A stretch of DNA of 64,000 nucleotides. Source: Synechococcus sp. AG-686-F08 (GTDB lineage: Bacteria; Cyanobacteriota; Cyanobacteriia; PCC-6307; Cyanobiaceae). The stretch spans positions 1 to 64,000 of the forward strand of contig QCVQ01000001.1 of the NCBI GenBank assembly GCA_003210315.1, given 5' to 3'. Shown in pieces: positions 1 to 64,000 of the stretch; the stretch's first letter is position 1, and every line of letters begins with the position of its first letter. The translations under genes and the position numbers were made by a program. The notes under the pieces were generated by a model. That model saw nothing but the letters and a program-made list of their open reading frames with translations, had not been told where the DNA came from and did no database searches.

Positions 1-1
1 T

Positions 2-361
2 GAGAGAACGCCAGAGGTGGAGTTGTGTTGGTTGTTCCGTAAGGCCCGAGAGCAGTTTCGCCTTCGTGGAACGGCAAAACTGATCTCTCCCTTAGCGGAT
101 TCTGTGGCGTTGAACGAACATTGGAAGCGACTCACACCCTCTGGGCGTTCGGTCTGGGCGTGGCCTTCTCCTGGTGATCCATTTGATCCTCAAGGGTCAT
201 GGCCCCAGGAGATGTCGGATGATTCAGGCGTGCCAGAGCATTTGCGCTTGCTTCGGATTTCGTTGCACCATGTGGAGCAGCTCGATCTCAAGCCACACCC
301 ACATATGCGTCGGATGTGGACCTCTGCCACTCAATGGCAAGAACAAAGGCTCAATCCTTGA
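2..361 (+). CDS. Flavin split-barrel protein, pyridoxamine 5'-phosphate oxidase-like (C-terminal part)
   Basis: This gene is cut by the left edge of the window; the frame is open from base 2, so the true start lies outside. What remains looks like the C-terminal half of the cyanobacterial FMN-binding group related to pyridoxamine 5'-phosphate oxidase. The visible marks are an ELCWLF segment, then REQFRLRG, then VWAWPSPGDPF, and the short basic tail ending in EQRLNP that closes these proteins. Members are flavin split-barrel proteins whose substrate is unknown. The 3' end overlaps the convergent gene by 11 bp. The family call rests on remembered motifs. Confidence 0.75.
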   Translation, partial: ERTPEVELCWLFRKAREQFRLRGTAKLISPLADSVALNEHWKRLTPSGRSVWAWPSPGDPFDPQGSWPQEMSDDSGVPEHLRLLRISLHHVEQLDLKPHPHMRRMWTSATQWQEQRLNP

Positions 362-836
362 GTCTCCAGAGCGCGAGTCCGCCACCCCGTCCACGGGCCG
401 CCATCCAGCCATCAGGGTTGCGTTCGATCAGGGCAAAAAATGGAGTGCGCTTTTCGTTTGGTGTGGGTAATGCTTTGTTGAGTAAGGCAATGCCACCAAT
501 TCGTAGGCTGAGTGAGTCGAAGTGAAAGGTCAGCAATGGGCGCTTCCCTTTCAACAAACCAGGCCCTTGAAATTTGAGTTCTAGAGGCCCCAAGTTGACG
601 GCATTAGTAAGACGCAAATCTCTGCTCTTGTCCTCTAACTCTGCTTCGATCTCTAGGCGGGCATTCAAGCTTCTCAGCATCCAGCTGCTGAATGGATTGG
701 CCTTCTCGTCTCCCTTCGACCAGACCGTTTGCAGATGCCAGCATCCCAGGAGATCACTGCTTTTGAGGCCAGTTCCTGTCAGGCGGACAGCCTTTTCCCT
801 TGTGTTCAGAATGGTGAAATTCATAGGAGCGGCCAT
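351..836 (-). CDS. Conserved cyanobacterial protein, possibly PAP/fibrillin-like
   Basis: The 161-residue product has no signal peptide or membrane helix. It carries an LLGCWHLQTVW opening block, a GPLELKFQGPGLL strand-rich middle and a terminal AARGRGGGLALWRL segment, an arrangement that resembles small cyanobacterial lipocalin-like PAP/fibrillin proteins of thylakoids or plastoglobules, but the match is not decisive. Either the ATG at 836 or the one four codons later could be used; neither has a clear ribosome binding site. It converges on the preceding gene with an 11-bp overlap. Confidence 0.7.
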   Translation of the reverse strand: MAAPMNFTILNTREKAVRLTGTGLKSSDLLGCWHLQTVWSKGDEKANPFSSWMLRSLNARLEIEAELEDKSRDLRLTNAVNLGPLELKFQGPGLLKGKRPLLTFHFDSLSLRIGGIALLNKALPTPNEKRTPFFALIERNPDGWMAARGRGGGLALWRLKD

Positions 837-960
837 GGGATAAAGGATCGTCGCATTGCAAGTAAAAAGAATCTAAAGATATGCCAGCTTTTGTGTTGAG
901 TTAGACAATTTTTATAAGGTTTTCAGGAGATGTTCTTTCCACAGTAAATGGAATTCTTGG

Positions 961-1197
961 ATGGGCGAATGTTGCTATCGGAATGATTCATCAAAAATGG
1001 TAATCCTCAAATGCATTGGTGAGAATCAATTTTTTTATGAAAAGGTTTTAATGCCATCTGAGTTGTACTTTTTCGAGGCGCCCGATGAGGCTCGTCTTGA
1101 AATTTGGCTGCTTAATGGCGGTGAGCCAATGCTGCACACCACCGCCGAGGCTAGGGATTATGCCCTCTTGACCCACCGCAAGCTCGGTGATCCTTGA
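961..1197 (+). CDS. DUF1830 family protein
   Basis: A 78-residue protein opening with ECCYRNDSS and continuing with a FFYEKVLMP segment, the signature of DUF1830, a family that as far as I know is restricted to cyanobacteria and has no assigned function. No membrane segment or signal is visible. It is followed within 20 bp by the GST-like gene on the same strand, so the two may be cotranscribed. Confidence 0.85.
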   Translation: MGECCYRNDSSKMVILKCIGENQFFYEKVLMPSELYFFEAPDEARLEIWLLNGGEPMLHTTAEARDYALLTHRKLGDP

Positions 1198-1213
1198 TCA
1201 TGCATCAATCTGA

Positions 1214-2473
1214 ATGTGGGCTATGGCCGATTTGCTCGCTGATTCTGTTGCCCTGAGTTGGGACCAACTGGAAGCTTTGGCTCCAGACCCTGCTGAGCGC
1301 TGTGAAGGCCCAGCTAATGCCCAAGCCGCATTGCGGTTGTTTGGACAATCTGAATCTCAGGTGCGGGTCACGTTGTTTCGTGATCATCATGCTTGGTGCC
1401 CGTATTGCCAGAAAGTATGGCTGTGGCTGGAGTTTCGACGAGTTCCTTATCGGATTCAAAAAGTCACCATGCGTTGTTATGGGCCGAAAGAGCCCTGGTT
1501 TACCGCCAAGGTGCCGTCAGGGATGCTTCCTGCCCTTGAGTTGGATGGACGCCTTCTTACAGAGAGTGATCGCATCCTCGAGGCGTTGGAGCATGCCTTT
1601 GGTGCTTTGGGTGCAGGGATGCACGACAAACGTGTGCTCCGGTTGCGCAATCTCGAGCGTCTTTTGTTTCGCGCTTGGTGCATTTGGCTTTGCACCCCCA
1701 GGCTGAACAATCGGCAGGAGGTTCAAGCGCGAGAACAGTTTCAGACGGTGGCGCGTCAAATGGAGGCGGCTCTTTCAGCGGGAGGTGGCCATTGGCTTGA
1801 TCCTGATCATCCCGGTGGAGCGCATCCAGGAACGGCAGATCTGGTGTTCGTTCCTTACGTGGAGCGGATGAATGCATCGTTGGCCTATTTCAAGGGCTTT
1901 GCACTTCGTCAAGAGCATCCAGGTATCGATCGATGGTTCAACGCTTTGGAGCAGCTAGCGACCTATCGCGGTACCCAAAGTGATGTCCATACGCATTCCC
2001 ACGATTTGCCACCACAAATGGGTGGATGTTGGAGCAATGGAAGTCCAGAACAGCGAGAGATGGCGCGTGCGGTGGATCAAGGTGCTGGCCTCGCTGAACT
2101 CGAAACGGGTTGGTCTGCCGAGATCACTGACGATGGTGTGACGTTTTCTGAAAGGGCACTCGAAAGAGTGGTGCGCCATCGTTCGGCTCTGATAGCTCGC
2201 AATCCTCTCGGTGCTGCATTTGATCAGCCCCTGCGTGCTGCATTGACCTGTTTGATGTCTGGAGATCCTTGCCAGCCAAATGCCGATACTGCAAGCGGTC
2301 TGCGTTATCTAAGGGATCGAATTTCGGTACCAAGAGACATGCCTTTGCAGAGTGCTCGGTTGTTGAGGAAGGTCCTTGAGGCCACAGCAGCTCTGGATAG
2401 TGAGGCCCAGCCAACCCCACCGCCTTTTGAGCATCGTTTCGATCAAGACCCAAGGCCATTTTTGAACCCGTGA
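1214..2473 (+). CDS. Glutathione S-transferase-like protein with long C-terminal extension
   Basis: A thioredoxin-fold GST N-terminal domain sits at roughly residues 50-130, with the CPYC-type active site in HAWCPYCQKVWLWLE and the conserved cis-proline region in PSGMLPALELDG. An all-helical C-terminal domain follows, and then about 150 further residues of unknown role, giving 419 residues against 200-250 for ordinary GSTs. Similar long versions occur in cyanobacteria and plant chloroplasts. Two starts are possible, ATG 1214 or ATG 1223. Likely a cytoplasmic glutathione-dependent redox or conjugation enzyme; substrate unknown. Confidence 0.85.
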   Translation: MWAMADLLADSVALSWDQLEALAPDPAERCEGPANAQAALRLFGQSESQVRVTLFRDHHAWCPYCQKVWLWLEFRRVPYRIQKVTMRCYGPKEPWFTAKVPSGMLPALELDGRLLTESDRILEALEHAFGALGAGMHDKRVLRLRNLERLLFRAWCIWLCTPRLNNRQEVQAREQFQTVARQMEAALSAGGGHWLDPDHPGGAHPGTADLVFVPYVERMNASLAYFKGFALRQEHPGIDRWFNALEQLATYRGTQSDVHTHSHDLPPQMGGCWSNGSPEQREMARAVDQGAGLAELETGWSAEITDDGVTFSERALERVVRHRSALIARNPLGAAFDQPLRAALTCLMSGDPCQPNADTASGLRYLRDRISVPRDMPLQSARLLRKVLEATAALDSEAQPTPPPFEHRFDQDPRPFLNP

Positions 2474-2533
2474 GGGTTTGCTTTGCATTCAGCGATCGCG
2501 ATCCGGCAGGCTGGCAAGTCATCTGAGATCACC

Positions 2534-2878
2534 ATGTCGAGCGATCAAGAGGCCCAAGGGGGCTCTGGCTTTGGAACCGGTAATGCTGGTGGGAGCAAGC
2601 GAAATCGAAGTAGCAAGCGCAAACCTGGTCACTCCAACCATGGTCGTGAGCGTCAGCCCTTAGGTAGGGATCCTGATTTTGACGCGATTTGCGCAAGGCA
2701 GACCCTGGGATTGGCTCTCTCCGGTCGGTTAACGCAACAGGCCGTGAAGAGGGTGCACAAAGCTTTGGCTGTGCAGCATCACCCTGACAAAGGTGGTGAT
2801 CCAGAGATGATGACTCGACTAAACAATGCTCGCGACCTTTTGCTCCAACCTGAGATGTCAGACATCGTCGCGTCGTGA
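2534..2878 (+). CDS. Small J-domain (DnaJ-like) protein
   Basis: The product has 114 residues. The first half is basic, Gly/Ser-rich and probably disordered. The second half is a compact J domain with the diagnostic HPD tripeptide in VQHHPDKGGD, which is the Hsp70-stimulating motif. There is no Gly/Phe region or zinc finger, so this is a type III-like DnaJ cochaperone. The ORF track begins at a TTG at 2483; I prefer ATG 2534 because the longer N-terminus overlaps no conserved sequence. It follows the GST-like gene on the same strand. Confidence 0.8.
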   Translation: MSSDQEAQGGSGFGTGNAGGSKRNRSSKRKPGHSNHGRERQPLGRDPDFDAICARQTLGLALSGRLTQQAVKRVHKALAVQHHPDKGGDPEMMTRLNNARDLLLQPEMSDIVAS

Positions 2879-3010
2879 CCCAAGGATTTCTGGCAAGCGT
2901 GATGCCTAAATGTTGAGCCTGTGCGTTGGTTCAATTGATCACTACTAGCGATTGACTGACTGCCAAAACGAAGCTCTTTGGCTAAAAAGAATGAGGTGAT
3001 CAACCGCGTG

Positions 3011-4426
3011 ATGGAAAAGGGAACGGCAATCCGTGGAAACTTTTTTCATTTACTGAAAGACCCTTGGCCTCTGATCGAGAAGGAGAGCGATTCTGCGCAA
3101 TTTATAAAAGATGGATTGCTTCTTATTAATGACGGAATCATTAGCGGTTTTGGCACTTACGAAGAACTCTCAAGCCGCCTTGACAACTATGATGTTATTC
3201 ACAAACCTGATCATCTTTTAGTCCCAGGATTTATAGACGGACATATTCACTTCCCCCAAGTAAGGGTCATGGGGGCATACGGCAACCAGTTACTTGATTG
3301 GTTGCAAAATTCGATTTTTCCAGAAGAACTGAAATATCGAGATCGTGATTATGCAACCACTGCCGCACATCATTTTTTTAGGGCACTCCTTGGAGCTGGA
3401 ACAACGACCTGTCAGGCCTTTACGACATCGTCACCAGTATCAACTGAGGTTTTCTTCGATGAGGCAATTGCTCGTGGAATGAGGGTGATTGCAGGACTGA
3501 CTGGAATTGATAAATTTGCCCCCGATGATTACTGTATAAGTCCTCATGAGTTTTACGAAGAGAGCAAGAAATTAATTGAGAAATATCATGGCTTAGATCG
3601 TTGTCTCTATGCGATTACTCCACGCTTTGCAGTTGGTTGCTCAGAGGAAATGATGCAAGCTTGTTGTCAATTAAAAAAAGAGTATCCAGATTGTTGGGTT
3701 AACACTCACATATCTGAAAATCCATCTGAAATTAGGCAGGCCAAGGAAGAGTTCCCTGATTGCTTCGATTACACAGAAGTGCATGAGAAGCATGGTCTTT
3801 TAGGACCCAAATTTACAGCTGGTCATGGTGTATGGCTGTCGAATGATGAATTCCGCCGTTTTTCACATGCAGGTGCTGCAGTCTGTTTCTGCCCTCTCTC
3901 TAATCTTTTTCTTGGTAGTGGTTTATTCAGATTAGGGAAAGCCATGGACCCTGATCAGCCTGTCCGTGTTTGTTTGGGAACTGATATGGGAGCAGGGAAT
4001 TCATTCAGCATGATCCGCGTTATGGAGGAAGCCTATAAGGTTGGTTTATGTAATAATACTATGTTGGATGGTAGTGTTAACCCAAGAGAGCAGGATCTTG
4101 GTGAAAGTGAGCGTAATAAATTAAGTCCCTATCGTGCTTTTTACCTCGCAACACTTGGTGGTGCAAAAGCGATTTATCTTGATCATCTAATCGGTAATTT
4201 TGTCCCTGGTAAAGAAGCTGATTTTGTTTCTCTTGACTTGCAGGCTGGTCAACATGCACTTGCATGGCATCAGCAACTTACTTGTCTTGATGGCGTACCG
4301 TCTGCGATCGATGAAGCTGTGGAGCTGTTGTTTGGCGTTTTAGCTTGTGGGGATGATCGGAGTGTGTCTGAAACCTGGATTGCCGGTAAATGTCGCTATC
4401 AAAGTAATGATAGGGGTGTTGAATAA
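3011..4426 (+). CDS. guaD: Guanine deaminase
   Basis: This amidohydrolase converts guanine to xanthine and ammonia, letting the cell use purine nitrogen. Metal ligands are visible: the HxH motif in GFIDGHIHFPQ, the THISENPSEI histidine, the GHGVWL histidine and the GTDMGAG aspartate. The length of about 470 residues is typical. The track starts at TTG 2978, but AGGTGA lies 8-11 bases before GTG 3008/ATG 3011, so translation probably starts there. The stop overlaps the next start in TAATGATG, which implies translational coupling. Confidence 0.92.
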   Translation: MEKGTAIRGNFFHLLKDPWPLIEKESDSAQFIKDGLLLINDGIISGFGTYEELSSRLDNYDVIHKPDHLLVPGFIDGHIHFPQVRVMGAYGNQLLDWLQNSIFPEELKYRDRDYATTAAHHFFRALLGAGTTTCQAFTTSSPVSTEVFFDEAIARGMRVIAGLTGIDKFAPDDYCISPHEFYEESKKLIEKYHGLDRCLYAITPRFAVGCSEEMMQACCQLKKEYPDCWVNTHISENPSEIRQAKEEFPDCFDYTEVHEKHGLLGPKFTAGHGVWLSNDEFRRFSHAGAAVCFCPLSNLFLGSGLFRLGKAMDPDQPVRVCLGTDMGAGNSFSMIRVMEEAYKVGLCNNTMLDGSVNPREQDLGESERNKLSPYRAFYLATLGGAKAIYLDHLIGNFVPGKEADFVSLDLQAGQHALAWHQQLTCLDGVPSAIDEAVELLFGVLACGDDRSVSETWIAGKCRYQSNDRGVE

Positions 4427-5070
4427 TGATGCCGAAACCAACTGGAGAAGAATTTACTTATACATTTAAGAGCGAAATTTCTAATGATAGGCTCGCTGAC
4501 TATAAGAAGCTTCAAGTGAGGATGGATCATGCTGCTTTGAAGTTTGAGGGCTATCTCGGTCAGGAGCTTAGCTTCGTCCCTTCGCCATCAAATAATGGAT
4601 ATAGCTGTATCGCTAGAGTTACATTTATTAGTCTTCAACTTTGTTTGACTTGGCTGGATAGTACTGAGCGGCGTCACATCTTAAATGATGCAGAAGCCTT
4701 GCTTAGTTATGAATATGATTCTTTGCTCGAGCCTCATTCTTTTGATCAGTGGCTCAATTCTTGTCAGGGGATGCAAACTCCAGTCTGGAAAATCAATTTG
4801 CTAGTTTGGCTAGCGCTTTATCCATCTGTGATGATACTGATGTTGATTGGCCAAAACAGTTTAGGTGTTTTGCCTCTTCCACTCAATATGTTGATCAGTA
4901 ATGCCATAACTGTGGCTATAACTGGTTGGTTTCTTGTGCCGTGGTTAAGCAAGCGGTATGGCCGTTGGTTGCAAACTAAGAGCAAACGTTTAAATGCAAT
5001 TTACACTGCTTCTGTGATTGGTTTTTTGCTTTTATTTTTACTATTCTTTAGTGCCTTGAATGATGCATGA
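4426..5070 (+). CDS. ABM-like domain protein with three membrane helices
   Basis: A 214-residue protein coupled to guaD by a one-base stop-start overlap. Residues 1-110 resemble the antibiotic biosynthesis monooxygenase (ABM) dimeric ferredoxin-like fold as found in cyanobacterial membrane-anchored versions (pattern FEGYLGQE and AEALLSYEYD). Residues 120-210 hold about three hydrophobic helices. In the ABM superfamily such proteins are small-molecule or heme-related oxygenases, but the substrate here is unknown. The coupling to guanine deaminase is the only functional clue. Confidence 0.75.
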   Translation: MMPKPTGEEFTYTFKSEISNDRLADYKKLQVRMDHAALKFEGYLGQELSFVPSPSNNGYSCIARVTFISLQLCLTWLDSTERRHILNDAEALLSYEYDSLLEPHSFDQWLNSCQGMQTPVWKINLLVWLALYPSVMILMLIGQNSLGVLPLPLNMLISNAITVAITGWFLVPWLSKRYGRWLQTKSKRLNAIYTASVIGFLLLFLLFFSALNDA

Positions 5071-5132
5071 AAACATCTATTGGCTTTAGGATTTGTTTTA
5101 GAAACAATGCCAATATATTGATTTAATGTGAT

Positions 5133-5372
5133 TTACAGAGACAAGTACCAACGTATGACATCTGCAACTTGACCTGCTGGGCCATGGCCACTTATCAACT
5201 CTCCAATAATTGCAGCCATAAACCCCAGCATTGCCACTCTTCCGTTGAGTCGCTCAACAAAGCCGAGGGATCCTTTATTCCATGGACGTTTTGTGGTCAG
5301 GCCTTCGCCGAACGCTTCCAAAGGTTCGTACTGGAAATTTTGGCTTGACAAATGGTGTCCATCAAATCGCAT
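5133..5372 (-). CDS. hli: High-light-inducible chlorophyll-binding protein
   Basis: A 79-residue single-helix member of the chlorophyll a/b-binding superfamily. The helix carries the chlorophyll-binding core RLNGRVAMLGFMAAIIGE, with the Glu and Asn-Gly-Arg ligands in place. Hli proteins sit in thylakoids, bind chlorophyll and carotenoid, and protect photosystems under excess light. The hydrophilic N-terminus of about 40 residues is longer than in minimal Hlis. The gene is divergent from the SnoaL-like gene, with which it shares a short promoter region. Confidence 0.9.
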   Translation of the reverse strand: MRFDGHHLSSQNFQYEPLEAFGEGLTTKRPWNKGSLGFVERLNGRVAMLGFMAAIIGELISGHGPAGQVADVIRWYLSL

Positions 5373-5438
5373 CTGATCTTATGCAGAGATCATGCTTTTT
5401 TTTATAGGCTTGGGACAGCCTCAAGCCTGAACCTACCT

Positions 5439-5858
5439 ATGGATGCTGATCGTTTAAAAGCTCTTTTTACCAAACCTTATGGACAGCCTGCACCCACAGA
5501 ATCTCAATGGAGAGAACTGTATGACGAGAATGTTTGGTTTCAAGATCCAACGCAGGAACGTCGAGGTATCAAGGCTTATATCGATGCGCAGGATGGATTG
5601 ATGAAGCGCTGTGACGACCTTTATCTTGTCCCCGGTGCGATCGCAATCGATAACAACTTTGCTTTTGTTGAATGGGAAATGGGCCTAAAAATTAAGGGAA
5701 TTGAATTCATTTATCCAGGAGCATCCCGTCTGGAGATCAATGCTGATGGAAAGGTCATCAGCCACAAGGATTATTTTGATTTTATTGGTCCCACTTTTGG
5801 TCCAGTCCCAGTCCTTGGCCGTTTCGTCAGGTGGCTGTACAAGAAATTTGTGGATTGA
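5439..5858 (+). CDS. SnoaL/NTF2-like protein
   Basis: A 139-residue alpha+beta-barrel protein of the NTF2-like/SnoaL type: WRELYDENVWFQDPTQ and the alternating hydrophobic strands with HKDYFDF near the end are the fold marks. Such proteins may be enzymes or small-ligand binders, and nothing fixes the ligand. The track starts at 5352, inside the divergent hli; I place the start at ATG 5439 because the conserved sequence begins there and this leaves a 66-bp promoter region between the genes. Confidence 0.78.
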   Translation: MDADRLKALFTKPYGQPAPTESQWRELYDENVWFQDPTQERRGIKAYIDAQDGLMKRCDDLYLVPGAIAIDNNFAFVEWEMGLKIKGIEFIYPGASRLEINADGKVISHKDYFDFIGPTFGPVPVLGRFVRWLYKKFVD

Positions 5859-5902
5859 TCACCCTTGGGGGGCTGCACAAATTTGACCTCTTTTTGGCAG
5901 GT

Positions 5903-6016
5903 TCAACGTGTAGAAGAATTTTGGGGTGAACGGCTTTGGCTCAGCTTCCAAAACGTGAGGCTGGTCACGGCAGCTCCAAAACCGAGGAAGACTGTGATCA
6001 ACGCTTCGCTTGACAT
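5903..6016 (-). CDS. Possible 37-residue single-helix membrane peptide
   Basis: Too short for the ORF track. The reading frame on the minus strand starts MSSEALITVFLGFGAAV and contains one hydrophobic segment of about 18 residues, followed by a polar Ser-rich tail. Tiny one-helix membrane proteins are common in cyanobacteria near hli genes, but I do not recognise this one. The plus-strand ORF over the same bases looks like a shadow. Confidence 0.35.
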   Translation of the reverse strand: MSSEALITVFLGFGAAVTSLTFWKLSQSRSPQNSSTR

Positions 6017-6162
6017 GTTAAGCATTCGTTACAAATTTCATCATGGCGCATTCGCTAGCCGTTCGCGAGTGAGTAATTATTCCTAATTATCTCGCCCCTC
6101 GCTACGCACTTCTTCACAAAAGAGCGTGTTTTGATTAGGGTGTGTTGAGAAACGTAAACCAA

Positions 6163-6645
6163 ATGCTGAGATCCATTGCGACGAAACCTTTCCTCTCGGA
6201 TTTCGGAATTCTGATTCTGCGTGTCGTCACAGGCACCCTTCTCATTCACCATGGTTACGAGAAGCTGGCAAATATCGAGAATTTTGCTGACGCATTCGTC
6301 CGCCCACTTCACCTCCCCTTCCCAATCCTTCTCTCCTATATCGCGGCGTTTTCTGAAGTTATCGGTAGTTGGCTGTTGATCACAGGTTTCCTGACACGCT
6401 TCGGTGCACTGGCGATCATGGGAACGATCTCAGTTGCCATTTATCACGCCATCATCACAGCAGGATTCAACATTTATTTGTTGGAGCTACTGGGTCTGTA
6501 CTTCGGGGCCGCAGTGGCGATTTTGGCTGTAGGCCCAGGACTGTTCGCAATTGACGAATTGATCGTCCGTCGCTTCAGCCCCGAGCTTGAGAGAGAGCAA
6601 TCCGGTTCAATCGATACCGTGCTTTCAGATGGCGGTGTTGCTTAG
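6163..6645 (+). CDS. DoxX family membrane protein
   Basis: A 160-residue protein with four hydrophobic helices. The first helix region carries LILRVVTGTLLIHHGYEKL and later AFSEVIGSWLLITGFLTR, typical of DoxX. These proteins sit in the cytoplasmic membrane; some members work with thiol or sulfur redox partners, but the cyanobacterial ones are uncharacterised. The track starts at TTG 6142; ATG 6163 is the likely start. It converges with a small minus-strand gene 13 bp downstream. Confidence 0.85.
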   Translation: MLRSIATKPFLSDFGILILRVVTGTLLIHHGYEKLANIENFADAFVRPLHLPFPILLSYIAAFSEVIGSWLLITGFLTRFGALAIMGTISVAIYHAIITAGFNIYLLELLGLYFGAAVAILAVGPGLFAIDELIVRRFSPELEREQSGSIDTVLSDGGVA

Positions 6646-6658
6646 TCCTGGCTCAGTC

Positions 6659-6826
6659 TTATGGAAGGGTGAATCCTGATTGAAGGTGTTTGACGTCGAG
6701 CATCACCCAGCTCAACCAGATCACAACTCCTATCACCCCTGACACTGCTGCAAACTTCCCTACGTTGCGAAGCAACAGTTCGCCCACACTCATTTCGCGC
6801 AAGGTTCTGTCCCAATCAGCCTCCAT
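6659..6826 (-). CDS. Hypothetical 55-residue single-pass membrane protein
   Basis: Below the ORF-track cutoff. The frame begins MEADWDRTLREMSVGELL and has one hydrophobic helix around residues 24-42, then a short polar tail ending FTLP. An alternative start is the ATG at 6793. The amphipathic N-terminal helix followed by a clean membrane segment is what a real small protein looks like; function unknown. It is divergent from the next gene. Confidence 0.5.
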   Translation of the reverse strand: MEADWDRTLREMSVGELLLRNVGKFAAVSGVIGVVIWLSWVMLDVKHLQSGFTLP

Positions 6827-6843
6827 CTTGCTTGATGAGTGTC

Positions 6844-7032
6844 ATGGTCACGTCCATCCCTCTTGATTCCCCCACGGTCAGTGTTCTGATTGTGGGGTTT
6901 TTCTTTGCTGTTCTTCAGGTCTGGTGGATTCGTTCCTTGCTGCTCAGAAATGCAGCGCGTCAAAAGGCTCAGCCTTTGAGCTCCCAACAGTTTCGAAAGG
7001 ATTTGGAACGAATATTCAAGAATGAATTCTGA
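6844..7032 (+). CDS. Small membrane protein
   Basis: About 62 residues with one hydrophobic helix (VSVLIVGFFFAVLQVWW) followed by a basic helix ending KDLERIFKNEF, so probably a one-pass protein with the basic end in the cytoplasm. ATGs at 6835 and 6844 are both possible; the later leaves more room for the divergent gene. Function unknown. Confidence 0.55.
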   Translation: MVTSIPLDSPTVSVLIVGFFFAVLQVWWIRSLLLRNAARQKAQPLSSQQFRKDLERIFKNEF

Positions 7033-7088
7033 GTACGGAGAAAGGTTTCTCCCCATGATTGAAACCATGCCACGTTTGGTTCGGTGAG

Positions 7089-7967
7089 ATGGGATGTCTT
7101 CAAATTTGCGAATTGGAGTCTGACCAGATTCCAATCGTGACGGATTGGTCTCGTCGTGAGGGATTTGCTCCAGGTCTTGGGGATATTGAGATTTACCGGC
7201 ATACCGATCGTCAGGGCTTATGGATTGCTTGGCTCGATCACGAGCCGATTGGTTGCATCGCTGGCGTTCGCTACAACCTTGATTACGGATTTATTGGCCT
7301 TTACCTCGTGGTCCCCCATCAGAGAGGTCATGGGTATGGACAGCAGCTTTGGAAGCATGCTCTAGACCACCTTGCGGACCTCACCTGTATCGGATTAGAG
7401 GCAGCCCCAGCTCGAATTTTGGACTATGCGGGCTGGGGATTTGAATCGTCTTCAATGACCACCCGTTGGAGCTGCTTTAACAAGGGTGAATTAGATGACT
7501 TATGGGGCGGTCTTCCACCCGGTTTGCAGGTGGTGGAGGGAAGCGATGTGCCTTCAGAAGCTGTTCAGCTGTATGACGCTCAGCGGGAGCCAAGCCCCAG
7601 ACCCCACTTTCTTGCCGATTGGCTTGGACACCAATCGGGTCAGGTTCTTGCCCTTCTTGATGAGAACGGCAACTGCCACGGATTTGGTCGTATTCGCCCG
7701 TGCCTTTTGCAAGATGGAGAAGGTTGGCGGATCGGTCCACTCCTCGCCGATTCTCCTGGCTTAGCCGCGTATCTCATCCGGAAGCTTCAACAACGCCACC
7801 CAGGGGCATTATTGATTGATACCCCTGGATTTAATTCTGCAGCGAAAGAGCTCATGCTTACGCTCGGATTTAGGGCTGAATCGGAAACAATGCGGATGTA
7901 TCGAGGTGGTTTGCCAGAGGTTGATTTAACTGATGTTTTTGCTTTGGCCTGTCTGGAATTGGGTTGA
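7089..7967 (+). CDS. GNAT acetyltransferase with two tandem GNAT-type halves
   Basis: Residues 1-135 form a classical GNAT domain with the acetyl-CoA pyrophosphate loop V-P-H-Q-R-G-H-G-Y-G. Residues 150-290 form a second, more divergent GNAT-like domain (YitH/HolE-type arrangement) ending in the TLGFRAESETMRM block. The length of about 292 residues fits such two-domain enzymes, whose substrates are mostly unknown. The track start at TTG 7059 is less likely than ATG 7089. Confidence 0.82.
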   Translation: MGCLQICELESDQIPIVTDWSRREGFAPGLGDIEIYRHTDRQGLWIAWLDHEPIGCIAGVRYNLDYGFIGLYLVVPHQRGHGYGQQLWKHALDHLADLTCIGLEAAPARILDYAGWGFESSSMTTRWSCFNKGELDDLWGGLPPGLQVVEGSDVPSEAVQLYDAQREPSPRPHFLADWLGHQSGQVLALLDENGNCHGFGRIRPCLLQDGEGWRIGPLLADSPGLAAYLIRKLQQRHPGALLIDTPGFNSAAKELMLTLGFRAESETMRMYRGGLPEVDLTDVFALACLELG

Positions 7968-8017
7968 GTGGTGAGGTACTGATCGCCAGCACCCAAAACC
8001 ATGGTTGATTCAATCTC

Positions 8018-8245
8018 TTATTTTTTAGCCGCGTAGACGACTGCTCCACCTGCAACCAGCGTCAGAGCTCCGGTGGTTAGCAGAAAGCCCACCAAAAGGG
8101 TGAAGCCAATCAAGGAGCCAAGAAGCGACATCTTGATGCGTAGAAGCTTGGACTTCATCAACATCACCATCAAGATCACGATGGTGGCTTTTAGACCAGC
8201 AACCTTTCCTGCGCTGATCAGGCAAAACGGATGAAGAGGAAGCAT
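8018..8245 (-). CDS. Small hydrophobic protein of unknown function
   Basis: The frame ends with a hydrophobic hairpin-like segment, MSLLGSLIGFTLLVGFLL then a Gly/Ala-rich stretch and AAKK. The full ORF is 75 residues, but the ATG at 8131 would give a 37-residue peptide that contains only the conserved-looking membrane part. No family recognised. Confidence 0.45.
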   Translation of the reverse strand: MLPLHPFCLISAGKVAGLKATIVILMVMLMKSKLLRIKMSLLGSLIGFTLLVGFLLTTGALTLVAGGAVVYAAKK

Positions 8246-8352
8246 TTCTGGGCCGAAAATTTTCCTGATTCTGACGAGTTTGATCTCTCATCTGTGAGAT
8301 TTTGATCGAAGCTGCCCACCACCAATCCCAGCCGGCATTGATGATGGACGAC

Positions 8353-9012
8353 ATGTGTGGTCGTTTTGCACTCACGGCAGATGCCCTTCAGCTTCCGATC
8401 GCTATTCGGGAGCGAATGTCTGATGTGCATCTGTCGCGCTATGCGCCTCGGGAGCTCATTCGCCCTTCGGAGCCTGTGTTGGGATTGCGTCAAGAGGAGG
8501 GCAAAACCGAAGCTGCTCTGATGCTTTGGGGTTTGATTCCCTCTTGGGCGAAAGACCCTTCTGCTGGCCCAAGACCCATCAACGCCCGCTCGGAAACTGT
8601 TGCAGAGAAGTCAAGCTTCAAGGCTGCTTGGCGACATCGGCGATGTTTAATCCCAGCCACAGGTTTTTTCGAGAAAAACTTTTTTGTATGCCGTCGTGAT
8701 CAACGTTCCTTTTGGATCGCTGGGTTATGGGAACGCTGGCTTGGCTCAGATGGCAGTGAATTGGATACCTGCACGATTCTCACCACTGCGCCAAACACCC
8801 TCATTCAGCCGCTGCATGATCGAATGCCGGTGTTGATTCCCGATGGTCTGGAAGAGGCCTGGCTAGCCAGAGCTGATGGACATGAGCTTCGTGCTTTAGA
8901 ACCACTCCTCATGGGGTGGGATCCTCAAGGTTGGATGGTCGAACCGATTCAACGGGGAGGGCATGAACCCGTTCCATCATCGATCCAGGGTTCACTATTT
9001 GATATCACCTGA
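8353..9012 (+). CDS. SOS response-associated peptidase (SRAP/YedK/HMCES family)
   Basis: The start at ATG 8353 puts the catalytic cysteine at position 2 (MCGRF), as the family demands: after Met removal, Cys forms a thiazolidine crosslink with abasic sites in single-stranded DNA. The other conserved blocks are WGLIPSWAKD, NARSETV, the RRCLIPATGFFE glutamate and the LHDRMPV histidine. Length 219 residues is normal. It shields abasic sites at replication forks. One oddity is FFEKNF where FYEW is usual. Confidence 0.92.
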   Translation: MCGRFALTADALQLPIAIRERMSDVHLSRYAPRELIRPSEPVLGLRQEEGKTEAALMLWGLIPSWAKDPSAGPRPINARSETVAEKSSFKAAWRHRRCLIPATGFFEKNFFVCRRDQRSFWIAGLWERWLGSDGSELDTCTILTTAPNTLIQPLHDRMPVLIPDGLEEAWLARADGHELRALEPLLMGWDPQGWMVEPIQRGGHEPVPSSIQGSLFDIT

Positions 9013-9054
9013 ACTTGGATCAACGAACGCTGTGTCATTCAAATAATTTGTCGA

Positions 9055-9237
9055 TCAGTCTCGTATCCGTTGGTCCCTGAGGCGTCGCATGCTGTTGCGG
9101 GGCATCATTCGATTGTCTTTGAGCGATCGGAGAGGTGCGTCTCGATTGACTGCTCTTGGGTTCATGCTGATAAGCAACATGAAAGCAATCAAGCCCAGCA
9201 AGGTGAATCCAGACTTGATCGGGGAACTCATGTTCAA
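9055..9237 (-). CDS. Small membrane protein coupled to the secreted protein gene
   Basis: A 60-residue protein with one hydrophobic helix (GFTLLGLIAFMLLIS) and a strongly basic C-terminus. Its ATG overlaps the stop of the upstream gene in ATGA, so the two are translationally coupled and this is unlikely to be a shadow. Function unknown. Confidence 0.6.
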   Translation of the reverse strand: MNMSSPIKSGFTLLGLIAFMLLISMNPRAVNRDAPLRSLKDNRMMPRNSMRRLRDQRIRD

Positions 9238-9737
9238 TCCTGCGCTGCCGTCACTACATTCTGTTCGAGTGGTAACAGCTCATCGTCGTCATTTGCACGA
9301 GTACGGACTGGGGCATTGAATCCGCGTGCTCTTGGGTTCTTTACATCAAATGGTCCTGGTGTTCCTTTCGGAACAGCAAGTCGGAGGGCAAAGGATTGAG
9401 ACCCGGGCTCCACATCTCCAATGGATCCAACCCGTGTTCGGTTTTGAAGCACCGGTTCACCGCTGCGATCAAGAATGCGTGCATACACATCCGTATCAAC
9501 AACAGCGCGTTTGCTGGGATTCTCCACTGTTCCGCTGAGTACGTAGCAGCTCGCTCCCTCAGGACTCGTGATGTTGTTGCGTGTATTCCCTTGAGCCTGT
9601 CCTGGTTGTGCCCCTGGATCGTTGGCGTCGCAAGGAGCTAAGGCCACATCACTCAACCGCAGCTCAGCGGCCAGCACTGGGGCACTGATCAGCAAACACG
9701 CTGCGATCAGTATGGAAATGAAGGAGCGCCGAAGCAT
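9234..9737 (-). CDS. Secreted protein with FxLYD-like beta domain
   Basis: From ATG 9737 the protein opens with a signal peptide (RRSFISILIAACLLISAPVLA, cleavage after Ala). The mature part of about 140 residues has one pair of cysteines and the CYVLSGTVENPSKR and VEPGSQSFALRL blocks of immunoglobulin-like FxLYD proteins found in cyanobacteria. It is probably periplasmic. The track ORF begins 48 bases earlier, but the signal peptide fixes the start. Confidence 0.75.
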   Translation of the reverse strand: MLRRSFISILIAACLLISAPVLAAELRLSDVALAPCDANDPGAQPGQAQGNTRNNITSPEGASCYVLSGTVENPSKRAVVDTDVYARILDRSGEPVLQNRTRVGSIGDVEPGSQSFALRLAVPKGTPGPFDVKNPRARGFNAPVRTRANDDDELLPLEQNVVTAAQD

Positions 9738-10084
9738 GTCTTGGATGGTTGGCAGATGGTCACGATGCCGCAGCGAAGGCTTCATTGAGCCTTCTATGCC
9801 TAAATCGGAGGTGAGTGTCGTGACATTATCGATTGCGATCAGAGCTTTGTGCTGGCTGTTCGTGCCGTTTTAAAAGGCAGAGATCAGCGATTTGGTTTTT
9901 CAAATCAACGAATAATGGATTGCAATGTTCAGCAGGAAACGGATTGGCTTCGGGGAGTAATGATTTTATTTTGGAATTAATTGGTTGGGATTTCGTTTTG
10001 CCATTGAAATGGATTGATTAAATGTTGCGCTGAGTCTTGTTTGGGTATTGAATTAATCACTTATCATCGTGAAATTTCGTGAGG
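9738..10084. other. Intergenic stretch without a convincing gene
   Basis: The two track ORFs here (9833-10021 and part of 9622-9873) have codon and residue composition of shadows, with no recognisable domain. Composition becomes AT-rich from about 9900. I see no terminator with a clear poly-U run. Confidence 0.5.
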
Positions 10085-10246
10085 TTATGCATGGGAAGAA
10101 AGATTCTTTTTCGCTAACTTTAATGCTTCTTCGCAGGCCGATCGATCCTCGGAATCGATGTCTCCTTGGCTTCCATTCAGTCGTGATTCCAGGAAGGAAA
10201 TTTCGTCGATCCAATAGTCCTTGTTTCTGTCTGAATCGTTGGTCAT
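10085..10246 (-). CDS. Hypothetical 53-residue acidic protein
   Basis: Hidden under two longer shadow ORFs and below the track cutoff. The minus-strand frame reads MTNDSDRNKDYWIDEISF and ends with an amphipathic helix ALKLAKKNLSSHA. The residue mix (many Asp, Glu, Lys; Leu/Ile in heptad-like spacing) is that of a real small soluble protein, whereas the overlapping track ORFs are Arg-rich and frame-like. No family recognised. Confidence 0.55.
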   Translation of the reverse strand: MTNDSDRNKDYWIDEISFLESRLNGSQGDIDSEDRSACEEALKLAKKNLSSHA

Positions 10247-10329
10247 CTGCAGTCCATTCACTATGCCTGTATTCTCTCTTCATCAGTCGTAATTGGCAAT
10301 ATGCCACTGCTGGTACTTTAAGGTTTCAA

Positions 10330-10503
10330 TTACCAGAGTTGAAATTTAGTTGTATCTGTTGGTGATGAGGACAGTTTTTGGCTAAGTGCAACTGCAGCTA
10401 GAACTGGTGCAACTGCTCCGATGACAACTGCGTTGGTAATGAGTTGTCGCAGTGGATTATTTTTTGAATGGCCATAATGAAATCCATTAAGTGCGCTTGT
10501 CAT
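10330..10503 (-). CDS. Hypothetical small membrane protein
   Basis: From ATG 10503 this gives 57 residues: a polar start (SALNGFHYGHSKNNP), one hydrophobic helix (NAVVIGAVAPVLAAVAL) and a Ser/Thr-rich tail. It lies head-to-tail after an AT-rich gap and has no recognised family. Confidence 0.5.
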   Translation of the reverse strand: MTSALNGFHYGHSKNNPLRQLITNAVVIGAVAPVLAAVALSQKLSSSPTDTTKFQLW

Positions 10504-10652
10504 CGAGCTAGTTTTTCTTCTCAAATGTTATTGAGTTAGTTTTTTTGTCCTTAGGATTGGCTGAAAGATTGATTGATGATCAATGAAATATGAAATGTGG
10601 TTGGTTCAATATCAGGCTTTCGGTTTGTCCCTTTATGCATAGACATGCAAGG

Positions 10653-11498
10653 TCAATTCAGTACAAGTTGAATGGCACGTCGGCTGCTGTCGACGGCCAA
10701 CACGATGGCTAGTCCCCGTAGACAACGGACTAACACAGAAGAATCAAAAAGATCGAGGCGTCTTGCGGACCATTGGGCGGCAAGTGCCGCCACGCTTCCG
10801 AGCGTGAGTCCCATCCAGGGAATACCCCGACCTTCATGCAGAAACTGCAGTGATGCCGCACTTGCTGAGCAAAGCACTGCCACCGTGCTGAGTCGAATGG
10901 CCCGATGGATGGGGACTGCGAAAGGTCCACTCATCAGCGGTACGAGCACAAGTCCACCGCCGAGACCCAGCATGCCTGCTGTCCAGCCCGCGATGCAGCC
11001 CACGCCCGCTAGCAAGGGTGCGGAGGTTTCTTCTGTTTCTGAACATACTGGCTTCGTTATCTCTTCCTTTTTCTCTTTTTCTATCTCGATTCCTGTGACT
11101 GTTTCTCTATTTGGATCTGGCTCAGCTTCAGCCTTTGGCGGTTCTTTGATGGTGAAAGCCAACAACACATAGACCGCCGTCTGCATTGCCAACAGCACCC
11201 ATCCAGCCGCAAGACCACCGAGCCCTCCAAATAAAAATGCTGATCCGAAGCCTGCTAGGCCTATGGCTAAGGCTGATCGTGTAGGCAGGCTTCCGCTTTG
11301 AAGATGCACGATTGTCCCTGCTAGAGCGGTTGGGACAATGGCAAAGCTGCTGGTGGCTAGCGCTTGATGAGGGGGCAGGTTGAGCCAGAGCAGCACCGGC
11401 GCAAAAATTAGACCACCGCCGATTCCTAACAATCCAGCCAACCCTCCCGCTAGGAGTCCAAGGCTGATCAAGATCGGTATATCCCACCAAGGCACCAC
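10653..11498 (-). CDS. TSUP (TauE/SafE) family sulfite/anion exporter
   Basis: A 281-residue membrane protein with about eight helices in two pseudo-symmetric halves. Each half carries the TSUP repeat motif (GLLGIGGGLIFAPVLL in the first, GMLGLGGGLVLVPL in the second). A highly charged cytoplasmic linker of about 40 residues rich in Glu and Lys joins the halves, longer than usual. The family exports sulfite, sulfonates and related anions, but the substrate cannot be set here. The start is a GTG. Confidence 0.88.
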   Translation of the reverse strand: MVPWWDIPILISLGLLAGGLAGLLGIGGGLIFAPVLLWLNLPPHQALATSSFAIVPTALAGTIVHLQSGSLPTRSALAIGLAGFGSAFLFGGLGGLAAGWVLLAMQTAVYVLLAFTIKEPPKAEAEPDPNRETVTGIEIEKEKKEEITKPVCSETEETSAPLLAGVGCIAGWTAGMLGLGGGLVLVPLMSGPFAVPIHRAIRLSTVAVLCSASAASLQFLHEGRGIPWMGLTLGSVAALAAQWSARRLDLFDSSVLVRCLRGLAIVLAVDSSRRAIQLVLN

Positions 11499-11658
11499 GG
11501 CATCTGTTTGAGTGCTTCTTCAGCATGCTTTGAACAGCTGTCGCCATGTGGCTTGTGCGTTGAGATGGTTACTGATGTTGTTGGATAACGAGAAAATCAT
11601 CCACGCAGTTGCCTGTGTCCCTTTAAGAATGTTAAAAAGGGCTATGGGTAGGTAAAGG

Positions 11659-11826
11659 ATGAATCCCGCTAAGCAGCATAAAAAACTTCATAAGCTTCAA
11701 TCTCGGGCTGAAGAGTGCCTTACAAGAGGCGAAGCGCAAAAAATTCTAAAGAAAGCCGCAAAAGCACAGCGGAAACTTGAAAAAGGCCCTTCTGTAGATA
11801 GTGACGTTGAAAATCAAGCTCGATAA
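11659..11826 (+). CDS. Hypothetical 55-residue basic protein
   Basis: Below the track cutoff. GGTAAAGG immediately precedes ATG 11659. The protein is Lys/Gln-rich and predicted helical, with NPAKQHKKLHKLQSRAEE and EAQKILKKAAKAQRKLEK. It resembles small picocyanobacterial helical proteins but I cannot name a family. It could bind nucleic acid. Confidence 0.6.
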   Translation: MNPAKQHKKLHKLQSRAEECLTRGEAQKILKKAAKAQRKLEKGPSVDSDVENQAR

Positions 11827-11940
11827 TATTAATGATTCTGGCTTCTAAATTTTGTTAACAATGTAGTGGAATTTGTTTATTCTTTTTTAGGTGTTAACTT
11901 TTAATGTTAGTGTAGGAATGCGTTTATGGTGTTTTAATGC

Positions 11941-12261
11941 TTAAAACAAAGACATAGCTTTGATTTTCGACACCTTTTTGGGATCAAGCCCCTGTAGATC
12001 ATTGGCTTCAATAAGATCTCTTTTCATCATTTCCGCTAGAGAAAAAAGAATTGTGTCGTGATTGAATTCCATTCGACCCTCTATTTCGAACCTCTCCGTA
12101 CTGAGATAGTCATGAAGTGAGCAAACTGATTCGAGCGAACTAAGAGATTGACTCTTGTTTTGGATGACACCAATTAATACAGTCACTGCCCTTTCGTTGC
12201 CTTTGTGGAAGGCTTTACGAGCAATTTCTGTTTCTGTGGAAGGCCAGTCAACTTGCGTCAT
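11941..12261 (-). CDS. frp: Fluorescence recovery protein
   Basis: A 106-residue helical protein that matches the FRP pattern: KAFHKGNERAVTVLI, then LHDYLSTERFEIEG, then DLQGLDPKKVSKIKAM. FRP binds the C-terminal domain of the red, active orange carotenoid protein, speeds its return to the orange form and detaches it from phycobilisomes. The gene is the last of the ocp-crtW-frp cluster, 35 bp after crtW. I start it at ATG 12261, four codons inside the track ORF. Confidence 0.93.
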   Translation of the reverse strand: MTQVDWPSTETEIARKAFHKGNERAVTVLIGVIQNKSQSLSSLESVCSLHDYLSTERFEIEGRMEFNHDTILFSLAEMMKRDLIEANDLQGLDPKKVSKIKAMSLF

Positions 12262-12296
12262 GACGTGAATCAAAAAGGGAGGTGTTAGCCGGAGGT

Positions 12297-13046
12297 TCAG
12301 GCCGTCTGACTCAATGGGGATCGTTGACGCAGACGCGGAAGATCAAACCAGGGGGTGGACGGTGACAGGTGGTGTTCGCGATGATATCCAAAGTGATAGC
12401 AAGCTGCGAACGAGAGCCATGGATGAATCGTCAAACTCCTAGGTGTCTGACGATTGGGATTGTTCTTATTGAGATGGTGGGGAAACCATGTGCCGACGAA
12501 GAAGAGTTGAAGAGTGCTCAGGATCAATGGGAGGACACAGAACACAGCTACAGATAAAACTGCTTGCTGATCAGATGAGGGAGTGAGGATGATAAGGACC
12601 ATCCAAGATGAAACCAAAATCGTGAGGGGTTTTGCGTTCATGTACCGACTCATAAAGTCCCAGAACCAACGCAGAGCTGAATGGTCTGGATGACTTTTGT
12701 AATCAGGATCGCTCTCTGACTCTGCCTTTAAGTGATGAAGAGCGTGATTACTCTTGCAACGGCGATAACTGAGACCCGCATAAAGAATGAGGGCAGCACT
12801 TCCAATGCCATGGTTCAGTTTTGAACTCTTGGGTGCCAAAGTTCCATGCATGGCGTCGTGGCCAATAATGAATAAACCCGTTTGAACAAAAGTTCTCAAC
12901 AAAACGAGTGGAATTAGTGTTGACAGTTGCAAGGACGCAAGATTCAGCGAGAGGCAATACACAAGTGTGATAACCCAAATCGCTGTGATCGTTGCCGCTA
13001 ACACCAAACCCAGCTCATGTTGCTGAACTGATTCAGCTTTTACCAA
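12297..13046 (-). CDS. crtW: Beta-carotene ketolase
   Basis: A membrane-bound di-iron enzyme of the fatty acid desaturase superfamily that makes 4-keto carotenoids such as echinenone, the ligand class of OCP. The histidine boxes are present: HDAMHG, HALHHLKAE and HREHHLS. Length 249 residues is normal for CrtW. The start is TTG 13046, which overlaps the end of ocp by 14 bp, so it is probably translated by coupling. Placement between ocp and frp ties ketocarotenoid synthesis to photoprotection. Confidence 0.9.
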   Translation of the reverse strand: MVKAESVQQHELGLVLAATITAIWVITLVYCLSLNLASLQLSTLIPLVLLRTFVQTGLFIIGHDAMHGTLAPKSSKLNHGIGSAALILYAGLSYRRCKSNHALHHLKAESESDPDYKSHPDHSALRWFWDFMSRYMNAKPLTILVSSWMVLIILTPSSDQQAVLSVAVFCVLPLILSTLQLFFVGTWFPHHLNKNNPNRQTPRSLTIHPWLSFAACYHFGYHREHHLSPSTPWFDLPRLRQRSPLSQTA

Positions 13047-13989
13047 GTTTCAAAAGTTCAGCTGGTGAGGCCAGAAGGTCAATGGCAACAAAATAGATTT
13101 TGTTGTTCTCGTCTAGAAGGAAACGCCAAGCAACATTCATGCCTACCTCTCCTCCAAACCAAGGTGTTTGAACCTGTCCGGTCACTTTGATTTGATTAAA
13201 ACCGCCATCGGTGGGTTCGCTATAACCACCTTTAGGCAACAGCTTGAGGTTCTGGCAATCGCGCTTGAAAAATCTAAGAATGGCTTCTGTTCCCACGATG
13301 GGTCTTTGGAAGGGAGGCTGGAGTGCGCCATCCGGTAAGAACAGCTTGATCAATGCATCAAAGTCATTGGAATTTAGAAGCTCCATGTAATCCAAAACCG
13401 TTTGGTTCAACACACCAGGAATGAAAACTTTTTCACGAGCTTCTGAAGGTGTTGGTGCAACGGTTGGTTCAGAAACAATGGCTGAATCGTCGGCGTCTGG
13501 GTCAAAACCCATGTCAACAACGAAGTTACGCAAAATGCTGATTTGTTGTCCCTGCTCAACCTTCTTGACTGATTCAAGAACGGCGTTGGCATTGGATGAC
13601 AACTTGTAGCCTTCGGGAATTGGAGCAACTTTTCCTTGACGCATGAGCTCGCCGAGCTCGTACCAGAAACCCAATTTCACATTGATCGACCAGAAGGCGT
13701 AACGCTTTGAAATTGGAGCGTCAACTTTTCCAGCCAAATCGCACATCACGCGACTTTGCTCAGTGAAGCTCAGGGCTGTGATTTCATCCAAAGTAGGCTG
13801 TGCGATCGCCATCCGTGCAGCACCCGGAGCTGCAACGGTGATTGTGCGGCCCATTTCTAAGTAGGCAAACCAAATGAGTGCGAGTTGATCATCTGCACTT
13901 AGTAACTTGTAGCGAGCAGTAATCGCTGGAATAGCATCAGCAGTGCGTGTATCTGGAAATATCTGCGCGGCTTTATCGATCGTGAACAT
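13033..13989 (-). CDS. ocp: Orange carotenoid protein
   Basis: A 318-residue blue-light sensor and phycobilisome quencher. The N-terminal helical domain has the carotenoid-contact tryptophan and tyrosine in LIWFAYLEMG and the interdomain arginine in SILRNFVVDMGF. The C-terminal NTF2-like domain has the keto-binding Tyr in LDYME and Trp in TPWFGG. All key residues are therefore kept. The track ORF starts 114 bases too early; ATG 13989 with GGCGG upstream gives the standard length. It heads the ocp-crtW-frp cluster. Confidence 0.97.
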   Translation of the reverse strand: MFTIDKAAQIFPDTRTADAIPAITARYKLLSADDQLALIWFAYLEMGRTITVAAPGAARMAIAQPTLDEITALSFTEQSRVMCDLAGKVDAPISKRYAFWSINVKLGFWYELGELMRQGKVAPIPEGYKLSSNANAVLESVKKVEQGQQISILRNFVVDMGFDPDADDSAIVSEPTVAPTPSEAREKVFIPGVLNQTVLDYMELLNSNDFDALIKLFLPDGALQPPFQRPIVGTEAILRFFKRDCQNLKLLPKGGYSEPTDGGFNQIKVTGQVQTPWFGGEVGMNVAWRFLLDENNKIYFVAIDLLASPAELLKLGKS

Positions 13990-14069
13990 GGAAGTACCGC
14001 CCTTGAGATTCGCGAAGTGTAACACTCTGTATCGAAGGGGTCGCGCTTCAGGCGGTGATTTGGTAGCTC

Positions 14070-14888
14070 TTAAGTCATTTGGATGCGAAGAATGGCGTCC
14101 CACAAATTAGTGGGTAGCAGCCTTTGTATGACTGCAGACTCGGCTCGGTGCCCGCATCGATATCTCGCTTTTGGGGAGTGTGCGTTCAAGGCCTTTTGGA
14201 TGGTTTCAGCGACGACATGCGCTGGAGATGCCCTTTTGAAGCCCTTCTGCCAATTTTCTTCCACTTTCTTCATCATTGGTGCCCAGGCGGGATCTCTTTG
14301 GGCTTCAGCCATTGATTTTCCCGCGACGGTTTCGAATCGAGTCGCAATTAATCCAGGTTCGATAATTACGACCTTGATTCCGAATTGGTGAAGCTCGAGA
14401 CGCAAGGCATCGCTTAGTGCCTCCAAGGCAAATTTGCTTGCTCCGTACCAACCGGCTCCAGGAGTCACAAATCGCCCCGCGATTGATGACAGATTCACGA
14501 TCCTCCCTTTTCCACGCTTTCTCATTTCCGGCAGAAGCATTTGGGTGAGTGCTATTAAACCGAAAACGTTGACTTCAAATAGGTTCTGAGCCGTTTGTAT
14601 TGACATGGTTTCTATAGGGCCCACTTCTCCATATCCTGCGTTGTTGATTAGGGCATCAAGTGCTCCAAATTGTTGATTGATTTGCCGCACAAGCAGTTGC
14701 CTTGAATCGATGTCAGTGATGTCGAGGGGCAGCACTTCGGCACCTGATTCACGCAGATCGCTCATCGATTCTGTTGTTCTTGCTGCTGCGATGACTTTCC
14801 ACCCTTGACGAAGAAGAAGACGAGCTGTGGCTTTGCCTATTCCGCTGGATGCCCCCGTGATCAAGACAGTGCGTTGCAGCTGGGTCAT
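14070..14888 (-). CDS. Short-chain dehydrogenase/reductase
   Basis: A classical SDR of 272 residues with the NAD(P) motif TGASSGIG, the NNAG motif, the catalytic Ser in NLSSIAG and the YGASK catalytic Tyr-Lys pair. An Arg after the second strand (AARTTE) suggests NADPH preference. It lies upstream of ocp on the same strand with an 80-bp gap, so cotranscription with the photoprotection cluster is possible but unproven. Substrate unknown. Confidence 0.9.
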   Translation of the reverse strand: MTQLQRTVLITGASSGIGKATARLLLRQGWKVIAAARTTESMSDLRESGAEVLPLDITDIDSRQLLVRQINQQFGALDALINNAGYGEVGPIETMSIQTAQNLFEVNVFGLIALTQMLLPEMRKRGKGRIVNLSSIAGRFVTPGAGWYGASKFALEALSDALRLELHQFGIKVVIIEPGLIATRFETVAGKSMAEAQRDPAWAPMMKKVEENWQKGFKRASPAHVVAETIQKALNAHSPKARYRCGHRAESAVIQRLLPTNLWDAILRIQMT

Positions 14889-14932
14889 CCGGGACTGATG
14901 TGGAAGAGTGCGCTAAGGCTGACAGCTATGCC

Positions 14933-15232
14933 ATGAAACAGCTTCCAGGTCGCACGCGCCCTCGTTGGCAGCAACAACTCTTGTCTGGTCTTGGGGTTGG
15001 CTTGGGATTGGTGGTGATGGGGGCGTTGCTCCCTATCGTGTTGCCGGTCCTACTGATCGCAGGCTTACTGGCCGCACTAGCTCTGATCCCAATCCTGCGC
15101 CAACTGCGTAGTGAGCTCGAGCAACTCGATCAGGTTCAGCAGAAATCCTCTGGTCGCATCCCTATGGATGTGACCCCTTGGCAGCAAAAATTGTGGGATA
15201 GATGGAAAGCGTCGTTGAAACGACGTTCATAG
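14933..15232 (+). CDS. Small membrane protein with two-helix hairpin
   Basis: From ATG 14933 the protein has 99 residues: a basic N-terminus, a long hydrophobic stretch (about residues 17-50, probably two helices), then a charged helix RQLRSELEQLDQVQ and a basic tail. The track start (GTG 14900) lies in the divergent promoter region with the SDR gene. No family recognised. Confidence 0.6.
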   Translation: MKQLPGRTRPRWQQQLLSGLGVGLGLVVMGALLPIVLPVLLIAGLLAALALIPILRQLRSELEQLDQVQQKSSGRIPMDVTPWQQKLWDRWKASLKRRS

Positions 15233-15391
15233 GGCGCTGTCGTCGTCTTCAGTTCGAACAACTGAAATCGTTCGAGATCCGAATTCATCAAGAGCTGCAG
15301 CCCAAGCCGCTGCATGGTCTGAAGCAAACACTGTGATGGAGCCGACACTCTCACCAGTGATTTTGAAGAAAACAGTGAATCGCTGGGACAT
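15227..15391 (-). CDS. Hypothetical 54-residue soluble protein
   Basis: Below the track cutoff and hidden under a shadow ORF. The minus-strand frame starts MSQRFTVFFKITGESVG and ends VRTEDDDSAL, alternating beta-strand-like and helical segments (FASDHAAAWAAALDEFG). That pattern suggests a small beta-alpha-beta fold. It converges with the previous gene by a 6-bp overlap. Its start sits about 110 bp from the band-7 gene. Function unknown. Confidence 0.65.
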   Translation of the reverse strand: MSQRFTVFFKITGESVGSITVFASDHAAAWAAALDEFGSRTISVVRTEDDDSAL

Positions 15392-15504
15392 CGTTCTCCA
15401 GTCGATACCAAGATCACTGTGGCACTTTGAGCACGATCATCGACTCATGGCCGTACATTTTCGCTAGAGAAGGGTGATCAAAGCTCTAGCGGACAACATT
15501 TCCT

Positions 15505-16314
15505 ATGCAGACCCCATCTCAGATGCGTTCGGTGACCCCAGGGGGGCCTGAAGGAGGACTGGTCGCGATCCTTGGTCTCGTCTTAGCCGCTTTGTTGTTG
15601 CTTTCTCAGGCTTTATTTGTGGTGCCAGCTGGTGAAGTTGCTGTTGTGACAACACTTGGCAAGGTCAGTGGCGCGTCACGCCAGCCTGGCTTGAATACCA
15701 AACTCCCCCTGGTGCAGCAGGTTTGGCCCTTCAGTATTCGCACCCAGGTTCGCCCTGAAAATTTTGCGACTCTCACAAAGGATTTACAGGTGATTGAGGC
15801 TACGGCCACGATCAAATACGCGTTGCGTGCCGATCAAGCAGGTCGTGCTTACAGCACGATTGCAAGCAGTGATCGTGATATTTACCCTCGAATCATTCAG
15901 CCTTCTTTGCTAAAAGCACTTAAATCTGTGTTTTCTCAGTATGAGTTGGTCACAATAGCCTCCGAATGGAATGATATTTCAACCCTCGTTGCAGAAACAG
16001 TCGCTGATGAGCTTGAGCAATTTGATTACGTAAAGGTGTTGGGTCTTGATCTCACTGGCTTGGAAATTGCTGAAGAGTACCGGGCAGCAATTGAACAGAA
16101 ACAGATTGCCGAGCAACAACTTCTTAGGGCTCAAACCGAGGTTAAAATCGCTGAACAAGAAGCTTTACGCTACGACACCCTGAATAAAAGTCTTGACGAT
16201 CGTGTGTTGTACAAGCTATTCCTCGACAAGTGGGATGGAATGACCCAAGTCGTTCCTGGATTGCCAGGAACTAACGGTGGTATGCCTTCAGTGATCGTTA
16301 GCTCTAAAAAATAA
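15505..16314 (+). CDS. Band 7/SPFH (prohibitin-like) membrane protein
   Basis: A 269-residue protein with one N-terminal membrane helix (about residues 18-42), an SPFH domain (GEVAVVTTLGKV, then FSIRTQVRPENF and a DLQVIEATATIKYAL strand) and a C-terminal coiled coil (EQKQIAEQQLLRAQTEVKIAEQ). Prohibitin/HflC-type proteins form ring complexes at membranes and often control FtsH proteases, which in cyanobacteria turn over photosystem II D1. No hflK-like partner lies next to it. Confidence 0.88.
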   Translation: MQTPSQMRSVTPGGPEGGLVAILGLVLAALLLLSQALFVVPAGEVAVVTTLGKVSGASRQPGLNTKLPLVQQVWPFSIRTQVRPENFATLTKDLQVIEATATIKYALRADQAGRAYSTIASSDRDIYPRIIQPSLLKALKSVFSQYELVTIASEWNDISTLVAETVADELEQFDYVKVLGLDLTGLEIAEEYRAAIEQKQIAEQQLLRAQTEVKIAEQEALRYDTLNKSLDDRVLYKLFLDKWDGMTQVVPGLPGTNGGMPSVIVSSKK

Positions 16315-16352
16315 TTCATTTTTTCGGGAATTGTTTCATGTGGTTTAAACAT

Positions 16353-16367
16353 CAATGATTATCATTG
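16353..16367. promoter_or_regulatory. Fur-family box (near-perfect palindrome)
   Basis: CAATGATTATCATTG differs from a perfect palindrome only at the centre and matches 12 of 13 positions of the classical Fur core AATGATAATCATT. It lies in the intergenic space after the band-7 gene and 26 bp before a long hairpin with a poly-U tail. No protein gene starts next to it, so it may control a small RNA. The match was made by eye. Confidence 0.5.
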
Positions 16368-16392
16368 CTTGCTAGAACTACTTTTTATTATG

Positions 16393-16445
16393 ACCTGGGG
16401 GCTCGTATTCTGCACTTGCAGAAGCGGAAGCTCCCAGGTTTTTTT
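16393..16445 (+). ncRNA. Long hairpin with poly-U: candidate small RNA or terminator
   Basis: An 11-bp outer stem (ACCTGGGGGCT pairing with AGCTCCCAGGT, one G-U) encloses an internal loop and a 6-bp inner stem (TTCTGC/GCAGAA, loop ACTT), followed by seven Ts. It could simply terminate the band-7 transcript 79 bp upstream. The Fur-like box just before it and a TATTAT element at 16386 make an independent metal-regulated small RNA a real alternative. Confidence 0.5.
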
Positions 16446-16561
16446 ATTTTTGGTATTGTGAAAAGTCAAAGAACGAATGATTGAAGTTCTTTTGATGGTT
16501 GCAACTTGATGATTTGTTGTGAAATTTCTGATTTTTATTCTTGGCCGTATGAGGTGAGGGC

Positions 16562-16732
16562 GTGAATCATCGTGTTTTTAGAGGGCTTCTTGTGGTGTTG
16601 TTCTTGGGTGTGCTCACTCATTGCGCATCCAAAACACAAGTGCGTGTTCGTTATCGAGTTGTTCCACAACGTTCGCCAGAGGGATTTCAGCTTCCAAAGC
16701 AGAGACCCCCAGCACGGGGACTCTTGCTGTGA
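16562..16732 (+). CDS. Possible 56-residue lipoprotein
   Basis: GTG 16562 is preceded closely by AGGTGAGG. The product opens with a signal-like stretch (RGLLVVLFLGVLTHC) in which Cys21 follows LTH, an acceptable lipobox, then a basic Arg/Pro/Gln-rich tail. It is below the track cutoff and has no family. The coding call is tentative. Confidence 0.4.
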   Translation: MNHRVFRGLLVVLFLGVLTHCASKTQVRVRYRVVPQRSPEGFQLPKQRPPARGLLL

Positions 16733-17026
16733 AAAGCCAATCGTGTTTTAGGTGTGAATCTGAATCTGTTTCCATTGGGAAATTTTTGTTTCTGCCGTAC
16801 GTGGAGTTGTGTTAATCGAATTCATCATCAAGTGTGCGGTTTGAGCGCATTGCATCCGTAGCTTGTTGTTTTGTTGCAGTCTTTTGATGCGATGTCCAGG
16901 CTTTTTGCTGGTCCATCAGCCTCATTTAATTAAAAAGCATTGAGCTGTGTAACAGCAGCCTCACCTTATCCACGAAGGGTTGTTCAAGTCACTTAGAAGA
17001 GTTATGTCCCGCATTGAGCGCCATCC

Positions 17027-17224
17027 ATGCAGAATTGCTTTAGCAGGGATTTGGCACGTTCACTCGTGGTCATGCTCTTGGAGATGCAGGCAGAGATTCG
17101 GGAATTCTCTTATCAAATGGATCTTGAAGAGCAGCGCTATCAAAAGTCTCAAGCACGGTCTGGATCAACAGGCAATCCTTTGAGTGTTAGAGCGAGTTGC
17201 CGGGCTGCAAGCAATCCTGGATAA
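17027..17224 (+). CDS. Possible small helical protein
   Basis: The 65-residue ORF has a convincing helical middle (VVMLLEMQAEIREFSYQMDL) but its last 25 codons run antisense to the end of the DCC-family gene, which weakens the case. No ribosome binding site stands out and no family is recognised. Confidence 0.3.
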   Translation: MQNCFSRDLARSLVVMLLEMQAEIREFSYQMDLEEQRYQKSQARSGSTGNPLSVRASCRAASNPG

Positions 17225-17535
17225 AAAAGACGGGCTCGTTTGCTGTTCCGAAAGAGTCCATTCAGTAATGCCAAAAGAGGATCGCTTGGCTTCAATTCGC
17301 TGCAGAGAATTGAAATGGCTTCACTGCCGTGCCAAATCTGATCTCCGTCTATTAGAACTGCTCCATCGCTCAGATTGAAACCCTGTCGACGTAAGTCATT
17401 TCGGAGACCATTTTCCACCCTTCCATCTCGGATCAGGAGATCTGGAATCCCCCCTTTCAGTTCGCTTCGCAAGGCAAATGCTTTGCAAAAGGGACATCCA
17501 CCGTCGTAGACCAGCGTCTTCAGAAACCCCTCCAA
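17149..17535 (-). CDS. DCC family thiol-disulfide protein (DUF393)
   Basis: A 128-residue protein opening with the family signature: LVYDGGCPFCKAFA carries the D-x-x-C-x-x-C motif that names the DCC group. The rest (DGAVLIDGDQIWHGSEAI and the C-terminal helices ending in a basic tail) fits the family. Members are predicted thiol-disulfide oxidoreductases of unknown substrate. The start appears to be TTG 17535. Confidence 0.88.
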   Translation of the reverse strand: MEGFLKTLVYDGGCPFCKAFALRSELKGGIPDLLIRDGRVENGLRNDLRRQGFNLSDGAVLIDGDQIWHGSEAISILCSELKPSDPLLALLNGLFRNSKRARLFYPGLLAARQLALTLKGLPVDPDRA

Positions 17536-17575
17536 CCGTTCGTTCGGTAAGTTTATGTGATTGACAATAATTTAG

Positions 17576-17878
17576 ATGGCGGACAAAGAGCTACTCAAGG
17601 AAGTCGGAAACGAGTTATGGGGTTCTGTCAAGAAGCTTCGCCCGGGTTTGCCTCGCGAATCTCGATTGGAGCTCACCCTCAAGGCACTGATGGTGATAGG
17701 TGATCTGTCCGATCAGGTTCAAGCGGCAGTTGTTGTGGGTCTCATTGCTGAGCAAGAACCGCCTGAAAACGAACCAGAGGGCAAAGATGTCACAACCAGT
17801 GCGGACAGCGAGCAGGATGTAGAGCAAACACCCGATGGTCGTCGAGTGGTGCGTCGTCGATCACGCGCTGCTGGTTGA
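17576..17878 (+). CDS. Picocyanobacterial conserved protein (TIGR03894-like)
   Basis: A 100-residue soluble protein. The first 65 residues are well ordered and helical (ELLKEVGNELWGSVKKL, RLELTLKALMVIGDLSD); the tail is acidic and then ends in a short basic RRRSRAA stretch. I recall it as a small family confined to Prochlorococcus and marine Synechococcus; function unknown. It is divergent from the DCC gene, with an AT-rich promoter region of 40 bp. Confidence 0.7.
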   Translation: MADKELLKEVGNELWGSVKKLRPGLPRESRLELTLKALMVIGDLSDQVQAAVVVGLIAEQEPPENEPEGKDVTTSADSEQDVEQTPDGRRVVRRRSRAAG

Positions 17879-17948
17879 CCACTCCCTAGTCCTTCTCAAA
17901 TGCACGGCAGGACATTTTCTGTTGTGCATAGGCAGTCGTTGAAATGCG

Positions 17949-19412
17949 CTAACTCAGCAAGGCCTGGCCTCGGCTGTGAATATTGCGCGCGTACTCCGTC
18001 CAAGTGCCTTGGCCCCAGTAACGAAAGCAGCTTGTCTCCAGTAGGAGCAGATGCAGTAAGGCCTTTTGGTACCTTTCGCTTGTCGTGAACGATGGATCTT
18101 CTGACGTTTGCTGGTCGAAATGTTGGTGAAAGGCCGCGCTGAGTTGGTTCATTGGCTCCAAGACGTTGTCGTACCCCTCAACCCAACTGAGGTTGTTGGT
18201 CCAAGAGGCACCCTCCATCGAGAAGCCACTGTTACTGGCTTTGAGCTCTTCGATTGCTGCGTTGACGGTTTCACGACTCGAATCGCTTCCCACTTGCTTC
18301 CATAGCCGGTGTTGTTGGACTGCTTGCACTTCAGGGAAATCGGAGGCTGTAACCCCCGCTTGCTCGAGAAGCTCGAGCCATTCGCTTCCATTGATCGCCA
18401 CTGTTTGGGCTTGCCCGCCGTCTCCCTCAGAATTCTGATTCAGCGCTTTGCGGTGCGCTTGAACAAAAGCCTCTGGGAATTCATTCATCATGACCCCCCC
18501 ATTTTCGCCATCAGCGATTTGCGTCACGACGGATGGAATGTGTCTGCTTCCCAGTGGTTGTTTCCCAAGGGTGAGCGCTTCGTAATAGGGCTGCATTTGG
18601 CCCACCAGTTTGGTGTCGGAGCCCTGTGTCTTAATTAAAACCGTGATCCGTGCAATTTCTCCTGTTGAGCTGTGTGCGACCAGTTGGTTCGGGAGGTACC
18701 TCTGTGAATGGGAGAGAGGTGAACCATCCAGGTTCTCTACGCTGTGTTCTTGAACCATCAACCAGCTGTAACCACAGTCATTGAGAGCCTGGATGAAGGC
18801 ATGAAGGGTATCTGGGTGATTTGGAAGATGCATTTCGGGCGGTGAAAACCCTTTCACCCTCTTGAGTGCTTCTTCCCCGAATAGGTCAACGAATTGGTGT
18901 TGCCAGGCACTGATCTGAAGTTTGAGATCGGGAATTGGTGTGGATGGAGCGACCGCATGGCTCCAGAACGTACCCAGCCATTCCACATGGCGTTGCATGC
19001 TCGTATCACAGGCGAGATAGCGCAGTGCGCCTGTGATGTCGTCACGACCCATCTGGTGAACTCCCCAGAGAAGGTTGCCTGAATAATCGAGCATGATCCG
19101 CGGGTTGCATCCTTCACTGATCAGCTGTGGAATGAGATCAGCCATGCGGCGGTAGCACTGCGCGAAGGGTTCTGCGTTGTGGTTGTCGCCTTCCCCCTGG
19201 TTCTCCACCATGTATTGCAGATGCGAGACCAGTTCTCCGCTTTTGCCAGCTGGGATCGTGGGCTGATGCATGTGCAGAGCACAAGCGAACGCTGAGCTGA
19301 TCTCTTCAAGCCTCAGATTGGTGTTTGGTAACCAGACAGGCTCGCGCTTCTGCAAAAGGGAATGCAGATCGGCTTCTCTTCCAGCGATCGCTGGCGATGG
19401 GTGATGGGTCAT
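17949..19412 (-). CDS. Glycoside hydrolase family 57-like protein
   Basis: A 487-residue protein from ATG 19412. The HMHQP motif at about residue 45 is GH57 conserved region 1, and GFSPPEMHLP around residue 195 corresponds to the region carrying the catalytic glutamate. GH57 enzymes are retaining alpha-glucan amylases, branching enzymes or pullulanases with a (beta/alpha)7 barrel. This member is probably cytoplasmic and acts on glycogen or a related glucan; whether the acid/base Asp is kept I could not establish. Confidence 0.8.
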   Translation of the reverse strand: MTHHPSPAIAGREADLHSLLQKREPVWLPNTNLRLEEISSAFACALHMHQPTIPAGKSGELVSHLQYMVENQGEGDNHNAEPFAQCYRRMADLIPQLISEGCNPRIMLDYSGNLLWGVHQMGRDDITGALRYLACDTSMQRHVEWLGTFWSHAVAPSTPIPDLKLQISAWQHQFVDLFGEEALKRVKGFSPPEMHLPNHPDTLHAFIQALNDCGYSWLMVQEHSVENLDGSPLSHSQRYLPNQLVAHSSTGEIARITVLIKTQGSDTKLVGQMQPYYEALTLGKQPLGSRHIPSVVTQIADGENGGVMMNEFPEAFVQAHRKALNQNSEGDGGQAQTVAINGSEWLELLEQAGVTASDFPEVQAVQQHRLWKQVGSDSSRETVNAAIEELKASNSGFSMEGASWTNNLSWVEGYDNVLEPMNQLSAAFHQHFDQQTSEDPSFTTSERYQKALLHLLLLETSCFRYWGQGTWTEYARNIHSRGQALLS

Positions 19413-19559
19413 GTCTTGATTGGTACTCCATCGAGCCTTGGACGTCATGTCACGACCGCTTCAGATACTCATTCCGGTTCTTGGTTTTGCTTGGGTCGGC
19501 TCTCGTCGAGCTTCCATTTCATGATTCACTAGCTGAGACAAGGACATAGGACATCAGTT

Positions 19560-19778
19560 TTGAGCGCTCTTCAGTCCTTTTTGGAGCACTTGCAACGGGA
19601 TGCTCGTTTGCAAAGCCGCGTTCAGTCGGCAATGACAGCTGCTGAGGTGGCAATGATCGCTCAGGAGCTTGGCTATCCCGTGTCTGGTAGCGAGCTGCTG
19701 TTGCTTTCTGGCAAGTCCTTGAGAGGGATGAATGTTCATCGTGTTGATCATCCTGGTGAATATCCACACCGTTACTGA
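19560..19778 (+). CDS. Nif11-like leader peptide family protein
   Basis: A 72-residue protein with the Nif11 domain: a LQSFLEHLQRDARLQ first helix, the MTAAEVAMIAQELGYPVSG middle and a final helix. Nif11 proteins include nitrogenase-region proteins and leader peptides of lanthipeptides, which in marine picocyanobacteria become prochlorosins. No double-Gly cleavage site and no Cys/Ser/Thr-rich core follows, so this looks like a stand-alone Nif11 protein. The start is TTG. Confidence 0.8.
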   Translation: MSALQSFLEHLQRDARLQSRVQSAMTAAEVAMIAQELGYPVSGSELLLLSGKSLRGMNVHRVDHPGEYPHRY

Positions 19779-19885
19779 GCGAAGCTGCTGAGTACAAACA
19801 CTGATGTGTGTGGGAGATGGCATGCGCCATAACGAAAGAGCCCAATGGGAAGGGCTCAGATCAAGCTCGATGAATGCGTCTCGTG

Positions 19886-19913
19886 GGCCGTGGCCGGGGG
19901 GTCACGGCCTTTT
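19886..19913 (+). terminator. Rho-independent terminator
   Basis: A 7-bp stem GGCCGTG/CACGGCC with a 10-base G-rich loop is followed by TTTTC. A second hairpin (GAGCCC/GGGCTC at 19838-19857) lies just before it. Together they probably end the Nif11 transcript. Confidence 0.65.
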
Positions 19914-20119
19914 CATTGCTCGATTGCATTCATGCTCGACGAGTTCTATTCGTTGTTTGTACTTCCTTTGAATGTGATGAAATCTTGAAAAATGGCGGTT
20001 ATTTGTCTCTATCACCACACGAATCATCCGTGATCCCGAAGACTTCTGATCAATGTGGGTGGTTTGCACCGTGTTTTGCAGGTTGGGTGCATAAGTTGAG
20101 TACATACGAAACATCATTG

Positions 20120-20326
20120 ATGTACAGAATTCAAGAGCTAAGCTCTTCCGGTTGGATGGATCACGGATCCAGAACAACTGAGATCGAAGCTTTTTGGGCT
20201 GCTCATGCCCTCAGCCAGCAAGAAGGGCAATCTGCGCGAGTCCTCAACCCTTTGGATGAGATGGTTTGCATCATGAACCGTTCTGGATCGACAGCGATTC
20301 AGGCTGACCACGAAATGGTGGCTTAA
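20120..20326 (+). CDS. Hypothetical small soluble protein
   Basis: From ATG 20120 there are 68 residues starting MYRIQELSSSGW, with an acidic middle (TTEIEAFWAAHALSQQEGQ) and a polar tail. The longer track ORF runs back through a terminator, so I reject its start. The next gene begins 3 bp after the stop, which suggests an operon. No family recognised. Confidence 0.6.
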   Translation: MYRIQELSSSGWMDHGSRTTEIEAFWAAHALSQQEGQSARVLNPLDEMVCIMNRSGSTAIQADHEMVA

Positions 20327-20329
20327 CTG

Positions 20330-20518
20330 ATGGCTTATTTCAGTCACTACAAACATTTCACGATTCGCTACAAGATGTCGGATGGCAGCAAGCAGGAGGC
20401 ATGCTTTTACGCATCAGATGCTTGGGAAGCTCGCATCCTTGCGATGGAGTTTTACGAGCACATTCGGCGCTGGCCCAACAGTATCGACCTGATCCATGAG
20501 GTCGGGTGCCGCTTCTGA
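20330..20518 (+). CDS. Hypothetical small protein following the previous gene
   Basis: A 62-residue protein, MAYFSHYKHFTIRYKMSDGS then a helix WEARILAMEFYEHIRRWP and ending VGCRF. It looks like a small alpha/beta fold. The 3-bp spacing to the gene before suggests cotranscription. No family recognised. Confidence 0.6.
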   Translation: MAYFSHYKHFTIRYKMSDGSKQEACFYASDAWEARILAMEFYEHIRRWPNSIDLIHEVGCRF

Positions 20519-21067
20519 TGATCGGCTTTCGAATCTTCCTTTAAGTCAAGAAATGGCAAGGAATGGAGCCAGGCGCATGAACTGGCTCCAAAATTGGCGT
20601 CATGACTTTGACTCACTGTCCTCTCTGCATCGGCTTGGCGCTGCTTTCAGCGATTCGAACCACGGCTCATCTTGTGATGATTGCTCAGCTCGAGCGACGT
20701 TCCGCAGAAAAGTTTGAGCATCCAGCAAGTGTGCTTGGAACCGTATTTCAACTTTGAGCTTGGTTAGGGTCTGCCCCAAACGTTGTGAGCAGTCGTCTTT
20801 TAATGGTTTTAAGCCATTTCAAAGGAAAATATTGAAGTCAGGGATAACTGTTGGGAACTACGCTCTTGTAATAAATTCAACTGCAATTGAAGGTCTGTAG
20901 CTTAAAAGAAAAATAAATTAAATAATTTGAATTAAGGCTTCAGCGTAAAATAATCTGTTTTACTGTTAAAAACTCAAGTTTGAAAATCTAAGTGTATTAT
21001 GCTTGATCTATGGGTTAAACGCACTACTGAAAATTAAATAAGCTCCAAAAGGAGTGTTTAAAATTAA
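20519..21067. other. AT-rich intergenic region
   Basis: The track ORF at 20496-20717 is probably not a gene. A 38-codon frame from 20602 (MTLTHCPLCIGLALLS) is possible but unsupported. From about 20760 onward the sequence is AT-rich with frequent stops on both strands; a small CTCC-AAAA-GGAG hairpin at about 21034 lacks a T run. Confidence 0.4.
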
Positions 21068-21226
21068 TCACTTTGTTGCAATGACCCATGCTGTGGCAAC
21101 GCGTTGCTTGAGGTAGAGATCAGCAAGGTGCCTGGCAAGCTCCTGTAGTTGGGCAACGTCAGTCATCGAGTCGATCTGTCTCTTGATTGACTCTGTTTCG
21201 AACTGCTGAGCAAGAGTGGCTTGCAT
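21068..21226 (-). CDS. Hypothetical 52-residue helical protein, layout reminiscent of NblA
   Basis: Below the track cutoff. GTAGGT precedes the ATG. The sequence begins QATLAQQFETESIKRQ, then SMTDVAQLQELARHL and ADLYLKQRV, two helices with a short turn. NblA, the phycobilisome degradation adaptor, has the same size and a similar opening (L-x-Q-x-F then M-S and a second helix with LY-x-Q). The resemblance is partial and made by eye; it may be an unrelated picocyanobacterial family. Confidence 0.65.
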   Translation of the reverse strand: MQATLAQQFETESIKRQIDSMTDVAQLQELARHLADLYLKQRVATAWVIATK

Positions 21227-21330
21227 GGAATTACCTACCGATGCAGCTATCTTAAAAAATCTTTATAGGGAGCGCGGGCCACGGTTGGGCTGGCGAGACG
21301 CCAGTATGTAACGAAATCGTTACAACTCTA

Positions 21331-21570
21331 ATGACTGTCGGCGAACTTGTGCTCGAAACCCTGTCTACGGGCGTGATTACGGAAGACGAAGTCACCTGGC
21401 TGACAGATCACCTGCAGACTTTCTCGCGTCCTGAAGAAGCAGCTGCCATTCGTTTAGGCCGGCTCATGGACGAAGGGCAAGTCAATCTTGGTTGCCGTGT
21501 CTCAAAGCGCTGGCTGCATCATCGTGAGGTGTTGGTGGATTGGATTGAACCCCTTGGTCGTCACTGTTGA
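21331..21570 (+). CDS. Conserved cyanobacterial protein of unknown function
   Basis: A 79-residue soluble helical protein. The opening TVGELVLETLSTGVITEDE and the middle FSRPEEAAAIRLGRLMDEG are of a type widely kept in cyanobacteria, and the end WLHHREVLVDWIEPLG is also distinctive. No function is known to me. A hairpin with a T run follows 60 bp after the stop. Confidence 0.75.
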   Translation: MTVGELVLETLSTGVITEDEVTWLTDHLQTFSRPEEAAAIRLGRLMDEGQVNLGCRVSKRWLHHREVLVDWIEPLGRHC

Positions 21571-21630
21571 TCCCGAGAGACATCAGTGGGTTTGTCTTTA
21601 ACTCTTTTTAAGCGTTGCATTTAAAAATAT

Positions 21631-21663
21631 TTGCTAATTGTCGAGATAGTTAGCAATTTTTCT
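21631..21663 (+). terminator. Rho-independent terminator
   Basis: A 7-bp stem TTGCTAA/TTAGCAA with a 12-base loop is followed by TTTTTC and TTTTTT. It fits the end of the gene at 21331-21570. Confidence 0.6.
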
Positions 21664-21870
21664 TTTTTGGTAAAATATAATTATTTTTTTGCCTAATTAG
21701 ATCAATTTCTATTCCTAAGTCTTGATAGTTTGTGTTTTCAGAAGATGATCTATGTCAATTTGATTAGGAATATATGCTTATGTTGTGAAATCAAATGATA
21801 ATTTTAGTCATAATGGCTCGTTCGTTAATGACCTAGCTATTAGTATATATTTAAGGCAAGCTGTAGAAAT
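21664..21870. other. AT-rich intergenic region
   Basis: No open frame of note on either strand. The stretch is strongly AT-rich and probably contains the promoter of the gene at 21871. Confidence 0.4.
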
Positions 21871-22251
21871 GTGCTCAAAAAGTTACGTTCAGCGAACAGA
21901 ATCGAACTTTTGGTGGGTATAGGTTTCTCCTTGGTTGGATTTTTAATTGGCTCAACTTTAATTGGACATGCATTCAAGAGTGAAATCCGGCTGGAATCAC
22001 CCCAGGAAGAGACCCAACCTGAGTCCAAACCATATTTAGCCGAATCATTTCTCGACAATCAAAAGCCTAATAGCGACGTGAAGTCACAAGAGGCTGATGC
22101 TAAACCGCTGCAAAAAAAGATACCAGCTATTTCTCCCTCTCCCGTAAATGAATTTACAAGCTTGTCTCAGGAAGAGAAGAATTGCGTTATTTGGAAGAAT
22201 GCATATCCTGAAGCTGCTTATAAGCTCAAGCAAGGAGATGCCTGTTACTGA
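21871..22251 (+). CDS. Single-pass membrane protein of unknown function
   Basis: A 126-residue product starting at GTG. One helix (about residues 13-33, LLVGIGFSLVGFLIGSTL) anchors a polar domain of about 90 residues. The linker is Pro/Glu/Ser-rich and the C-terminus has two cysteines (EKNCVIWKN and GDACY) that could form a disulfide if the domain is periplasmic. Codon use is AT-rich compared with the flanking core genes, suggesting an accessory gene. Confidence 0.6.
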   Translation: MLKKLRSANRIELLVGIGFSLVGFLIGSTLIGHAFKSEIRLESPQEETQPESKPYLAESFLDNQKPNSDVKSQEADAKPLQKKIPAISPSPVNEFTSLSQEEKNCVIWKNAYPEAAYKLKQGDACY

Positions 22252-22330
22252 TCCATGTTCAGCCAGCCGATGCGCTCACTGAGGAATTTATGTGGACGCC
22301 TGTTTAGAGATCGGGCTGTCCACACAACAA

Positions 22331-22495
22331 TTAGCTCACTCGCTGTTCTTGCGTTCTGAGCATTTCATAGGCCTTCCACAATCCATCAACCTCAGAGCAT
22401 GTGAATTCCTTGTCACAGACTCGGTATTTTCCATTCCCCACGGCATCGATTGTTGAACCTTTAGACGTTGCGCAGATTCTGCTGAGAAAGGCCAC
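22331..22495 (-). CDS. Hypothetical 54-residue protein
   Basis: Below the track cutoff. GTG start. The sequence FLSRICATSKGSTIDAVG, then KYRVCDKEFTCSEVDGLWK and a terminal helix, with three cysteines, has the mix of a genuine small protein. A TGA lies two codons before the GTG, so the start cannot be much earlier. Family unknown. Confidence 0.5.
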   Translation of the reverse strand: MAFLSRICATSKGSTIDAVGNGKYRVCDKEFTCSEVDGLWKAYEMLRTQEQRVS

Positions 22496-22555
22496 AGGAT
22501 TGACTCAGTTACTCATGGTCTAAGTCAGCATCGGGGCATTGCGACCCTTTTTCTC

Positions 22556-22840
22556 CTATTCTTTTTCAGATCGAAATAGAGTTACGCAGAGAATAAAAAC
22601 TGGTTCATTTTTTTGATCGTATAACGTCCATGCCTTGGATGTATTGACAAGATTGGTGGCCAGTATTTTGTTTGATTTTATACTTCTGTTTCTTTTTTTG
22701 AATGCAATTGCCAGATGATTACCGGCTTGGGTTATAATATTTTCTTTAGAACCCCGAAAATTAGTATTAGTTTCATTGCTTTATCTAAGATGTTCTGACT
22801 CTGCGGCTTCCTTTTGTGCTCGTGATGCCAATTCTCGCAC
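22556..22840 (-). pseudogene. Possible decayed ORF with one internal stop
   Basis: One minus-strand frame stays open for 19 codons from GTG 22840, meets a TAA at 22781-22783, and then stays open for another 74 codons in an AT-rich region where stops should be frequent. The second part lacks a start codon and reads like protein (NHLAIAFKKRNRSIKS, NEPVFILCVTLFRSEKE). No family recognised. Confidence 0.25.
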
Positions 22841-22881
22841 CTCAGCACATTGCTACTTAATATAGAAAAAACTAGATTTCA

Positions 22882-23166
22882 ATGAAAGCAATTTTCAACG
22901 GTAGCGTTCTTGCTGACAGCGACGATATCGTTTATGTGGATGGAAATCCTTATTTCCCACGTGAAGCAATGCAAGTTCAATACTTTCGGGACTCTAGGCA
23001 CACAACGGTATGTGGCTGGAAAGGAAAGGCACGCTATTGGGATTTGATTGTGGACGATCAAATTATTACTAATGTGGCTTGGAGCTATGAGACACCAAAG
23101 CCTGATGCCGAAGAGATACGTTATCGCTTTGCTTTTTATTCCGGAAAGGGTGTCGACGTTTCTTGA
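22882..23166 (+). CDS. DUF427 domain protein
   Basis: A 94-residue protein matching DUF427: an N-terminal strand pair with IVYVDGNPYFPRE, the CGWKGKARYWDL block and AWSYETPKPDAEEIR near the end. The family is a small beta barrel found across bacteria, with no established function. The gene stands alone in an AT-rich stretch. Confidence 0.9.
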   Translation: MKAIFNGSVLADSDDIVYVDGNPYFPREAMQVQYFRDSRHTTVCGWKGKARYWDLIVDDQIITNVAWSYETPKPDAEEIRYRFAFYSGKGVDVS

Positions 23167-23218
23167 GCTAAATTTCTAATCATGAAAAATTCTTGTCAGA
23201 CTTTAGGCTTTTTGGTCT

Positions 23219-23437
23219 GTGGACAATTCATCTACTCTGGAGGCGTCTCCTTTGACGGCTAAAAATCTAGACGCAAATGAACCTTCGTATCGCATCGTTC
23301 GTGATGATCATCAGGAAGATTCGATTACGAAGTTAAAGTTTTGTCGATACGATGATGCATATGATGAGCTAGAGCGCTTTTATCGTGATTTGTGTTGCTC
23401 TGATGAGCGAATTGAATACTCTATTGTAGAGACTTAA
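23219..23437 (+). CDS. Hypothetical small acidic protein
   Basis: A 72-residue protein starting at GTG 23219. It has a polar N-terminus, a PSYRIVRDDHQ strand and a YDDAYDELERFYRDLC helix. The pattern suggests a small alpha/beta fold. No family recognised. It follows DUF427 after 52 bp on the same strand. Confidence 0.6.
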   Translation: MDNSSTLEASPLTAKNLDANEPSYRIVRDDHQEDSITKLKFCRYDDAYDELERFYRDLCCSDERIEYSIVET

Positions 23438-23532
23438 TTTATTTCCTGAATTATCTTTTGATTTACGTGTTTATTCTATAAATTAGTTTTTTTATTGTCT
23501 TGCGCAATATGGCCTAAATGTATCGCTTCAGA

Positions 23533-23655
23533 TCAGTGAACGATTTTAAGGAATGGCATCTGTCTTTCGCCGATCACCTGATACTGTTTTTTCACTGCTT
23601 TACATGATTTAACCACAATCTTGAGTGAATCGATACTCACGGTGTGTTGGCACAT
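23533..23655 (-). CDS. Hypothetical 40-residue basic peptide
   Basis: Below the track cutoff. The frame starts MCQHTVSIDSLKIVVKSC and ends ERQMPFLKIVH. Lys-rich with alternating hydrophobic residues. It may be a real small protein in an otherwise empty 500-bp stretch; there is no other support. Confidence 0.42.
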   Translation of the reverse strand: MCQHTVSIDSLKIVVKSCKAVKKQYQVIGERQMPFLKIVH

Positions 23656-23728
23656 CTTGTCACTATGATCTGCACATCACATCTCAATGTGGTACAAAAG
23701 GCCGGGTGATGGGGATTGCTTGGTAGAA

Positions 23729-23756
23729 GGCCGCTCTTGCTTTGGGCGGTTTTTTT
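23729..23756 (+). terminator. Orphan Rho-independent terminator
   Basis: CCGCTC pairs with GGGCGG across a short loop, followed by TTTTTTT. The nearest plus-strand gene ends almost 300 bp upstream, so the transcript it ends is not evident; a small RNA starting near 23650-23690 is possible. Confidence 0.55.
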
Positions 23757-23961
23757 GTGTTTGATTGAGATGACTTATTGGCTTTCCTTGGCTGCTCACT
23801 ACTCCTTACTTCAGTGACCAACAATTGTTTTGTTGATGATTTTAAGTAATCTGCTAAAAGGTTTGATTGTTTGTCTTAAGTATGGTGGTTTAATGATTTA
23901 TAGAGCGTGAATTTCCTGAATGTTTATCGTGATCCTATGCTTGTTGAAGCTACTGCTGTTC

Positions 23962-24102
23962 ATGTCTCCCACAAAAACTCTTCTGATAGTCGTTATTTTG
24001 GCTTGTCTTGGATTAGCTGCCTTAGCATTCCAGTTGACCAAGGGTGTGGGCGATTCTGAACCTTCTACCGAGCTGCAAGAGGCAATGCCAGCCTTGCAGT
24101 AA
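23962..24102 (+). CDS. Small single-pass membrane protein
   Basis: From ATG 23962 the peptide has 46 residues: SPTKTLLIVVILACLGLAAL gives one helix, followed by an acidic tail ending LQEAMPALQ. The track ORF starts 14 codons earlier with extra hydrophobic residues. Size and layout match other small cyanobacterial thylakoid or plasma-membrane peptides. Function unknown. Confidence 0.5.
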   Translation: MSPTKTLLIVVILACLGLAALAFQLTKGVGDSEPSTELQEAMPALQ

Positions 24103-24123
24103 CAACGTTGAGGACTCAAGAAG

Positions 24124-24321
24124 TTAACGATTTGAAAATAGTTGCTTTTTGCAGGCATCTAGTGTGATTGTGTATCTCACATTTTTTTTGTCGTCCACGA
24201 CTCTATAAATTTTCCCTGTAGCCATACACTTTGTCCGGGCATCTACAAATGCTTTGAACTCGGTCTCCCTAGTTACTTCAGGTGTCCAGCTTTCATCAGA
24301 CAAGTGTTCAATCGTGTACAT
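24124..24321 (-). CDS. Hypothetical small protein
   Basis: A 65-residue protein, MYTIEHLSDESWTPEV, then a helix FKAFVDARTKCMATGK and strand pair YRVVDDKKNVRYTI. That beta-alpha-beta-beta layout looks genuine. No family name comes to mind. I start it at the ATG rather than the preceding TTG. Confidence 0.65.
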   Translation of the reverse strand: MYTIEHLSDESWTPEVTRETEFKAFVDARTKCMATGKIYRVVDDKKNVRYTITLDACKKQLFSNR

Positions 24322-24511
24322 CAAGCTTTATCCGTTATCAATATGCTGGCCTTGATTGGCTCAAAAACGTGCGATCTACTGATTAACCTTGGGATCAGGA
24401 AGATTTTTTTGAATCTTCGATAGCATTTCTGTATTTTTTATTTAGTTTCGCTTAAATGGGCGCGTACCTATGCCAAGAGATTGAAAACTATTCTGAGTAT
24501 CGGCATTGAAA

Positions 24512-24673
24512 TTATTTAGGACTTTCTGTGGGTTCTAGGCAGCGGATTTTGCGTTCAAAAGCTTGTGCCTGACTCATTTTGCTGAGCAACTTGTGGATGT
24601 CATGGGTGGAGAGCTCTCCATTCGATGCCCACTTCATCGACGACAATTCATATTTCTGAAGAGGTGCGGACAT
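24512..24673 (-). CDS. Hypothetical 53-residue helical protein
   Basis: Below the track cutoff. The minus frame starts MSAPLQKYELSSMKWASN and continues with a helix IHKLLSKMSQAQAFERKIR. The composition is that of a real soluble helical protein. No family recognised. Confidence 0.52.
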   Translation of the reverse strand: MSAPLQKYELSSMKWASNGELSTHDIHKLLSKMSQAQAFERKIRCLEPTESPK

Positions 24674-24938
24674 CGACCAATCGATTAGGTATTTGAGCTT
24701 ACGTTGAATCTTGAAATCAGAACGTGTTCATCCTTGGCTTTGCCCTTCAGAAATTCTGTAATTCGCTCTTCCCTCAACGGCTTCCGCTCATCCGTTGCTT
24801 CCAAGGGAGAGTGCTGCCTTCTTCGGCACTTATTGGTTGAATGCCACGTCCAGGGTGATCAAGTGAATTCTTTTTTCGCAAGCATTGCGAAACGGCAGCC
24901 CAGGGGAGCATGATAAAGAAAATCTGTAGTTATCTGGC

Positions 24939-25112
24939 GTGAACCACGGACCCTGCTGCCCTATCCATCAATCCACTCTCGACTCACCTGACTATTGGAC
25001 CGATCCAGCCCTGATGTCGTCTGCTGCACCTGCCTCTTCAACGGAGTGGCGGCTTTGGGAAATCGAGAGTAGGAGTCGTCATGCGAAGTGGGCGTCACGT
25101 CATGGACAATGA
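24939..25112 (+). CDS. Possible small protein
   Basis: A 57-codon frame from GTG 24939, or 32 codons from ATG 25014. The last part, TEWRLWEIESRSRHAKWAS, is helix-like and convincing, the first part less so. No ribosome binding site is clear. Confidence 0.33.
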   Translation: MNHGPCCPIHQSTLDSPDYWTDPALMSSAAPASSTEWRLWEIESRSRHAKWASRHGQ

Positions 25113-25284
25113 AAAGGTCACCTAGCCACGGGATGGGAGCTCTGACTTAAGGCCTAAGGAGCGTGGCTGCTTTCAATTGGTGTTGATTATATTTTTTCTC
25201 TTTGGCTGAAAGTGACGTATTTAATGTGCTGAATGGCTCTCTGTTGAAGGATTTTGTTTTTTAGACCATTTTTGGCGTAATGCC

Positions 25285-25515
25285 TTATGGGTTTGTGTAT
25301 GGAAAGTTCTTTGGCTGAGCATTGAGTTGCTTTTGATTCTTGTCTTTCTGGTGTCTCTCATTGGCTTCTTCGTTAATTGTTCGGTTAACTCTGATATGAG
25401 CTTGACGCTTGATTCCCGGGAGGTTCTCAGTTTTAAGTTGATGACCCAACTGCCTTTGACCGGTCAGTTGTTCTACCGATAAGGCAGACTGTCCGTAGGT
25501 TAAGGTTCCAACCAT
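25285..25515 (-). CDS. Possible small protein, divergent from the next gene
   Basis: The frame from the ATG at 25515 gives 76 polar residues rich in Gln, Asn and Arg (VEQLTGQRQLGHQLKTEN). The ATG shares a CCATGG palindrome with the start of the plus-strand gene, so the two starts coincide, which makes a shadow origin likely. Confidence 0.25.
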   Translation of the reverse strand: MVGTLTYGQSALSVEQLTGQRQLGHQLKTENLPGIKRQAHIRVNRTINEEANERHQKDKNQKQLNAQPKNFPYTNP

Positions 25516-25708
25516 GGCAACAGCAGAAGAGAAGCGCACCATCACCAAGAAGCGCCTACAGGAACTGCGCAATATGTGTCGTGAGCACTACAACGTTCTC
25601 ATCGAGGAAGGCACCATGCCAGATGCTGCAGATGTGCGTGTTACAAATCAAAAGCTTGAGGAACTGATGGAGCTCCTTGACGGCAAAATCAAATGGGATA
25701 ACGTCTGA
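25514..25708 (+). CDS. Conserved-looking small helical protein
   Basis: A 64-residue protein of two amphipathic helices: ATAEEKRTITKKRLQELRN, a middle CREHYNVLIEEG and NQKLEELMELLDGKI. AAGGTTCC lies just upstream. It is highly charged and probably dimeric. Unknown function. Confidence 0.65.
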   Translation: MATAEEKRTITKKRLQELRNMCREHYNVLIEEGTMPDAADVRVTNQKLEELMELLDGKIKWDNV

Positions 25709-25867
25709 CTGCTTCTTATGCAGGATTGGCTGACGCTTTCCTTGGTTGTCAATATTGATTTTTATCGGATCTTTGCTTGTCTTAGAGCAATTGGCTCTAA
25801 AAGTTTTTGAGCTGGATCGATTCCATGCTTGGAAATTTTCTTGACGTCTTTAAAAATATTTGCATAA

Positions 25868-25894
25868 AAAAGAGGCTGCAAAAGCCTCTTTTTT
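25868..25894. terminator. Bidirectional terminator
   Basis: AAGAGGCT/AGCCTCTT, a perfect 8-bp stem with a 5-base loop (GCAAA), is flanked by A-run on the left and T-run on the right, so it can end transcripts from both sides: the plus-strand small gene and the minus-strand cyAbrB gene. Confidence 0.8.
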
Positions 25895-25912
25895 ATTGAT
25901 CGCTTACTGCAA

Positions 25913-26278
25913 TTATTCTTCGGTGTCTTCTGCTCCTTCAGGAATCAGTCGGATTTGCTTTCGACCTAGCTTGATGGTGAAATTATCACCAGGACTGAGC
26001 TCAAGCATTGCTGTATAGGCTTTCCCGATCAATAGATTTCCGTTGCCTTGAACCTTGGCAATGTAGCTCAGTTTGCGCCCACCTTTGCCAATTCCTCCTG
26101 CTCCACCACCGAGATCAATCCCTTTTGCATTTAGAAGAGCTTCATAAAATGCAGTGAAATTTACTCGATCGCTTCCATCTTTCTTCTGGGACACATAGCC
26201 GCACTCAGTGGCTAAGTCGGTTTTGGATACATCACCAAGATCTTTGACCTTAGCGAGCAGGTCTACACCAGTAAGCAT
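25913..26278 (-). CDS. AbrB-like transcriptional regulator (cyAbrB)
   Basis: A 121-residue cyanobacterial AbrB protein. The N-terminal helical part carries LTGVDLLAKVKDLGDVSK and NFTAFYEALLNAKG, and the C-terminal swapped-hairpin DNA-binding part carries GKAYTAMLELSPGDNFTIKL. In freshwater cyanobacteria cyAbrBs regulate nitrogen and carbon metabolism and hydrogenase genes. Nearby genes do not identify its targets here. A bidirectional terminator follows it. Confidence 0.92.
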   Translation of the reverse strand: MLTGVDLLAKVKDLGDVSKTDLATECGYVSQKKDGSDRVNFTAFYEALLNAKGIDLGGGAGGIGKGGRKLSYIAKVQGNGNLLIGKAYTAMLELSPGDNFTIKLGRKQIRLIPEGAEDTEE

Positions 26279-26507
26279 TTGAAAAAGGCTTCAACAAACT
26301 ATTACTAACAGTTCCTGCTCATCTAAGTCAACTCATTGGCTTGATTTGATTTTCATTTGTGTATTTGATGCTTCGAGCCGGTGATGTCGATTGAGTCGTT
26401 TTTAGCCTGTTTTAGTTCCATCTCTTTTGCCACATTCAGCCTGTGGTTATCGATTGCACCTGATCTGCGTGGAACACGGTCGTATAAGGCTCCACCGGTT
26501 CTCTGAC

Positions 26508-26747
26508 CTAATTCGCCGACTCGTCGCTATGCAGTTGGGATAAAACCCGTGCAGCTAGACCTCGCGAGATCCTGCGCTCGATCAATAAGTTGCAAACCCA
26601 ATTGAAAAGGGGAGGATTGGCTGGGTTAGACGTCAGCCGCTCTTGCAAGAGCATCAGCTCTGGTTTTGTTTTGATTCCTCGTAAGGCATCAATCAGCATG
26701 TCTTCGCCTGTTGTGGTCTGAATTGTGCGTTGAGCTGTGCTGGTCAT
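26508..26747 (-). CDS. Hypothetical soluble helical protein
   Basis: From ATG 26747 there are 79 residues: a polar Thr-rich start, then GEDMLIDALRGIKTKPEL, then LLQERLTSNPANPPLFNWV and RGLAARVLSQLH. It looks all-helical. The track start 33 bases earlier adds a Met-containing stretch of no clear value. Family not recognised. Confidence 0.6.
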   Translation of the reverse strand: MTSTAQRTIQTTTGEDMLIDALRGIKTKPELMLLQERLTSNPANPPLFNWVCNLLIERRISRGLAARVLSQLHSDESAN

Positions 26748-26856
26748 CTGCCAAAGGGATGCGTTCCTTTGTTCTGGCACGTCTTGCTGTGAGTCTGCAA
26801 CCCTTGTTGGTGCTTTTCAGTGATTAGGATCCCAGTTCGCGATCTTTTCCCTTTGC

Positions 26857-27084
26857 CTACTGGTCTGCAAGCTTTTCTAGTGAGTTAGCTGTTCGATACA
26901 TCTGGTGTGAAGCTTGCGGGCTGATCCCGTCAATTGAACTCGCTGAGTAGATGCTCCCGTCCCAGGCGAGATACTGAACGCCTTTATCCTCGGTCCACAT
27001 CCAGCCGAGCACATTAATGAATGCACTGCCGTCTCTAATGGCATGGACATTCGAAAAGGCTTGAAAGTCGCTAGGAATGTTCAT
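26857..27084 (-). CDS. Hypothetical small protein
   Basis: From ATG 27084 the protein has 75 residues with a strand-rich middle (GSAFINVLGWMWTEDKGVQYLAWDG) and a polar C-terminus. It may be a small beta-sheet domain. No family recognised. Confidence 0.55.
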   Translation of the reverse strand: MNIPSDFQAFSNVHAIRDGSAFINVLGWMWTEDKGVQYLAWDGSIYSASSIDGISPQASHQMYRTANSLEKLADQ

Positions 27085-27177
27085 TGCGATCCTGATTATT
27101 GGCATGCCCGTTGTTTGCAGCTTGGCAACGGATGTCTAGACGGACCATTTCAGTTGCAAGCTGTCTCATCCCCTCCC

Positions 27178-27291
27178 TTAGCGCTTGCCTTTCCAGCTCA
27201 GCATGCTGATCCAGATTGCAAACAGAGTTCCAACAGGGATCACGATCACCAGGAGTTGAGCGATGACGAATTGTCGGACTTCTGGATCCAT
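27178..27291 (-). CDS. 37-residue single-helix membrane protein
   Basis: From ATG 27291 the peptide is MDPEVRQFVIAQLLVIVIP followed by more hydrophobic residues and a basic WKGKR end: one helix with a positive cytoplasmic tail. It is embedded in a longer shadow ORF. The yccF-like gene ends 32 bp upstream on the same strand, so cotranscription is likely. Confidence 0.5.
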   Translation of the reverse strand: MDPEVRQFVIAQLLVIVIPVGTLFAIWISMLSWKGKR

Positions 27292-27323
27292 GGGTTTTAT
27301 TCCCTGCGGATAGCTTCTGCGGA

Positions 27324-27734
27324 TCAGTTCATGCGATGAGCTGGAACGATAGTCATTCCGATCGGAGCTAAGGCAATGAGAGCCAGTTTGATGTGTTGAA
27401 TCCCGAAGGGGATCCCAATGATGGAGACGAAGCAGGCGAGTGCCGAGGTGAGATGACCAATCGCTAGCCACCAGCCAGCCACTAAAAACCAAATTAAATT
27501 TCCGATGAATCCCATCGGGCCAGTACCTAGATCAAGAGTTCCGCTTATGTCGCGGCGGTTGATGGCTTCATATCCAAAAGGCCATAGAGCAAATTTGCCT
27601 ATTACGAAACATGATCGGCTCCATGGAAGGCCCACGATGCTGATGGCAGAGACAAGACCCGCTAGCCACCAGCCCAGGGCCATGGGAAGACCGCCAAGCA
27701 CGACCCAAAGAACATTGAGAATTGATTTAACCAT
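27324..27734 (-). CDS. YccF domain inner-membrane protein
   Basis: A 136-residue membrane protein with two YccF (DUF307) repeats, each a hydrophobic pair ending in a G-[IL]-P motif: SAISIVGLPWSRSCFVIG and CFVSIIGIPFGIQHIK. Function unknown; the family is common in bacteria. It follows the methyltransferase-like gene by 10 bp, so the two are probably cotranscribed. Confidence 0.88.
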   Translation of the reverse strand: MVKSILNVLWVVLGGLPMALGWWLAGLVSAISIVGLPWSRSCFVIGKFALWPFGYEAINRRDISGTLDLGTGPMGFIGNLIWFLVAGWWLAIGHLTSALACFVSIIGIPFGIQHIKLALIALAPIGMTIVPAHRMN

Positions 27735-27744
27735 GTATTTATTT

Positions 27745-28374
27745 TCACCAAATTCCTGGTATTAGGCGAAAACTTTTTAATTTGTAATCTATAAAATCTT
27801 TGTACTTCATTCTCATCGATGCTTCTTTGACTTGAATCCTCTGGATGTACAAAAGCAGAATTGATAATGGCACTAAAAATGCCCAAATAGATCCAGCCAC
27901 TACACTAAAACTTAAATAGCGCATTAAGTCACCCGTATAATTAACATGCCTTACGCCGCTCCAAACACCGGTGCGAACCAAGCCTACGCCTGCTGTTTTC
28001 GCTGTCGATTTCTGGATATCGGCGGCGGTATTAATTAAGCTGCCGAAGTAAAAAAGAGGAATTGCAATCGCTGTCGTTATTAGTGAAAGGTCTGTTGGAT
28101 TGGTGAAGGCTAAAAATGCTGGTAAGGTATAAAAAACACCAACAATGAGAAGTGCTGCTATAAAGCCTCCGGCACCCACTTTTTCTGTAAAAATTTGCTG
28201 GCGACGATCTGGATAAATTTTCTGTTCTATCAGCCACCATAAGCAATAGCTAATATGCATGCATGCGTAAAGAATTTGTCGCTGACCATTGATACCAAAT
28301 AATAAAATTAGTATGCAAATTAGGGCAATTGTAATCGCTTTAGCCCAATTGATTGCTGTTAATTGAGTAGTCAT
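27745..28374 (-). CDS. Membrane methyltransferase-like protein (ICMT/DUF1295 type)
   Basis: A 209-residue protein with about six membrane helices. The GVWSGVRHVNYTGDLMRYLS segment followed by a C-terminal amphipathic region (MRMKYKDFIDYKLKSF) is typical of the isoprenylcysteine carboxyl methyltransferase/steroid 5-alpha-reductase-like superfamily, where the His and downstream Arg/Glu bind S-adenosylmethionine or NADPH. Substrate unknown. Codon use is more AT-rich than the flanking genes. Confidence 0.75.
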   Translation of the reverse strand: MTTQLTAINWAKAITIALICILILLFGINGQRQILYACMHISYCLWWLIEQKIYPDRRQQIFTEKVGAGGFIAALLIVGVFYTLPAFLAFTNPTDLSLITTAIAIPLFYFGSLINTAADIQKSTAKTAGVGLVRTGVWSGVRHVNYTGDLMRYLSFSVVAGSIWAFLVPLSILLLYIQRIQVKEASMRMKYKDFIDYKLKSFRLIPGIW

Positions 28375-28385
28375 AAGTGATTGAA

Positions 28386-28517
28386 TTATTTCATTAAAAG
28401 TTTAATCACAACCAAAGCTGTGCAGATAGCGAGGATCCACCAGATCCAAGTTGCGCTTGTGACGACTGCTATTGCAATTCCGATCACAAGGAAGATCAGA
28501 AATTGGTTGAGGGTCAT
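28386..28517 (-). CDS. Small two-helix membrane protein
   Basis: From ATG 28517 the protein has 43 residues, almost entirely two hydrophobic segments (NQFLIFLVIGIAIAVV and WIWWILAICTALVVI) with a short Lys end. The longer track ORF runs antisense-like sequence in front. The next gene on the strand begins 11 bp after its stop. Confidence 0.55.
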   Translation of the reverse strand: MTLNQFLIFLVIGIAIAVVTSATWIWWILAICTALVVIKLLMK

Positions 28518-28563
28518 GGGTTCATGGATTGTTCCCCCATTGTGATTGCGGCCTTGTAGCTCT

Positions 28564-28812
28564 TCAATCCTTGATGGAAGCTTCGGGTTGATCCAAGCCT
28601 GGGAAGCGAACAACAAGTAGGTCTTCGCCTGTGATGGATCCGTTGGAGTCAAGGAGTTCTGGGTGGGTTGTTAACAATCCAGTACGGTCTGTGCGGCGTC
28701 TTGTATTCGCAGGGCTAGAAGACACAGCGCTCAAGCGCATCATTCGAAAGGCTTGGACCAAGAGGAAGACAAACACTGCCCCGTAGACCAGGGGGAAAAG
28801 CGTAGAAAACAT
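28564..28812 (-). CDS. Single-pass membrane protein, conserved-looking
   Basis: An 82-residue protein: an N-terminal helix (LFPLVYGAVFVFLLVQAF) then a polar region with TDRTGLLTTHPELLDSNG and a C-terminal VVRFPGLDQPE. The layout, with the TGLLTTHPELLD motif, looks conserved among picocyanobacteria, perhaps of the DUF2973 kind, but I cannot confirm this. It shares the strand with the small membrane gene after it. Confidence 0.65.
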   Translation of the reverse strand: MFSTLFPLVYGAVFVFLLVQAFRMMRLSAVSSSPANTRRRTDRTGLLTTHPELLDSNGSITGEDLLVVRFPGLDQPEASIKD

Positions 28813-28930
28813 GCAACAAATCCCTTTTGTTAAGAAACATTAACGGGTTTGTTGCTGAATCGCGTTTCTGAATCAGCTGGAAACTGGAAGCTTCGGTGGT
28901 TTTGCTCATCCTTTGGGCCAGCTTTAGGGC

Positions 28931-29152
28931 ATGACGATCTCCCTACAACTGGCTGTGGCTCGATGTACCGCTCGTGGCCTGATCAACGGAACTGCTGCTG
29001 CTGATTACAGCGAGGTCATCAGCCTCCACCGAATGATGCAGCTTGAAGGGGAAACTGTTCTTGCGGCTGGTCTCTTGGCTCTCGCGCGTTCATTGAATCC
29101 ATCTGAGGCCATGCGCGATGTTTCAGCCCATGGACGTCAGCCATTGGCTTAG
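28931..29152 (+). CDS. Hypothetical conserved-looking helical protein
   Basis: A 73-residue soluble helical protein: ISLQLAVARCTARGLING, then YSEVISLHRMMQLEGETV and LARSLNPSEAMRDV. It is divergent from the membrane protein at 28812, with a 118-bp promoter region between. No family recognised. Confidence 0.65.
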   Translation: MTISLQLAVARCTARGLINGTAAADYSEVISLHRMMQLEGETVLAAGLLALARSLNPSEAMRDVSAHGRQPLA

Positions 29153-29192
29153 CTGAGCGCTCGATGATTGACGCTTGGGTTTGATCGTGGGT

Positions 29193-30008
29193 TCAGTTGT
29201 GCAGCAACCAGCTTTGGAGTTGGGTCACACACTCAAGAGTTGATTCATAGGGAAGAACATTTCGCCCACAAATGGTTGATCTCGAAGCATTCGGCATTTT
29301 CTGCGCGTAAGTGTGGATGCGTTCCTGTGCATCATCCCAATGCTTGGAACGGCCAATACCAGTTGCCTCCTGCCCGAATAGGAGCCATACAGGTTGCTGG
29401 ATGTCTTGCCATTGCTTGGTCCAGTTGCGTCTCCAAAAACCAGCTAAGAAGGAAAAGGTTGCCCAGCGTGTTGTCATGTTGGCTGCTTCTTGTTCCAGCG
29501 TGTCGAGCCATTCAGCATCAACATTTTCGTGGTTTGCAAATAAATTATTGGCTGAGAATGTTTTTAAAAATGTGCGGCGGCGTGCGTACCGGAAAAATAG
29601 AGACCCGATTGGTCCTTGAAATAGCAATCTCCAGAGAAGTTGAGACTGCATTTTTGGAAAAGGTTCCTCAAGAATACGCCAACTGGGTGGGCTGATCGCG
29701 ATCAAGCCAGTGACTAGTTCAGGTGCGATCTTGAGCACAGCCAACGCGATCGGAAGGGAGGCTCCTTGTGAGACCAGGATCGCTGGGGCGTTGTTGTGTT
29801 CTCTCAGAAGATCGATCAGTGGTGCAGCCCAATCCTCGGGAGCTAGCTGTTGATTTGAATGCTGGTTCTCCCCGCAACCGAGTAGGTCAGGTGCCAGCAA
29901 GGCTGTCGTGTCGTCGGAGGCTCGCCAACAGGTGATAAATCGATCCCAAAATCGACTGGATAGGCCAACGCCAATGGGATGAATGAGGAGCAGCCGAGAT
30001 GAACTCAA
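29193..30008 (-). CDS. Alpha/beta hydrolase-fold protein lacking the nucleophile serine
   Basis: A 271-residue alpha/beta-hydrolase fold protein: LLLIHPIGVGLSSRFWDR is the oxyanion strand-loop, APDLLGCGENQ the second loop, and a cap domain follows. The nucleophile elbow, usually G-x-S-x-G, reads VSQGASLPIAL, placing Gly where Ser should be. A catalytic role is therefore doubtful unless the next Ser compensates. Its start overlaps the sodC stop in ATGA, so it is translationally coupled to superoxide dismutase. Confidence 0.82.
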   Translation of the reverse strand: MSSSRLLLIHPIGVGLSSRFWDRFITCWRASDDTTALLAPDLLGCGENQHSNQQLAPEDWAAPLIDLLREHNNAPAILVSQGASLPIALAVLKIAPELVTGLIAISPPSWRILEEPFPKMQSQLLWRLLFQGPIGSLFFRYARRRTFLKTFSANNLFANHENVDAEWLDTLEQEAANMTTRWATFSFLAGFWRRNWTKQWQDIQQPVWLLFGQEATGIGRSKHWDDAQERIHTYAQKMPNASRSTICGRNVLPYESTLECVTQLQSWLLHN

Positions 30009-30532
30009 GACCCCACACCGCAGGCGATACGAGCACCACCTCCTCCTAGGGGGGGTGTGTCGGTGTAGGTGTCACCCCCTGCATGAACAACAAGAGCGCG
30101 GCCGCGAAGATCGGAGGCCTTCAGTCGTGGAGCCACCACGCTTGTTGTGGTGTTGCCATCTCGGTCCACTACTAATCGACTGAGATCCCCGCGATGGCCA
30201 TTCCCAAAGGGTCCGAGGTGGGTGTTGGTTTGGTCTGGATCCCAGTGTCCTAGAGCTGCAAGCCCTGCAATCGAGGCTCCTTCGGCATTCGTTTGTGGAG
30301 CGCACTGATCGCCAGCATGCAAGTGGAATCCATGCTCGCCCTCGCTCAGGCCACTGAGTTCTGGAATGATCACCAAGCCTTGGTCTGTATCCCGGGCACT
30401 GATCGTGCCGATGGATTCACCGATTCCCTCGGCGTTAATGCTGTTGATCGTGACTTCAATCGCGCTGGCTTGCACGGTTGCAGGCATAAGCAGTGCCAGA
30501 CACAGGGCCAGGAGTGCACCAAGTCGGTACAT
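30005..30532 (-). CDS. sodC: Periplasmic Cu/Zn superoxide dismutase
   Basis: A 175-residue protein with a signal peptide (LGALLALCLALLMPATVQA) and the Cu/Zn-SOD metal sites: GFHLHAGDQC gives two copper histidines, GHWDPDQTNTHLG the bridging and zinc ligands, and GDLSRLVV and HAGGDTYTDTP the rest. It converts superoxide to peroxide outside the cytoplasm. Marine Synechococcus more often rely on nickel SOD, so this points to a strain with access to copper and zinc. Confidence 0.95.
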   Translation of the reverse strand: MYRLGALLALCLALLMPATVQASAIEVTINSINAEGIGESIGTISARDTDQGLVIIPELSGLSEGEHGFHLHAGDQCAPQTNAEGASIAGLAALGHWDPDQTNTHLGPFGNGHRGDLSRLVVDRDGNTTTSVVAPRLKASDLRGRALVVHAGGDTYTDTPPLGGGGARIACGVGS

Positions 30533-30580
30533 GGGTGTTCTACGGATGCGTTCATTTTGTCTGGATGTTGGCCCTAACCG

Positions 30581-31804
30581 CTAGAGCTCATGAGCTTCGG
30601 CAAGGGAGCGTCCTTTCCAAGTCCAGCCCCTACCCGTCAAGCTTTTCCAAACGGACGTGGGTGCGATCAACCCGATGATCACACCGCCTATGCCCATCAG
30701 CCACCAGTGACGTAGTGGCACCGAAAAACGGGTTCGGGTCCAGAGGCGAACGCCGAGCTGCATCAGGATTGCGATGAATGCGAACCCCGCATCACAGAGC
30801 CACAAGATCTGATCCTGGTTGCTCAGAAACGCCATCGTCAGGCTGGTCGGCAGAAGGAGCCATGGCAGCGTGAACATCAACAGGACCACGCCTCCAGCTC
30901 CCAGGGATTTGCTGATGCTGCGATCCAGACCGAGAAACCAGTTCTTGCTCCAGCCTTCCCAGAGAGCCTCGAGGTTGGCATACATCTGCAATTTGACTGC
31001 GTCGATTCCTAGGACGTAGCGCAAGCGAAAGCCTCCCTCCTTGATCCGCCGCGCCAGGGCCAGATCCTCCACCACCTCTCCCGCAAGCGCCCTGTGGCCG
31101 CCGATGGTGTTGTAGCTGTTTCTCCGAAACAACATGAAAGGACCTGCGGCAAAGGCCACCGTTGAAGCAGGGTCGTTCGCTTCAAGGATCGGAAATCCAA
31201 GCCCTAATAAGCTCGCCATGATTGGTTGCACCATCCATTCGGCAAGACATCCACAGGTCAAACGTGGAGCCAAGCTGAACAAATCGGCCTTCTCGTTGAT
31301 GCTCTGCTGGAGTGCGCGACGAATGGCATCGGGCGCCAAGGTCACATCGGCGTCGATGAACAGCACCCATTCGCTTCGGATCTGCTCCATGGCTTGGCTG
31401 CAACCCCAGTTTTTTCCCACCCAGCGTTCTCCTTTCGGTCGCGGGCCAGCTTGGAGAACAGCTGCACTGGGTTGGTCAGCACCAGCGACGATACCGATCG
31501 TCTGTTCCGCAATCTTGACTGTGTTGTCGCTTGACTGATCGTCGACAACGAACACCTCCCAGTGAGAGCAAGGCTTGTCAGACATCAGCACGTGAGTCAG
31601 ACAACCCTCAATGTTGTCCGCCTCATTGAAGGCCGGGATGACAACGGTGAGACTGGTGTCCGTGATGGGTTCATCGTTTTGATGCCAAAGCGTTGGAGCT
31701 GAGGCAAAGACGCGTTGTAGGCCTAAGAGAAGGATGCCTAGGCCTATTCCAGCCGCTAAAGCTGTGACTCCTGCCACCAAAGCCACAATCTGGAGCAGGT
31801 TCAA
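30581..31804 (-). CDS. Family 2 glycosyltransferase, membrane-bound
   Basis: A 407-residue GT2 enzyme. One N-terminal helix precedes the catalytic domain with VVIPAFNEADNIEG, DDQSSDNT, the metal-binding DAD in LFIDADVTLAP, WVGKNWGCSQA and the base region VVEDLALARRIKEGG. Three C-terminal helices follow. The layout is like HpnB and the carotenoid or hopanoid-associated GT2s, but the acceptor cannot be told. A small zinc-binding gene is coupled at its start. Confidence 0.88.
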   Translation of the reverse strand: MNLLQIVALVAGVTALAAGIGLGILLLGLQRVFASAPTLWHQNDEPITDTSLTVVIPAFNEADNIEGCLTHVLMSDKPCSHWEVFVVDDQSSDNTVKIAEQTIGIVAGADQPSAAVLQAGPRPKGERWVGKNWGCSQAMEQIRSEWVLFIDADVTLAPDAIRRALQQSINEKADLFSLAPRLTCGCLAEWMVQPIMASLLGLGFPILEANDPASTVAFAAGPFMLFRRNSYNTIGGHRALAGEVVEDLALARRIKEGGFRLRYVLGIDAVKLQMYANLEALWEGWSKNWFLGLDRSISKSLGAGGVVLLMFTLPWLLLPTSLTMAFLSNQDQILWLCDAGFAFIAILMQLGVRLWTRTRFSVPLRHWWLMGIGGVIIGLIAPTSVWKSLTGRGWTWKGRSLAEAHEL

Positions 31805-31959
31805 GAGCTAGGCGGCGTCTGCTGCCTACTTTGACCAACTTCAGCCTCGATGTTGTCTTTGCACGTGGAGCAAAGCAGATGACCCTTGTGTTTCCAGTAG
31901 GCACGGGTTGAACGTTCGATCGTTTGCCTGCAGATCAAACACTGAAACATCGGGCTCAT
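31801..31959 (-). CDS. 52-residue zinc-ribbon protein
   Basis: From ATG 31959 (or ATG 31950) the protein has CLICRQTIERSTRAYWKHKG followed by LLCSTCK, that is two C-x2-C pairs separated by 22 residues, a likely zinc site. The longer track ORF runs back into the DUF924 gene. Its stop overlaps the glycosyltransferase start in ATGA. Probably binds zinc and a protein or nucleic-acid partner; no family recognised. Confidence 0.65.
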   Translation of the reverse strand: MSPMFQCLICRQTIERSTRAYWKHKGHLLCSTCKDNIEAEVGQSRQQTPPSS

Positions 31960-32062
31960 GGTTTTGAAGCCATCACGCTTATCCCTTATCCCATGGGTCC
32001 AAGACAGGTTTTGTTCATGAAGAGGCAAAGCGGCTTCGCAATGCTGTTTGAGTCGTTGCTCA

Positions 32063-32800
32063 TCAACGTTGTCGTTCGCGACGGTTTGCTTTTCGGGTTC
32101 CCCCGTATTGATAACCAGGATGGTGTTGCAGATTGATCCAGCAGCTAGGGCATGCAAATTGCCAGCTTGGTTGCGCTGCTGTTTTCACTCTGTAATGAAT
32201 TGGCCCTTGTCTAGAGCATTGGTCACAAGCGTGTAATTGGCATCTCTTTTGTTTGCCATGTGAACGCCAATCCTTTAAAAACACCAACTCCTCGTGAGAG
32301 GAGGGTCTTCCCAGTGCGGCATTGCGTTGGGGATAACGTCCAAAACGTTGGATCAACGTCTTGTTGCGACAAGCGACCGCCACAGTGGCTGGGTCGCTCC
32401 AGCGCTCCAGCAAGGAAATCGCGCCCTCAATGACTTCGATCTCCTCGCTGTGGAGCATCGGCATTAACCAGAACTGGCGACGCACCTGTTCTGGTTCTGC
32501 ATCAAGCCAACCATCTGCGATCGCCTGGCGGGTCAGCCTTAGGGCGTGAACATCGCCAGAGAAGGCTCTGGGTTCATTCCTCCAGATTTGCCGGGTGAAT
32601 TGATCCATCATTAAAACCAGCGCTAGTGCACCGGTCGCGTTCTGCTCCCATTGGCTGAGTTCACCCTTCAATGCAGAGCATGTGAGCTTGCCGAAGCGTC
32701 TCAACACCAAGGCGTCAAAGTCTGCATTTCTGCGAAACCATTGGTGCGGGCGACAGTCATGAAACCAGAAGCGGAGAACCGCATTCGGGCTGGTCTCCAT
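32063..32800 (-). CDS. DUF924 protein with C-terminal zinc ribbon
   Basis: Residues 1-185 are DUF924, an all-helical TPR-like domain (VLRFWFHDCRPHQWFRRNADFD, VLMMDQFTRQIWRNEPRAF, MPMLHSEE). DUF924 normally ends about at FLKDWRSHG. Here about 60 extra residues carry HACDQCSRQG and FACPSCW, two C-x2-C pairs that should bind zinc, and a basic tail. The 245-residue length reflects this addition. Function of DUF924 is unknown. Confidence 0.85.
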   Translation of the reverse strand: METSPNAVLRFWFHDCRPHQWFRRNADFDALVLRRFGKLTCSALKGELSQWEQNATGALALVLMMDQFTRQIWRNEPRAFSGDVHALRLTRQAIADGWLDAEPEQVRRQFWLMPMLHSEEIEVIEGAISLLERWSDPATVAVACRNKTLIQRFGRYPQRNAALGRPSSHEELVFLKDWRSHGKQKRCQLHACDQCSRQGPIHYRVKTAAQPSWQFACPSCWINLQHHPGYQYGGTRKANRRERQR

Positions 32801-33099
32801 TAGCTGTCTTGACGGACCGCCTTCACAGCCATGCCTGCTTCAGCGCTGGTTACAGCGGCAAGCACAATCAAACCGATCAGCCCAACCAGTTGGTTTTGCG
32901 GTTCCGCTTCAGCTGCGGAGTTCTGAGCTAACACGGCTCCTGCGACAAACCAGGTCGTGGCCAGTACGGAGGTAATCCAGTAAGCCTTCCAGCGACGTTG
33001 ATATAAGTAACCGGCTCCGAGTCCGGGCACCACGTTCAATACAACGGCCACCCAGCCAGCTGATGCGGCGAGCACCTGATCTTTCGTAGGGGTCATCAA
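32800..33099 (-). CDS. Small membrane protein with two or three helices
   Basis: A 99-residue protein with helices at about residues 12-30, 40-60 and 70-92. The GWVAVVLNVVPGLGAGYLYQRRW opening resembles TM2-type domains, which pair two helices around a short turn. Its stop overlaps the DUF924 ATG by one base (TAATG), so the two are coupled. Function unknown. Confidence 0.72.
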   Translation of the reverse strand: MMTPTKDQVLAASAGWVAVVLNVVPGLGAGYLYQRRWKAYWITSVLATTWFVAGAVLAQNSAAEAEPQNQLVGLIGLIVLAAVTSAEAGMAVKAVRQDS

Positions 33100-33150
33100 T
33101 ACGTTCTGTCTTCACGACACTTTGTCGTGTTTGGTGCTTGGGTGGGGTGA

Positions 33151-33561
33151 ATGCCTTCGTCTGCCTTGCGCTCTCTGCTTTTGTTTTGCTTGGTGGCTTT
33201 GTTTTGGCTTGCCCCAAGTTCTCCTCTGTTTGCCGAAAGCTATTGGTGTGATGGAGACCTGCTGACAGCGGAGCGAACCAATTTGGGTCAGGAGGCGATC
33301 GGCACTGTTGTGCAACCGATTCCGAACACTGCTGATGGAACAGTTCCTGGGGACGGGATTCTTCTCCATTGGCGAGACCTCAGCTTGCAACTGCCACGCA
33401 CCAACAATGCTGGCCCGCCCAGCTACACCGATGGACGTTGGTGGTGGCGGGTGGAGGATGCTGATCATCCTGAATTCCGCCAAAGGAAAGCGTCCATCGA
33501 AACCTATTCCTGTGAGGCTCAAGTGGAGGGTGCTAACCCTCTTAATAACAGGAATTCATAG
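33151..33561 (+). CDS. Secreted protein of unknown function
   Basis: A 136-residue protein with a clear signal peptide (LRSLLLFCLVALFWLAPSSPLFA, cleavage after Ala). The mature part has two cysteines (YWCDGDL and YSCEAQ) and a Trp-rich segment GRWWWRVEDADHP. Probably periplasmic or exported. Its stop overlaps the next reading frame in ATAG. Confidence 0.75.
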   Translation: MPSSALRSLLLFCLVALFWLAPSSPLFAESYWCDGDLLTAERTNLGQEAIGTVVQPIPNTADGTVPGDGILLHWRDLSLQLPRTNNAGPPSYTDGRWWWRVEDADHPEFRQRKASIETYSCEAQVEGANPLNNRNS

Positions 33562-33836
33562 ATCGCAACTGCGGTCACAAACAGTGCGATGGCCCCAACT
33601 ACGAGCTTGCCGTTCATCGACGAAATCCCCACAACCACCATCATGGTGGTATTCACAACTTTGTCGTGCACGGTTCTGCCTGGATCTTGTTCGCTTGGTT
33701 CGTCGTCGCGATTGCTTGCGCTACGCGTTTCTGGCGAATCACAGCAGCGTTTCGTCGAAACAATGGATTAGCTGAGCCTTCGAGCAAAGCGATGAGAGAG
33801 TCACTCGAACGGGCCTGGGAGCGCAGCCCTCGCTGA
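33558..33836 (+). CDS. His-rich single-pass protein with non-canonical ATA start
   Basis: Absent from the ORF track because the 92-codon frame has no ATG/GTG/TTG near its 5' end. It is clearly coding: DRNCGHKQCDGPNYELAVHR, then NPHNHHHGGIHNF, a helix (GSAWILFAWFVVAIACA) and a charged tail. The first plausible start is ATA 33558, four bases after AGGA and overlapping the previous stop. GTG in VVHGS would give 55 residues and lose the conserved-looking part. His and Cys residues suggest metal binding. Confidence 0.62.
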   Translation: MDRNCGHKQCDGPNYELAVHRRNPHNHHHGGIHNFVVHGSAWILFAWFVVAIACATRFWRITAAFRRNNGLAEPSSKAMRESLERAWERSPR

Positions 33837-33857
33837 AAACGGCGATAAATTAATTCA

Positions 33858-34211
33858 ATGGATCCTTTTTCCAGCACCGACAAACTTGAACGTGAGTTCA
33901 AGCAGGCACAACAGTTCGGACGTTGGCTAAGCGATGAAGAGCGGTTGGCCTTGGAAGAGGAGGAAACTCAAGCGTTGAGGGTGATCGAACAGCAACGTCA
34001 TCGACGTGAGCGTCTCATCGTTTTGACCGGAATCTGTATCTTGATTCCTCCTCTTTGGGGACTTGCAGCAGCTCTTAGTTTTTACTTGCTGTTTCCAGAA
34101 ACAGCAAAACGCTTCGCCTTAATTGCTGGAAGCACTTTGATATTTGTTTTGATTTTGTCCATATTGATATTCGGTTTTTTAGTCTTGGCCGTTGCGAATA
34201 TTCTTTTCTGA
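33858..34211 (+). CDS. Membrane protein with N-terminal coiled coil
   Basis: A 117-residue protein: an acidic helical N-terminus (KLEREFKQAQQFGRW, LALEEEETQALRVIEQQR) followed by two membrane helices (about residues 53-80 and 85-115). The coiled coil would face the cytoplasm. No family recognised. Confidence 0.68.
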   Translation: MDPFSSTDKLEREFKQAQQFGRWLSDEERLALEEEETQALRVIEQQRHRRERLIVLTGICILIPPLWGLAAALSFYLLFPETAKRFALIAGSTLIFVLILSILIFGFLVLAVANILF

Positions 34212-34294
34212 AATTGATTGTTTGATTTGACTTCTAAATCTAATATTTTTACTTGCTAGATCCATGAAGCGTAGGTTCAAGTTAATGGCAATGT

Positions 34295-34393
34295 TCAAAG
34301 TTTAAGGATCAGCCAAGCCAGTGCGCAGCTGAATACCAGTGAAATGATTCCGATCACCGCTCTCCAGAAGCGAGGATCATTGGTTTGGAACAT
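34295..34393 (-). CDS. 32-residue single-helix membrane peptide
   Basis: Below the track cutoff. MFQTNDPRFWRAVIGIISL followed by further hydrophobic residues gives one membrane helix preceded by a short polar end. The next minus-strand gene lies 22 bp away. A plausible small photosynthetic or membrane subunit; identity unknown. Confidence 0.42.
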   Translation of the reverse strand: MFQTNDPRFWRAVIGIISLVFSCALAWLILKL

Positions 34394-34415
34394 GCGGTAC
34401 GTCTGAGCGGATCAG

Positions 34416-34574
34416 TCAGAATGACAGCTGGATCGTTCCTGCTTCAACGCGTTTCAGGAGATTGCTCCTCAGCTTCTGGTCCTGCTCATCCAATCCACGG
34501 TTCAGTAAAACTTCGCGATAGTGCTCAACACTGATTTGGTTGTGCAAGGTGGCATCCAAATAAAGTTCGACCAT
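34416..34574 (-). CDS. 52-residue acidic helical protein
   Basis: Below the track cutoff. MVELYLDATLHNQISVEHYRE with later LLNRGLDEQDQKLRS reads as two amphipathic helices. Good protein-like composition. No family recognised. It lies upstream of the 32-residue membrane peptide on the same strand. Confidence 0.6.
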   Translation of the reverse strand: MVELYLDATLHNQISVEHYREVLLNRGLDEQDQKLRSNLLKRVEAGTIQLSF

Positions 34575-34657
34575 GGTGCGCAGGAATGAAGTTCTGTAAA
34601 GCTATGCGTAAGAGTCCGCGACCGCGTGCAATTTTTCGTTCGGTTCTCCTCAGCTGA

Positions 34658-34954
34658 ATGATGGCGGAAGCTGGGCCCCTCTTCGTTTCGGATGGAGTTG
34701 TGCCGGTTTTGATTGGCTCCTCCCTCAGTCCCAATTGGTTTGGTAACCGATGCTTGTTGCTTTTACCTATGGACCATCGTTTGCGCCAATACAGCCGCTT
34801 TGGCCTACGAGCCTTGCGAATTGCAGCGAGCACTTTGGCACTGGTTGCGTTGTTGCGCTCTGATTGGGCTACAGGGGCAGGAGCTTCTTTGGCCTGGTTG
34901 CTGTTTGTTCAAGTTGAGAGGCGCTGGACAGTTCAAGCTGATGAAGACTCCTAG
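34658..34954 (+). CDS. Small membrane protein of unknown function
   Basis: A 98-residue ORF in which the second half (RFGLRALRIAASTLALVALL and GAGASLAWLLFVQVERR) contains two short hydrophobic segments with basic flanks. The real start may be ATG 34769, leaving 61 residues, because the first 37 are less convincing. Confidence 0.42.
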   Translation: MMAEAGPLFVSDGVVPVLIGSSLSPNWFGNRCLLLLPMDHRLRQYSRFGLRALRIAASTLALVALLRSDWATGAGASLAWLLFVQVERRWTVQADEDS

Positions 34955-34971
34955 ATTTAGGAAGCAATGCC

Positions 34972-35196
34972 TTGCTAATTGATCCAATTTTCTTGGCTAA
35001 AATAATAAAAATATTCCAACAGTGGTATTTGCAGATTTTAGTTGAGGGTGTTTGGATTGAAGTCTGTCGTGATGAGTGGTGTGGTTTTGTTCAAGCAAAA
35101 CCCAAGCGCCCTTCTCTTCCGATTAATCATTCAATAGGTCTCGCTCCAGCATCCTCAGCCTTTAAAGTGGGAACCGAGAAGGCCTTTTTAGCCTGA
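34972..35196 (+). CDS. Possible small protein
   Basis: A 74-codon frame from TTG. The middle WYLQILVEGVWIEVCRDEW could form a beta hairpin, as in short SH3-like proteins, but the ends look random. Weak support. Confidence 0.27.
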   Translation: MLIDPIFLAKIIKIFQQWYLQILVEGVWIEVCRDEWCGFVQAKPKRPSLPINHSIGLAPASSAFKVGTEKAFLA

Positions 35197-35226
35197 TCCG
35201 ACGTTCCATACCGGTGTTTCTCTTAG

Positions 35227-35385
35227 ATGGCGCAATCACTGGATCGGCCAACAAAAACATGTGCTGTTTGTGGCCGTCCATTCCAATGGCGTCGCAAATG
35301 GAAAGACGTTTGGGATGATGTTCGATACTGCTCTGAGCGCTGTAGGCGCCGGCGTGGAGCTAGTAGGCCAAAACCATCTTCATGA
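35227..35385 (+). CDS. DUF2256 family protein
   Basis: Below the track cutoff, 52 residues. It matches DUF2256: [15 protein letters not shown], then [17 protein letters not shown], giving a four-cysteine zinc site. The family is widespread in bacteria, next to photolyase-related genes in many. Its function is unknown. It stands just before the metal transport cluster. Confidence 0.9.
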
Positions 35386-35418
35386 ATCAATGTTTTCTCG
35401 ACCACTGCTTCAATTATT

Positions 35419-36396
35419 TTGAAAATCATTAACATTTTCCATTTAAAGATATCGGAAAAATTCTTTCGTCAGTTAACACTAATTGCTATTGCCTTGCCCT
35501 TAGCTGTCGCATGTACAAAGTCAGTTGATTTGTCTGATAGGGCTGAGAGAAGTGCTGATAATCGTCCAGTTGTATTGACAACATTTACGATCCTTGCCGA
35601 TATGGCACGTGAGGTGGCTGGAGATCGTTTGCAAGTTAAATCGATTACCAAGCCGGGTGCAGAGATCCATGGGTATGAGCCTTCTCCTAAGGATTTAGAA
35701 CGAGCATCAGGTGCAGATTTAATCGTTGAAAATGGCTTGGGATTAGAACTTTGGGCTCGTCGCTTCGTCCAATCAGCTGGAGATGTGCCCACAGTCACTC
35801 TCACCGACGGAATGCAGCCCTTGCTCATTGAGGGTGATATGTATGCCGGGAAGCCCAATCCCCATGCCTGGATGTCACCTCTGCGGGCTCAAGGATATGT
35901 GGATCAACTCGTCGATGCCTTTTCTGATCTCGATCCAGAGGGGGCCCAGATCTATCGAGATAATGGCAAACGCTACAAGCAGCAATTGGAAAATTTAGAT
36001 GCAGAGTTGCGTGACCTTCTTGCTGTTATTCCCCCAAAACAGCGTGTTTTGGTCAGCTGTGAAGGGGCATTTTCTTATTTAGCTCAAGATTATGGATTTG
36101 ATGAGGCTTATTTGTGGCCGGTTAATGCTGAAAGCCAGATCACTCCAAGACGTATGGCCCGGTTGATCGAGCTTGTGAAGAGAGATCAGGTCCCTGCGGT
36201 GTTTTGTGAAACCACCGTGAGTGATAAAGCTCAGCGAGAGGTGGCTCGTGCTTCAGGCGCTCGCTTTGGTGGCAGCTTTTATGTGGACTCTTTATCAAAA
36301 CGCAACGGTCCTGCACCAACTCTGCTCGACCTTCAACGCCACAATGTGAAACTTCTTAGGCAGGGGTTGGCTGCTTCCGCCGAAAAGTCCTCATGA
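35419..36396 (+). CDS. mntC: Manganese ABC transporter substrate-binding lipoprotein
   Basis: A 325-residue cluster A-I metal-binding protein. The lipobox is ALPLAVAC. Metal ligands fit MntC: His in AEIHGYEPSPKD, His in NPHAWMSP, Glu in VSCEGAFSYL and Asp in FYVDSLS. The LWPVNAESQITP and FCETTVSDKAQ blocks are very close to the cyanobacterial MntC I remember. It feeds Mn for photosystem II. The only start is TTG 35419, which lies in a Fur-like palindrome. It overlaps mntA by 4 bp. Confidence 0.93.
   Translation: MKIINIFHLKISEKFFRQLTLIAIALPLAVACTKSVDLSDRAERSADNRPVVLTTFTILADMAREVAGDRLQVKSITKPGAEIHGYEPSPKDLERASGADLIVENGLGLELWARRFVQSAGDVPTVTLTDGMQPLLIEGDMYAGKPNPHAWMSPLRAQGYVDQLVDAFSDLDPEGAQIYRDNGKRYKQQLENLDAELRDLLAVIPPKQRVLVSCEGAFSYLAQDYGFDEAYLWPVNAESQITPRRMARLIELVKRDQVPAVFCETTVSDKAQREVARASGARFGGSFYVDSLSKRNGPAPTLLDLQRHNVKLLRQGLAASAEKSS
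35421..35439. promoter_or_regulatory. Fur-like palindrome overlapping the mntC start
   Basis: GAAAATCATTAACATTTTC has perfect 6-bp half-sites GAAAAT/ATTTTC and matches 14 of 19 positions of the E. coli-type Fur consensus, counted by eye. It sits directly on the first codons of mntC, which is unusual. It could block transcription or translation initiation in metal-replete cells. Confidence 0.35.
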
Positions 36397-37163
36397 CCCA
36401 GAGTGAATTGATGCGGATCGAGGCAGATCAGATCTGTGTTGACTACAACGGCACGGTTGCTCTCTATGACGCTTCTCTTCATCTGCCTTCGGGATGCATC
36501 TGTGGATTGGTGGGGATGAATGGGTCTGGTAAGTCGACCCTTTTCAAAGCTCTTACCGGTTTCATTCGTCCCTCGCGTGGACAGATCAGAATCAACGGCA
36601 GCAGTGTGTCCAGGGCTCAGCGCGATCAAGCTGTTGCCTATGTGCCCCAGAACGAAGGGATCGATTGCGATTTTCCTATTTCTGTTTGGGATGTGGTGAT
36701 GATGGGTCGCTACGGAGCCATGAATGTGCTCCGGATTCCACGGCAGTCCGACAGAGTTGCTGTTCGCGATGCCCTTGAGCGCGTTGAGCTTCTTGACCTA
36801 AGGGATCGTCCGATCGCTGCTCTCTCTGGAGGGCAACGTAAAAGGACCTTTCTGGCAAGAGCTATTGCACAGCGCGCATCGGTTTTGTTGTTGGACGAAC
36901 CTTTCAATGGCGTAGACGTTCGCACGGAGAAGTTGATGGCAGAGCTGTTTTTCCAGTTGCGTAAGGAAGGACGCACTATTTTGATTTCAACGCATGATCT
37001 CAGTCATGTCAGAGACTTCTGCGATCTCACCGTCCTAATCAATAAAACGGTTTTGGCTTACGGTGAAACATCGGAGGTGTTCACTCCAGAAAATCTTTCT
37101 TTGGCCTTTGGGGGGCTTCCTCCGGATTTATTGACCGGAAATAGTTCCTCGGAGGACTCTTGA
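36393..37163 (+). CDS. mntA: Manganese ABC transporter ATP-binding protein
   Basis: A 256-residue ABC ATPase: Walker A GMNGSGKST, Q-loop YVPQNEGIDCDFPI, signature LSGGQRKR, Walker B VLLLDEPFNGVD and switch His in STHDL. The FPISVWDVVMMGRYG block is typical of Mn/Zn family ATPases. It energises MntB. The ATG overlaps the mntC stop (ATGA). Confidence 0.93.
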   Translation: MTQSELMRIEADQICVDYNGTVALYDASLHLPSGCICGLVGMNGSGKSTLFKALTGFIRPSRGQIRINGSSVSRAQRDQAVAYVPQNEGIDCDFPISVWDVVMMGRYGAMNVLRIPRQSDRVAVRDALERVELLDLRDRPIAALSGGQRKRTFLARAIAQRASVLLLDEPFNGVDVRTEKLMAELFFQLRKEGRTILISTHDLSHVRDFCDLTVLINKTVLAYGETSEVFTPENLSLAFGGLPPDLLTGNSSSEDS

Positions 37164-38023
37164 GCACATTTTTGATCGAGCCTCTTCAGCATGCCTTCAT
37201 GGTGCGGGCACTGCTAATCAGTGCCACCGTTGGTGGCGTTTGTGGTCTCCTCTCTTGCTACATGACCCTCAAAGGCTGGGCGCTGATGGGTGATGCGGTT
37301 TCTCATTCAGTGTTGCCAGGGGTGATTCTGGCCTATGCCATTGGATTGCCTTTTTCTGTTGGCGCGTTTGTTTTTGGTGTGGGATCAGTCGCCATGATTG
37401 GCTTCGTCAAGCAGAAGTCCCGAATCAAAGAAGATACGGTGATCGGCCTTGTTTTTACTGGTTTCTTCGCTTTAGGACTGGTGCTGGTCTCGAAGACGCG
37501 TAGCAATATTGATCTCACGCATATCCTGTTTGGAAATGTTCTTGGTATTTCTATTGCAGATATTCAACAAACGGTTCTCATTTCAGCCCTTGTAACGGCT
37601 GTCCTTTTGTTGTTTCGCCGTGATCTGTTGTTGTTTTGTTTTGACCCCACGCATGCACGCTCGATTGGAATCAACACCGGTGTTCTCCATTATCTCCTCC
37701 TTTCAGTCCTTTCTCTTGCTGCGGTTGCTGGATTACAAACGGTAGGCATTATTTTGGTGGTGGCCATGCTGGTTACGCCAGGGGCTACCGCTTATCTGCT
37801 AACCGATCGTTTTGATCGAATGAGTTGGTTGGCGATTGGCAGCAGTATTGTTTCCAGCCTCCTTGGTGTGTACACAAGTTATTGGACTGATAGTTCACCA
37901 GCTGGTTGCATCGTTCTTGTACAAACCGGTTTGTTCGTCATTGCGTTCCTCTTTGCTCCTAAGCACGGGATCTTGCGTCACCGATTCGCATCGTCGATGC
38001 CCATTTCAAGGTTGCCTGATTGA
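37160..38023 (+). CDS. mntB: Manganese ABC transporter permease
   Basis: A 287-residue permease with about nine membrane helices, of the ABC-3 family. LMGDAVSHSVLPGVILAYA is the coupling region and VGIILVVAMLVTPGATAYLL the late conserved block. TTGA overlaps the mntA stop by 4 bp, so the start is TTG. It completes MntCAB. Confidence 0.92.
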   Translation: MSTFLIEPLQHAFMVRALLISATVGGVCGLLSCYMTLKGWALMGDAVSHSVLPGVILAYAIGLPFSVGAFVFGVGSVAMIGFVKQKSRIKEDTVIGLVFTGFFALGLVLVSKTRSNIDLTHILFGNVLGISIADIQQTVLISALVTAVLLLFRRDLLLFCFDPTHARSIGINTGVLHYLLLSVLSLAAVAGLQTVGIILVVAMLVTPGATAYLLTDRFDRMSWLAIGSSIVSSLLGVYTSYWTDSSPAGCIVLVQTGLFVIAFLFAPKHGILRHRFASSMPISRLPD

Positions 38024-38029
38024 TGACAT

Positions 38030-38233
38030 TTGGCCGAACAAGAATTGAATAAGAAGAATCTTGATTCCTTGAAATCGAGTCTGAGTTGGTGGCAAGAAAA
38101 TAGTTTTTCTGAACGTACTAATGGATTAATTTATCTTTTTGATCACGCAACTAAAGATTGGAATTTTGTTGGTGCTGGGCAATCGTTTGTTCAGCAGGCT
38201 ATCTCCATTGCGGCTTGTGAGGTGGCGAAGTGA
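38030..38233 (+). CDS. Small soluble protein after mntB
   Basis: A 67-residue product from TTG 38030: ELNKKNLDSLKSSLSWWQEN, then TNGLIYLFDHATKDWNFVG and a helical end. Starts 6 bp after mntB, so probably cotranscribed. No family recognised. Confidence 0.5.
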   Translation: MAEQELNKKNLDSLKSSLSWWQENSFSERTNGLIYLFDHATKDWNFVGAGQSFVQQAISIAACEVAK

Positions 38234-38283
38234 TCGGCTGGGGCCTGATGCATCAAACTCAATTGGTTGCAATCAAATCTGAG

Positions 38284-38568
38284 ATGCGTCTCACCACATC
38301 CGCTGGACTTTTACTGAGCTTGTTGGCTGTTACGACTCCAGCAATCGCTCATCACGAGATTGGTTCTGACCACAGCAGAACGTTGCTTTCGATGGGGAAA
38401 GAGCCTTCCCCATCGAAACCTGGTACTGAGCCCATCAAAGCGATGTATGACACGAAGGCGGAGGCAGAGGAGGCCGCAGCTTTGTTCAACTGCAAGGGGG
38501 CCCACCAGATGGGAGCGAAATGGATGCCTTGCAACGCCCATAACCATGGTTCCAGTGCAGGACACTGA
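38284..38568 (+). CDS. Secreted DUF3721 protein
   Basis: From ATG 38284 a signal peptide (RLTTSAGLLLSLLAVTTPAIA) leads to a His-rich mature N-terminus (HHEIGSDH) and the DUF3721 block AMYDTKAEAEEAAALFNCKG with HQMGAKWMPC. The two cysteines may form a disulfide. The domain is known only from cyanobacteria and their phages to my knowledge. His/Cys content and position suggest metal or stress use. The track start (GTG 38230) is less likely. Confidence 0.8.
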   Translation: MRLTTSAGLLLSLLAVTTPAIAHHEIGSDHSRTLLSMGKEPSPSKPGTEPIKAMYDTKAEAEEAAALFNCKGAHQMGAKWMPCNAHNHGSSAGH

Positions 38569-38591
38569 ATTGGCACTGACGTAAATTAGTT

Positions 38592-38712
38592 CATCGGTTC
38601 TAGTGGGATTCAGTCACTAGAGGTAACGGGGAAAGAGCGGTGAAAATCCGTCGCTGTCCCGCAGCTGTGAACTGCTGAAAACTCTTCAGCAGAAGTCAGA
38701 ACGCCCGCCGAT
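38592..38712 (+). promoter_or_regulatory. Cobalamin (B12) riboswitch
   Basis: The core is present in order: GGGGAAAGAGCGGTGAAAAT, TCGCTGTCCCGCAGCTGTGA and a B12-box-like AAGTCAGAACGCCCGCC. ATCGG at the start pairs with CCGAT at the end as the closing stem, followed by a T run. It leads into the HupE gene 30 bp downstream, so adenosylcobalamin should turn that gene down. Confidence 0.93.
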
Positions 38713-38741
38713 TTTTTTCAATCGACGAGGATCGACCATTG

Positions 38742-39371
38742 ATGTCCAAACGAATCACCAGACTCTTTATGGGTCTCGGATTTTTTGCTGTAGCTGGGTT
38801 GTTACTCACGACTGCTGGGCCCGCTGCTGCCCACCATCCCTTCGCGATGCCGGAAGGAGGTGAAATCAATGCGCTGCAGGGATTGCTCAGTGGAATTGGC
38901 CACCCCCTGCTCGGCCCTGACCATCTCCTCTTTCTGCTGGCAATTGGATTCATTGGACTTAGGCGCCCAGTGTCTTGGGTGCTTCCCCTTTTGGCATTCG
39001 CCCTTGGAGGAGCGGTCTTAATGCAATTCTTTCCCCTCCCCTCCAGTCTTGAGCCTGCTGGTGAGGCGCTCGTCTCACTGAGCTTGGCGGTTGAGGGTTT
39101 GATCGCTCTCAATCTCATTCCTGCAGGACTCTTGCTGCCGGTTATTGGATTGCATGGCTATCTGCTCGGTGGCGCGATTGTTGGAGCTGAATCCACGCCT
39201 CTATTCACTTACTTCTTGGGTCTGTTGATTGCCCAAGGTGCCTTGCTACTTGCTGTCAGCCTTGGATCGAAGCGATTGCTGGATGCTCTTGGAGCTGAGG
39301 GCAAGCGTGTGGCTGCAGGGATTTGGATTGGTATTGGAGGAGCATTCGCTTGGGCTGCCCTGGTGGCTTAA
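38742..39371 (+). CDS. hupE: HupE/UreJ family protein, probable cobalt (or nickel) importer
   Basis: A 209-residue protein with an N-terminal signal or helix, then about six helices. The metal signature is at the mature N-terminus: HHPFAMPEGG and, in the next helix, GIGHPLLGPDHLLFLLAIGF (HP and DH motif). HupE/UreJ proteins import nickel or cobalt. B12-riboswitch control, as here, points to cobalt for cobalamin. I start it at ATG 38742. Confidence 0.9.
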   Translation: MSKRITRLFMGLGFFAVAGLLLTTAGPAAAHHPFAMPEGGEINALQGLLSGIGHPLLGPDHLLFLLAIGFIGLRRPVSWVLPLLAFALGGAVLMQFFPLPSSLEPAGEALVSLSLAVEGLIALNLIPAGLLLPVIGLHGYLLGGAIVGAESTPLFTYFLGLLIAQGALLLAVSLGSKRLLDALGAEGKRVAAGIWIGIGGAFAWAALVA

Positions 39372-39463
39372 CCACTCTCAGATTCGTTCCATAACGATCT
39401 GCAGCAACGTCACCACCGCTGCTTCACATCTCCTGAGAATGGTGACAATTGATATGGGGCACC

Positions 39464-39805
39464 ATGCGTTTTTTGCTCTCCGCTGCTTTTGCTTTGGTGC
39501 TGGTCTTGAGCATGCCCACCCGTGCGATAGCTTCTGACACGGTGAGGGGTGGTCAGATTTTTAATACCAATTGCGCCGCCTGCCACGCAGGTGGTGGAAA
39601 TATTGTCAAGAGTGCGCGGACCTTGCGGCAAGACGACCTTGAGGCTTTTCTCCCTAACTACTTGACCGGTCATGAGACTGGAATTGTGGCTCAAGTGACC
39701 TATGGGCGTAATGCAATGCCTGCATTCCTGGATGTGCTCAGTGAAAATGAAATTGCAGATGTTGCGGCCTACGTGGAAGATCAAGCCAGCCATGGCTGGA
39801 GTTAG
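39464..39805 (+). CDS. Cytochrome c6-like protein (isoform in metal cluster)
   Basis: From ATG 39464 there are 113 residues: a signal peptide (LLSAAFALVLVLSMPTRAIA) and a class I cytochrome c with heme site CAACH and axial Met in GRNAMPAF. The Gln in AQVTYG fits c6. It differs from the other petJ (47654) in charge and in the longer acidic LRQDDLEAFLPNYL segment. It lies between hupE and a permease. A degenerate Zur-like half-site (TGAGAATGGTGACAA, 39434) lies upstream. Confidence 0.88.
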   Translation: MRFLLSAAFALVLVLSMPTRAIASDTVRGGQIFNTNCAACHAGGGNIVKSARTLRQDDLEAFLPNYLTGHETGIVAQVTYGRNAMPAFLDVLSENEIADVAAYVEDQASHGWS

Positions 39806-39820
39806 CTGCTTCCAGGGTTC

Positions 39821-40780
39821 ATGACACGCTTCGCAACTGGCTGGGCCATTTTTCAAGGTCTATTAATCGAAGCGCTTCCTTTCTTGCTTCTGGGCGTTTC
39901 GATTGCTGGTTTGGCGAGATGGCTGGTTCCCCAGTCAACATGGATTAAGCGTTTGCCACGCCATCCCCTGCTTGCTCCAATTGTTGGAGCCTTGCTGGGC
40001 TTCGCGTTGCCCGCCTGTGAATGTGGGAATGTTCCCGTTGCGAGACGTCTGCTTGCAAGCGGAGCGCCGTTGGGCACCGGTTTTGGTTTTTTGTTCGCTG
40101 CTCCCGTACTTAATCCGATCGTCTTAGCTAGTACTTGGGCCGCTTTTCCTGATCAGATCTGGTTGCTCTGGGGGAGACCGATTGGTGCCTTCCTGATCGC
40201 GATAGGACTCAGTGCTCTTCTGGGATTGCTGCCTGAATCCAGCTTGTTGGCGTCCGCCTTGCTCGAGGAGCGAAGACTGAGTCAACCCCTCTCTCGAGTG
40301 GGACTGCTTGAACGTCGAAGTGGGCTGGTTGGAGTCGACTTCAATGCTTCTGAACGTCGGCTGGAGCAGGTCCCGCTTCGGCCTGCGGAGCTGCTGCAAC
40401 ACAGCACGCGTGAATTTTTGAGCCTTCTCACCTTGCTGGTATTGGGCTGTGCTCTTGCCGCTGCGGTGCAAACCTGGTTGCCGCGCAGTTGGTTGCTGGC
40501 TTTGGGTTCAGGCCCCACCGTTTCGGTGTTAGCTCTGATGCTTCTGGCACTGGTGGTTTCGGTCTGTTCCAGCGTTGATGCGTTTCTTGCCCTTGGCTTT
40601 GCAGCCCAGGTCACGCCTGGAGCGTTGTTGGCCTTTCTGCTTCTCGGTCCAGTGGTCGATCTCAAGCTTGCTGGCCTTTTTACTGTGCTTCTTTCAACGC
40701 GAGCCATAGCAATCACTGCAGTCGCAGCATCCTTGTTCGTTCTACTGATCGGGCAGTGGGTCAATCTTGTGTTGATGTAA
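39821..40780 (+). CDS. UPF0718/ArsP-type permease
   Basis: A 319-residue permease with about eight helices. The family motif PACECGNVPVARRLL, with Cys residues that may bind metal or metalloid, is followed by FGFLFAAPVLNPIVLAS, and the second half has SVCSSVDAFLALGFA. A central polar loop of about 60 residues separates the halves. These permeases pair with TIGR03943 proteins, as the next gene shows; in several bacteria such pairs lie in zinc-uptake regulons. Substrate unproven. Confidence 0.87.
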   Translation: MTRFATGWAIFQGLLIEALPFLLLGVSIAGLARWLVPQSTWIKRLPRHPLLAPIVGALLGFALPACECGNVPVARRLLASGAPLGTGFGFLFAAPVLNPIVLASTWAAFPDQIWLLWGRPIGAFLIAIGLSALLGLLPESSLLASALLEERRLSQPLSRVGLLERRSGLVGVDFNASERRLEQVPLRPAELLQHSTREFLSLLTLLVLGCALAAAVQTWLPRSWLLALGSGPTVSVLALMLLALVVSVCSSVDAFLALGFAAQVTPGALLAFLLLGPVVDLKLAGLFTVLLSTRAIAITAVAASLFVLLIGQWVNLVLM

Positions 40781-40784
40781 CGCG

Positions 40785-41474
40785 ATGGCACGTCTGAACC
40801 GGATGCGACAAACGCGATATCTACCTCCTCTTGTTTTGTTGCTTTGGGGATGGGTGTTGGTCTGGAGCAGTGTGTCCGCACGTTTGGATTTACTCCTCAA
40901 TGCGGTGTTCCATCCGGTGGTTGCGATTGCAGGAGTTGTTCTGCTGGTGCTCGGGGCTGTTCAGCTGCGCTCTGCTCCCCGCTTGAACACGTCATTAGCG
41001 CCTCTGAGTTGGCTGGTTTCGATTGCGGTGGCCTGTTTGGTTTTGTTGTTTCCCCCATCACCTTCTTTTAGTGATTTGGCTGCGAATCGCAGTGAAAATT
41101 TGCCTGAGGCGCCGCGACTGAGCTTTTTCCTTCCGCCAGAACAACGCACGTTGACGGAATGGGTGCGGCTGTTGCGCAGTCAGCCGGATCCCAATTTGTA
41201 TGCGGGAGATCCCGTGCGGATTAGTGGTTTTGTGCTTCAACGTCCAGGGATGCAACCCCAGCTTGCGCGTCTCACAGTCCGCTGCTGCCTGGCTGATGCC
41301 ACTCCTGCTGGTCTTCCGATTGAATGGCCTGCGACTGCGGATCCTCAGCCGGATGAATGGCTGGCTATCGAGGGAACGATGACAACGCAGACCAAGGATG
41401 GACTGCTCATCAATGTGGTGAAGCCCAGCACAATCACAACCATCCCGCGACCTGAGAGGCCTCTGGAACCATGA
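40785..41474 (+). CDS. TIGR03943/YcgQ-like partner of the permease
   Basis: A 229-residue protein with three N-terminal helices (about residues 12-30, 38-60, 72-90) and a periplasmic or cytoplasmic beta domain with VRISGFVLQRPG and the diagnostic TVRCCLADATPAGLPIEW. This is the partner subunit of the UPF0718 permease. It follows the permease by 4 bp and overlaps the next ATG by 4 bp. Confidence 0.86.
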   Translation: MARLNRMRQTRYLPPLVLLLWGWVLVWSSVSARLDLLLNAVFHPVVAIAGVVLLVLGAVQLRSAPRLNTSLAPLSWLVSIAVACLVLLFPPSPSFSDLAANRSENLPEAPRLSFFLPPEQRTLTEWVRLLRSQPDPNLYAGDPVRISGFVLQRPGMQPQLARLTVRCCLADATPAGLPIEWPATADPQPDEWLAIEGTMTTQTKDGLLINVVKPSTITTIPRPERPLEP

Positions 41475-42859
41475 GCTCAAAGGGGTTTGGCCCATCGACT
41501 GGCAAGGTTCGACTCTTGAGCGTTGCTTTGATGGGTCTGGGCCTTGTCGCGTTGGTCCAGCAGCAGATTTTGTTGCGTCGCCCTCCGCGTTTGCGATCCG
41601 TCGCGATTCAATCCATTCGTTCAGGCGCTGCAGCACTTGATGTGCGCTTCAGTCGGACGATGGATCGCAATTCGGTGGCTGAAAACAGTCGTCTTTTGCC
41701 TCATCAGCCCCATCAGTGGTTTGGTCAGCAGGACCAATTCCGCTTGCTTCTCGATCCTGGAGCTCAGATTCGTTCGCCTCAGAAGCTTGTTCTTGGTGGT
41801 CGTGATCAACGCGGGCTTGCACTGCCTAAGCGTTCACTTTGGTGGGACCCTCGTTCCTATCTCGTGGCCGTGATGGTCGAGGAGGAGGGAGAGCAGTTGA
41901 AGTTGCGTCGTGAGGATGGCAGTTGGTTGCCGTTGTCGTCTGTCGAGCAGCGCATTCTTCAAATCGAGCCACTGGGCAATGGAGAGGGCGTTGCCTTCGT
42001 AACTGATAACGATCCATCCAAACTGGAGGTGTTGCTTCGCCAGCTCACTCCAAGAGCGATAAGCGATCAAGCTCAAGGATTGGCAGATCCTCTTCCAGGT
42101 GCGATTCAATCATTGGCGTCTGGATCACTTTTGTTTGCTCATTTAAGTAGCAATCAGCGCGGGGAATTACTCGTACAAGTTGGAGGTATCGAAGCGGGTA
42201 GCGACCGAACTTGGATTCGCTCGGCGAATGCCAAGCGCCGTGACCTCGACCTGGAGGTTGCAGGCGCGATCCGTCTTCTTCCTGATGGAAGCGGATTGGT
42301 TGTTCCTTCTTACGACGGGCTTGACCTTCTGCCAATGAACCCTGATCAACAAGGGAATTCTCCACAAAGTCTGCCTGGAAGCCGGGAACTTAAATCCTTT
42401 TGTTCTGGTTCCGGTCGCGCGGTTTTGTTAAGGAACTGGCCCGATTACCGACGCTCAATTGAGCTCGTCATTCCTGGGCAGCCCCCACGCCAAGTTTGGT
42501 TGGGGGAGGCTGGGGTTATGGCAACGGCTTGCGATAACCGGGGAGAAAAGATTTGGATTGTCCTTCGTGATGCATCGCCGACTCTGCGTGATGAACTATT
42601 GCTTGTGAACAGCTCTGGTTCAGTGCTTGAGCGAAGGTATTTTCCTGGATGGTATTTGGCTTCAGGAGCGGTTCTTGATGTGGATCCCGCCACGAATCGT
42701 CTGCTTACTGTGATGACAGATGGGGATGGTTTGAGACGTCGAGCTGCGCTAATCGATGGCAGCAGTTTGGAGTTTGAGCTTCTTAAACCTCAAGTTGTCT
42801 TGGCACGGTGGTTACCTGCGGCTGGTGAATTGGATGAATTCCATCAGATCCGTCGATAG
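41471..42859 (+). CDS. Membrane-anchored repeat protein, possibly beta-propeller-like
   Basis: A 462-residue protein with one N-terminal helix (VRLLSVALMGLGLVALV) and a large extracytoplasmic region of short strands such as GEGVAFVTDNDPSKLEVLL, GSGLVVPSYDGLDLL and LLTVMTDGDGLRRRAALI, which recur at about 50-60 residues, as in beta-propellers. No enzyme motif was found. It overlaps the YcgQ-like gene by 4 bp and znuC by 26 bp, so it is part of the zinc operon, perhaps as a periplasmic binding partner. Confidence 0.72.
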   Translation: MSSKGFGPSTGKVRLLSVALMGLGLVALVQQQILLRRPPRLRSVAIQSIRSGAAALDVRFSRTMDRNSVAENSRLLPHQPHQWFGQQDQFRLLLDPGAQIRSPQKLVLGGRDQRGLALPKRSLWWDPRSYLVAVMVEEEGEQLKLRREDGSWLPLSSVEQRILQIEPLGNGEGVAFVTDNDPSKLEVLLRQLTPRAISDQAQGLADPLPGAIQSLASGSLLFAHLSSNQRGELLVQVGGIEAGSDRTWIRSANAKRRDLDLEVAGAIRLLPDGSGLVVPSYDGLDLLPMNPDQQGNSPQSLPGSRELKSFCSGSGRAVLLRNWPDYRRSIELVIPGQPPRQVWLGEAGVMATACDNRGEKIWIVLRDASPTLRDELLLVNSSGSVLERRYFPGWYLASGAVLDVDPATNRLLTVMTDGDGLRRRAALIDGSSLEFELLKPQVVLARWLPAAGELDEFHQIRR

Positions 42860-43586
42860 GTTGAGCCAACTTGATGGTTCGATCTTGGAAGAGCCAGTCC
42901 TCAGAGCAGAGGGTGTCGATGTGCAATACGGCGATAGCGTTGTATTGGAAAACGTCTCGCTGTCGCTGCAATCAGGCACATTGACAGCGCTTGTTGGTGC
43001 CAATGGAGCAGGTAAATCCACTCTGCTGCATGTGCTTAAGGGGCAATTGCGTCCTTCAAGTGGCTCGGTTTACTGCGATGGGGATCCGATCGAATCTTGT
43101 CGTGAAAAGGTGGTTTTAATGCCTCAGCGCAGTCGGATTGATTGGTCGTTCCCAATCAGCGTTCGTGATCTCGTGGATCTTGGATCCATGAACGGTCAAG
43201 CCTTCGGGTGCTGCGATCGGGAGGCTGCAATGCAACGCGTAGGGATGGCAGACCTTGCAAACAGACGCCTTGATGCGCTTTCAGGTGGACAGCAGCAACG
43301 AGCCTTGCTTGCTCGTTCTCTGGTGCAACCCTCTCGAATGCTTCTTCTTGATGAACCCTGTGCAGCGATCGATCCTCCTTCTCGGGATCAATTGTTGCTC
43401 CTGATGCGTCAGTTGGCCGATACCGGTCATACCTTGCTGGTGAGCAGCCATGACTGGGGTGAGGCGCTCGATTCCTATGACCGAGTCATTGTTCTTGACC
43501 GTCGTGTTCTTGCTGATGGCCCTCCCTCTGAGGTGAGGCGCGCTCTCAAAGGTTTAGTCAATCCGGGGAATCATCACTGTGGATGA
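42834..43586 (+). CDS. znuC: Zinc ABC transporter ATP-binding protein
   Basis: From ATG 42834 a 250-residue ATPase: Walker A GANGAGKST, Q-loop LMPQRSRIDWSFPI, signature LSGGQQQR, Walker B MLLLDEPCAAID and switch His in SSHDWG. Paired with a ZnuB-type permease and ZnuA. The first 26 bp overlap the preceding gene. The track ORF starts further upstream in that gene. Confidence 0.92.
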   Translation: MNSIRSVDRLSQLDGSILEEPVLRAEGVDVQYGDSVVLENVSLSLQSGTLTALVGANGAGKSTLLHVLKGQLRPSSGSVYCDGDPIESCREKVVLMPQRSRIDWSFPISVRDLVDLGSMNGQAFGCCDREAAMQRVGMADLANRRLDALSGGQQQRALLARSLVQPSRMLLLDEPCAAIDPPSRDQLLLLMRQLADTGHTLLVSSHDWGEALDSYDRVIVLDRRVLADGPPSEVRRALKGLVNPGNHHCG

Positions 43587-44361
43587 GATCGTTTTTTGGT
43601 TTTTGCCTCTAGTGATGGCACTTTTGGTGGGGATTTTGTGTCCCGTCATGGGAACTCTGTTAGTGACCCAGCGTCGGGTGCTTCAGGCCAACCTCATCTC
43701 CCATGCCGTGCTTCCAGGATTGGCGTTATCGGTTGCCTTTGGTTTTGACCCAGCAGTGGGAGGCGTCATCAGCGGCATCCTTGGGTCCTTATTGGCTGAA
43801 CGATTGCAGCGCAACTCAAAGCTGAATGAGGAAGCTGTCATCAATACCGTGCTTGCTGGTTTTCTTGGGCTCGGAGTCTTGCTGATCCCTTTGTTGAGTT
43901 TGCGCCTGGACCTTGAGGCCCTTCTGTTTGGTGATTTGCTCACGGTGGGTTGGCTCGATGTGGGTCGGGTGTTGGTTGCTTGCTTGGCTGTGGCTTTGCT
44001 CCTTGGCACTCGCTATCGGCAGCTTGTTTATTTGGGGGTTGATCCAGAGGGGGCCGCTTCGGCGGGACTTCCAGTGCGTGGTCTACGTCTTGCCATGTCT
44101 GCGGTAACGGCTGCTGTGATTGTTAGTGCAATGGCAGCAGTGGGAGTGATTTTGGTGATTGGCTTGCTGTGCGCGCCGGTTCTTCCAGGGCTACGTCGAG
44201 TGAGAAGCCTTCGTGCCGCAATGGTTCAGGCCTCTTTTGTGGGCTTGGCTCTGAGTGGCGGTGGTTTCCTTTTGGCCTTGCCTCTCAATCTCCCCCCAGG
44301 CCCTTTGATCGGGGTGGCATGTGTTGTGTTGCTTTGCCCATTGGCAGGAAGAAGTACCTAG
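43579..44361 (+). CDS. znuB: Zinc ABC transporter permease
   Basis: A 260-residue ABC-3 permease with about eight helices. VLQANLISHAVLPGLALSVA is the coupling block and AVGVILVIGLLCAPVLPGL the late conserved one. The GTG start overlaps the znuC stop by 8 bp. znuA follows after 48 bp containing a Zur site. Confidence 0.92.
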   Translation: MDEIVFWFLPLVMALLVGILCPVMGTLLVTQRRVLQANLISHAVLPGLALSVAFGFDPAVGGVISGILGSLLAERLQRNSKLNEEAVINTVLAGFLGLGVLLIPLLSLRLDLEALLFGDLLTVGWLDVGRVLVACLAVALLLGTRYRQLVYLGVDPEGAASAGLPVRGLRLAMSAVTAAVIVSAMAAVGVILVIGLLCAPVLPGLRRVRSLRAAMVQASFVGLALSGGGFLLALPLNLPPGPLIGVACVVLLCPLAGRST

Positions 44362-44370
44362 CCAAACTTT

Positions 44371-44385
44371 TGAGAATGATTATCA
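44371..44385. promoter_or_regulatory. Zur box upstream of znuA
   Basis: TGAGAATGATTATCA fits the cyanobacterial Zur palindrome pattern TGAnAATnATTnTCA at every fixed position. It lies 25 bp before the znuA start, inside the znuB-znuA gap. Zinc-loaded Zur bound here would repress znuA and probably the genes after it. Confidence 0.82.
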
Positions 44386-44409
44386 TTTCGATTAGTTCTC
44401 CTCTCTCAA

Positions 44410-45303
44410 GTGCCCCTGCCCGCTTCTTTACCGTTTGCAAGTGTCTTGCTCGCGGCAGCTAATACGGCAACTCCCACTGTGGTTGCTGCAGATGGCATTC
44501 TTTGCGATCTCACGCGCACTTTGGTGGGAAATCAAGCAAAAGTGATTTGCTTGATCAAGCCGGGCACAGATCCGCACTCCATGGCATTGCGCCCAGCTGA
44601 TCGCCAAAATCTTGCGAAAGCAAAAATTGTGCTCTTGAACGGGTACAACCTCACTCCGGCGTTGAACAAGATCAGAACTCCTGGCACCGTCGTAAAAGTT
44701 GGAAATATTGCTGTCCCAAACAACCCTGCAAAAGATCCCCATATCTGGCATGACCCAGCCAATGTGATTGCGATGGCTAACACCGTTGCATCGAGGTTGA
44801 AGCCTCTGTTTGATGCCAATGGAGATGCTGCAATTGATCAACGACGGGCAAAAGCTGACCGCGTTCTTGTCTCCCTTGGAGGTTGGATTGGTCAACAAAT
44901 AGCAACTGTTCCGGAAAAGCAGCGTGTGGTTGTGACCGGCCACCGCACTTATGACTTCTTGGCTAAGCGTTACGGGTTTCGTGAACTTCCCGTTTTGGAT
45001 GACTACACCACGGGTGGAACATTGCGTCCTTCGAGCTTGTCTGCAATTAGCAAGTCGATCAAAGCATCTGGAAGTAAGGCCATCTTCCCCGAGTCACTTC
45101 CTCCCTCCAAAACGATGCGACGGATTAGTCGCAGTAGCGGTGTTCCGATTGCCAAGCAAGTTCTTTTTGGTGATGGGCAAGCACCAGGGAAAAGCTTGGT
45201 GCAAACAGCAACGAGCAATGTTTGCATATTTGTGAATGCTCAAGGAGGGAAATGTGATCAGAAGGGAGCTTCTCGACTTCAGCAGCAATGGGCAGCTATT
45301 TAA
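44410..45303 (+). CDS. znuA: Zinc-binding periplasmic protein
   Basis: A 297-residue cluster A-I binding protein. Metal ligands: His in GTDPHSM, His in DPHIWHDP, His in VTGHRTYD and Asp in LFGDGQ, three His and one Asp as in ZnuA. A signal-like start (SLPFASVLLAAANTA) follows GTG 44410. There is no long His-rich loop between the first two ligands, unlike proteobacterial ZnuA; the downstream barrel carries such a loop instead. Its promoter has a Zur box. Confidence 0.93.
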   Translation: MPLPASLPFASVLLAAANTATPTVVAADGILCDLTRTLVGNQAKVICLIKPGTDPHSMALRPADRQNLAKAKIVLLNGYNLTPALNKIRTPGTVVKVGNIAVPNNPAKDPHIWHDPANVIAMANTVASRLKPLFDANGDAAIDQRRAKADRVLVSLGGWIGQQIATVPEKQRVVVTGHRTYDFLAKRYGFRELPVLDDYTTGGTLRPSSLSAISKSIKASGSKAIFPESLPPSKTMRRISRSSGVPIAKQVLFGDGQAPGKSLVQTATSNVCIFVNAQGGKCDQKGASRLQQQWAAI

Positions 45304-45343
45304 TTATTCTTTCTATCTTTTTTTCTAACTATTTCTTATCGTC

Positions 45344-46342
45344 ATGAACTCAATTTTTAGTCGTGTGCTTCAAGGTGGTGCTGTTGCTGGACTTTTGCTT
45401 GGGGGCGATCTTGCTTCTCAACCTGTTCGAGCTCATGGATCACATGGAGGTGGTGGAGAGCAATTGCAACCGGGCGAATTCAAACTAAGCCCCATAATCA
45501 CCCTTGAGGGTCATGGTGGTTTCGAGAATAATTTGGAAAACCGTCCCCAGCATTACGCCATTGACGGCATGTTCGGAATGGTTATGGAATGGGGACTAGA
45601 GAATGAAGGGAGCTTTGCGATCGAGGCTTCCTTTGGTCCGGCATTTGTTTGGGGAGAATCCGAACATTTCTATGGAGCTGTTCATGTTGATGAACACGGC
45701 GATCACGATGATCATGCAGGCCATGACGACCACGACGATCACGATGACCATGACGATCACGATGATCATGCAGGCCATGACCATTCAGGCGGAACCAAAT
45801 GGAAGCGAACAGATATAAAGGGATTTCTACAAGCTCGTTATCAGCCCAATGATCGATTGTCCATATCAGCGAAGTGGATGCCTTACTTCGAGATTGGCAG
45901 TGCAGAATCAAACGTGGGTATGAAAAACGAAGTTGGCGCTACCGTCGTCTATGCCTTCGGCGATGGTGATGTGAACTTCGCTTTGGGTGATGGTCTTGAA
46001 TCTGTGATTGACGGCGTTTTTGTTTCTGTTGAAAATCGAACTGGCTGGGATACTGAAGGCACCTACTTGGGCAATTACACGGATACTTGGCTTGGATTCG
46101 GCTTTTTTGTTGACCAGCTCAACGTGACTCTTACTGGAGGACCCCGGTTCTACTCACCTGGTTCATATTCTGGACTCTCTCAAAGGACAGATTGGGGTGG
46201 TGAGTTAGGGATGGAATATCCACTTGCAGAAAGTGTGGTGTTATTTGCTCATTGGAAGCCCATCTACAGCACCGCAGGTGGAGAAGGCTGGGGTAAGGGC
46301 TGGAGTCATCATGTGGGGACTGGTGTGAGTTTCAGTTTTTAA
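45344..46342 (+). CDS. Predicted outer-membrane beta barrel with His/Asp-rich loop
   Basis: A 332-residue exported protein with a signal peptide (ending PVRA-HGSHGG). After HGGFENNLE come alternating strands through to a C-terminal Phe (GVSFSF), typical of an outer membrane barrel. At about residues 118-150 a loop of HDDHAGHDDHDDH repeats gives more than ten His and many Asp residues, a likely zinc sponge. It follows znuA by 40 bp. I infer a zinc-binding porin or receptor. No close characterised homologue comes to mind. Confidence 0.82.
   Translation: MNSIFSRVLQGGAVAGLLLGGDLASQPVRAHGSHGGGGEQLQPGEFKLSPIITLEGHGGFENNLENRPQHYAIDGMFGMVMEWGLENEGSFAIEASFGPAFVWGESEHFYGAVHVDEHGDHDDHAGHDDHDDHDDHDDHDDHAGHDHSGGTKWKRTDIKGFLQARYQPNDRLSISAKWMPYFEIGSAESNVGMKNEVGATVVYAFGDGDVNFALGDGLESVIDGVFVSVENRTGWDTEGTYLGNYTDTWLGFGFFVDQLNVTLTGGPRFYSPGSYSGLSQRTDWGGELGMEYPLAESVVLFAHWKPIYSTAGGEGWGKGWSHHVGTGVSFSF
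45690..45788 (+). repeat. Tandem GAT/CAC-CAT repeat encoding the His/Asp loop
   Basis: Degenerate GAC/GAT-CAC/CAT codon repeats, with two longer copies of GATCACGATGATCATGCAGG (45705 and 45755) at a 51-base spacing. Repeats of this kind change length by slippage, so loop length may vary between strains. Confidence 0.75.
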
Positions 46343-46385
46343 TGAGATTTCTGGCTATAGAGAGGTTTGAATTTTCTATTGCCAG

Positions 46386-46652
46386 ATGACGATTGACGAT
46401 CAATCAAGGCGGCATGCCATCAGCCGTCTCAGTCGTAAGAAGGCCTATCGCCATCAAGTGATCAATTACCTCTGGGTGAATGCTCTCTTGATTGTGGTGT
46501 GGGCTTTAACTGGCTTTGGTTCTTTCTGGCCGATCTACCCCATCTTCGGTTGGGGTGTCGCTCTTCTGATACAAGGATGGAAAATCACTCATCCTCATCG
46601 TCACTCATTCAGTGAAGAAGAGATCAATCGAGAAATTGAAAGTTTGAAATAA
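46386..46652 (+). CDS. 2TM domain protein
   Basis: An 88-residue protein of the 2TM (PF13239-type) group: a basic N-terminus (RRHAISRLSRKKAYRHQVI), two helices (NALLIVVWALTGFGSFWPIY and WGVALLIQGW) and a His-rich turn HPHRHSFSEEEINREIE. In other proteins this domain forms the membrane anchor of histidine kinases. It follows the barrel gene by 43 bp. The His-rich segment may bind metal. Confidence 0.82.
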   Translation: MTIDDQSRRHAISRLSRKKAYRHQVINYLWVNALLIVVWALTGFGSFWPIYPIFGWGVALLIQGWKITHPHRHSFSEEEINREIESLK

Positions 46653-46672
46653 AGTTGTCTTGTGTGTGTCTT

Positions 46673-46891
46673 TTAGATCCGCACTTTTCCCACTTCTGCC
46701 TTAATCGGCTCTCTTCCAGTTCCTACAAGAATAGGTAGACGGGTGAAGATTTCAACTCGGATCCCAATTCTTGCAACCAGGATGAGGGCACGACTCACAA
46801 AAAAAGTGGAAAGGACGATTGCTAAAGGCCATCTCCAGCTTTCTAGAAAGTGAAAAAAATTGCTCATCCGCTGATGTAACTGCATCTTCAT
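46673..46891 (-). CDS. Small membrane protein
   Basis: A 72-residue protein with one helix (WPLAIVLSTFFVSRALILVA) followed by a basic, strand-like end. No family recognised. It ends 20 bp after the 2TM gene on the other strand. Confidence 0.52.
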   Translation of the reverse strand: MKMQLHQRMSNFFHFLESWRWPLAIVLSTFFVSRALILVARIGIRVEIFTRLPILVGTGREPIKAEVGKVRI

Positions 46892-47033
46892 TGAATTAAT
46901 AGCAATTTTTTGCTGGAATGAGATGCTCAGTTGGACATTTCAGTGATAATTATGCACTTTACTTTATATTTTCAAGCTTTACAACGCTTAGCAGATTCTG
47001 GATGCGACCCTCAAAACTCGAAATTGGTTGGCA

Positions 47034-47519
47034 TTAAAGTGTTTCGGGTTTGAGTCTGCTTGGTCTGTAAGCAATTAGAAATTTCTGTGCATCTCCACTT
47101 GTTCGTTTTACGGCTGTGATCAGGTCTTCACCAGTGTTCCAAACCCAAAGCTGATCCTCATAATTATTTTCTTTGATTGATGTGCTGATTGGCTTGCCGT
47201 GCCTAGCGCTTAAACCAGCAAGAACCTCTGTCATGTCATCCATGCTGAATTCATAAGCCAGGGATTGAAGACCTCCTTGCTCATTCATATCTAATGTGAG
47301 CTGAGGAACCGGTAATTGATCGAGGTGAATGTTACGAGCAATCAATCTTTGATGGTTAATGCCTTCTTGTCTAATCGCACCATTCAAGTGGTTGTTAATC
47401 TCTGCTTGGGGCATTCCCCATGCCAATCCTTCAACACAGGCAATGGCTATTGAAGGATAAATGACAAAGCAGGCCACCAGTACGCAGGCGAAAAGTGCGG
47501 AGCGCACAGTTCGAATCAT
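47034..47519 (-). CDS. Secreted protein of unknown function
   Basis: A 161-residue protein with a signal peptide (RSALFACVLVACFVIYPSIAIA). The mature part begins CVEGLAWGMPQAEINNHLN, like short bacterial proteins that start with a W-G-M/T motif and a repeat-like helix, and ends with LITAVKRTSGDAQKFLIAY. Probably periplasmic. It is divergent from petJ, with a 134-bp promoter region. Confidence 0.7.
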   Translation of the reverse strand: MIRTVRSALFACVLVACFVIYPSIAIACVEGLAWGMPQAEINNHLNGAIRQEGINHQRLIARNIHLDQLPVPQLTLDMNEQGGLQSLAYEFSMDDMTEVLAGLSARHGKPISTSIKENNYEDQLWVWNTGEDLITAVKRTSGDAQKFLIAYRPSRLKPETL

Positions 47520-47653
47520 GGCTCAGTCGGTCAAGGTCTTTCTTAAGTCTGGTCGATTTTGAGCCTGACTTTACAAAACAAAAATGAAGCTCTATCTCGG
47601 CGAGCTTTAAATGGCGTCATTTGGGCGAAGCTTGGGTGTCATTTCATCTCATC

Positions 47654-47995
47654 ATGCGTCACCTCTTTTCACTCGCTTTGGCAGCCCTCATTGGCCTCAT
47701 GATGCCTTCCTTTGCTGTTGCAGCGGATGTTGCACATGGAGAGCAGCTCTTTACTGCTAATTGTGCTGCTTGCCATATGGGTGGTGGCAATGTTGTCAAT
47801 GGCCAGCGGACCTTGAAGCAGGATGATCTGAAGGCTTACCTTTCTGATTACAACGATGGTCATGAGTCGGCCATCGTTTATCAGGTCACCAATGGTAAAA
47901 ACGGTATGCCCGCTTTTGGTGCCAAGCTCGGCAGCGATGATATCAGTGATGTTGCTGCTTATGTTGAATCCCAATCCGTGAAGGGATGGGCTTGA
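47654..47995 (+). CDS. petJ: Cytochrome c6
   Basis: From ATG 47654 the protein has 113 residues with a signal peptide (LFSLALAALIGLMMPSFAVA) and class I cytochrome c features: CAACH heme attachment and axial Met in GKNGMPAF. The QVTNGKNGMPAF block is the canonical c6 sequence. It carries electrons from cytochrome b6f to photosystem I or to the terminal oxidase in the thylakoid lumen. A strong terminator follows. Confidence 0.94.
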   Translation: MRHLFSLALAALIGLMMPSFAVAADVAHGEQLFTANCAACHMGGGNVVNGQRTLKQDDLKAYLSDYNDGHESAIVYQVTNGKNGMPAFGAKLGSDDISDVAAYVESQSVKGWA

Positions 47996-48032
47996 ATCAA
48001 GCAATAGTTTGACTCAAAATCTAAGTTCTTTT

Positions 48033-48063
48033 CCCCTACTCCTCTTGGAGTAGGGGCTTTTTC
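48033..48063 (+). terminator. Rho-independent terminator of petJ
   Basis: A perfect 10-bp stem CCCCTACTCC/GGAGTAGGGG with loop TCTT is followed by CTTTTTC. Confidence 0.88.
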
Positions 48064-48376
48064 TTGGCAAAAAGAAGTTTAGAGTGGCAGAGTTTAGTTG
48101 TCTCGGAAAAATTTTTTATCATAGTTGTTGTACTTGTGAATCTCAACTGCTCGATTTTCTTAGCATTTAACTGCTATCACTGATTGGATTCCACTCCAAA
48201 GTCAGAGTGGGCTTTGAATGTTGCTTTGTTGATAAATGACTGGGCTTAATTGAGTTTATGAATCAATCTAAGAATTAAAACATTTTGTTTGCATCTATCA
48301 TTTTGGCGGGAATTATTTAGCTTGCTTTTGCAATCCTTTGTCAGTTCGGATGTCTATGGGGTTGATTTCCTTTGTT
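48064..48376. other. AT-rich intergenic region
   Basis: No protein-like frame was found on either strand by reading. The stretch lies between the petJ terminator and the minus-strand gene ending at 48377. Confidence 0.4.
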
Positions 48377-48748
48377 TCAGCTGTAGTTGCATACGAACTT
48401 GCTTTCTACTTGTATGCGGGATCGAGGCACTGCCCTATGCCATTGCATCTTGCTTGTGGCTTCTTTAGAGTTTGCACTTTCAAGCTTTGTGAAATACCAA
48501 TATCTCACTAAGATTTTATTTTTATCACATTTTACAAGGATTATGTTGTTATCTTTGTTTTGGTATGAAAATTCTTGGTCTCCTATCTTTCTGATGTTTT
48601 TGATGGAAATCTCTTCGAGCTCTTCTGATACCCCAACCTGAATCCACTCTTTGCTTTTCCCGTTGTCTGCAGATACAGGATTTAATATCATTAATCCTGT
48701 TGTCAGCATAATAACAAAAGCATCCTTTTTGCTGATGAGAGTCTGCAT
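48377..48748 (-). CDS. Small secreted protein, surface-adhesin-E-like
   Basis: A 123-residue protein with a signal peptide (AFVIMLTTGLMILNPVSA). The mature part has WIQVGVSEELEEISIKNIRKIG, then a strand IILVKCDKNKILVRYWYFTKL and a final Cys. The W-x-x-V then I-D/K-x-x-S-I and W-x-Y spacing recalls the adhesin E fold of short secreted proteins. AT-rich codon use suggests an accessory gene. Confidence 0.6.
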   Translation of the reverse strand: MQTLISKKDAFVIMLTTGLMILNPVSADNGKSKEWIQVGVSEELEEISIKNIRKIGDQEFSYQNKDNNIILVKCDKNKILVRYWYFTKLESANSKEATSKMQWHRAVPRSRIQVESKFVCNYS

Positions 48749-49146
48749 TCCGTTGACTTTACTCTGCAGATTCTACACAGTATTGGTTCCTAACTTTGGT
48801 CTTGCCGATTTGGCTTTTAGTGCGGCGATTGTTTGTCTTTAGCGATGGTTATGAGCTTGATACTGCATTACCCCTTGTTTGGACTCTTGATTTGCGTTCA
48901 ATTTGATTCATTGATGGCTCCCTCCTGCATGGAGCCGATTCTTTTGCTGATTCTCCCCAATGCACGCAGGCTCTTCCTCAGGTGTTCATCGGATACGGCT
49001 TGGTTCCCAATCCTTGAGATCCGTTGGCTTTACTGGGTTTGGTCTGAACAGCAATCATTCAGATATCTCTTTCACGAAGGAATAATAAGAACTCGTCACA
49101 ATCTTTTTTTCGTTGTATTCTCATGTGAGCTCAAAGGGTAAAAGTT
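48749..49146. other. Region with protein-like fragments in two plus-strand frames
   Basis: One frame reads YTVLVPNFGLADLAFSAAIV and another SDGYELDTALPLVWTLDLR, then after stops IDGSLLHGADSFADSPQCTQ and ALPQVFIGYGLVPNP. This may be a decayed gene with frameshifts; the track ORF at 48833-49141 is not convincing. No family recognised. Confidence 0.3.
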
Positions 49147-49263
49147 ATGGCTGAAATTCAAAGGCGTATTCGTTTTAATACCATCAGCATGAGTGTACTG
49201 ATGATCACTATTGCCGTAGGCGTGATGACTGCGATGTGGATGTATGCAGATGCACTTGTTTAA
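49147..49263 (+). CDS. 38-residue single-helix membrane peptide
   Basis: Below the track cutoff. AAAGGG lies 8 bases before ATG 49147. The peptide has a basic start (AEIQRRIRFNTI) and one Met-rich helix (SMSVLMITIAVGVMTAMWMY) ending ADALV. It looks like a true small membrane subunit. No family named. Confidence 0.6.
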   Translation: MAEIQRRIRFNTISMSVLMITIAVGVMTAMWMYADALV

Positions 49264-49362
49264 TTCAAAAAACACTAAAGCGGTTACTGTTTTTTCACTA
49301 ACTGCTTCTTTTTGATCTGATCTTGTGCTTAGCTTGTATTAGCAATTTTTGTCGAGCAATGC

Positions 49363-49612
49363 TTATGCTTTCCTTTTGCGGTTAAGCAAAATCTCTTTTT
49401 TGGAATTGAGACTATTAATGCTAGATTTTCGACATTCAGTCACGATTGGACCGGATTGATTGGCATCAATCCCCCCATCTTCTTTTTTTGATCGTTGTTC
49501 TGAAGTCTCAAGTAAGTCATAGATTCCATCTGCCGTTATGATTTTGTCGGCATCTGTAAGGAGCTTAATTGCTACTTTCTTTATTTCCGCATAGATTGGT
49601 TCGTTTGATCAT
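49363..49612 (-). pseudogene. 79-codon protein-like frame without a canonical start
   Basis: The minus frame from 49602 to 49363 reads EPIYAEIKKVAIKLLTDADK, IITADGIYDLLETSEQ and a basic tail. It is clearly protein-like and helical but has no ATG, GTG or TTG for its first half. An ATG at 49612 (MIK) lies one frame off; deleting one base in AAAC would join them. So this is either a recent frameshift or a frame using a rare start. Confidence 0.45.
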
Positions 49613-49714
49613 GTTTCCGTTGAGCAATTCTGGCTCGTTCTATTAGCGCGCTTTTACTATTGCTAAATTGATTGAGCCGTAACAGTTCAGGTTTTCAACT
49701 GTTATTTTGTACCA

Positions 49715-50227
49715 ATGACTATTTCAGAAGACCGCGTTAAACGTTTAGTGGAGGAGTTGTCTGATCCTCTGGCAGTCATAGCTGCTGATGTGAAAAAGCG
49801 CCTGGTCTGGGACTTCAACCTTCCAGTGGCTGTGATTGACGCTCGTCAGCAGCCACCTGTGTTGATCCAATCCTCTGTTGGAAGCTTGGGAAATGTTTTG
49901 CGTGTCTCCACCAAGATTGATCACCCTTTGATCCGACAATTATTTGATCTATATCCCGATCGTGGTTCTGATGCTGCTATTAATGAAATGATGAATGGCC
50001 AGAATGGGAAAGAGTTCTCAGATGTGTTTGATGAATATCAAGAAGAAAAAAAAGCGGGAACCTTGATGTGGGGTGCTGATGATTTAGCCAGTTTTGTTGT
50101 CAAATCTCGGACATGCTTTGAGGATGACGAATTAGCCATCGCAGCGGTCTTTCCTGTTGATACTGGCGATAACGGTCATGCATTGGCGACCTTTGGTATC
50201 CCATGGAGATACTTCAAGGCTTTTTGA
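49715..50227 (+). CDS. Unknown soluble protein
   Basis: A 170-residue soluble protein: ISEDRVKRLVEELSDPLAV, WDFNLPVAVIDARQQPPV, then an acidic KEFSDVFDEYQEEKK helix and a C-terminal block with VFPVDTGDNGHALATFGIP. It looks like a mixed alpha/beta fold of a PAS- or GAF-like size, but I cannot assign a family. Confidence 0.65.
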   Translation: MTISEDRVKRLVEELSDPLAVIAADVKKRLVWDFNLPVAVIDARQQPPVLIQSSVGSLGNVLRVSTKIDHPLIRQLFDLYPDRGSDAAINEMMNGQNGKEFSDVFDEYQEEKKAGTLMWGADDLASFVVKSRTCFEDDELAIAAVFPVDTGDNGHALATFGIPWRYFKAF

Positions 50228-50355
50228 TTTTTTAGGCCATTAATGCTCATTCAAATATAGAAGGTTATCAAGAGTTTGAATTAATCTTCTAAGTTTGGAG
50301 TGGTTTTACCTTCTCACGTAAAAATATCTCTAGTCCGCTTTGTTTATGGATAATA

Positions 50356-50574
50356 TTAACCTGATTGAGCAATGATTATAATTAACAACGTTCCAAGCCC
50401 AACAGCCCACCAAATCCATTGTCGGTTGGCTGTTCGGAATGACTGTTGATTGGCTTTATAGGTTTGTCCTTGACCCACTGAAGCACCACAATTAGTACAA
50501 ACGATGCGTCCACCAAGGGAGCGGTCAGCCCTAAGAGAGGTTGATCCACAGCGCGGGCAGCATCGGTTGGACAT
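50356..50574 (-). CDS. Zinc-ribbon membrane protein
   Basis: A 72-residue protein: an N-terminal zinc ribbon CCPRCGSTSLRADRS...VCTNCG with two C-x2-C pairs, then one helix (WIWWAVGLGTLLIIIIA) close to the C-terminus. It probably binds zinc in the cytoplasm and anchors in a membrane. Zinc-ribbon plus one-helix proteins of this kind are common and uncharacterised. Confidence 0.78.
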   Translation of the reverse strand: MSNRCCPRCGSTSLRADRSLGGRIVCTNCGASVGQGQTYKANQQSFRTANRQWIWWAVGLGTLLIIIIAQSG

Positions 50575-50873
50575 TGACTATTCTCTCCTGGGGGTATTAG
50601 CCCTGCAGGGTGCGTCTTGTGTGGTTAGTTTATACTATTTTCAAAAGCTGGTTTCCCGATTATTTGAACGGTATTTGATTTTCGATTATGTTTTTTGCAA
50701 TCCTGTTTGTGGCGAATTATCAAGTCTATCGACTTTAGTTTTTGAGATTGAGGTTCTTTCGTCCTTTGTTGAATGGCTTTGCTTTTGGTAGAGCTTCTTC
50801 CCCTGCTTCGGTTACAAATGCTTCTCAGGATCCCAACGGTGTCATAGCCTCTTTTTTTGAGACACACTCAGCC
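50575..50873. other. Intergenic stretch
   Basis: Both track ORFs here (50504-50791 plus, 50625-50867 minus) look like shadows; no domain or good ribosome binding site is seen. Confidence 0.4.
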
Positions 50874-51062
50874 ATGAATTTCACAGCAAAGATTGATGCC
50901 TTGCAGCTGATGCTGACGGATCTACGAACGCGAAATGAACCGATTCGTCATAAAGCTGCATTTCGTGGTTGCCAGCCTGAGTTTCAGGCGCTTGTCACGA
51001 AGTTGATTCATCAATTGGAAACTGAGTTGCTTCATGAGAAGCAGCAGTTTAGAGAGAAGTAA
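50874..51062 (+). CDS. Hypothetical 62-residue helical protein
   Basis: From ATG 50874: NFTAKIDALQLMLTDLRTRN, then CQPEFQALVTKLIHQLETE and a basic end. Two amphipathic helices, highly charged. The longer track ORF adds an unlikely N-terminus. A weak hairpin AGGGCC/GGCCCT lies at 51092-51117, without a clean T run. Confidence 0.6.
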   Translation: MNFTAKIDALQLMLTDLRTRNEPIRHKAAFRGCQPEFQALVTKLIHQLETELLHEKQQFREK

Positions 51063-51177
51063 TGATCGACCTTGGTAGACAGACTTTTACCAGGGCCTTC
51101 GACGTTGCTCAGGCCCTTATCTCTTGACTATTGTCATTAGTAGTTGACTGAAAAATTAGTATTGATAATCACTTCGT

Positions 51178-51774
51178 TCATTTGAGTGTGAGTAATTCGC
51201 CTGAACGTTGCAATTTTTCAAGATTATCGAATCCCCCAACTGTGTCTCCATCTACAAAGACTTGTGGAAAGGTATTCATCCCACTGCGTTGCTGACATTG
51301 TTTAAAGGTGAGGTCGTTATCGACAGTGATGACCCGGTGTGGAATATTGTAAGCCTCTAAGAGTCGAAGCGCACTGTCGCACCATGGACATCCAGGCAGT
51401 ACTGCGATTTCCAGCCGTGGTTTGGTTTGGCTCCGTGCTTCTTGACCCTGTTTGAGAATCCCAAGGAGAAGATCTGCTCCTTTCAATATCAGTGAGCCTT
51501 GTTCTAGATGCCCCCCCCAAACCTGACATGCTCCATCAGATAGGCTGAGGTGAAGATGAACACCATCTGCATCAAAGGTTCCATTCAAGTTGATGATCTC
51601 TAGTTCACCTTGCAGAACTGTTGGTTTTTCTCGTCCGGGACATTGAAATGATGCTTTTGATAAATTTCCAACGACTCCTAATAAAAATCCGCTGATCCTC
51701 CTCTCTTTTGCTATCTCAGAAAGGGACAGCAATAGGTCTTGGCCTGGCTCAAGATGAAGCGTCAGCGTATCCAT
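51178..51774 (-). CDS. PPC/DUF296-domain protein fused to a glutaredoxin
   Basis: Residues 1-105 match the PPC (DUF296, AT-hook-linked) fold: LHLEPGQDLLLSLSEIAKE, SGFLLGVVGNLSKASFQ and HLHLSLSDGACQVWGGHL, the trimeric metal-binding domain. Residues 115-198 are a glutaredoxin: LEIAVLPGCPWCDSALRLLE with a CPWC active site, then TFPQVFVDGDTVGGFDNL. The fusion is unusual. PPC domains bind metals or nucleic acids in plants and archaea; here the redox domain may report or reduce it. Confidence 0.88.
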   Translation of the reverse strand: MDTLTLHLEPGQDLLLSLSEIAKERRISGFLLGVVGNLSKASFQCPGREKPTVLQGELEIINLNGTFDADGVHLHLSLSDGACQVWGGHLEQGSLILKGADLLLGILKQGQEARSQTKPRLEIAVLPGCPWCDSALRLLEAYNIPHRVITVDNDLTFKQCQQRSGMNTFPQVFVDGDTVGGFDNLEKLQRSGELLTLK

Positions 51775-51837
51775 TCGTCGAGTTGGACATCCCTTAAGTA
51801 CTAAGAAGACTAACCCGAGCCAGAGACCTTGATATGA

Positions 51838-51865
51838 TACGCAAGCGTACCGTCAACGTAACGTA
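51838..51865. promoter_or_regulatory. Operator-like repeats before the RHH gene
   Basis: ACGCAAGCGT is a perfect inverted repeat, and 5 bases later ACGTAACGTAACCGT contains direct ACGTA copies. TATGAT at 51834 could be the -10 element. RHH repressors often bind such short repeats at their own promoter. Confidence 0.45.
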
Positions 51866-51868
51866 ACC

Positions 51869-52105
51869 GTGTCATTTCTGGAAAGTCTTTTGCATGAGTT
51901 GCAGGACCAGCTTGTTCCTGCGGATTCTTCAATCAGCGCAGGTCAAGTGGCTGAGTCGGCCACGTCTGAGCGACTCAACGTCACTCTTCCTGCTGGCATT
52001 ATGAGCCGGCTCAAACAACAAGCTCTCAAGGAAGGGAGGAGCTGTAGCAGTTTGGCAACATTTCTGATTGAAGATGGTTTGCGTCGGCATACAGTTATCC
52101 GATAA
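51869..52105 (+). CDS. Ribbon-helix-helix (CopG-like) DNA-binding protein
   Basis: A 78-residue protein with a short N-terminal extension and an RHH domain: the strand RLNVTLPAGIMSRLKQQA, then helix KEGRSCSSLATFLIEDGL. The first strand contacts the major groove. No toxin gene follows, so it is probably a stand-alone regulator. GTG start. Confidence 0.78.
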   Translation: MSFLESLLHELQDQLVPADSSISAGQVAESATSERLNVTLPAGIMSRLKQQALKEGRSCSSLATFLIEDGLRRHTVIR

Positions 52106-52113
52106 AATAGTTC

Positions 52114-53097
52114 TCAATCTAATAAGGCATTTTCGATTCTTTCTGTTTCTCCATCTCGTTCCATTCCTAGTAGTTCAATATTAAGTGGGTTTCTTAATGG
52201 ACTACCCATGGGTAGTACGAAGCCATAGGTTTGAATAGCCAGAGTAAAGTTTGCTAGTTTTAATTTGCTCTGTTTATTCTCTTTGAGGTAGTGGCGTAGA
52301 GGTGCTGCGTCAAAAATAATTCCCTCAACTTCTCCTTGTTTTAGCTTTTTGATCCCTTCATTTAAGTCTTTTGTTAAGACTGGGTTGATTTCATATAACT
52401 TCCCCCATCTCAGGCTTGTCGTACCCTCTACAACAGCAATTTTTTTTCCTCTTAAATCTTCTTTGTTTCGAATTGCTGAAGGAGCCAGCTCCGCGAGAGA
52501 CAAGGTAAATGCCGATGCTAGTCCTGCGGTGATTGATGAGACGGCTACAAGTGACATCACCATCCAAATTCCTGCAATGGTGCGACCAGTTCTTGAAAGT
52601 GGTGCTCGATCGCCATATCCGACTGTGGTGAGTGTGACGAGCCCAAACCACATTCCATTTCCAACACCATGTAAATACTGGCGTGGAAATTGTTCGGTGT
52701 TTTTTCTTCGTTCAGCTAGCCAAATCAGATTGCCAAAAATGAATAGAAGCGAAACAAGGATGCCAACCGATGACAATGCGGCCCACCCAATAAATGGTCG
52801 TAGACGTGTGATGAGTCCTGGTGGCTTCTGAGGGATCAGTAAGCCTTCATAGCCATGAAAATAGGGTTGCGTAAAATCAATTTTGGGGTTTGCTAATCGA
52901 TTTGGAGTAATGCTGATTGGACCGATTGCTAGATCAACCGTGCCATCAGCAACAGCTTTAATGCTCGCATTGGTGTTTGGCTGAACAACAAATTTGTAGG
53001 GTTGATCGAGACGATTTGCGACGTCCCTCCAAATTTCAATACTGATCCCGCTCAGTTCGCCATCTTTATCCATGACAAACGGAGGAGATCCACTCAC
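52114..53097 (-). CDS. GluR0-like glutamate-gated potassium channel (open part)
   Basis: A 327-residue protein of the prokaryotic ionotropic glutamate receptor type. The ligand-binding S1 lobe (ELSGISIEIWRDVANRL, VDLAIGPISITPNRL) is followed by TM1, a pore helix with the potassium filter TLTTVGYGD, a TM2, and the S2 lobe (RGKKIAVVEGTTS, GEVEGIIFDAAPL). Such channels conduct K+ when an amino acid binds in the periplasm. The signal peptide is missing from this frame because of a 7-bp insertion just upstream; see the separate entry. Confidence 0.88.
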   Translation of the reverse strand: MSGSPPFVMDKDGELSGISIEIWRDVANRLDQPYKFVVQPNTNASIKAVADGTVDLAIGPISITPNRLANPKIDFTQPYFHGYEGLLIPQKPPGLITRLRPFIGWAALSSVGILVSLLFIFGNLIWLAERRKNTEQFPRQYLHGVGNGMWFGLVTLTTVGYGDRAPLSRTGRTIAGIWMVMSLVAVSSITAGLASAFTLSLAELAPSAIRNKEDLRGKKIAVVEGTTSLRWGKLYEINPVLTKDLNEGIKKLKQGEVEGIIFDAAPLRHYLKENKQSKLKLANFTLAIQTYGFVLPMGSPLRNPLNIELLGMERDGETERIENALLD

Positions 53098-53185
53098 TCC
53101 TACTTCCTACTCGCAACTCCCTAGCCACTGTCTGAATGGGCAGTGAAATTAGGACGATTCCAGTAAGCAAAAGCGTTTTTAACAC
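53098..53185 (-). pseudogene. Frameshifted signal-peptide part of the GluR0-like gene
   Basis: The frame from GTG 53185 encodes MLKTLLLTGIVLISLPIQTVA-like signal sequence then RELRVG, ending in a frame different from the channel. Between them TCCTACT occurs twice in tandem (53098-53111). Removing one copy joins RELRVG to VSGSPPFVMD, the expected start of the S1 lobe. The gene is therefore broken or phase-variable at this repeat. Confidence 0.85.
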
Positions 53186-53201
53186 GGCAACCTCGGCTTG
53201 A

Positions 53202-53315
53202 TCAGCCCCTTTCGAGCCGGCGAATAATAAAACCCATGGCCATTAGAGATCCAAGGAGTGCAAGTAGCAATGCCAGGGTCATTGTTCCAATGCGTTTGTC
53301 TTCACAGACTCTCAT
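53202..53315 (-). CDS. 37-residue single-helix membrane peptide
   Basis: Below the track cutoff. MRVCEDKRIGTMTLALLLAL leads into a hydrophobic helix ending MGFIIRRLERG, with a basic cytoplasmic tail. It lies 16 bp before the channel gene start on the same strand, so it may be cotranscribed with it. The plus-strand track ORF over it looks like a shadow. Confidence 0.5.
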   Translation of the reverse strand: MRVCEDKRIGTMTLALLLALLGSLMAMGFIIRRLERG

Positions 53316-53360
53316 CACGGCTGTCTTGAGGGAACTGTTCAAGGAACACTTGTGTGATAA

Positions 53361-54185
53361 ATGCAATCAATTCGGTTCCTGGCTCCTCGTCTTAGCTTTA
53401 TTCGGCATCCTGAAGACGCCAGGTTTGAGTTGGGGACGCATCTTTTGAACTCAGATTCGATCCGATCAAGAAACGCTGAAGCTCGGAAAGAAGGGTTTGG
53501 GCTGTCTTGGAGCTGGGAGCAAGAGCGTTTTGAATTTCTGGCTGAAAAGGCTCTCTGGCGTCCAGAAGGCCGTGAGCTTTTCATTGCTGACTTGCATTTG
53601 GGCAAAGCCGAAGTGTTTCAAGCTCATGGCATTCCCTTACCGAGTGATGGAGATCGCGGCACGTTGAACCCACTGCTGGACCTCTGCGCGCGAGTTCAAC
53701 CCAAAACGCTCATCATCCTTGGGGATCTCGTGCATGGGCCCCTTGGGTTGACCGCCTCTCTTCGGGAGACTCTGGCGGCACTTCCTGAGCTCACTGGTTG
53801 TCCCATCACCCTGGTGGGTGGCAACCATGATCGTCCTTGCCGCACGTTGGGTTTGGTTCAGCAACCGAGTTATCGCCTCGGCCAACTTTGGCTCAGCCAT
53901 GAACCGGAACATTCACCCGACCAATCCGGCCAAAATGCTCGTTTGCTTAACATTTGCGGCCATATTCATCCTGTTGCGAACCTCAGCTCTGGGAGTGATC
54001 GACTTCGTCTTCCTTGCTTTGCCTACAACTCGTCTGAGGAAAGATTGTTGATTCCAGCCTTTGGTGAGTTGACGGGAGGGCATGAATGCGGTCAGCTTTA
54101 CCGCAAATGGTTGGTGGCTGAGGGCACCATCGTTCCTTGGCAGAACCCCGAATCCCGAGCTCGAAAAAAAAGGCTGGTCCGGTGA
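53361..54185 (+). CDS. PdeM-like metallophosphoesterase
   Basis: A 274-residue calcineurin-like phosphoesterase. Motifs: FIADLHLGKAEVFQAHGIPLP, GDLVHG, GGNHDRP, a LSHEPEH histidine and CGHIHPV. These match the ligase-associated DNA damage response endonuclease PdeM group. Other members lie in operons with ligase and exonuclease genes, which are absent here. The first 50 residues are not conserved in the family, so the start may be later. Confidence 0.82.
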   Translation: MQSIRFLAPRLSFIRHPEDARFELGTHLLNSDSIRSRNAEARKEGFGLSWSWEQERFEFLAEKALWRPEGRELFIADLHLGKAEVFQAHGIPLPSDGDRGTLNPLLDLCARVQPKTLIILGDLVHGPLGLTASLRETLAALPELTGCPITLVGGNHDRPCRTLGLVQQPSYRLGQLWLSHEPEHSPDQSGQNARLLNICGHIHPVANLSSGSDRLRLPCFAYNSSEERLLIPAFGELTGGHECGQLYRKWLVAEGTIVPWQNPESRARKKRLVR

Positions 54186-55687
54186 TTCGCAATCGGACTC
54201 CAGCTTCTGCTGCAGATACCTCCTCTAAGAAGAAGAGACGTAAGCCCAAGCCCAAGACTCAGCGTTCGATCCTGTGGCGCAAGCGTTGGCTGATCGTGGT
54301 GGTTCCTGTGACGGTCTTCACGGGATTGATTGCTCTTGCGCCTGGCACTCCGGAAAAAAAGGAGATTGCGTCTGAGCTTGACCCCACTGAAACCTCCAAC
54401 TCTGTTGCGGGGCCTTTTGCTTATCAGCCCGACGATGAGGTCTATGCCCTCGATTTCGACCCTCGTGATGTGCGGCTAGGTCTGCTTGAAGGTTGGGATC
54501 GTGAACAGGATGCCTTTGAAGACACTGCTGCTCTCGCTTACGTCTCAGGACCGATGTATGAGCGGCACATTGATGAGTTTGGACAGGAAATCACCGTGCC
54601 TCTGGGTGATCTGAAACTTGGCAATAGGGTGTGGCGTGGTCGCAATCGAACCGCCTCAAGACAACGAGCCTTCATCGGCATCCTTAAGGATGGAACCGTC
54701 GATTTTGGGTATGGAGAGCTAACCCCCGATCGTGCCAAGACCTACGACATGTTTGTGGGGGGTCTGCACAGCATCTACAACGACCTGGAGGAGCCACCTG
54801 AGAGCTACAAGGGGGCTTACAGCATCAGCATGGGGCAACGGATTCGTTATTACCTCCCTCGCATTCGCATGGTCTACGGCTTGAAGGCCGATGGTCGAAT
54901 TGAAATGCTGATGAGCAAAGACGGTCTCACGCTTGAGCAAACGAAGGATCTGGCACGCAGGCGGGGTCTTGTGGCGGCCTACATGCCTGACCACGCCTCG
55001 AAGAGTCGTTTGATCATTCCCGGAGTGAAAGGTTTCACCGAGGAGGATGCCAACTGGATAAGCGGTGGCGCCACCAGTTTTGTGCACGTCCCCTACCTAC
55101 TCCGGCTGAGTGAGCGACGGGTCCCGCTGGAAGGAGGGATGATCGCTGATTTGACACGACGCATCGAGTCCAGCCAGCGCTGTGATGGTGTGTCGGACTG
55201 CGCGTTCTTCTATGGAGGGCAGCTCATGGATCGTGCTTTGGCTGGCTTGAACCGTGTGATGGAACAGGGCGTTGAGCCAATTGCGCGCATGATTTGGGCG
55301 CCAAAGCCCACACCACGTCTCGAACAGAATCTGACCACCCCCCTTATCGAAATGATGCCGACGAGGCAACCGCTCCGGGAACCTCCGATTACCGCCGACC
55401 CACTTGTGCTCCGAGAGAGCGCGGACTTAGAGACCGAACAGGATCAGCCTCTCAACTCAGATGCTGAGGCTCCCTCATGGGATTTCGATCTGCCTCCCGA
55501 CCTGCCTCCACCCGTCTTGCTTCAAGAGGATCAGATCCTTCCGGAGGATCCTGAATCTTGGCCTGAGCCCATTCCACCAACCTCTGGTGTTGAGGAACAG
55601 GAATCGGTGTCGAAAACTGAGGACGAGCAGAGCATTATTTACGGAGCACCACCTCCACCGGTCCTCCCTCCTCCTCCTTTGCCCTGA
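54182..55687 (+). CDS. Large membrane-anchored protein with Pro-rich tail, unknown
   Basis: From GTG 54182 (overlapping the PdeM stop in GTGA) the protein has 501 residues. A Lys/Arg-rich start leads to one helix (RWLIVVVPVTVFTGLIAL). A central domain of about 300 residues has AFIGILKDGTVDFGYGELTP, YLPRIRMVYGLKADGR and LARRRGLVAAYMPD; it might be related to phosphodiester glycosidase-type beta folds, but I am not sure. The C-terminal 120 residues are acidic and Pro-rich, ending PPPPLP. Possibly a periplasmic cell-env protein. Confidence 0.72.
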   Translation: MIRNRTPASAADTSSKKKRRKPKPKTQRSILWRKRWLIVVVPVTVFTGLIALAPGTPEKKEIASELDPTETSNSVAGPFAYQPDDEVYALDFDPRDVRLGLLEGWDREQDAFEDTAALAYVSGPMYERHIDEFGQEITVPLGDLKLGNRVWRGRNRTASRQRAFIGILKDGTVDFGYGELTPDRAKTYDMFVGGLHSIYNDLEEPPESYKGAYSISMGQRIRYYLPRIRMVYGLKADGRIEMLMSKDGLTLEQTKDLARRRGLVAAYMPDHASKSRLIIPGVKGFTEEDANWISGGATSFVHVPYLLRLSERRVPLEGGMIADLTRRIESSQRCDGVSDCAFFYGGQLMDRALAGLNRVMEQGVEPIARMIWAPKPTPRLEQNLTTPLIEMMPTRQPLREPPITADPLVLRESADLETEQDQPLNSDAEAPSWDFDLPPDLPPPVLLQEDQILPEDPESWPEPIPPTSGVEEQESVSKTEDEQSIIYGAPPPPVLPPPPLP

Positions 55688-55749
55688 TCGTTCTCTTGAT
55701 GCGCTTCAACGGGTGAGCAAGACGTTGTTTTCAGAGATAAAGCTTCTCT

Positions 55750-56085
55750 TTGCAAGGGATTATCAGATCTATAGCCAGGCTTGACCCGGCTGATCCGCAT
55801 GCCTTGGCACCCGCTTTTCTTGCCCATCACCTTGCTGTAATCGAAGACAAGTTTGATGCTGTGCTTCAAATGCTTTCCGACAGAGAAGATACCGAGTGGT
55901 TTACGACCAAAGAAGTCCTGCCTCAGATGAGTGTTACGTCCAAGCAACTCAGTCACCTCATTGCCTCAGGCGTTATGTAAGGAGACGCAATACGGAATCT
56001 CGGATCAGCCAAAAATGCAAGGTATCGCTATCACCGCGGTCGTTTGCTGAACCAATATTTAAAACAAGTGATAACTCCCCAATGA
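55750..56085 (+). pseudogene. Excisionase/DNA-binding-like gene with internal TAA
   Basis: The frame from TTG 55750 reads WFTTKEVLPQMSVTSKQLSH, a winged-helix MerR-like excisionase motif, and then stops at TAA 55978. The same frame continues without stop for 34 more codons (GDAIRNLGSAKNARYRYHRG, RLLNQYLKQVI) to TGA 56083. Together they make one typical 111-residue excisionase-like protein. The gene has a nonsense mutation, or a rare suppressible stop. Confidence 0.75.
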
Positions 56086-56707
56086 CCCTTGACTGGGCGT
56101 TGTGAATGACGGCTTCATCGTCTGGGTCAACGTTGATGCGTCACGCATGTTGTCCAATCCCTGGATGGATTGGCACTATTTGCTTGAGCTCATGATGTAC
56201 GGACAAAAGAAAACCCCGCCAAAGGCAGGGTCTCTCGGCTTCTCGTTGGACGTGTTGCCTAGTTTCCACTCCGAGAAGAAGCCCTCCTCACAAATGAATA
56301 ATGCCTCAGAAATCCTGCTGAGCAAGTCCCTTCGTATCAGTTGATTGACTGTTCTGCGGAATTTCCTCAACATGTGCTCGGCCAACTCCTCACAAGGTTT
56401 GGCTCCTCACACCCCCGAAGAAGGCTTGATCGCCTTCTTTTTTTATGCCTTGGCTCGTTCGCCTAAAGGGCAATGGTGTTCAGCCATAAAAAAAGAGCAG
56501 TCCTCCCGACCACTCTTTCCAGCGAGCATCCAGCACCGCTTTCGTATCCACCCTGGCTACGGCACAAGTGATTGTCCGTGGGCGTGCTTCTTTCAGGACA
56601 GATTATGTGGGCAACGGTGGTGACTCAGATCTTGAGTTCCGAGCTGAGGCATCTTTTGGTTGAAGTGCAGAGAGACAGGCTTATGGCTTGGTAGCTAGGT
56701 GTGAGCT
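56086..56707. other. Intergenic stretch with terminators and doubtful ORFs
   Basis: Conflicting track ORFs (56102-56344 plus, 56176-56385 minus, 56345-56623 plus) all look weak. A hairpin AGAG...CTCT before a T run near 56490-56515 could act on the minus strand. A plus frame near 56530-56660 ends RASFRTDYVGNGGDSDLEF and may be a gene remnant. Confidence 0.35.
56417..56444 (+). terminator. Rho-independent terminator
   Basis: GAAGAAGGC pairs with GCCTTCTT across TTGATC, followed by TTTTTT. There is no clear gene just upstream. Confidence 0.65.
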
Positions 56708-56956
56708 TTAAGTTTCGATCAGGTACAGCAGCGGTCGTTGCTCTATCTGTAAGTCATAGACATCGATCAACTCTTGAGGTAACAAAGGTATCTTTGCTTC
56801 CAGCAACTGTCTTATATCGGAAAGCTCATTGATTACTTGCGGCTCAAGGTGTGCTGGCCTGCACTCAATTTCACTATTAGTGCCGATATGTAATGCAAGG
56901 ATATCTGATGATAGGTTTGCTTTCTTCTTTGGACATCTACGTTTCTTTAAATGCAT
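56708..56956 (-). CDS. Hypothetical protein
   Basis: An 82-residue basic-to-acidic protein: HLKKRRCPKKKANLSSDIL, then ECRPAHLEPQVINELSDIR and VYDLQIEQRPLLYLIE. It is strand-poor and helical. No family recognised. Confidence 0.5.
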   Translation of the reverse strand: MHLKKRRCPKKKANLSSDILALHIGTNSEIECRPAHLEPQVINELSDIRQLLEAKIPLLPQELIDVYDLQIEQRPLLYLIET

Positions 56957-57273
56957 TACGCTGAAGGCAATGTGCGTGCATGTGTAGCTTTAAGATTTAT
57001 ACATAATGTATGCAAATTTGGTGCACATAGTTATCAATACGCTAGTGGTAATCCCGAATTCGAGGTCGTGGGGCTATGGACGGGCGTAAAAGCAGCGGGG
57101 GGAGTAGCGGCAGCCTCACTGACATAAGAGGCCGCAACGGTTTTCGAGAAATTGACATCTGATGTTGGCACTTATATACATCAAAAAAGTCGCTCTATTG
57201 CCTCGTTATAAGGTCGCGATCGGTCGTTAATCTATCGATTAATCGCAATAGTCTAAAGGGGATCAGTCAAAAT
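56957..57273. other. Intergenic stretch
   Basis: Nothing convincing. A 28-codon frame from 57077 (MDGRKSSGGSSGSLTDIRGR) is Gly/Ser-rich and unsupported. Confidence 0.35.
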
Positions 57274-57480
57274 CTAAGGGGCACCCCAAACTGCCTCACA
57301 GAAATCTTTTACTAGCGTGCCATCATCCATCTTTCCACTTGGATCTGGCTCTAGCCCCAACCTTTTCATTGCAGTTGGGTAGTCAATCTGTTTAGTAGCT
57401 ACAAGAGTGCATGTCTTTTTCTTAGGGGTACACGATACCAACAGAAATAGAACAGGAAGCAGCAGTAATGCCTTTTTCAT
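57274..57480 (-). CDS. Small lipoprotein
   Basis: A 68-residue protein with a lipoprotein signal (KKALLLLPVLFLLVSC, lipobox LVSC, Cys17). The mature part has two more cysteines (KTCTLVAT and KDFCEAVW). Probably an outer-membrane or periplasmic lipoprotein. No family recognised. Confidence 0.72.
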   Translation of the reverse strand: MKKALLLLPVLFLLVSCTPKKKTCTLVATKQIDYPTAMKRLGLEPDPSGKMDDGTLVKDFCEAVWGAP

Positions 57481-57547
57481 GCAATGACTCTACCTGTAGA
57501 ACTCGATGAGATGAAACTTTTGGTTTTGGGCGCTATTAACTCCTCCG

Positions 57548-57570
57548 CCCCGCCACGAGCGGGGTTTTTT
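57548..57570 (+). terminator. Rho-independent terminator, copy 1
   Basis: A 6-bp stem CCCCGC/GCGGGG with loop CACGA is followed by TTTTTT and then ATTGCCTAC. A near-identical element recurs at 59206. Confidence 0.75.
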
Positions 57571-57730
57571 ATTGCCTACTGAATAGCAGCAAAGCCAGAT
57601 TGACCCGGTTCGATCCGTAATGGGTATCGAGAACAGTCTCGTTTCGCGTGTTCGGTTCATTGGCGGATTTCACCGTCACGATCAAGTGACTTGGCTGGCG
57701 ATGGTTGCTTCATCTTCAAAACAGCATCAA

Positions 57731-57901
57731 ATGTCTACCGAAGTTCGTAACTGGGACGTCGTCGCCAAAGCAATGGAAGCTGCTGGCGCCACATCAAGCG
57801 AGATGTACATCCGCGCCAAAGCACTGGCACTAGGCAAGCTCGACCCAATGCCCACCAGCTCCCCTGAAGCTCCGTACAGCATTTCAGCTGTAGTTGGCTG
57901 A
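57731..57901 (+). CDS. Hypothetical 56-residue protein
   Basis: From ATG 57731: STEVRNWDVVAKAMEAAGAT, then SSEMYIRAKALALGKLDPMP and a Pro/Ser-rich tail. An amphipathic helix pair, with a hairpin AAGCCTCAC/GTGAGGCTT just after the stop. The larger track ORF adds 37 implausible residues. Followed by an hli gene; may be cotranscribed. Confidence 0.6.
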   Translation: MSTEVRNWDVVAKAMEAAGATSSEMYIRAKALALGKLDPMPTSSPEAPYSISAVVG

Positions 57902-57914
57902 TCACAACCAATAA

Positions 57915-57936
57915 AAGCCTCACCCATGTGAGGCTT
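57915..57936 (+). terminator. Weak hairpin terminator
   Basis: A 9-bp stem AAGCCTCAC/GTGAGGCTT with loop CCAT follows the stop of the 57731 gene by 14 bp. It has little T tail (CACTACT), so read-through into hli is possible. Confidence 0.45.
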
Positions 57937-57954
57937 CACTACTCAATCAATGAC

Positions 57955-58098
57955 ATGACTAATTCAACTCAAAGCCGATTCGGCTTTAGCAACTTCGCTG
58001 AGACTTGGAATGGACGATTAGCAATGCTGGGCTTTGTTATTGGCTTGGGCACCGAACTGCTGACTGGACAAGGGATTCTCAGTCAAATAGGTCTCTGA
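57955..58098 (+). CDS. hli: Small high-light-inducible protein
   Basis: Below the track cutoff, 47 residues, at the size of minimal or phage-encoded Hlis. The chlorophyll-binding core is FAETWNGRLAMLGFVIGLGTE: Glu, Asn and Arg ligands with AMLGF. It sits in an accessory stretch, which suggests transfer, perhaps by phage. Its predicted role is photoprotection in thylakoids. Confidence 0.9.
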   Translation: MTNSTQSRFGFSNFAETWNGRLAMLGFVIGLGTELLTGQGILSQIGL

Positions 58099-58186
58099 GC
58101 CCGCTCGAACCGGGTGAATGGATTTTCTGACATCTATTGCTTTGTGCTGATTTGAACGAGATAACTGCTTTTGCTTTGTCTGATCA

Positions 58187-58405
58187 GTGGCTCAATATCT
58201 TCTGCGTGATGGCTCCCAAGTGACGGTTGCATTAGATCCATCAGCCTTCGATGTCCTCAGTTATGAGAGGCCATCAGGGCAGGAGGTGTATGCGGTTTTG
58301 AGTGTCAAAGCAGAGCGCGCCATTTTGAAATCAGTAAATCTTGAGCCGCTCGTCGAGTTGCGCAATGTTTCCGTCTACCGGAGAAATGTTGCTGTTGCCT
58401 GTTGA
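58187..58405 (+). CDS. Hypothetical small protein
   Basis: A 72-residue protein: AQYLLRDGSQVTVALDPSAF, then EVYAVLSVKAERAILKSVN and ELRNVSVYRRNVAV. Mostly beta strands. Starts at GTG, and its stop overlaps the next frame in TTGA. No family recognised. Confidence 0.6.
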   Translation: MAQYLLRDGSQVTVALDPSAFDVLSYERPSGQEVYAVLSVKAERAILKSVNLEPLVELRNVSVYRRNVAVAC

Positions 58406-58602
58406 AACAGATACTTCCACCAGAGCTACAGCCTTATGACCGCAAGCGATATGTCAGAGACCTTGAGTACCGCTTGATGATTGATCTTGAAAATCAAGGC
58501 GAACGGCATCAACGCTTACTCCACCTACTACACGCCCAAGTACATAACCGACAGCATGTGTTGCTTAGGCATCCATCTCAGCAAAGAGGACCTTGTGATT
58601 AG
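58402..58602 (+). CDS. Possible small protein overlapping the previous gene
   Basis: A 66-codon frame from TTG. Its start, KQILPPELQPYDRKRYVRDL, followed by EYRLMIDLENQGE, reads as protein, but the last third runs antisense to the DUF3303-like gene. Half support. Confidence 0.37.
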   Translation: MKQILPPELQPYDRKRYVRDLEYRLMIDLENQGERHQRLLHLLHAQVHNRQHVLLRHPSQQRGPCD

Positions 58603-58879
58603 CGACCACTTCTGCATCGCTGATGGCAGGAGTGATGTCCATCTCAACGCCGAATTGAGCACGCCAAGGAGCCAGATGCTTGAACAGCTCAGCTGTTCCG
58701 TTGGCTTTCAACAGAGCAACCACTTGGCCCTGGCCCGGGAGGTGGACGCGATGTAGCAGTTCAAAGCCTTCAAAGGAGTCGTTGACGCAGCCGCCATCGA
58801 AATAGTTGATGAATTCGCGGTAACCGGCGAGTTGGCTATCGATGTCTGGGAAAGATCCGATTACGCAGTAGAGCTGCAT
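58565..58879 (-). CDS. DUF3303-like protein
   Basis: A 104-residue ferredoxin-like (ABM-type) small protein. Its end, APWRAQFGVEMDITPAISDA, is the DUF3303 signature as I remember it, and the first part has FIN and HRVHLPGQGQVVALLKA. The family is cyanobacterial and phage-associated, of unknown function. Confidence 0.72.
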   Translation of the reverse strand: MQLYCVIGSFPDIDSQLAGYREFINYFDGGCVNDSFEGFELLHRVHLPGQGQVVALLKANGTAELFKHLAPWRAQFGVEMDITPAISDAEVVANHKVLFAEMDA

Positions 58880-58956
58880 GGCAGAAGGGAAGGTGGCAAA
58901 TCTATAGCTGCAGCCCCGTTTGCCGCAGTGTTCTGGCTCACCTTTGCTGGTGTGAT

Positions 58957-59124
58957 ATGCAGCACTGGCTTTTGAACGGAGCAGTGGGTGTTGATGCTCT
59001 AAGCATTGATAGAAATATCGGAGCAGACTTCACGACAATCGAATATTTTCTAGATCTTGGCGGAGGTGGTGGCTACGACTCCATCGACTCGATGAATGAA
59101 TCGAATCCCTACTCGACTCATTGA
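58957..59124 (+). CDS. Possible 55-residue fragment
   Basis: Below the track cutoff. The frame QHWLLNGAVGVDALSIDRNI, then GADFTTIEYFLDLGGGGGYD and an end in NPYSTH resembles the tail of a repeat-rich secreted protein. It may be a remnant or a real small protein. Confidence 0.3.
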   Translation: MQHWLLNGAVGVDALSIDRNIGADFTTIEYFLDLGGGGGYDSIDSMNESNPYSTH

Positions 59125-59452
59125 ACTCAATCTTTGAAGTTGCTGACGTCCCAATGTTTTAGTTTATTGCTAAACTCATTAAGTCAACTAGATAAAACAG
59201 AGATCTGCCCCGCCAAGAGCGGGGATTTTTATTGCCTAACTACGCCTGTGAGCAGCATCACAGCACCGCTTGATGCTGGTCCTGCCCCCAGATACGCGAC
59301 TATCTCTCTGGGAGCTTGCCGCCTGTAGGTCAGGCGTCCGTGACGTGGGTCAAGCTTCAGGCCGATGCGTTGTTAGTTGCTCTTTGGCTAACCGTCATGG
59401 TTGATAGGTCATTTTCACTGACTGTCTACGTTCTCAGCTGCTGCCTAGGCTC
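59125..59452. other. Intergenic stretch with terminator
   Basis: Apart from the terminator at 59206 nothing convincing is visible. The track ORF at 59134-59328 runs through the terminator and looks spurious. Confidence 0.4.
59206..59228 (+). terminator. Rho-independent terminator, copy 2
   Basis: CCCCGC/GCGGGG with loop CAAGA, followed by ATTTTTATTGCCTAAC. It differs from the copy at 57548 at only three positions over about 30 bases. Confidence 0.72.
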
Positions 59453-59731
59453 TTAACGGGTGAACAAGCCATTGCAATCTCCCTTGGGTGGTTTGCTGAA
59501 ACAGACATTGTCGGGAGACCAATAACCCAGAGCAGGAAACTTGAGTCCTTTGCGCCGGGCTTCAGCATTGACCGCTTCAGCACCTCGCGCTGAAATTAGT
59601 ACATGTCCAGGGGCTTCAACTTGATCTAAAAATTGTTGCTCTGGCATCTCTCGGCTGGATGAGCTTTGAGATTGAACGGGGGCGGCGATGCAAGCTGAAA
59701 TCGCAACCAAGAGGAGTGGATTTAAACGCAT
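59453..59731 (-). CDS. Small secreted protein
   Basis: A 92-residue protein with a signal peptide (LNPLLLVAISACIAAPVQS). The mature part ends with a Cys pair (VCFSKPPKGDCNGLF) that may form a disulfide. The next minus-strand gene lies 15 bp upstream, so cotranscription with the transpeptidase is likely. No family recognised. Confidence 0.68.
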   Translation of the reverse strand: MRLNPLLLVAISACIAAPVQSQSSSSREMPEQQFLDQVEAPGHVLISARGAEAVNAEARRKGLKFPALGYWSPDNVCFSKPPKGDCNGLFTR

Positions 59732-59746
59732 GGCTTGATGGTGAGG

Positions 59747-60220
59747 TTATTTGGATGTCACAACGACGGGAGTTCCGACGTCCACTTGATTGAACAGGCT
59801 GATCACATCTTTGTTGAGCATGCGAATGCAACCAAGACTGACAGCAGCTCTGAGATTCACCCAGTTGGGCCAGGCTGTTCCGTGGATGGCGTATTCCCCG
59901 GAGCCGAGCTGGAAGTAGGCCATGTAGCGCACGCCAACAGGATTCTTGGGACCTGGCGCGATGACCTTTCCTTTCTTGTGATAAATCGGCGCATCTTCCA
60001 TGCGGGTGATTTCGTAGCTCCCTGCTGGCGTTGGTGATTCAGGAGCTCCAATGGCAACAGGAAAGCGAGCGACAACAACCCCGGAATCCAGCAGCTTCAA
60101 ATAGCGATCCTTCAAGCTGATTTCGATGGTCTTCTCAGCGCGCGCTGGCAGCTGCGTCGCTGAAGCAGCCACAGCGAGACCGATGCAAAGCGCCACTCGG
60201 CGCACCCAGGAAATTGACAT
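59747..60220 (-). CDS. L,D-transpeptidase (YkuD family)
   Basis: From ATG 60220 there are 157 residues with a signal peptide (VRRVALCIGLAVAASATQLPARA). The YkuD catalytic motif is HGTAWPNWVNLRAAVSLGCIR with the HG and S-x-G-C-I-R core including the catalytic cysteine. It crosslinks or modifies peptidoglycan in the periplasm. The track start runs 204 bases upstream through the next gene's region and is rejected. Confidence 0.9.
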   Translation of the reverse strand: MSISWVRRVALCIGLAVAASATQLPARAEKTIEISLKDRYLKLLDSGVVVARFPVAIGAPESPTPAGSYEITRMEDAPIYHKKGKVIAPGPKNPVGVRYMAYFQLGSGEYAIHGTAWPNWVNLRAAVSLGCIRMLNKDVISLFNQVDVGTPVVVTSK

Positions 60221-60298
60221 GCGCAGCACGCAAAACTGTGCGTATTTTGACTCATCAAAATAGGGAGCTACCGTCTCTGCACGTTTGATCACCAACCA

Positions 60299-61483
60299 AT
60301 GATCCGCACATCGCGCCGGAAGACCCGTCAAAAACTCCATGGCCGAGTGCTGCTGATCTGCACCTTGCTGGCTTCTGCTGTGATCTGCCCCCAGCGTGCT
60401 CTTGCTGGATTCGATGAAGAGCAACTTGCTGGCTTTGAGGTGACGGAGCTAAGAGGCACCGTTAGCGAGGCTCTGGCCAAGGAAAAAGTGATCGAAATTG
60501 TTGATCCAGAGGGGCACACCGAGGTCTATACGGTTGGCCTGGATCTAGCGCCTCTTGGCTTAGAACCTGGGGATGAGGTCAGCCTGTCTGTTCTCGACGG
60601 ATTGTTGATCGACCTTGAGCCCAGCAAAGATCAAGATTTGAGCTTTAGTCGTGAAGACATCATCCTTCCCACTGACATGGGGAGATTGAAAAAAGGAATG
60701 CGCGTCGCCCTTGCTTCAGGAACGGGAAGGGTGGTCAAGCTGGATCGTCAGGATGGAAGTCTGAGCCTGATGGGTCCGTTTGGAGGCATCAATAATCTCG
60801 ATGTCTTAGTCACACCAGCGAATGATCCTCTTGAGGATTTGAAAGTAGGCGAGTTCGTTGATTTTCGGTTGGTGCAGCCCATCGCCGTTGACGTTCGCAA
60901 ACTGTCGAGCTCTGCAAGCCGCCCTTCTGCTTTGACGGCTCCCTTAACGGCCGATCTGCTTCGGTCTGGAACCACCTTGAAGGCGGAACTGCTGGAGTCG
61001 TTTGAGATCACCCATCTCCACGCAACCGTGAGCCGAATTCTTCCAGACCAGAAGGTGCTGGAAATTGAAGGTCCAGAAGGACACAACATTCTTGTGACTT
61101 CGGCCGTGGATCTCAACAGCTTGAAATTGAGTCCAGGAACAGAGATTGCATTGGACATCCTGGATGGGTTGGTGGTTGACCTTCGCCCTGCCACGAACAA
61201 AGCCCTTAGTTTTGAGCGCCAGGATGTTGAGATTGCTGGAGATTTTGGTCCCGTTCCGAAGGGCACTCGCGTGGCGATGGCTACTGGCAGCGCCGAAGTT
61301 GTGAGGATTTCGCGGACCGATCGCACTTTGAGCCTCCGTGGGCCATTCGGGAAGGTTCATAACCTCGACGTCAGCAAGCGAATGCCTGGAACGGTGTTCG
61401 ATGAACTAGCGCTCGGGGATCTGGTGGAGTTCCGTTTCATCAAGCCAGTAGCGATTCGAATCACTCCACTCGCCTCTCTCTAA
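60299..61483 (+). CDS. Secreted protein with two tandem copies of one domain
   Basis: A 394-residue exported protein with a signal peptide (LLICTLLASAVICPQRALA). The mature part is a duplication: residues 46-170 and 237-360 share FEVT/FEIT, DPEGH/GPEGH, LDGL-[LV]-[IV]-DL, LSF-x-R-[EQ]-D, SLSLMGPFG/TLSLRGPFG and NLDV. Each copy looks like a small beta-barrel. No family name known. It is divergent from the transpeptidase. Confidence 0.78.
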   Translation: MIRTSRRKTRQKLHGRVLLICTLLASAVICPQRALAGFDEEQLAGFEVTELRGTVSEALAKEKVIEIVDPEGHTEVYTVGLDLAPLGLEPGDEVSLSVLDGLLIDLEPSKDQDLSFSREDIILPTDMGRLKKGMRVALASGTGRVVKLDRQDGSLSLMGPFGGINNLDVLVTPANDPLEDLKVGEFVDFRLVQPIAVDVRKLSSSASRPSALTAPLTADLLRSGTTLKAELLESFEITHLHATVSRILPDQKVLEIEGPEGHNILVTSAVDLNSLKLSPGTEIALDILDGLVVDLRPATNKALSFERQDVEIAGDFGPVPKGTRVAMATGSAEVVRISRTDRTLSLRGPFGKVHNLDVSKRMPGTVFDELALGDLVEFRFIKPVAIRITPLASL

Positions 61484-61950
61484 GGCTGCCCTGAAGCCAA
61501 GGCTCGGACGATGTCACCCCGTGTCAATACACCCACGGGGTGTTTGTTGTCGTCCACCACAATCAGTCGCTGGGTGCTGCGTTCATGCAGCAACGATGCG
61601 GCTTTGGGTAGGGGGAGACTCTCTGAACAGCTGTGAAGATCACGTCCCATCAGATCCCCAACAGTGGTGCCCAGCACTTGATGCACCTGTTTGTCCCAGT
61701 TGAGCGGGTTCTTCAGATAAATCACGCTGTCTAACAACATCACGTATGGACCGGCATCGACTCCGCTTTCGCGAACCATGAGGTCTTGTTCCGTGAGCTC
61801 ACCGATCAGAGTTCCGCTTTGATCCACCACTGGCAGGCCGCTGATGTGGTGATCGCTCAGCAGACTCACGGCGTCTTTTAATGCCGTTTCTGGTGTCACA
61901 GTCAACACGGGCGATGACATCACCTCTTTGACCGTCTGCTGAAGCACCAT
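61480..61950 (-). CDS. Tandem CBS-domain protein
   Basis: From ATG 61950 the protein has 156 residues forming two CBS motifs: VKEVMSSPVLTVTPETALKD with GLPVVDQSGTLIGELTEQDL, and VGDLMGRDLHSCSESLPLPK with RLIVVDDNKHPVGVLTRGDI. CBS pairs bind adenosine nucleotides or SAM and act as sensors. A stand-alone pair such as this often regulates enzymes or channels; the partner is unknown. The track ORF adds 82 improbable residues. Confidence 0.88.
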   Translation of the reverse strand: MVLQQTVKEVMSSPVLTVTPETALKDAVSLLSDHHISGLPVVDQSGTLIGELTEQDLMVRESGVDAGPYVMLLDSVIYLKNPLNWDKQVHQVLGTTVGDLMGRDLHSCSESLPLPKAASLLHERSTQRLIVVDDNKHPVGVLTRGDIVRALASGQP

Positions 61951-61981
61951 GGAATCCACGCATCTCCACGCATTCTGAGCC

Positions 61982-62527
61982 TTGATCTCTCCCTGGCGCC
62001 TCTGGGCTGATCGACTCACCCTCATCCGCGCTTTTCTTGGTGCGCCACTGCTGCTACTGCTGTCATCCGGGCAGTTGGCTTTGGCATGGCTTTTGCTTCT
62101 GTTTGGCGCCTTTACCGATTGGGCCGATGGCTGGATGGCCCGTAGAGCTGACGGTGGCAGCAGCTGGGGGGCTCGGCTTGATCCCCTCGCTGACAAGTTG
62201 ATGATCAGCGCACCGCTGATTTGGCTTGCAACCTCGGGGGAGCTGCCGGTTTTGGCTGTCTGGCTCCTGCTGGCTCGCGAATTGCTGATCTCGGGATGGC
62301 GTGCTGGAAGTACCAGCGGAGCCCCAGCGTCATGGCTGGGGAAATGGAAAACGACCCTTCAATTCCTCAGCCTGTTTCTCATGCTGTGGCCGCTTAGCTG
62401 GGGCTCCACCCAGATCACGACCTTCGCTCATGTTTTGGGCTGGTGGCTGTTCTGGCCTGGTCTCGGGCTGGCCCTCTGGTCGGCGCTGGCCTACCTCAGG
62501 CCCCGATCAACGCAGCATCTCCTCTGA
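61982..62527 (+). CDS. CDP-alcohol phosphatidyltransferase (PgsA-like)
   Basis: A 181-residue membrane enzyme with about five helices. The catalytic motif DG-x2-AR-x8-G-x3-D-x3-D is in DWADGWMARRADGGSSWGAR plus LDPLADKLM. It most likely makes phosphatidylglycerol phosphate from CDP-diacylglycerol and glycerol 3-phosphate, an essential thylakoid lipid step; other alcohol acceptors cannot be excluded. The start is TTG. It is divergent from the CBS gene. Confidence 0.87.
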   Translation: MISPWRLWADRLTLIRAFLGAPLLLLLSSGQLALAWLLLLFGAFTDWADGWMARRADGGSSWGARLDPLADKLMISAPLIWLATSGELPVLAVWLLLARELLISGWRAGSTSGAPASWLGKWKTTLQFLSLFLMLWPLSWGSTQITTFAHVLGWWLFWPGLGLALWSALAYLRPRSTQHLL

Positions 62528-63416
62528 AATCAGGATTTTCAGTCGGAGCGAGTGCGTAATCGCGGGCATAACTGTCGGCTAAACAGGATTCCGCGTCGAA
62601 ACGTGGTGTCCAAGCCAGTTCACGGCTGACGCGGGTGGTGTCGGTCAAAAAATGACTCAGCCTTAGGGGGAACGCCTTGCGTGCTTTGGGATCCAGTCCA
62701 CTGGGGTCAAACGGTCGTAAATCCAAGCTTTTGGGGTCTCGACCACAGGCCATGGCTGCCGCTTCGATCAAACCGCGGAAGGTGATCCCCCGGCTTGCGC
62801 TGCAGTTGTAGATCCGATTGCTCGCGGCATCCACCTCAAGCGAGCGAGCCATCGCCTCAGCAAGGTCTTCTGCGTGGCCGATCTGGGTGATGGTTTCGCC
62901 TGATCCTGGGAGGGGAATCGGCCGATCATTCACGATTCGGTCAAAGAACCAGCGCTCAACTGGGTTGTAATTTCCAGGCCCCACGATGTAGGTGGGACGG
63001 AAGCTGGTGAAGGGTATCCCCTGCTCTTGGAGCCATTGTTCGGTATCAGCCTTGCCGGAATGTCGACTGGCGGGATCGATCGCAGCTGTTTCATCCAGCG
63101 GCCATTGCGTCGATGCGGCATAGACCCCTGCGGAACTCACATACAGAAAACGATGGGTGGGGGCGCCTGTCATCGCTAAGACGCGACGACTGTCGTCCAA
63201 ACTCCGTCCCGAGCTGTCAATGATCACCTCAAAGCCGCGTCCCTTGAGTGGTTCGAGGTCGGCATCAACGCTTCGATCTCCTTGGATTGACTCCACTCCA
63301 TCGGGTGAGGGAAGGCGACCACGTGTAAACAGGGTGAGTGCATGCCCCTGGTCTTGAAGCCTTGCCACCAATGGCTTCCCAACAAAGCGGGTGCCACCCA
63401 TTACGAGAATCTTCAT
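62496..63416 (-). CDS. NAD-dependent epimerase/CSP41-like protein
   Basis: From ATG 63416 a 306-residue extended SDR: MGGTRFVGKPLV is the nucleotide-binding loop, LYVSSAGVYA and RPTYIVGPGNYNPVERWFF the sugar-nucleotide region. The catalytic Tyr-x3-Lys is not in the usual form, as in chloroplast CSP41 RNA-binding relatives. Cyanobacterial members may bind RNA or 23S rRNA; I cannot tell. It overlaps the end of the phosphatidyltransferase gene by 32 bp. Confidence 0.84.
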   Translation of the reverse strand: MKILVMGGTRFVGKPLVARLQDQGHALTLFTRGRLPSPDGVESIQGDRSVDADLEPLKGRGFEVIIDSSGRSLDDSRRVLAMTGAPTHRFLYVSSAGVYAASTQWPLDETAAIDPASRHSGKADTEQWLQEQGIPFTSFRPTYIVGPGNYNPVERWFFDRIVNDRPIPLPGSGETITQIGHAEDLAEAMARSLEVDAASNRIYNCSASRGITFRGLIEAAAMACGRDPKSLDLRPFDPSGLDPKARKAFPLRLSHFLTDTTRVSRELAWTPRFDAESCLADSYARDYALAPTENPDFRGDAALIGA

Positions 63417-63496
63417 CAGCAAGGCGCTCAACCCAGCCATTGAAGCGCGCCCCCCTGGCCTGCAGGATGGGGAGAGCGAAACGTGCCATGGGCGTC

Positions 63497-64000
63497 ATGG
63501 AGATCATCCCCGCCATTGACCTTTTGCAGGGCAGTTGTGTTCGTCTGCATCAGGGTGATTACGACCAGGTCACTCGCTTTAGCGACGATCCACTGGCACA
63601 GGCTCAACAGTGGGTGAAACAGGGTGCAACCCGCCTCCATCTGGTGGATCTCGATGGCGCGCGCAGCGGTGAGCCCATCAATGATCAAGCGGTGCGCTTG
63701 ATTGCCAAAGAGTTATCGATTCCCGTGCAACTGGGTGGCGGAGTGCGGACGTTGGAGAGGGCTGAAGAGTTACTCAGTTGTGGCCTGGATCGGGTCATTC
63801 TCGGCACCGTGGCGATTGAGAAACCTGAATTGGTCATGGACCTGGCCAGCCGCCACCCTCACAAAATTGTTGTGGGCATCGATGCACGCAACGGGTTTGT
63901 CGCCACGCGTGGCTGGGTGGAAGAGAGCAACGTGGAGGCCACAGCTTTGGCTAAGCGTTTTAGTGAGGCGGGCATCGCGGCGATCATCAGCACCGATATC
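63497..64000 (+). CDS. hisA: HisA, ProFAR isomerase (5' part)
   Basis: The frame runs off the right edge, so it was missing from the ORF track. ATG 63497 (or 63488) starts EIIPAIDLLQGSCVRLHQGD, typical of HisA; LHLVDLDGAR, VQLGGGVRTLERAEELL and IVVGIDARNGFVATRGW follow. The catalytic Asp in PAIDL is present. It performs the fourth step of histidine synthesis in the cytoplasm. The remainder of this (beta/alpha)8 barrel lies beyond the window. Confidence 0.95.
   Translation, partial: MEIIPAIDLLQGSCVRLHQGDYDQVTRFSDDPLAQAQQWVKQGATRLHLVDLDGARSGEPINDQAVRLIAKELSIPVQLGGGVRTLERAEELLSCGLDRVILGTVAIEKPELVMDLASRHPHKIVVGIDARNGFVATRGWVEESNVEATALAKRFSEAGIAAIISTDI

Follow-up and report, generated by a model that had tools for sequence, protein, structure and literature searches.

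How zinc crosses the outer membrane of marine picocyanobacteria is the question raised by a gene that directly follows znuA in Synechococcus sp. AG-686-F08. Zinc matters to picocyanobacteria for carbon fixation and phosphorus acquisition (PMC9337993). The plug of TonB-dependent receptors was found in 0 of 37 Cyanobiaceae genomes as compared with 13 of 23 genomes of other cyanobacteria, and Prochlorococcus was reported earlier to be devoid of such receptors (PMC2771747). Exploring the literature, we found no account of a picocyanobacterial outer-membrane zinc route that dispenses with these receptors; an earlier mention in Barnett et al. 2012, on the zinc genes of marine cyanobacteria, is possible. 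The gene analyzed here lies in a stretch of 64,000 nucleotides (contig QCVQ01000001.1, assembly GCA_003210315.1; hereafter the window) and encodes a specific, regulated and conserved candidate for zinc entry, reducing the question to a single gene.

The open reading frame (45344-46342, + strand) is intact, starts with ATG and encodes 332 amino acids ending in GVSFSF, i.e. with a terminal Phe. It is preceded in the same direction by znuC (42756-43586, +; ATPase, PF00005 1e-29, true start probably further in), znuB (43579-44361, +; permease, PF00950 5e-45) and znuA (44410-45303, +; zinc ABC substrate-binding protein, PF01297 1.2e-44), from which it is separated by 41 bp of plain intergenic DNA. 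Residues 1-30 (45344-45433, +) were recognized by eye as a signal peptide, with a helix at residues 3-16 in the AlphaFold2 model; the predicted mature N-terminus reads HGSHGGGG and its His31 is 93% conserved in the family alignment. Residues 114-147 form a stretch of His and Asp within the loop sequence VHVDEHGDHDDHAGHDDHDDHDDHDDHDDHAGHDHSGG, encoded by a tandem repeat with periods of 27, 18 and 9 bp (45689-45781, +; TRF). The 27-bp unit, present three times at 45700-45781, scored 122, the top tandem array of the window, and the codons of the stretch are mixed (CAT/CAC, GAT/GAC). The sequence-only reading had described a secreted protein after znuA with a repeat-coded His/Asp stretch and a terminal Phe, and the reading frame, the TRF array and the signal peptide bear this out. 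Two neighbours may be mentioned. A conserved protein of 462 amino acids (window 41471-42859) that matches no Pfam or NCBIfam family adjoins the cluster; because its homologues stay near the zinc cluster under other gene orders too, often directly after the barrel gene on the opposite strand, it possibly belongs to the cluster as well. On the 3' side, a 2TM-domain protein (PF13239) whose tail contains His is encoded at window 46386-46652, 44 bp from the barrel gene; we rejected it as a conserved third gene of the operon, since it follows the barrel gene in only 8 close relatives.

To characterize the fold, we ran AlphaFold2 twice; the mean pLDDT was 68.9 with 29 family members and 74.4 with 72. 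The overall confidence of the model is moderate, and the barrel strands are mostly at pLDDT 80-94. The model is a 12-stranded beta-barrel (residues 46-331; 45479-46336, +), in which DSSP assigned 12 strands, two of them split, and along which the in/out alternation of hydrophobicity is present, weakest in strand 11. Foldseek matched numerous outer-membrane barrels (E about 1e-6), with a TM of about 0.5 at best, the better matches being often 12-stranded (NalP, Hbp, VhGalP), indicating that a barrel is well supported but that membership in a specific barrel family is not. Likewise, Pfam, NCBIfam, PHROGs, PDB by sequence and Foldseek gave only sub-threshold or generic barrel matches, and the Pfam and NCBIfam scans gave no match to the cyanobacterial SLH/OprB porins (Som). 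Two identities were rejected, ZrgA (NF047873), which scored 18.1 bits against a curated 185 from the His-rich stretch only, and the ZIP family PF02535, the match to which was driven by the His stretch. The connections of the model are 4-50 residues long when odd and 2-4 residues long when even, except for that between strands 6 and 7 (16 residues). The His/Asp-rich segment (residues 111-153; 45674-45802, +) is disordered and connects strands 3 and 4. Outer-membrane barrels of this type have both termini in the periplasm, and this connection is therefore predicted to be extracellular. Structure prediction thus agrees with what had been proposed from the letters, an outer-membrane barrel with the His/Asp stretch as a loop. 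The invariant residues facing the lumen include E55, H57, H70, D74, E94, R155, D157, D247, R268, R281, D283, E287, H303 and H323. The four His among them (H57, H70, H303, H323) lie on the contiguous strands 11-12-1-2 and may form a single site; E105, E107 and H108, at the base of the loop just before the His/Asp segment, are invariant too.

Homologues were present in 31 of 60 relatives searched, all of the same taxonomic family, and a profile search detected the barrel in 96 of 300 Cyanobiaceae genomes representing 28 of 59 genera, while our sample of the phylum Cyanobacteriota contained no relatives outside Cyanobiaceae. As judged by these searches, the barrel is the founder of a putative Cyanobiaceae-only family. 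Carriers include Synechococcus WH7803 and RCC307, Cyanobium, Vulcanococcus, Prochlorococcus MIT 0701 and single-cell Prochlorococcus genomes; CC9311, CC9902 and MIT9313 we take to be among them as well. In nearly all members the barrel gene is directly behind znuA, downstream of a Zur-type box. In one genome (G302:C1:1433451-1434211, L196) it is broken by several stop codons and znuA is retained. Across dozens of species, homologues retain at this position of the barrel a segment that is acidic and in most cases rich in His, indicating that the stretch is not due to chance. Its length varies from about 19 to 133 amino acids with 0-41 His, and repeats are often visible, in line with the length variation expected from the DNA repeat. 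One lineage (G012, G013, G020, G030, G008/G029), to which CC9311 presumably belongs, carries a short loop that has Glu and lacks His altogether, indicating that the His residues of the loop are dispensable. Where the znu cluster is retained in this lineage, identity to the window proteins is 84-94% for ZnuA but only 57-59% for the barrel, indicating that the barrel diverged or was exchanged faster than its neighbours.

To examine how the gene is controlled, we searched for Zur sites. A Zur-type palindrome, AATGATTATCATT, was found by pattern search at 44375-44387 (+), 35 bp before the GTG start of znuA, and the extended Zur pattern has a single exact match in the 1.58 Mb searched of the AG-686-F08 genome. 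Allowing up to 2 mismatches, a Zur-like box precedes znuA in 89 of 103 loci (some genomes being counted twice) versus 6.6% of random windows. The barrel gene is apart from znuA in G008, G029, RCC307 and Prochlorococcus AG-363-O15, and there a Zur-like box is positioned 35-44 bp before its own start. The transcription unit of the barrel carries a Zur-type box, which fits a place in the Zur regulon. In RCC307 the barrel gene directly follows a zur-like gene of the Fur family and is followed 2.5 kb further on by a His-rich COG0523 GTPase. Further genomes have a Fur-family gene beside the barrel, of which one representative matched the Zur structure of WH8102, 7NE9, at 2e-50. The neighbourhood in RCC307 (L108 8164-10454) looks like a zinc island, encoding a His-rich DUF305 protein, a MerR-family regulator and the His-rich COG0523 GTPase, and adjoins the Fur-family gene and the barrel. 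Two more Zur/Fur-like palindromes were seen at window 16354 and 50371, exact and with one mismatch to the core, the one at 16354 just after a prohibitin-like reading frame (15505-16314). In Synechococcus WH8102, synw0971 (znuA) and synw0972 are up in a zur mutant and at low zinc (PMC9337993), and SYNW0972 is termed uncharacterised and likely co-transcribed with znuA (PMC9337993). In the CC9902 genus, each of the 19 genomes of high quality has the barrel (one as a broken copy), behind znuA in those inspected, and in many of them znuC and znuA are divergent, as described for WH8102; SYNW0972 is therefore very probably the ortholog of the window barrel by gene position. A zinc response, which the sequence-only reading had named among its tests, is documented, as is control by Zur, for the positional ortholog (PMC9337993).

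These results bear on whether the protein is a channel or a surface zinc sponge, i.e. a closed barrel serving as an anchor for a loop that stores or buffers zinc, with entry of zinc through general porins. Most candidate ligands are located in the loop and not in the barrel, the length of the loop varies freely, and the conserved charged residues of the lumen together with the long connection between strands 6 and 7 may block the pore. However, the most conserved residues are those of the barrel, the His, Glu and Asp of the lumen being invariant whereas the loop can lose all of its His, and a storage protein would be expected at high zinc, yet SYNW0972 is up at low zinc. We consider the sponge unlikely.

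The pairing with ZnuA further characterizes the barrel. ZnuA of the type found beside it (profile E<=1e-100) is encoded in 91 of 300 Cyanobiaceae genomes, 89 of which also carry the barrel (Fisher 5e-65 over the 300 genomes, kinship ignored). In 7 genomes the barrel occurred without this ZnuA, in most of them because the assembly is incomplete or a gene is cut; RCC307, too, has the barrel but no close ortholog of this ZnuA. Inspection of the window ZnuA agreed with the earlier remark that it is devoid of the His-rich loop seen in other bacteria; the same is true of the barrel-linked clade except for the MIT0701/MIT9313 type. In contrast, of 20 sampled ZnuAs that do not belong to the clade (16 encoded in genomes lacking the barrel, 4 second copies in barrel genomes), 19 have a His-rich loop, the 32 residues preceding the DPHxW motif containing 5-12 His. 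In the tree, the ZnuAs linked to the barrel group together as a single clade (support 0.976) within the ZnuAs that have the His loop, and the simplest reading is that the loop may have been lost once, together with the pairing. This correlation is suggestive only, because it represents essentially one evolutionary event, with a reversal in MIT9313-type strains. The idea that the barrel may provide the His loop of ZnuA hence gains comparative support, the loop-less ZnuAs being a single clade and the one paired with the barrel. It does not hold in the literal sense, the barrel loop being predicted outside the cell and the ZnuA loop being periplasmic, nor without exception, MIT9313-type Prochlorococcus having both loops and CC9311-type strains neither. 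At the two loci with both, L119 (Prochlorococcus MIT 0701) and L127 (MIT9313-type), the ZnuA His loop is accompanied by a long His/Asp barrel loop, contrary to the general trade-off.

Less probable than the sponge is that the barrel is a Zur-regulated porin, either general or for another metal such as Co, Cd or Ni, whose acidic/His loop has no role beyond an electrostatic adjustment of cation selectivity. The Glu loops that replace His loops in one lineage fit such a porin, and MspD of Mycobacterium smegmatis is a precedent for a porin under Zur, but the tight pairing with one ZnuA clade, the mostly His-rich loops and the four invariant His of the lumen favour a zinc-like metal. That the protein is a surface antigen on which phages or grazers exert pressure, its loop a hypervariable decoy and its zinc regulation incidental, is very improbable: the loop is replaced among close relatives, as the barrel identities of the Glu-loop strains illustrate, and some family members match the cyanophage barrel model PF24653, yet the composition of the loop remains His/Asp/Glu with no free drift, and the Zur box and znuA linkage persist, the barrel having its own box where it is apart from znuA.

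We favour, at a probability of roughly 0.7, that the barrel is a Zur-repressed, TonB-independent outer-membrane channel for zinc capture that is partnered with a ZnuA devoid of the His loop. Under zinc shortage, Zur would dissociate from its box (44375-44387), allowing joint production of ZnuA and the barrel; the flexible His/Asp loop at the surface would capture Zn(II) and concentrate it at the mouth of the 12-stranded barrel; Zn(II) would then pass the invariant residues of the mouth and lumen (H57, H70, H303, H323, E55, D74, E105, E107, H108) and reach the periplasm, to be picked up there by ZnuA for ZnuBC. The outside position of the loop, zinc binding, passage through the lumen and delivery to ZnuA are steps that we infer; by analogy with ZnuD and PhtD-AdcAII, capture outside and hand-over to ZnuA without TonB is the most likely working. 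Given that TonB-dependent receptors appear to be absent and that ZnuA is paired with a zinc-controlled barrel bearing a His/Asp lure, the barrel is the best candidate for passage of zinc through the outer membrane of marine picocyanobacteria. It also suggests a division of labour in which the loop that lures zinc is carried either by ZnuA or by the barrel. We give even odds to the broader proposal, that these barrels constitute a novel, TonB-independent family of zinc channels that replaces TonB-dependent receptors in picocyanobacteria, the His lure having in effect been moved from periplasmic ZnuA to the surface loop of the barrel.

Comparing the barrel with known systems, we found a partial likeness to PF24653, a cyanophage OMP-like barrel model matched by 27 of 29 family members at E<=0.1 (best 6.8e-9) and by the window barrel at 26.3 bits, the gathering cut-off of this Phage_OMP model being 27. 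PF24653 differs in being about 120 amino acids long, covering only strands 7-11 of the barrel and having no His loop. A cyanophage origin was rejected, there being no direct match to a phage record or viral contig. In RCC307 a second small barrel (L108 6917-7687; PF24653, 2.3e-13, above the cut-off) is encoded directly downstream of the His-loop barrel. MspD, a Zur-regulated porin of M. smegmatis implicated in zinc homeostasis, differs in being a mycobacterial MspA-type porin, in the published summary of which no His loop is mentioned. In pneumococcus, the surface His protein PhtD is encoded in an operon with the loop-less substrate-binding protein AdcAII and hands zinc to it; the likeness is that of a surface His-rich zinc protein encoded beside a substrate-binding protein without a His-rich loop, and the difference is that PhtD is Gram-positive, with soluble His-triad domains and no barrel, so that homology is not claimed. 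The His/Asp extracellular loop of ZnuD, the neisserial TonB-dependent zinc receptor, captures zinc, and the Bordetella znuD gene adjoins znuABC/zur. Both ZnuD and the window barrel are outer-membrane proteins with a flexible His/Asp-rich loop, its extracellular side in the barrel following from the predicted topology. However, ZnuD has 22 strands and a plug and requires TonB, whereas the window barrel has 12 predicted strands and, in a Pfam scan, no N-terminal plug domain (PF07715). By plug and by strand number it is therefore not ZnuD, although by analogy it would resemble ZnuD in its working. The closest counterpart is SYNW0972 of WH8102, which, matched to the barrel by position and not by sequence, likewise directly follows znuA, is repressed by Zur and responds to zinc.
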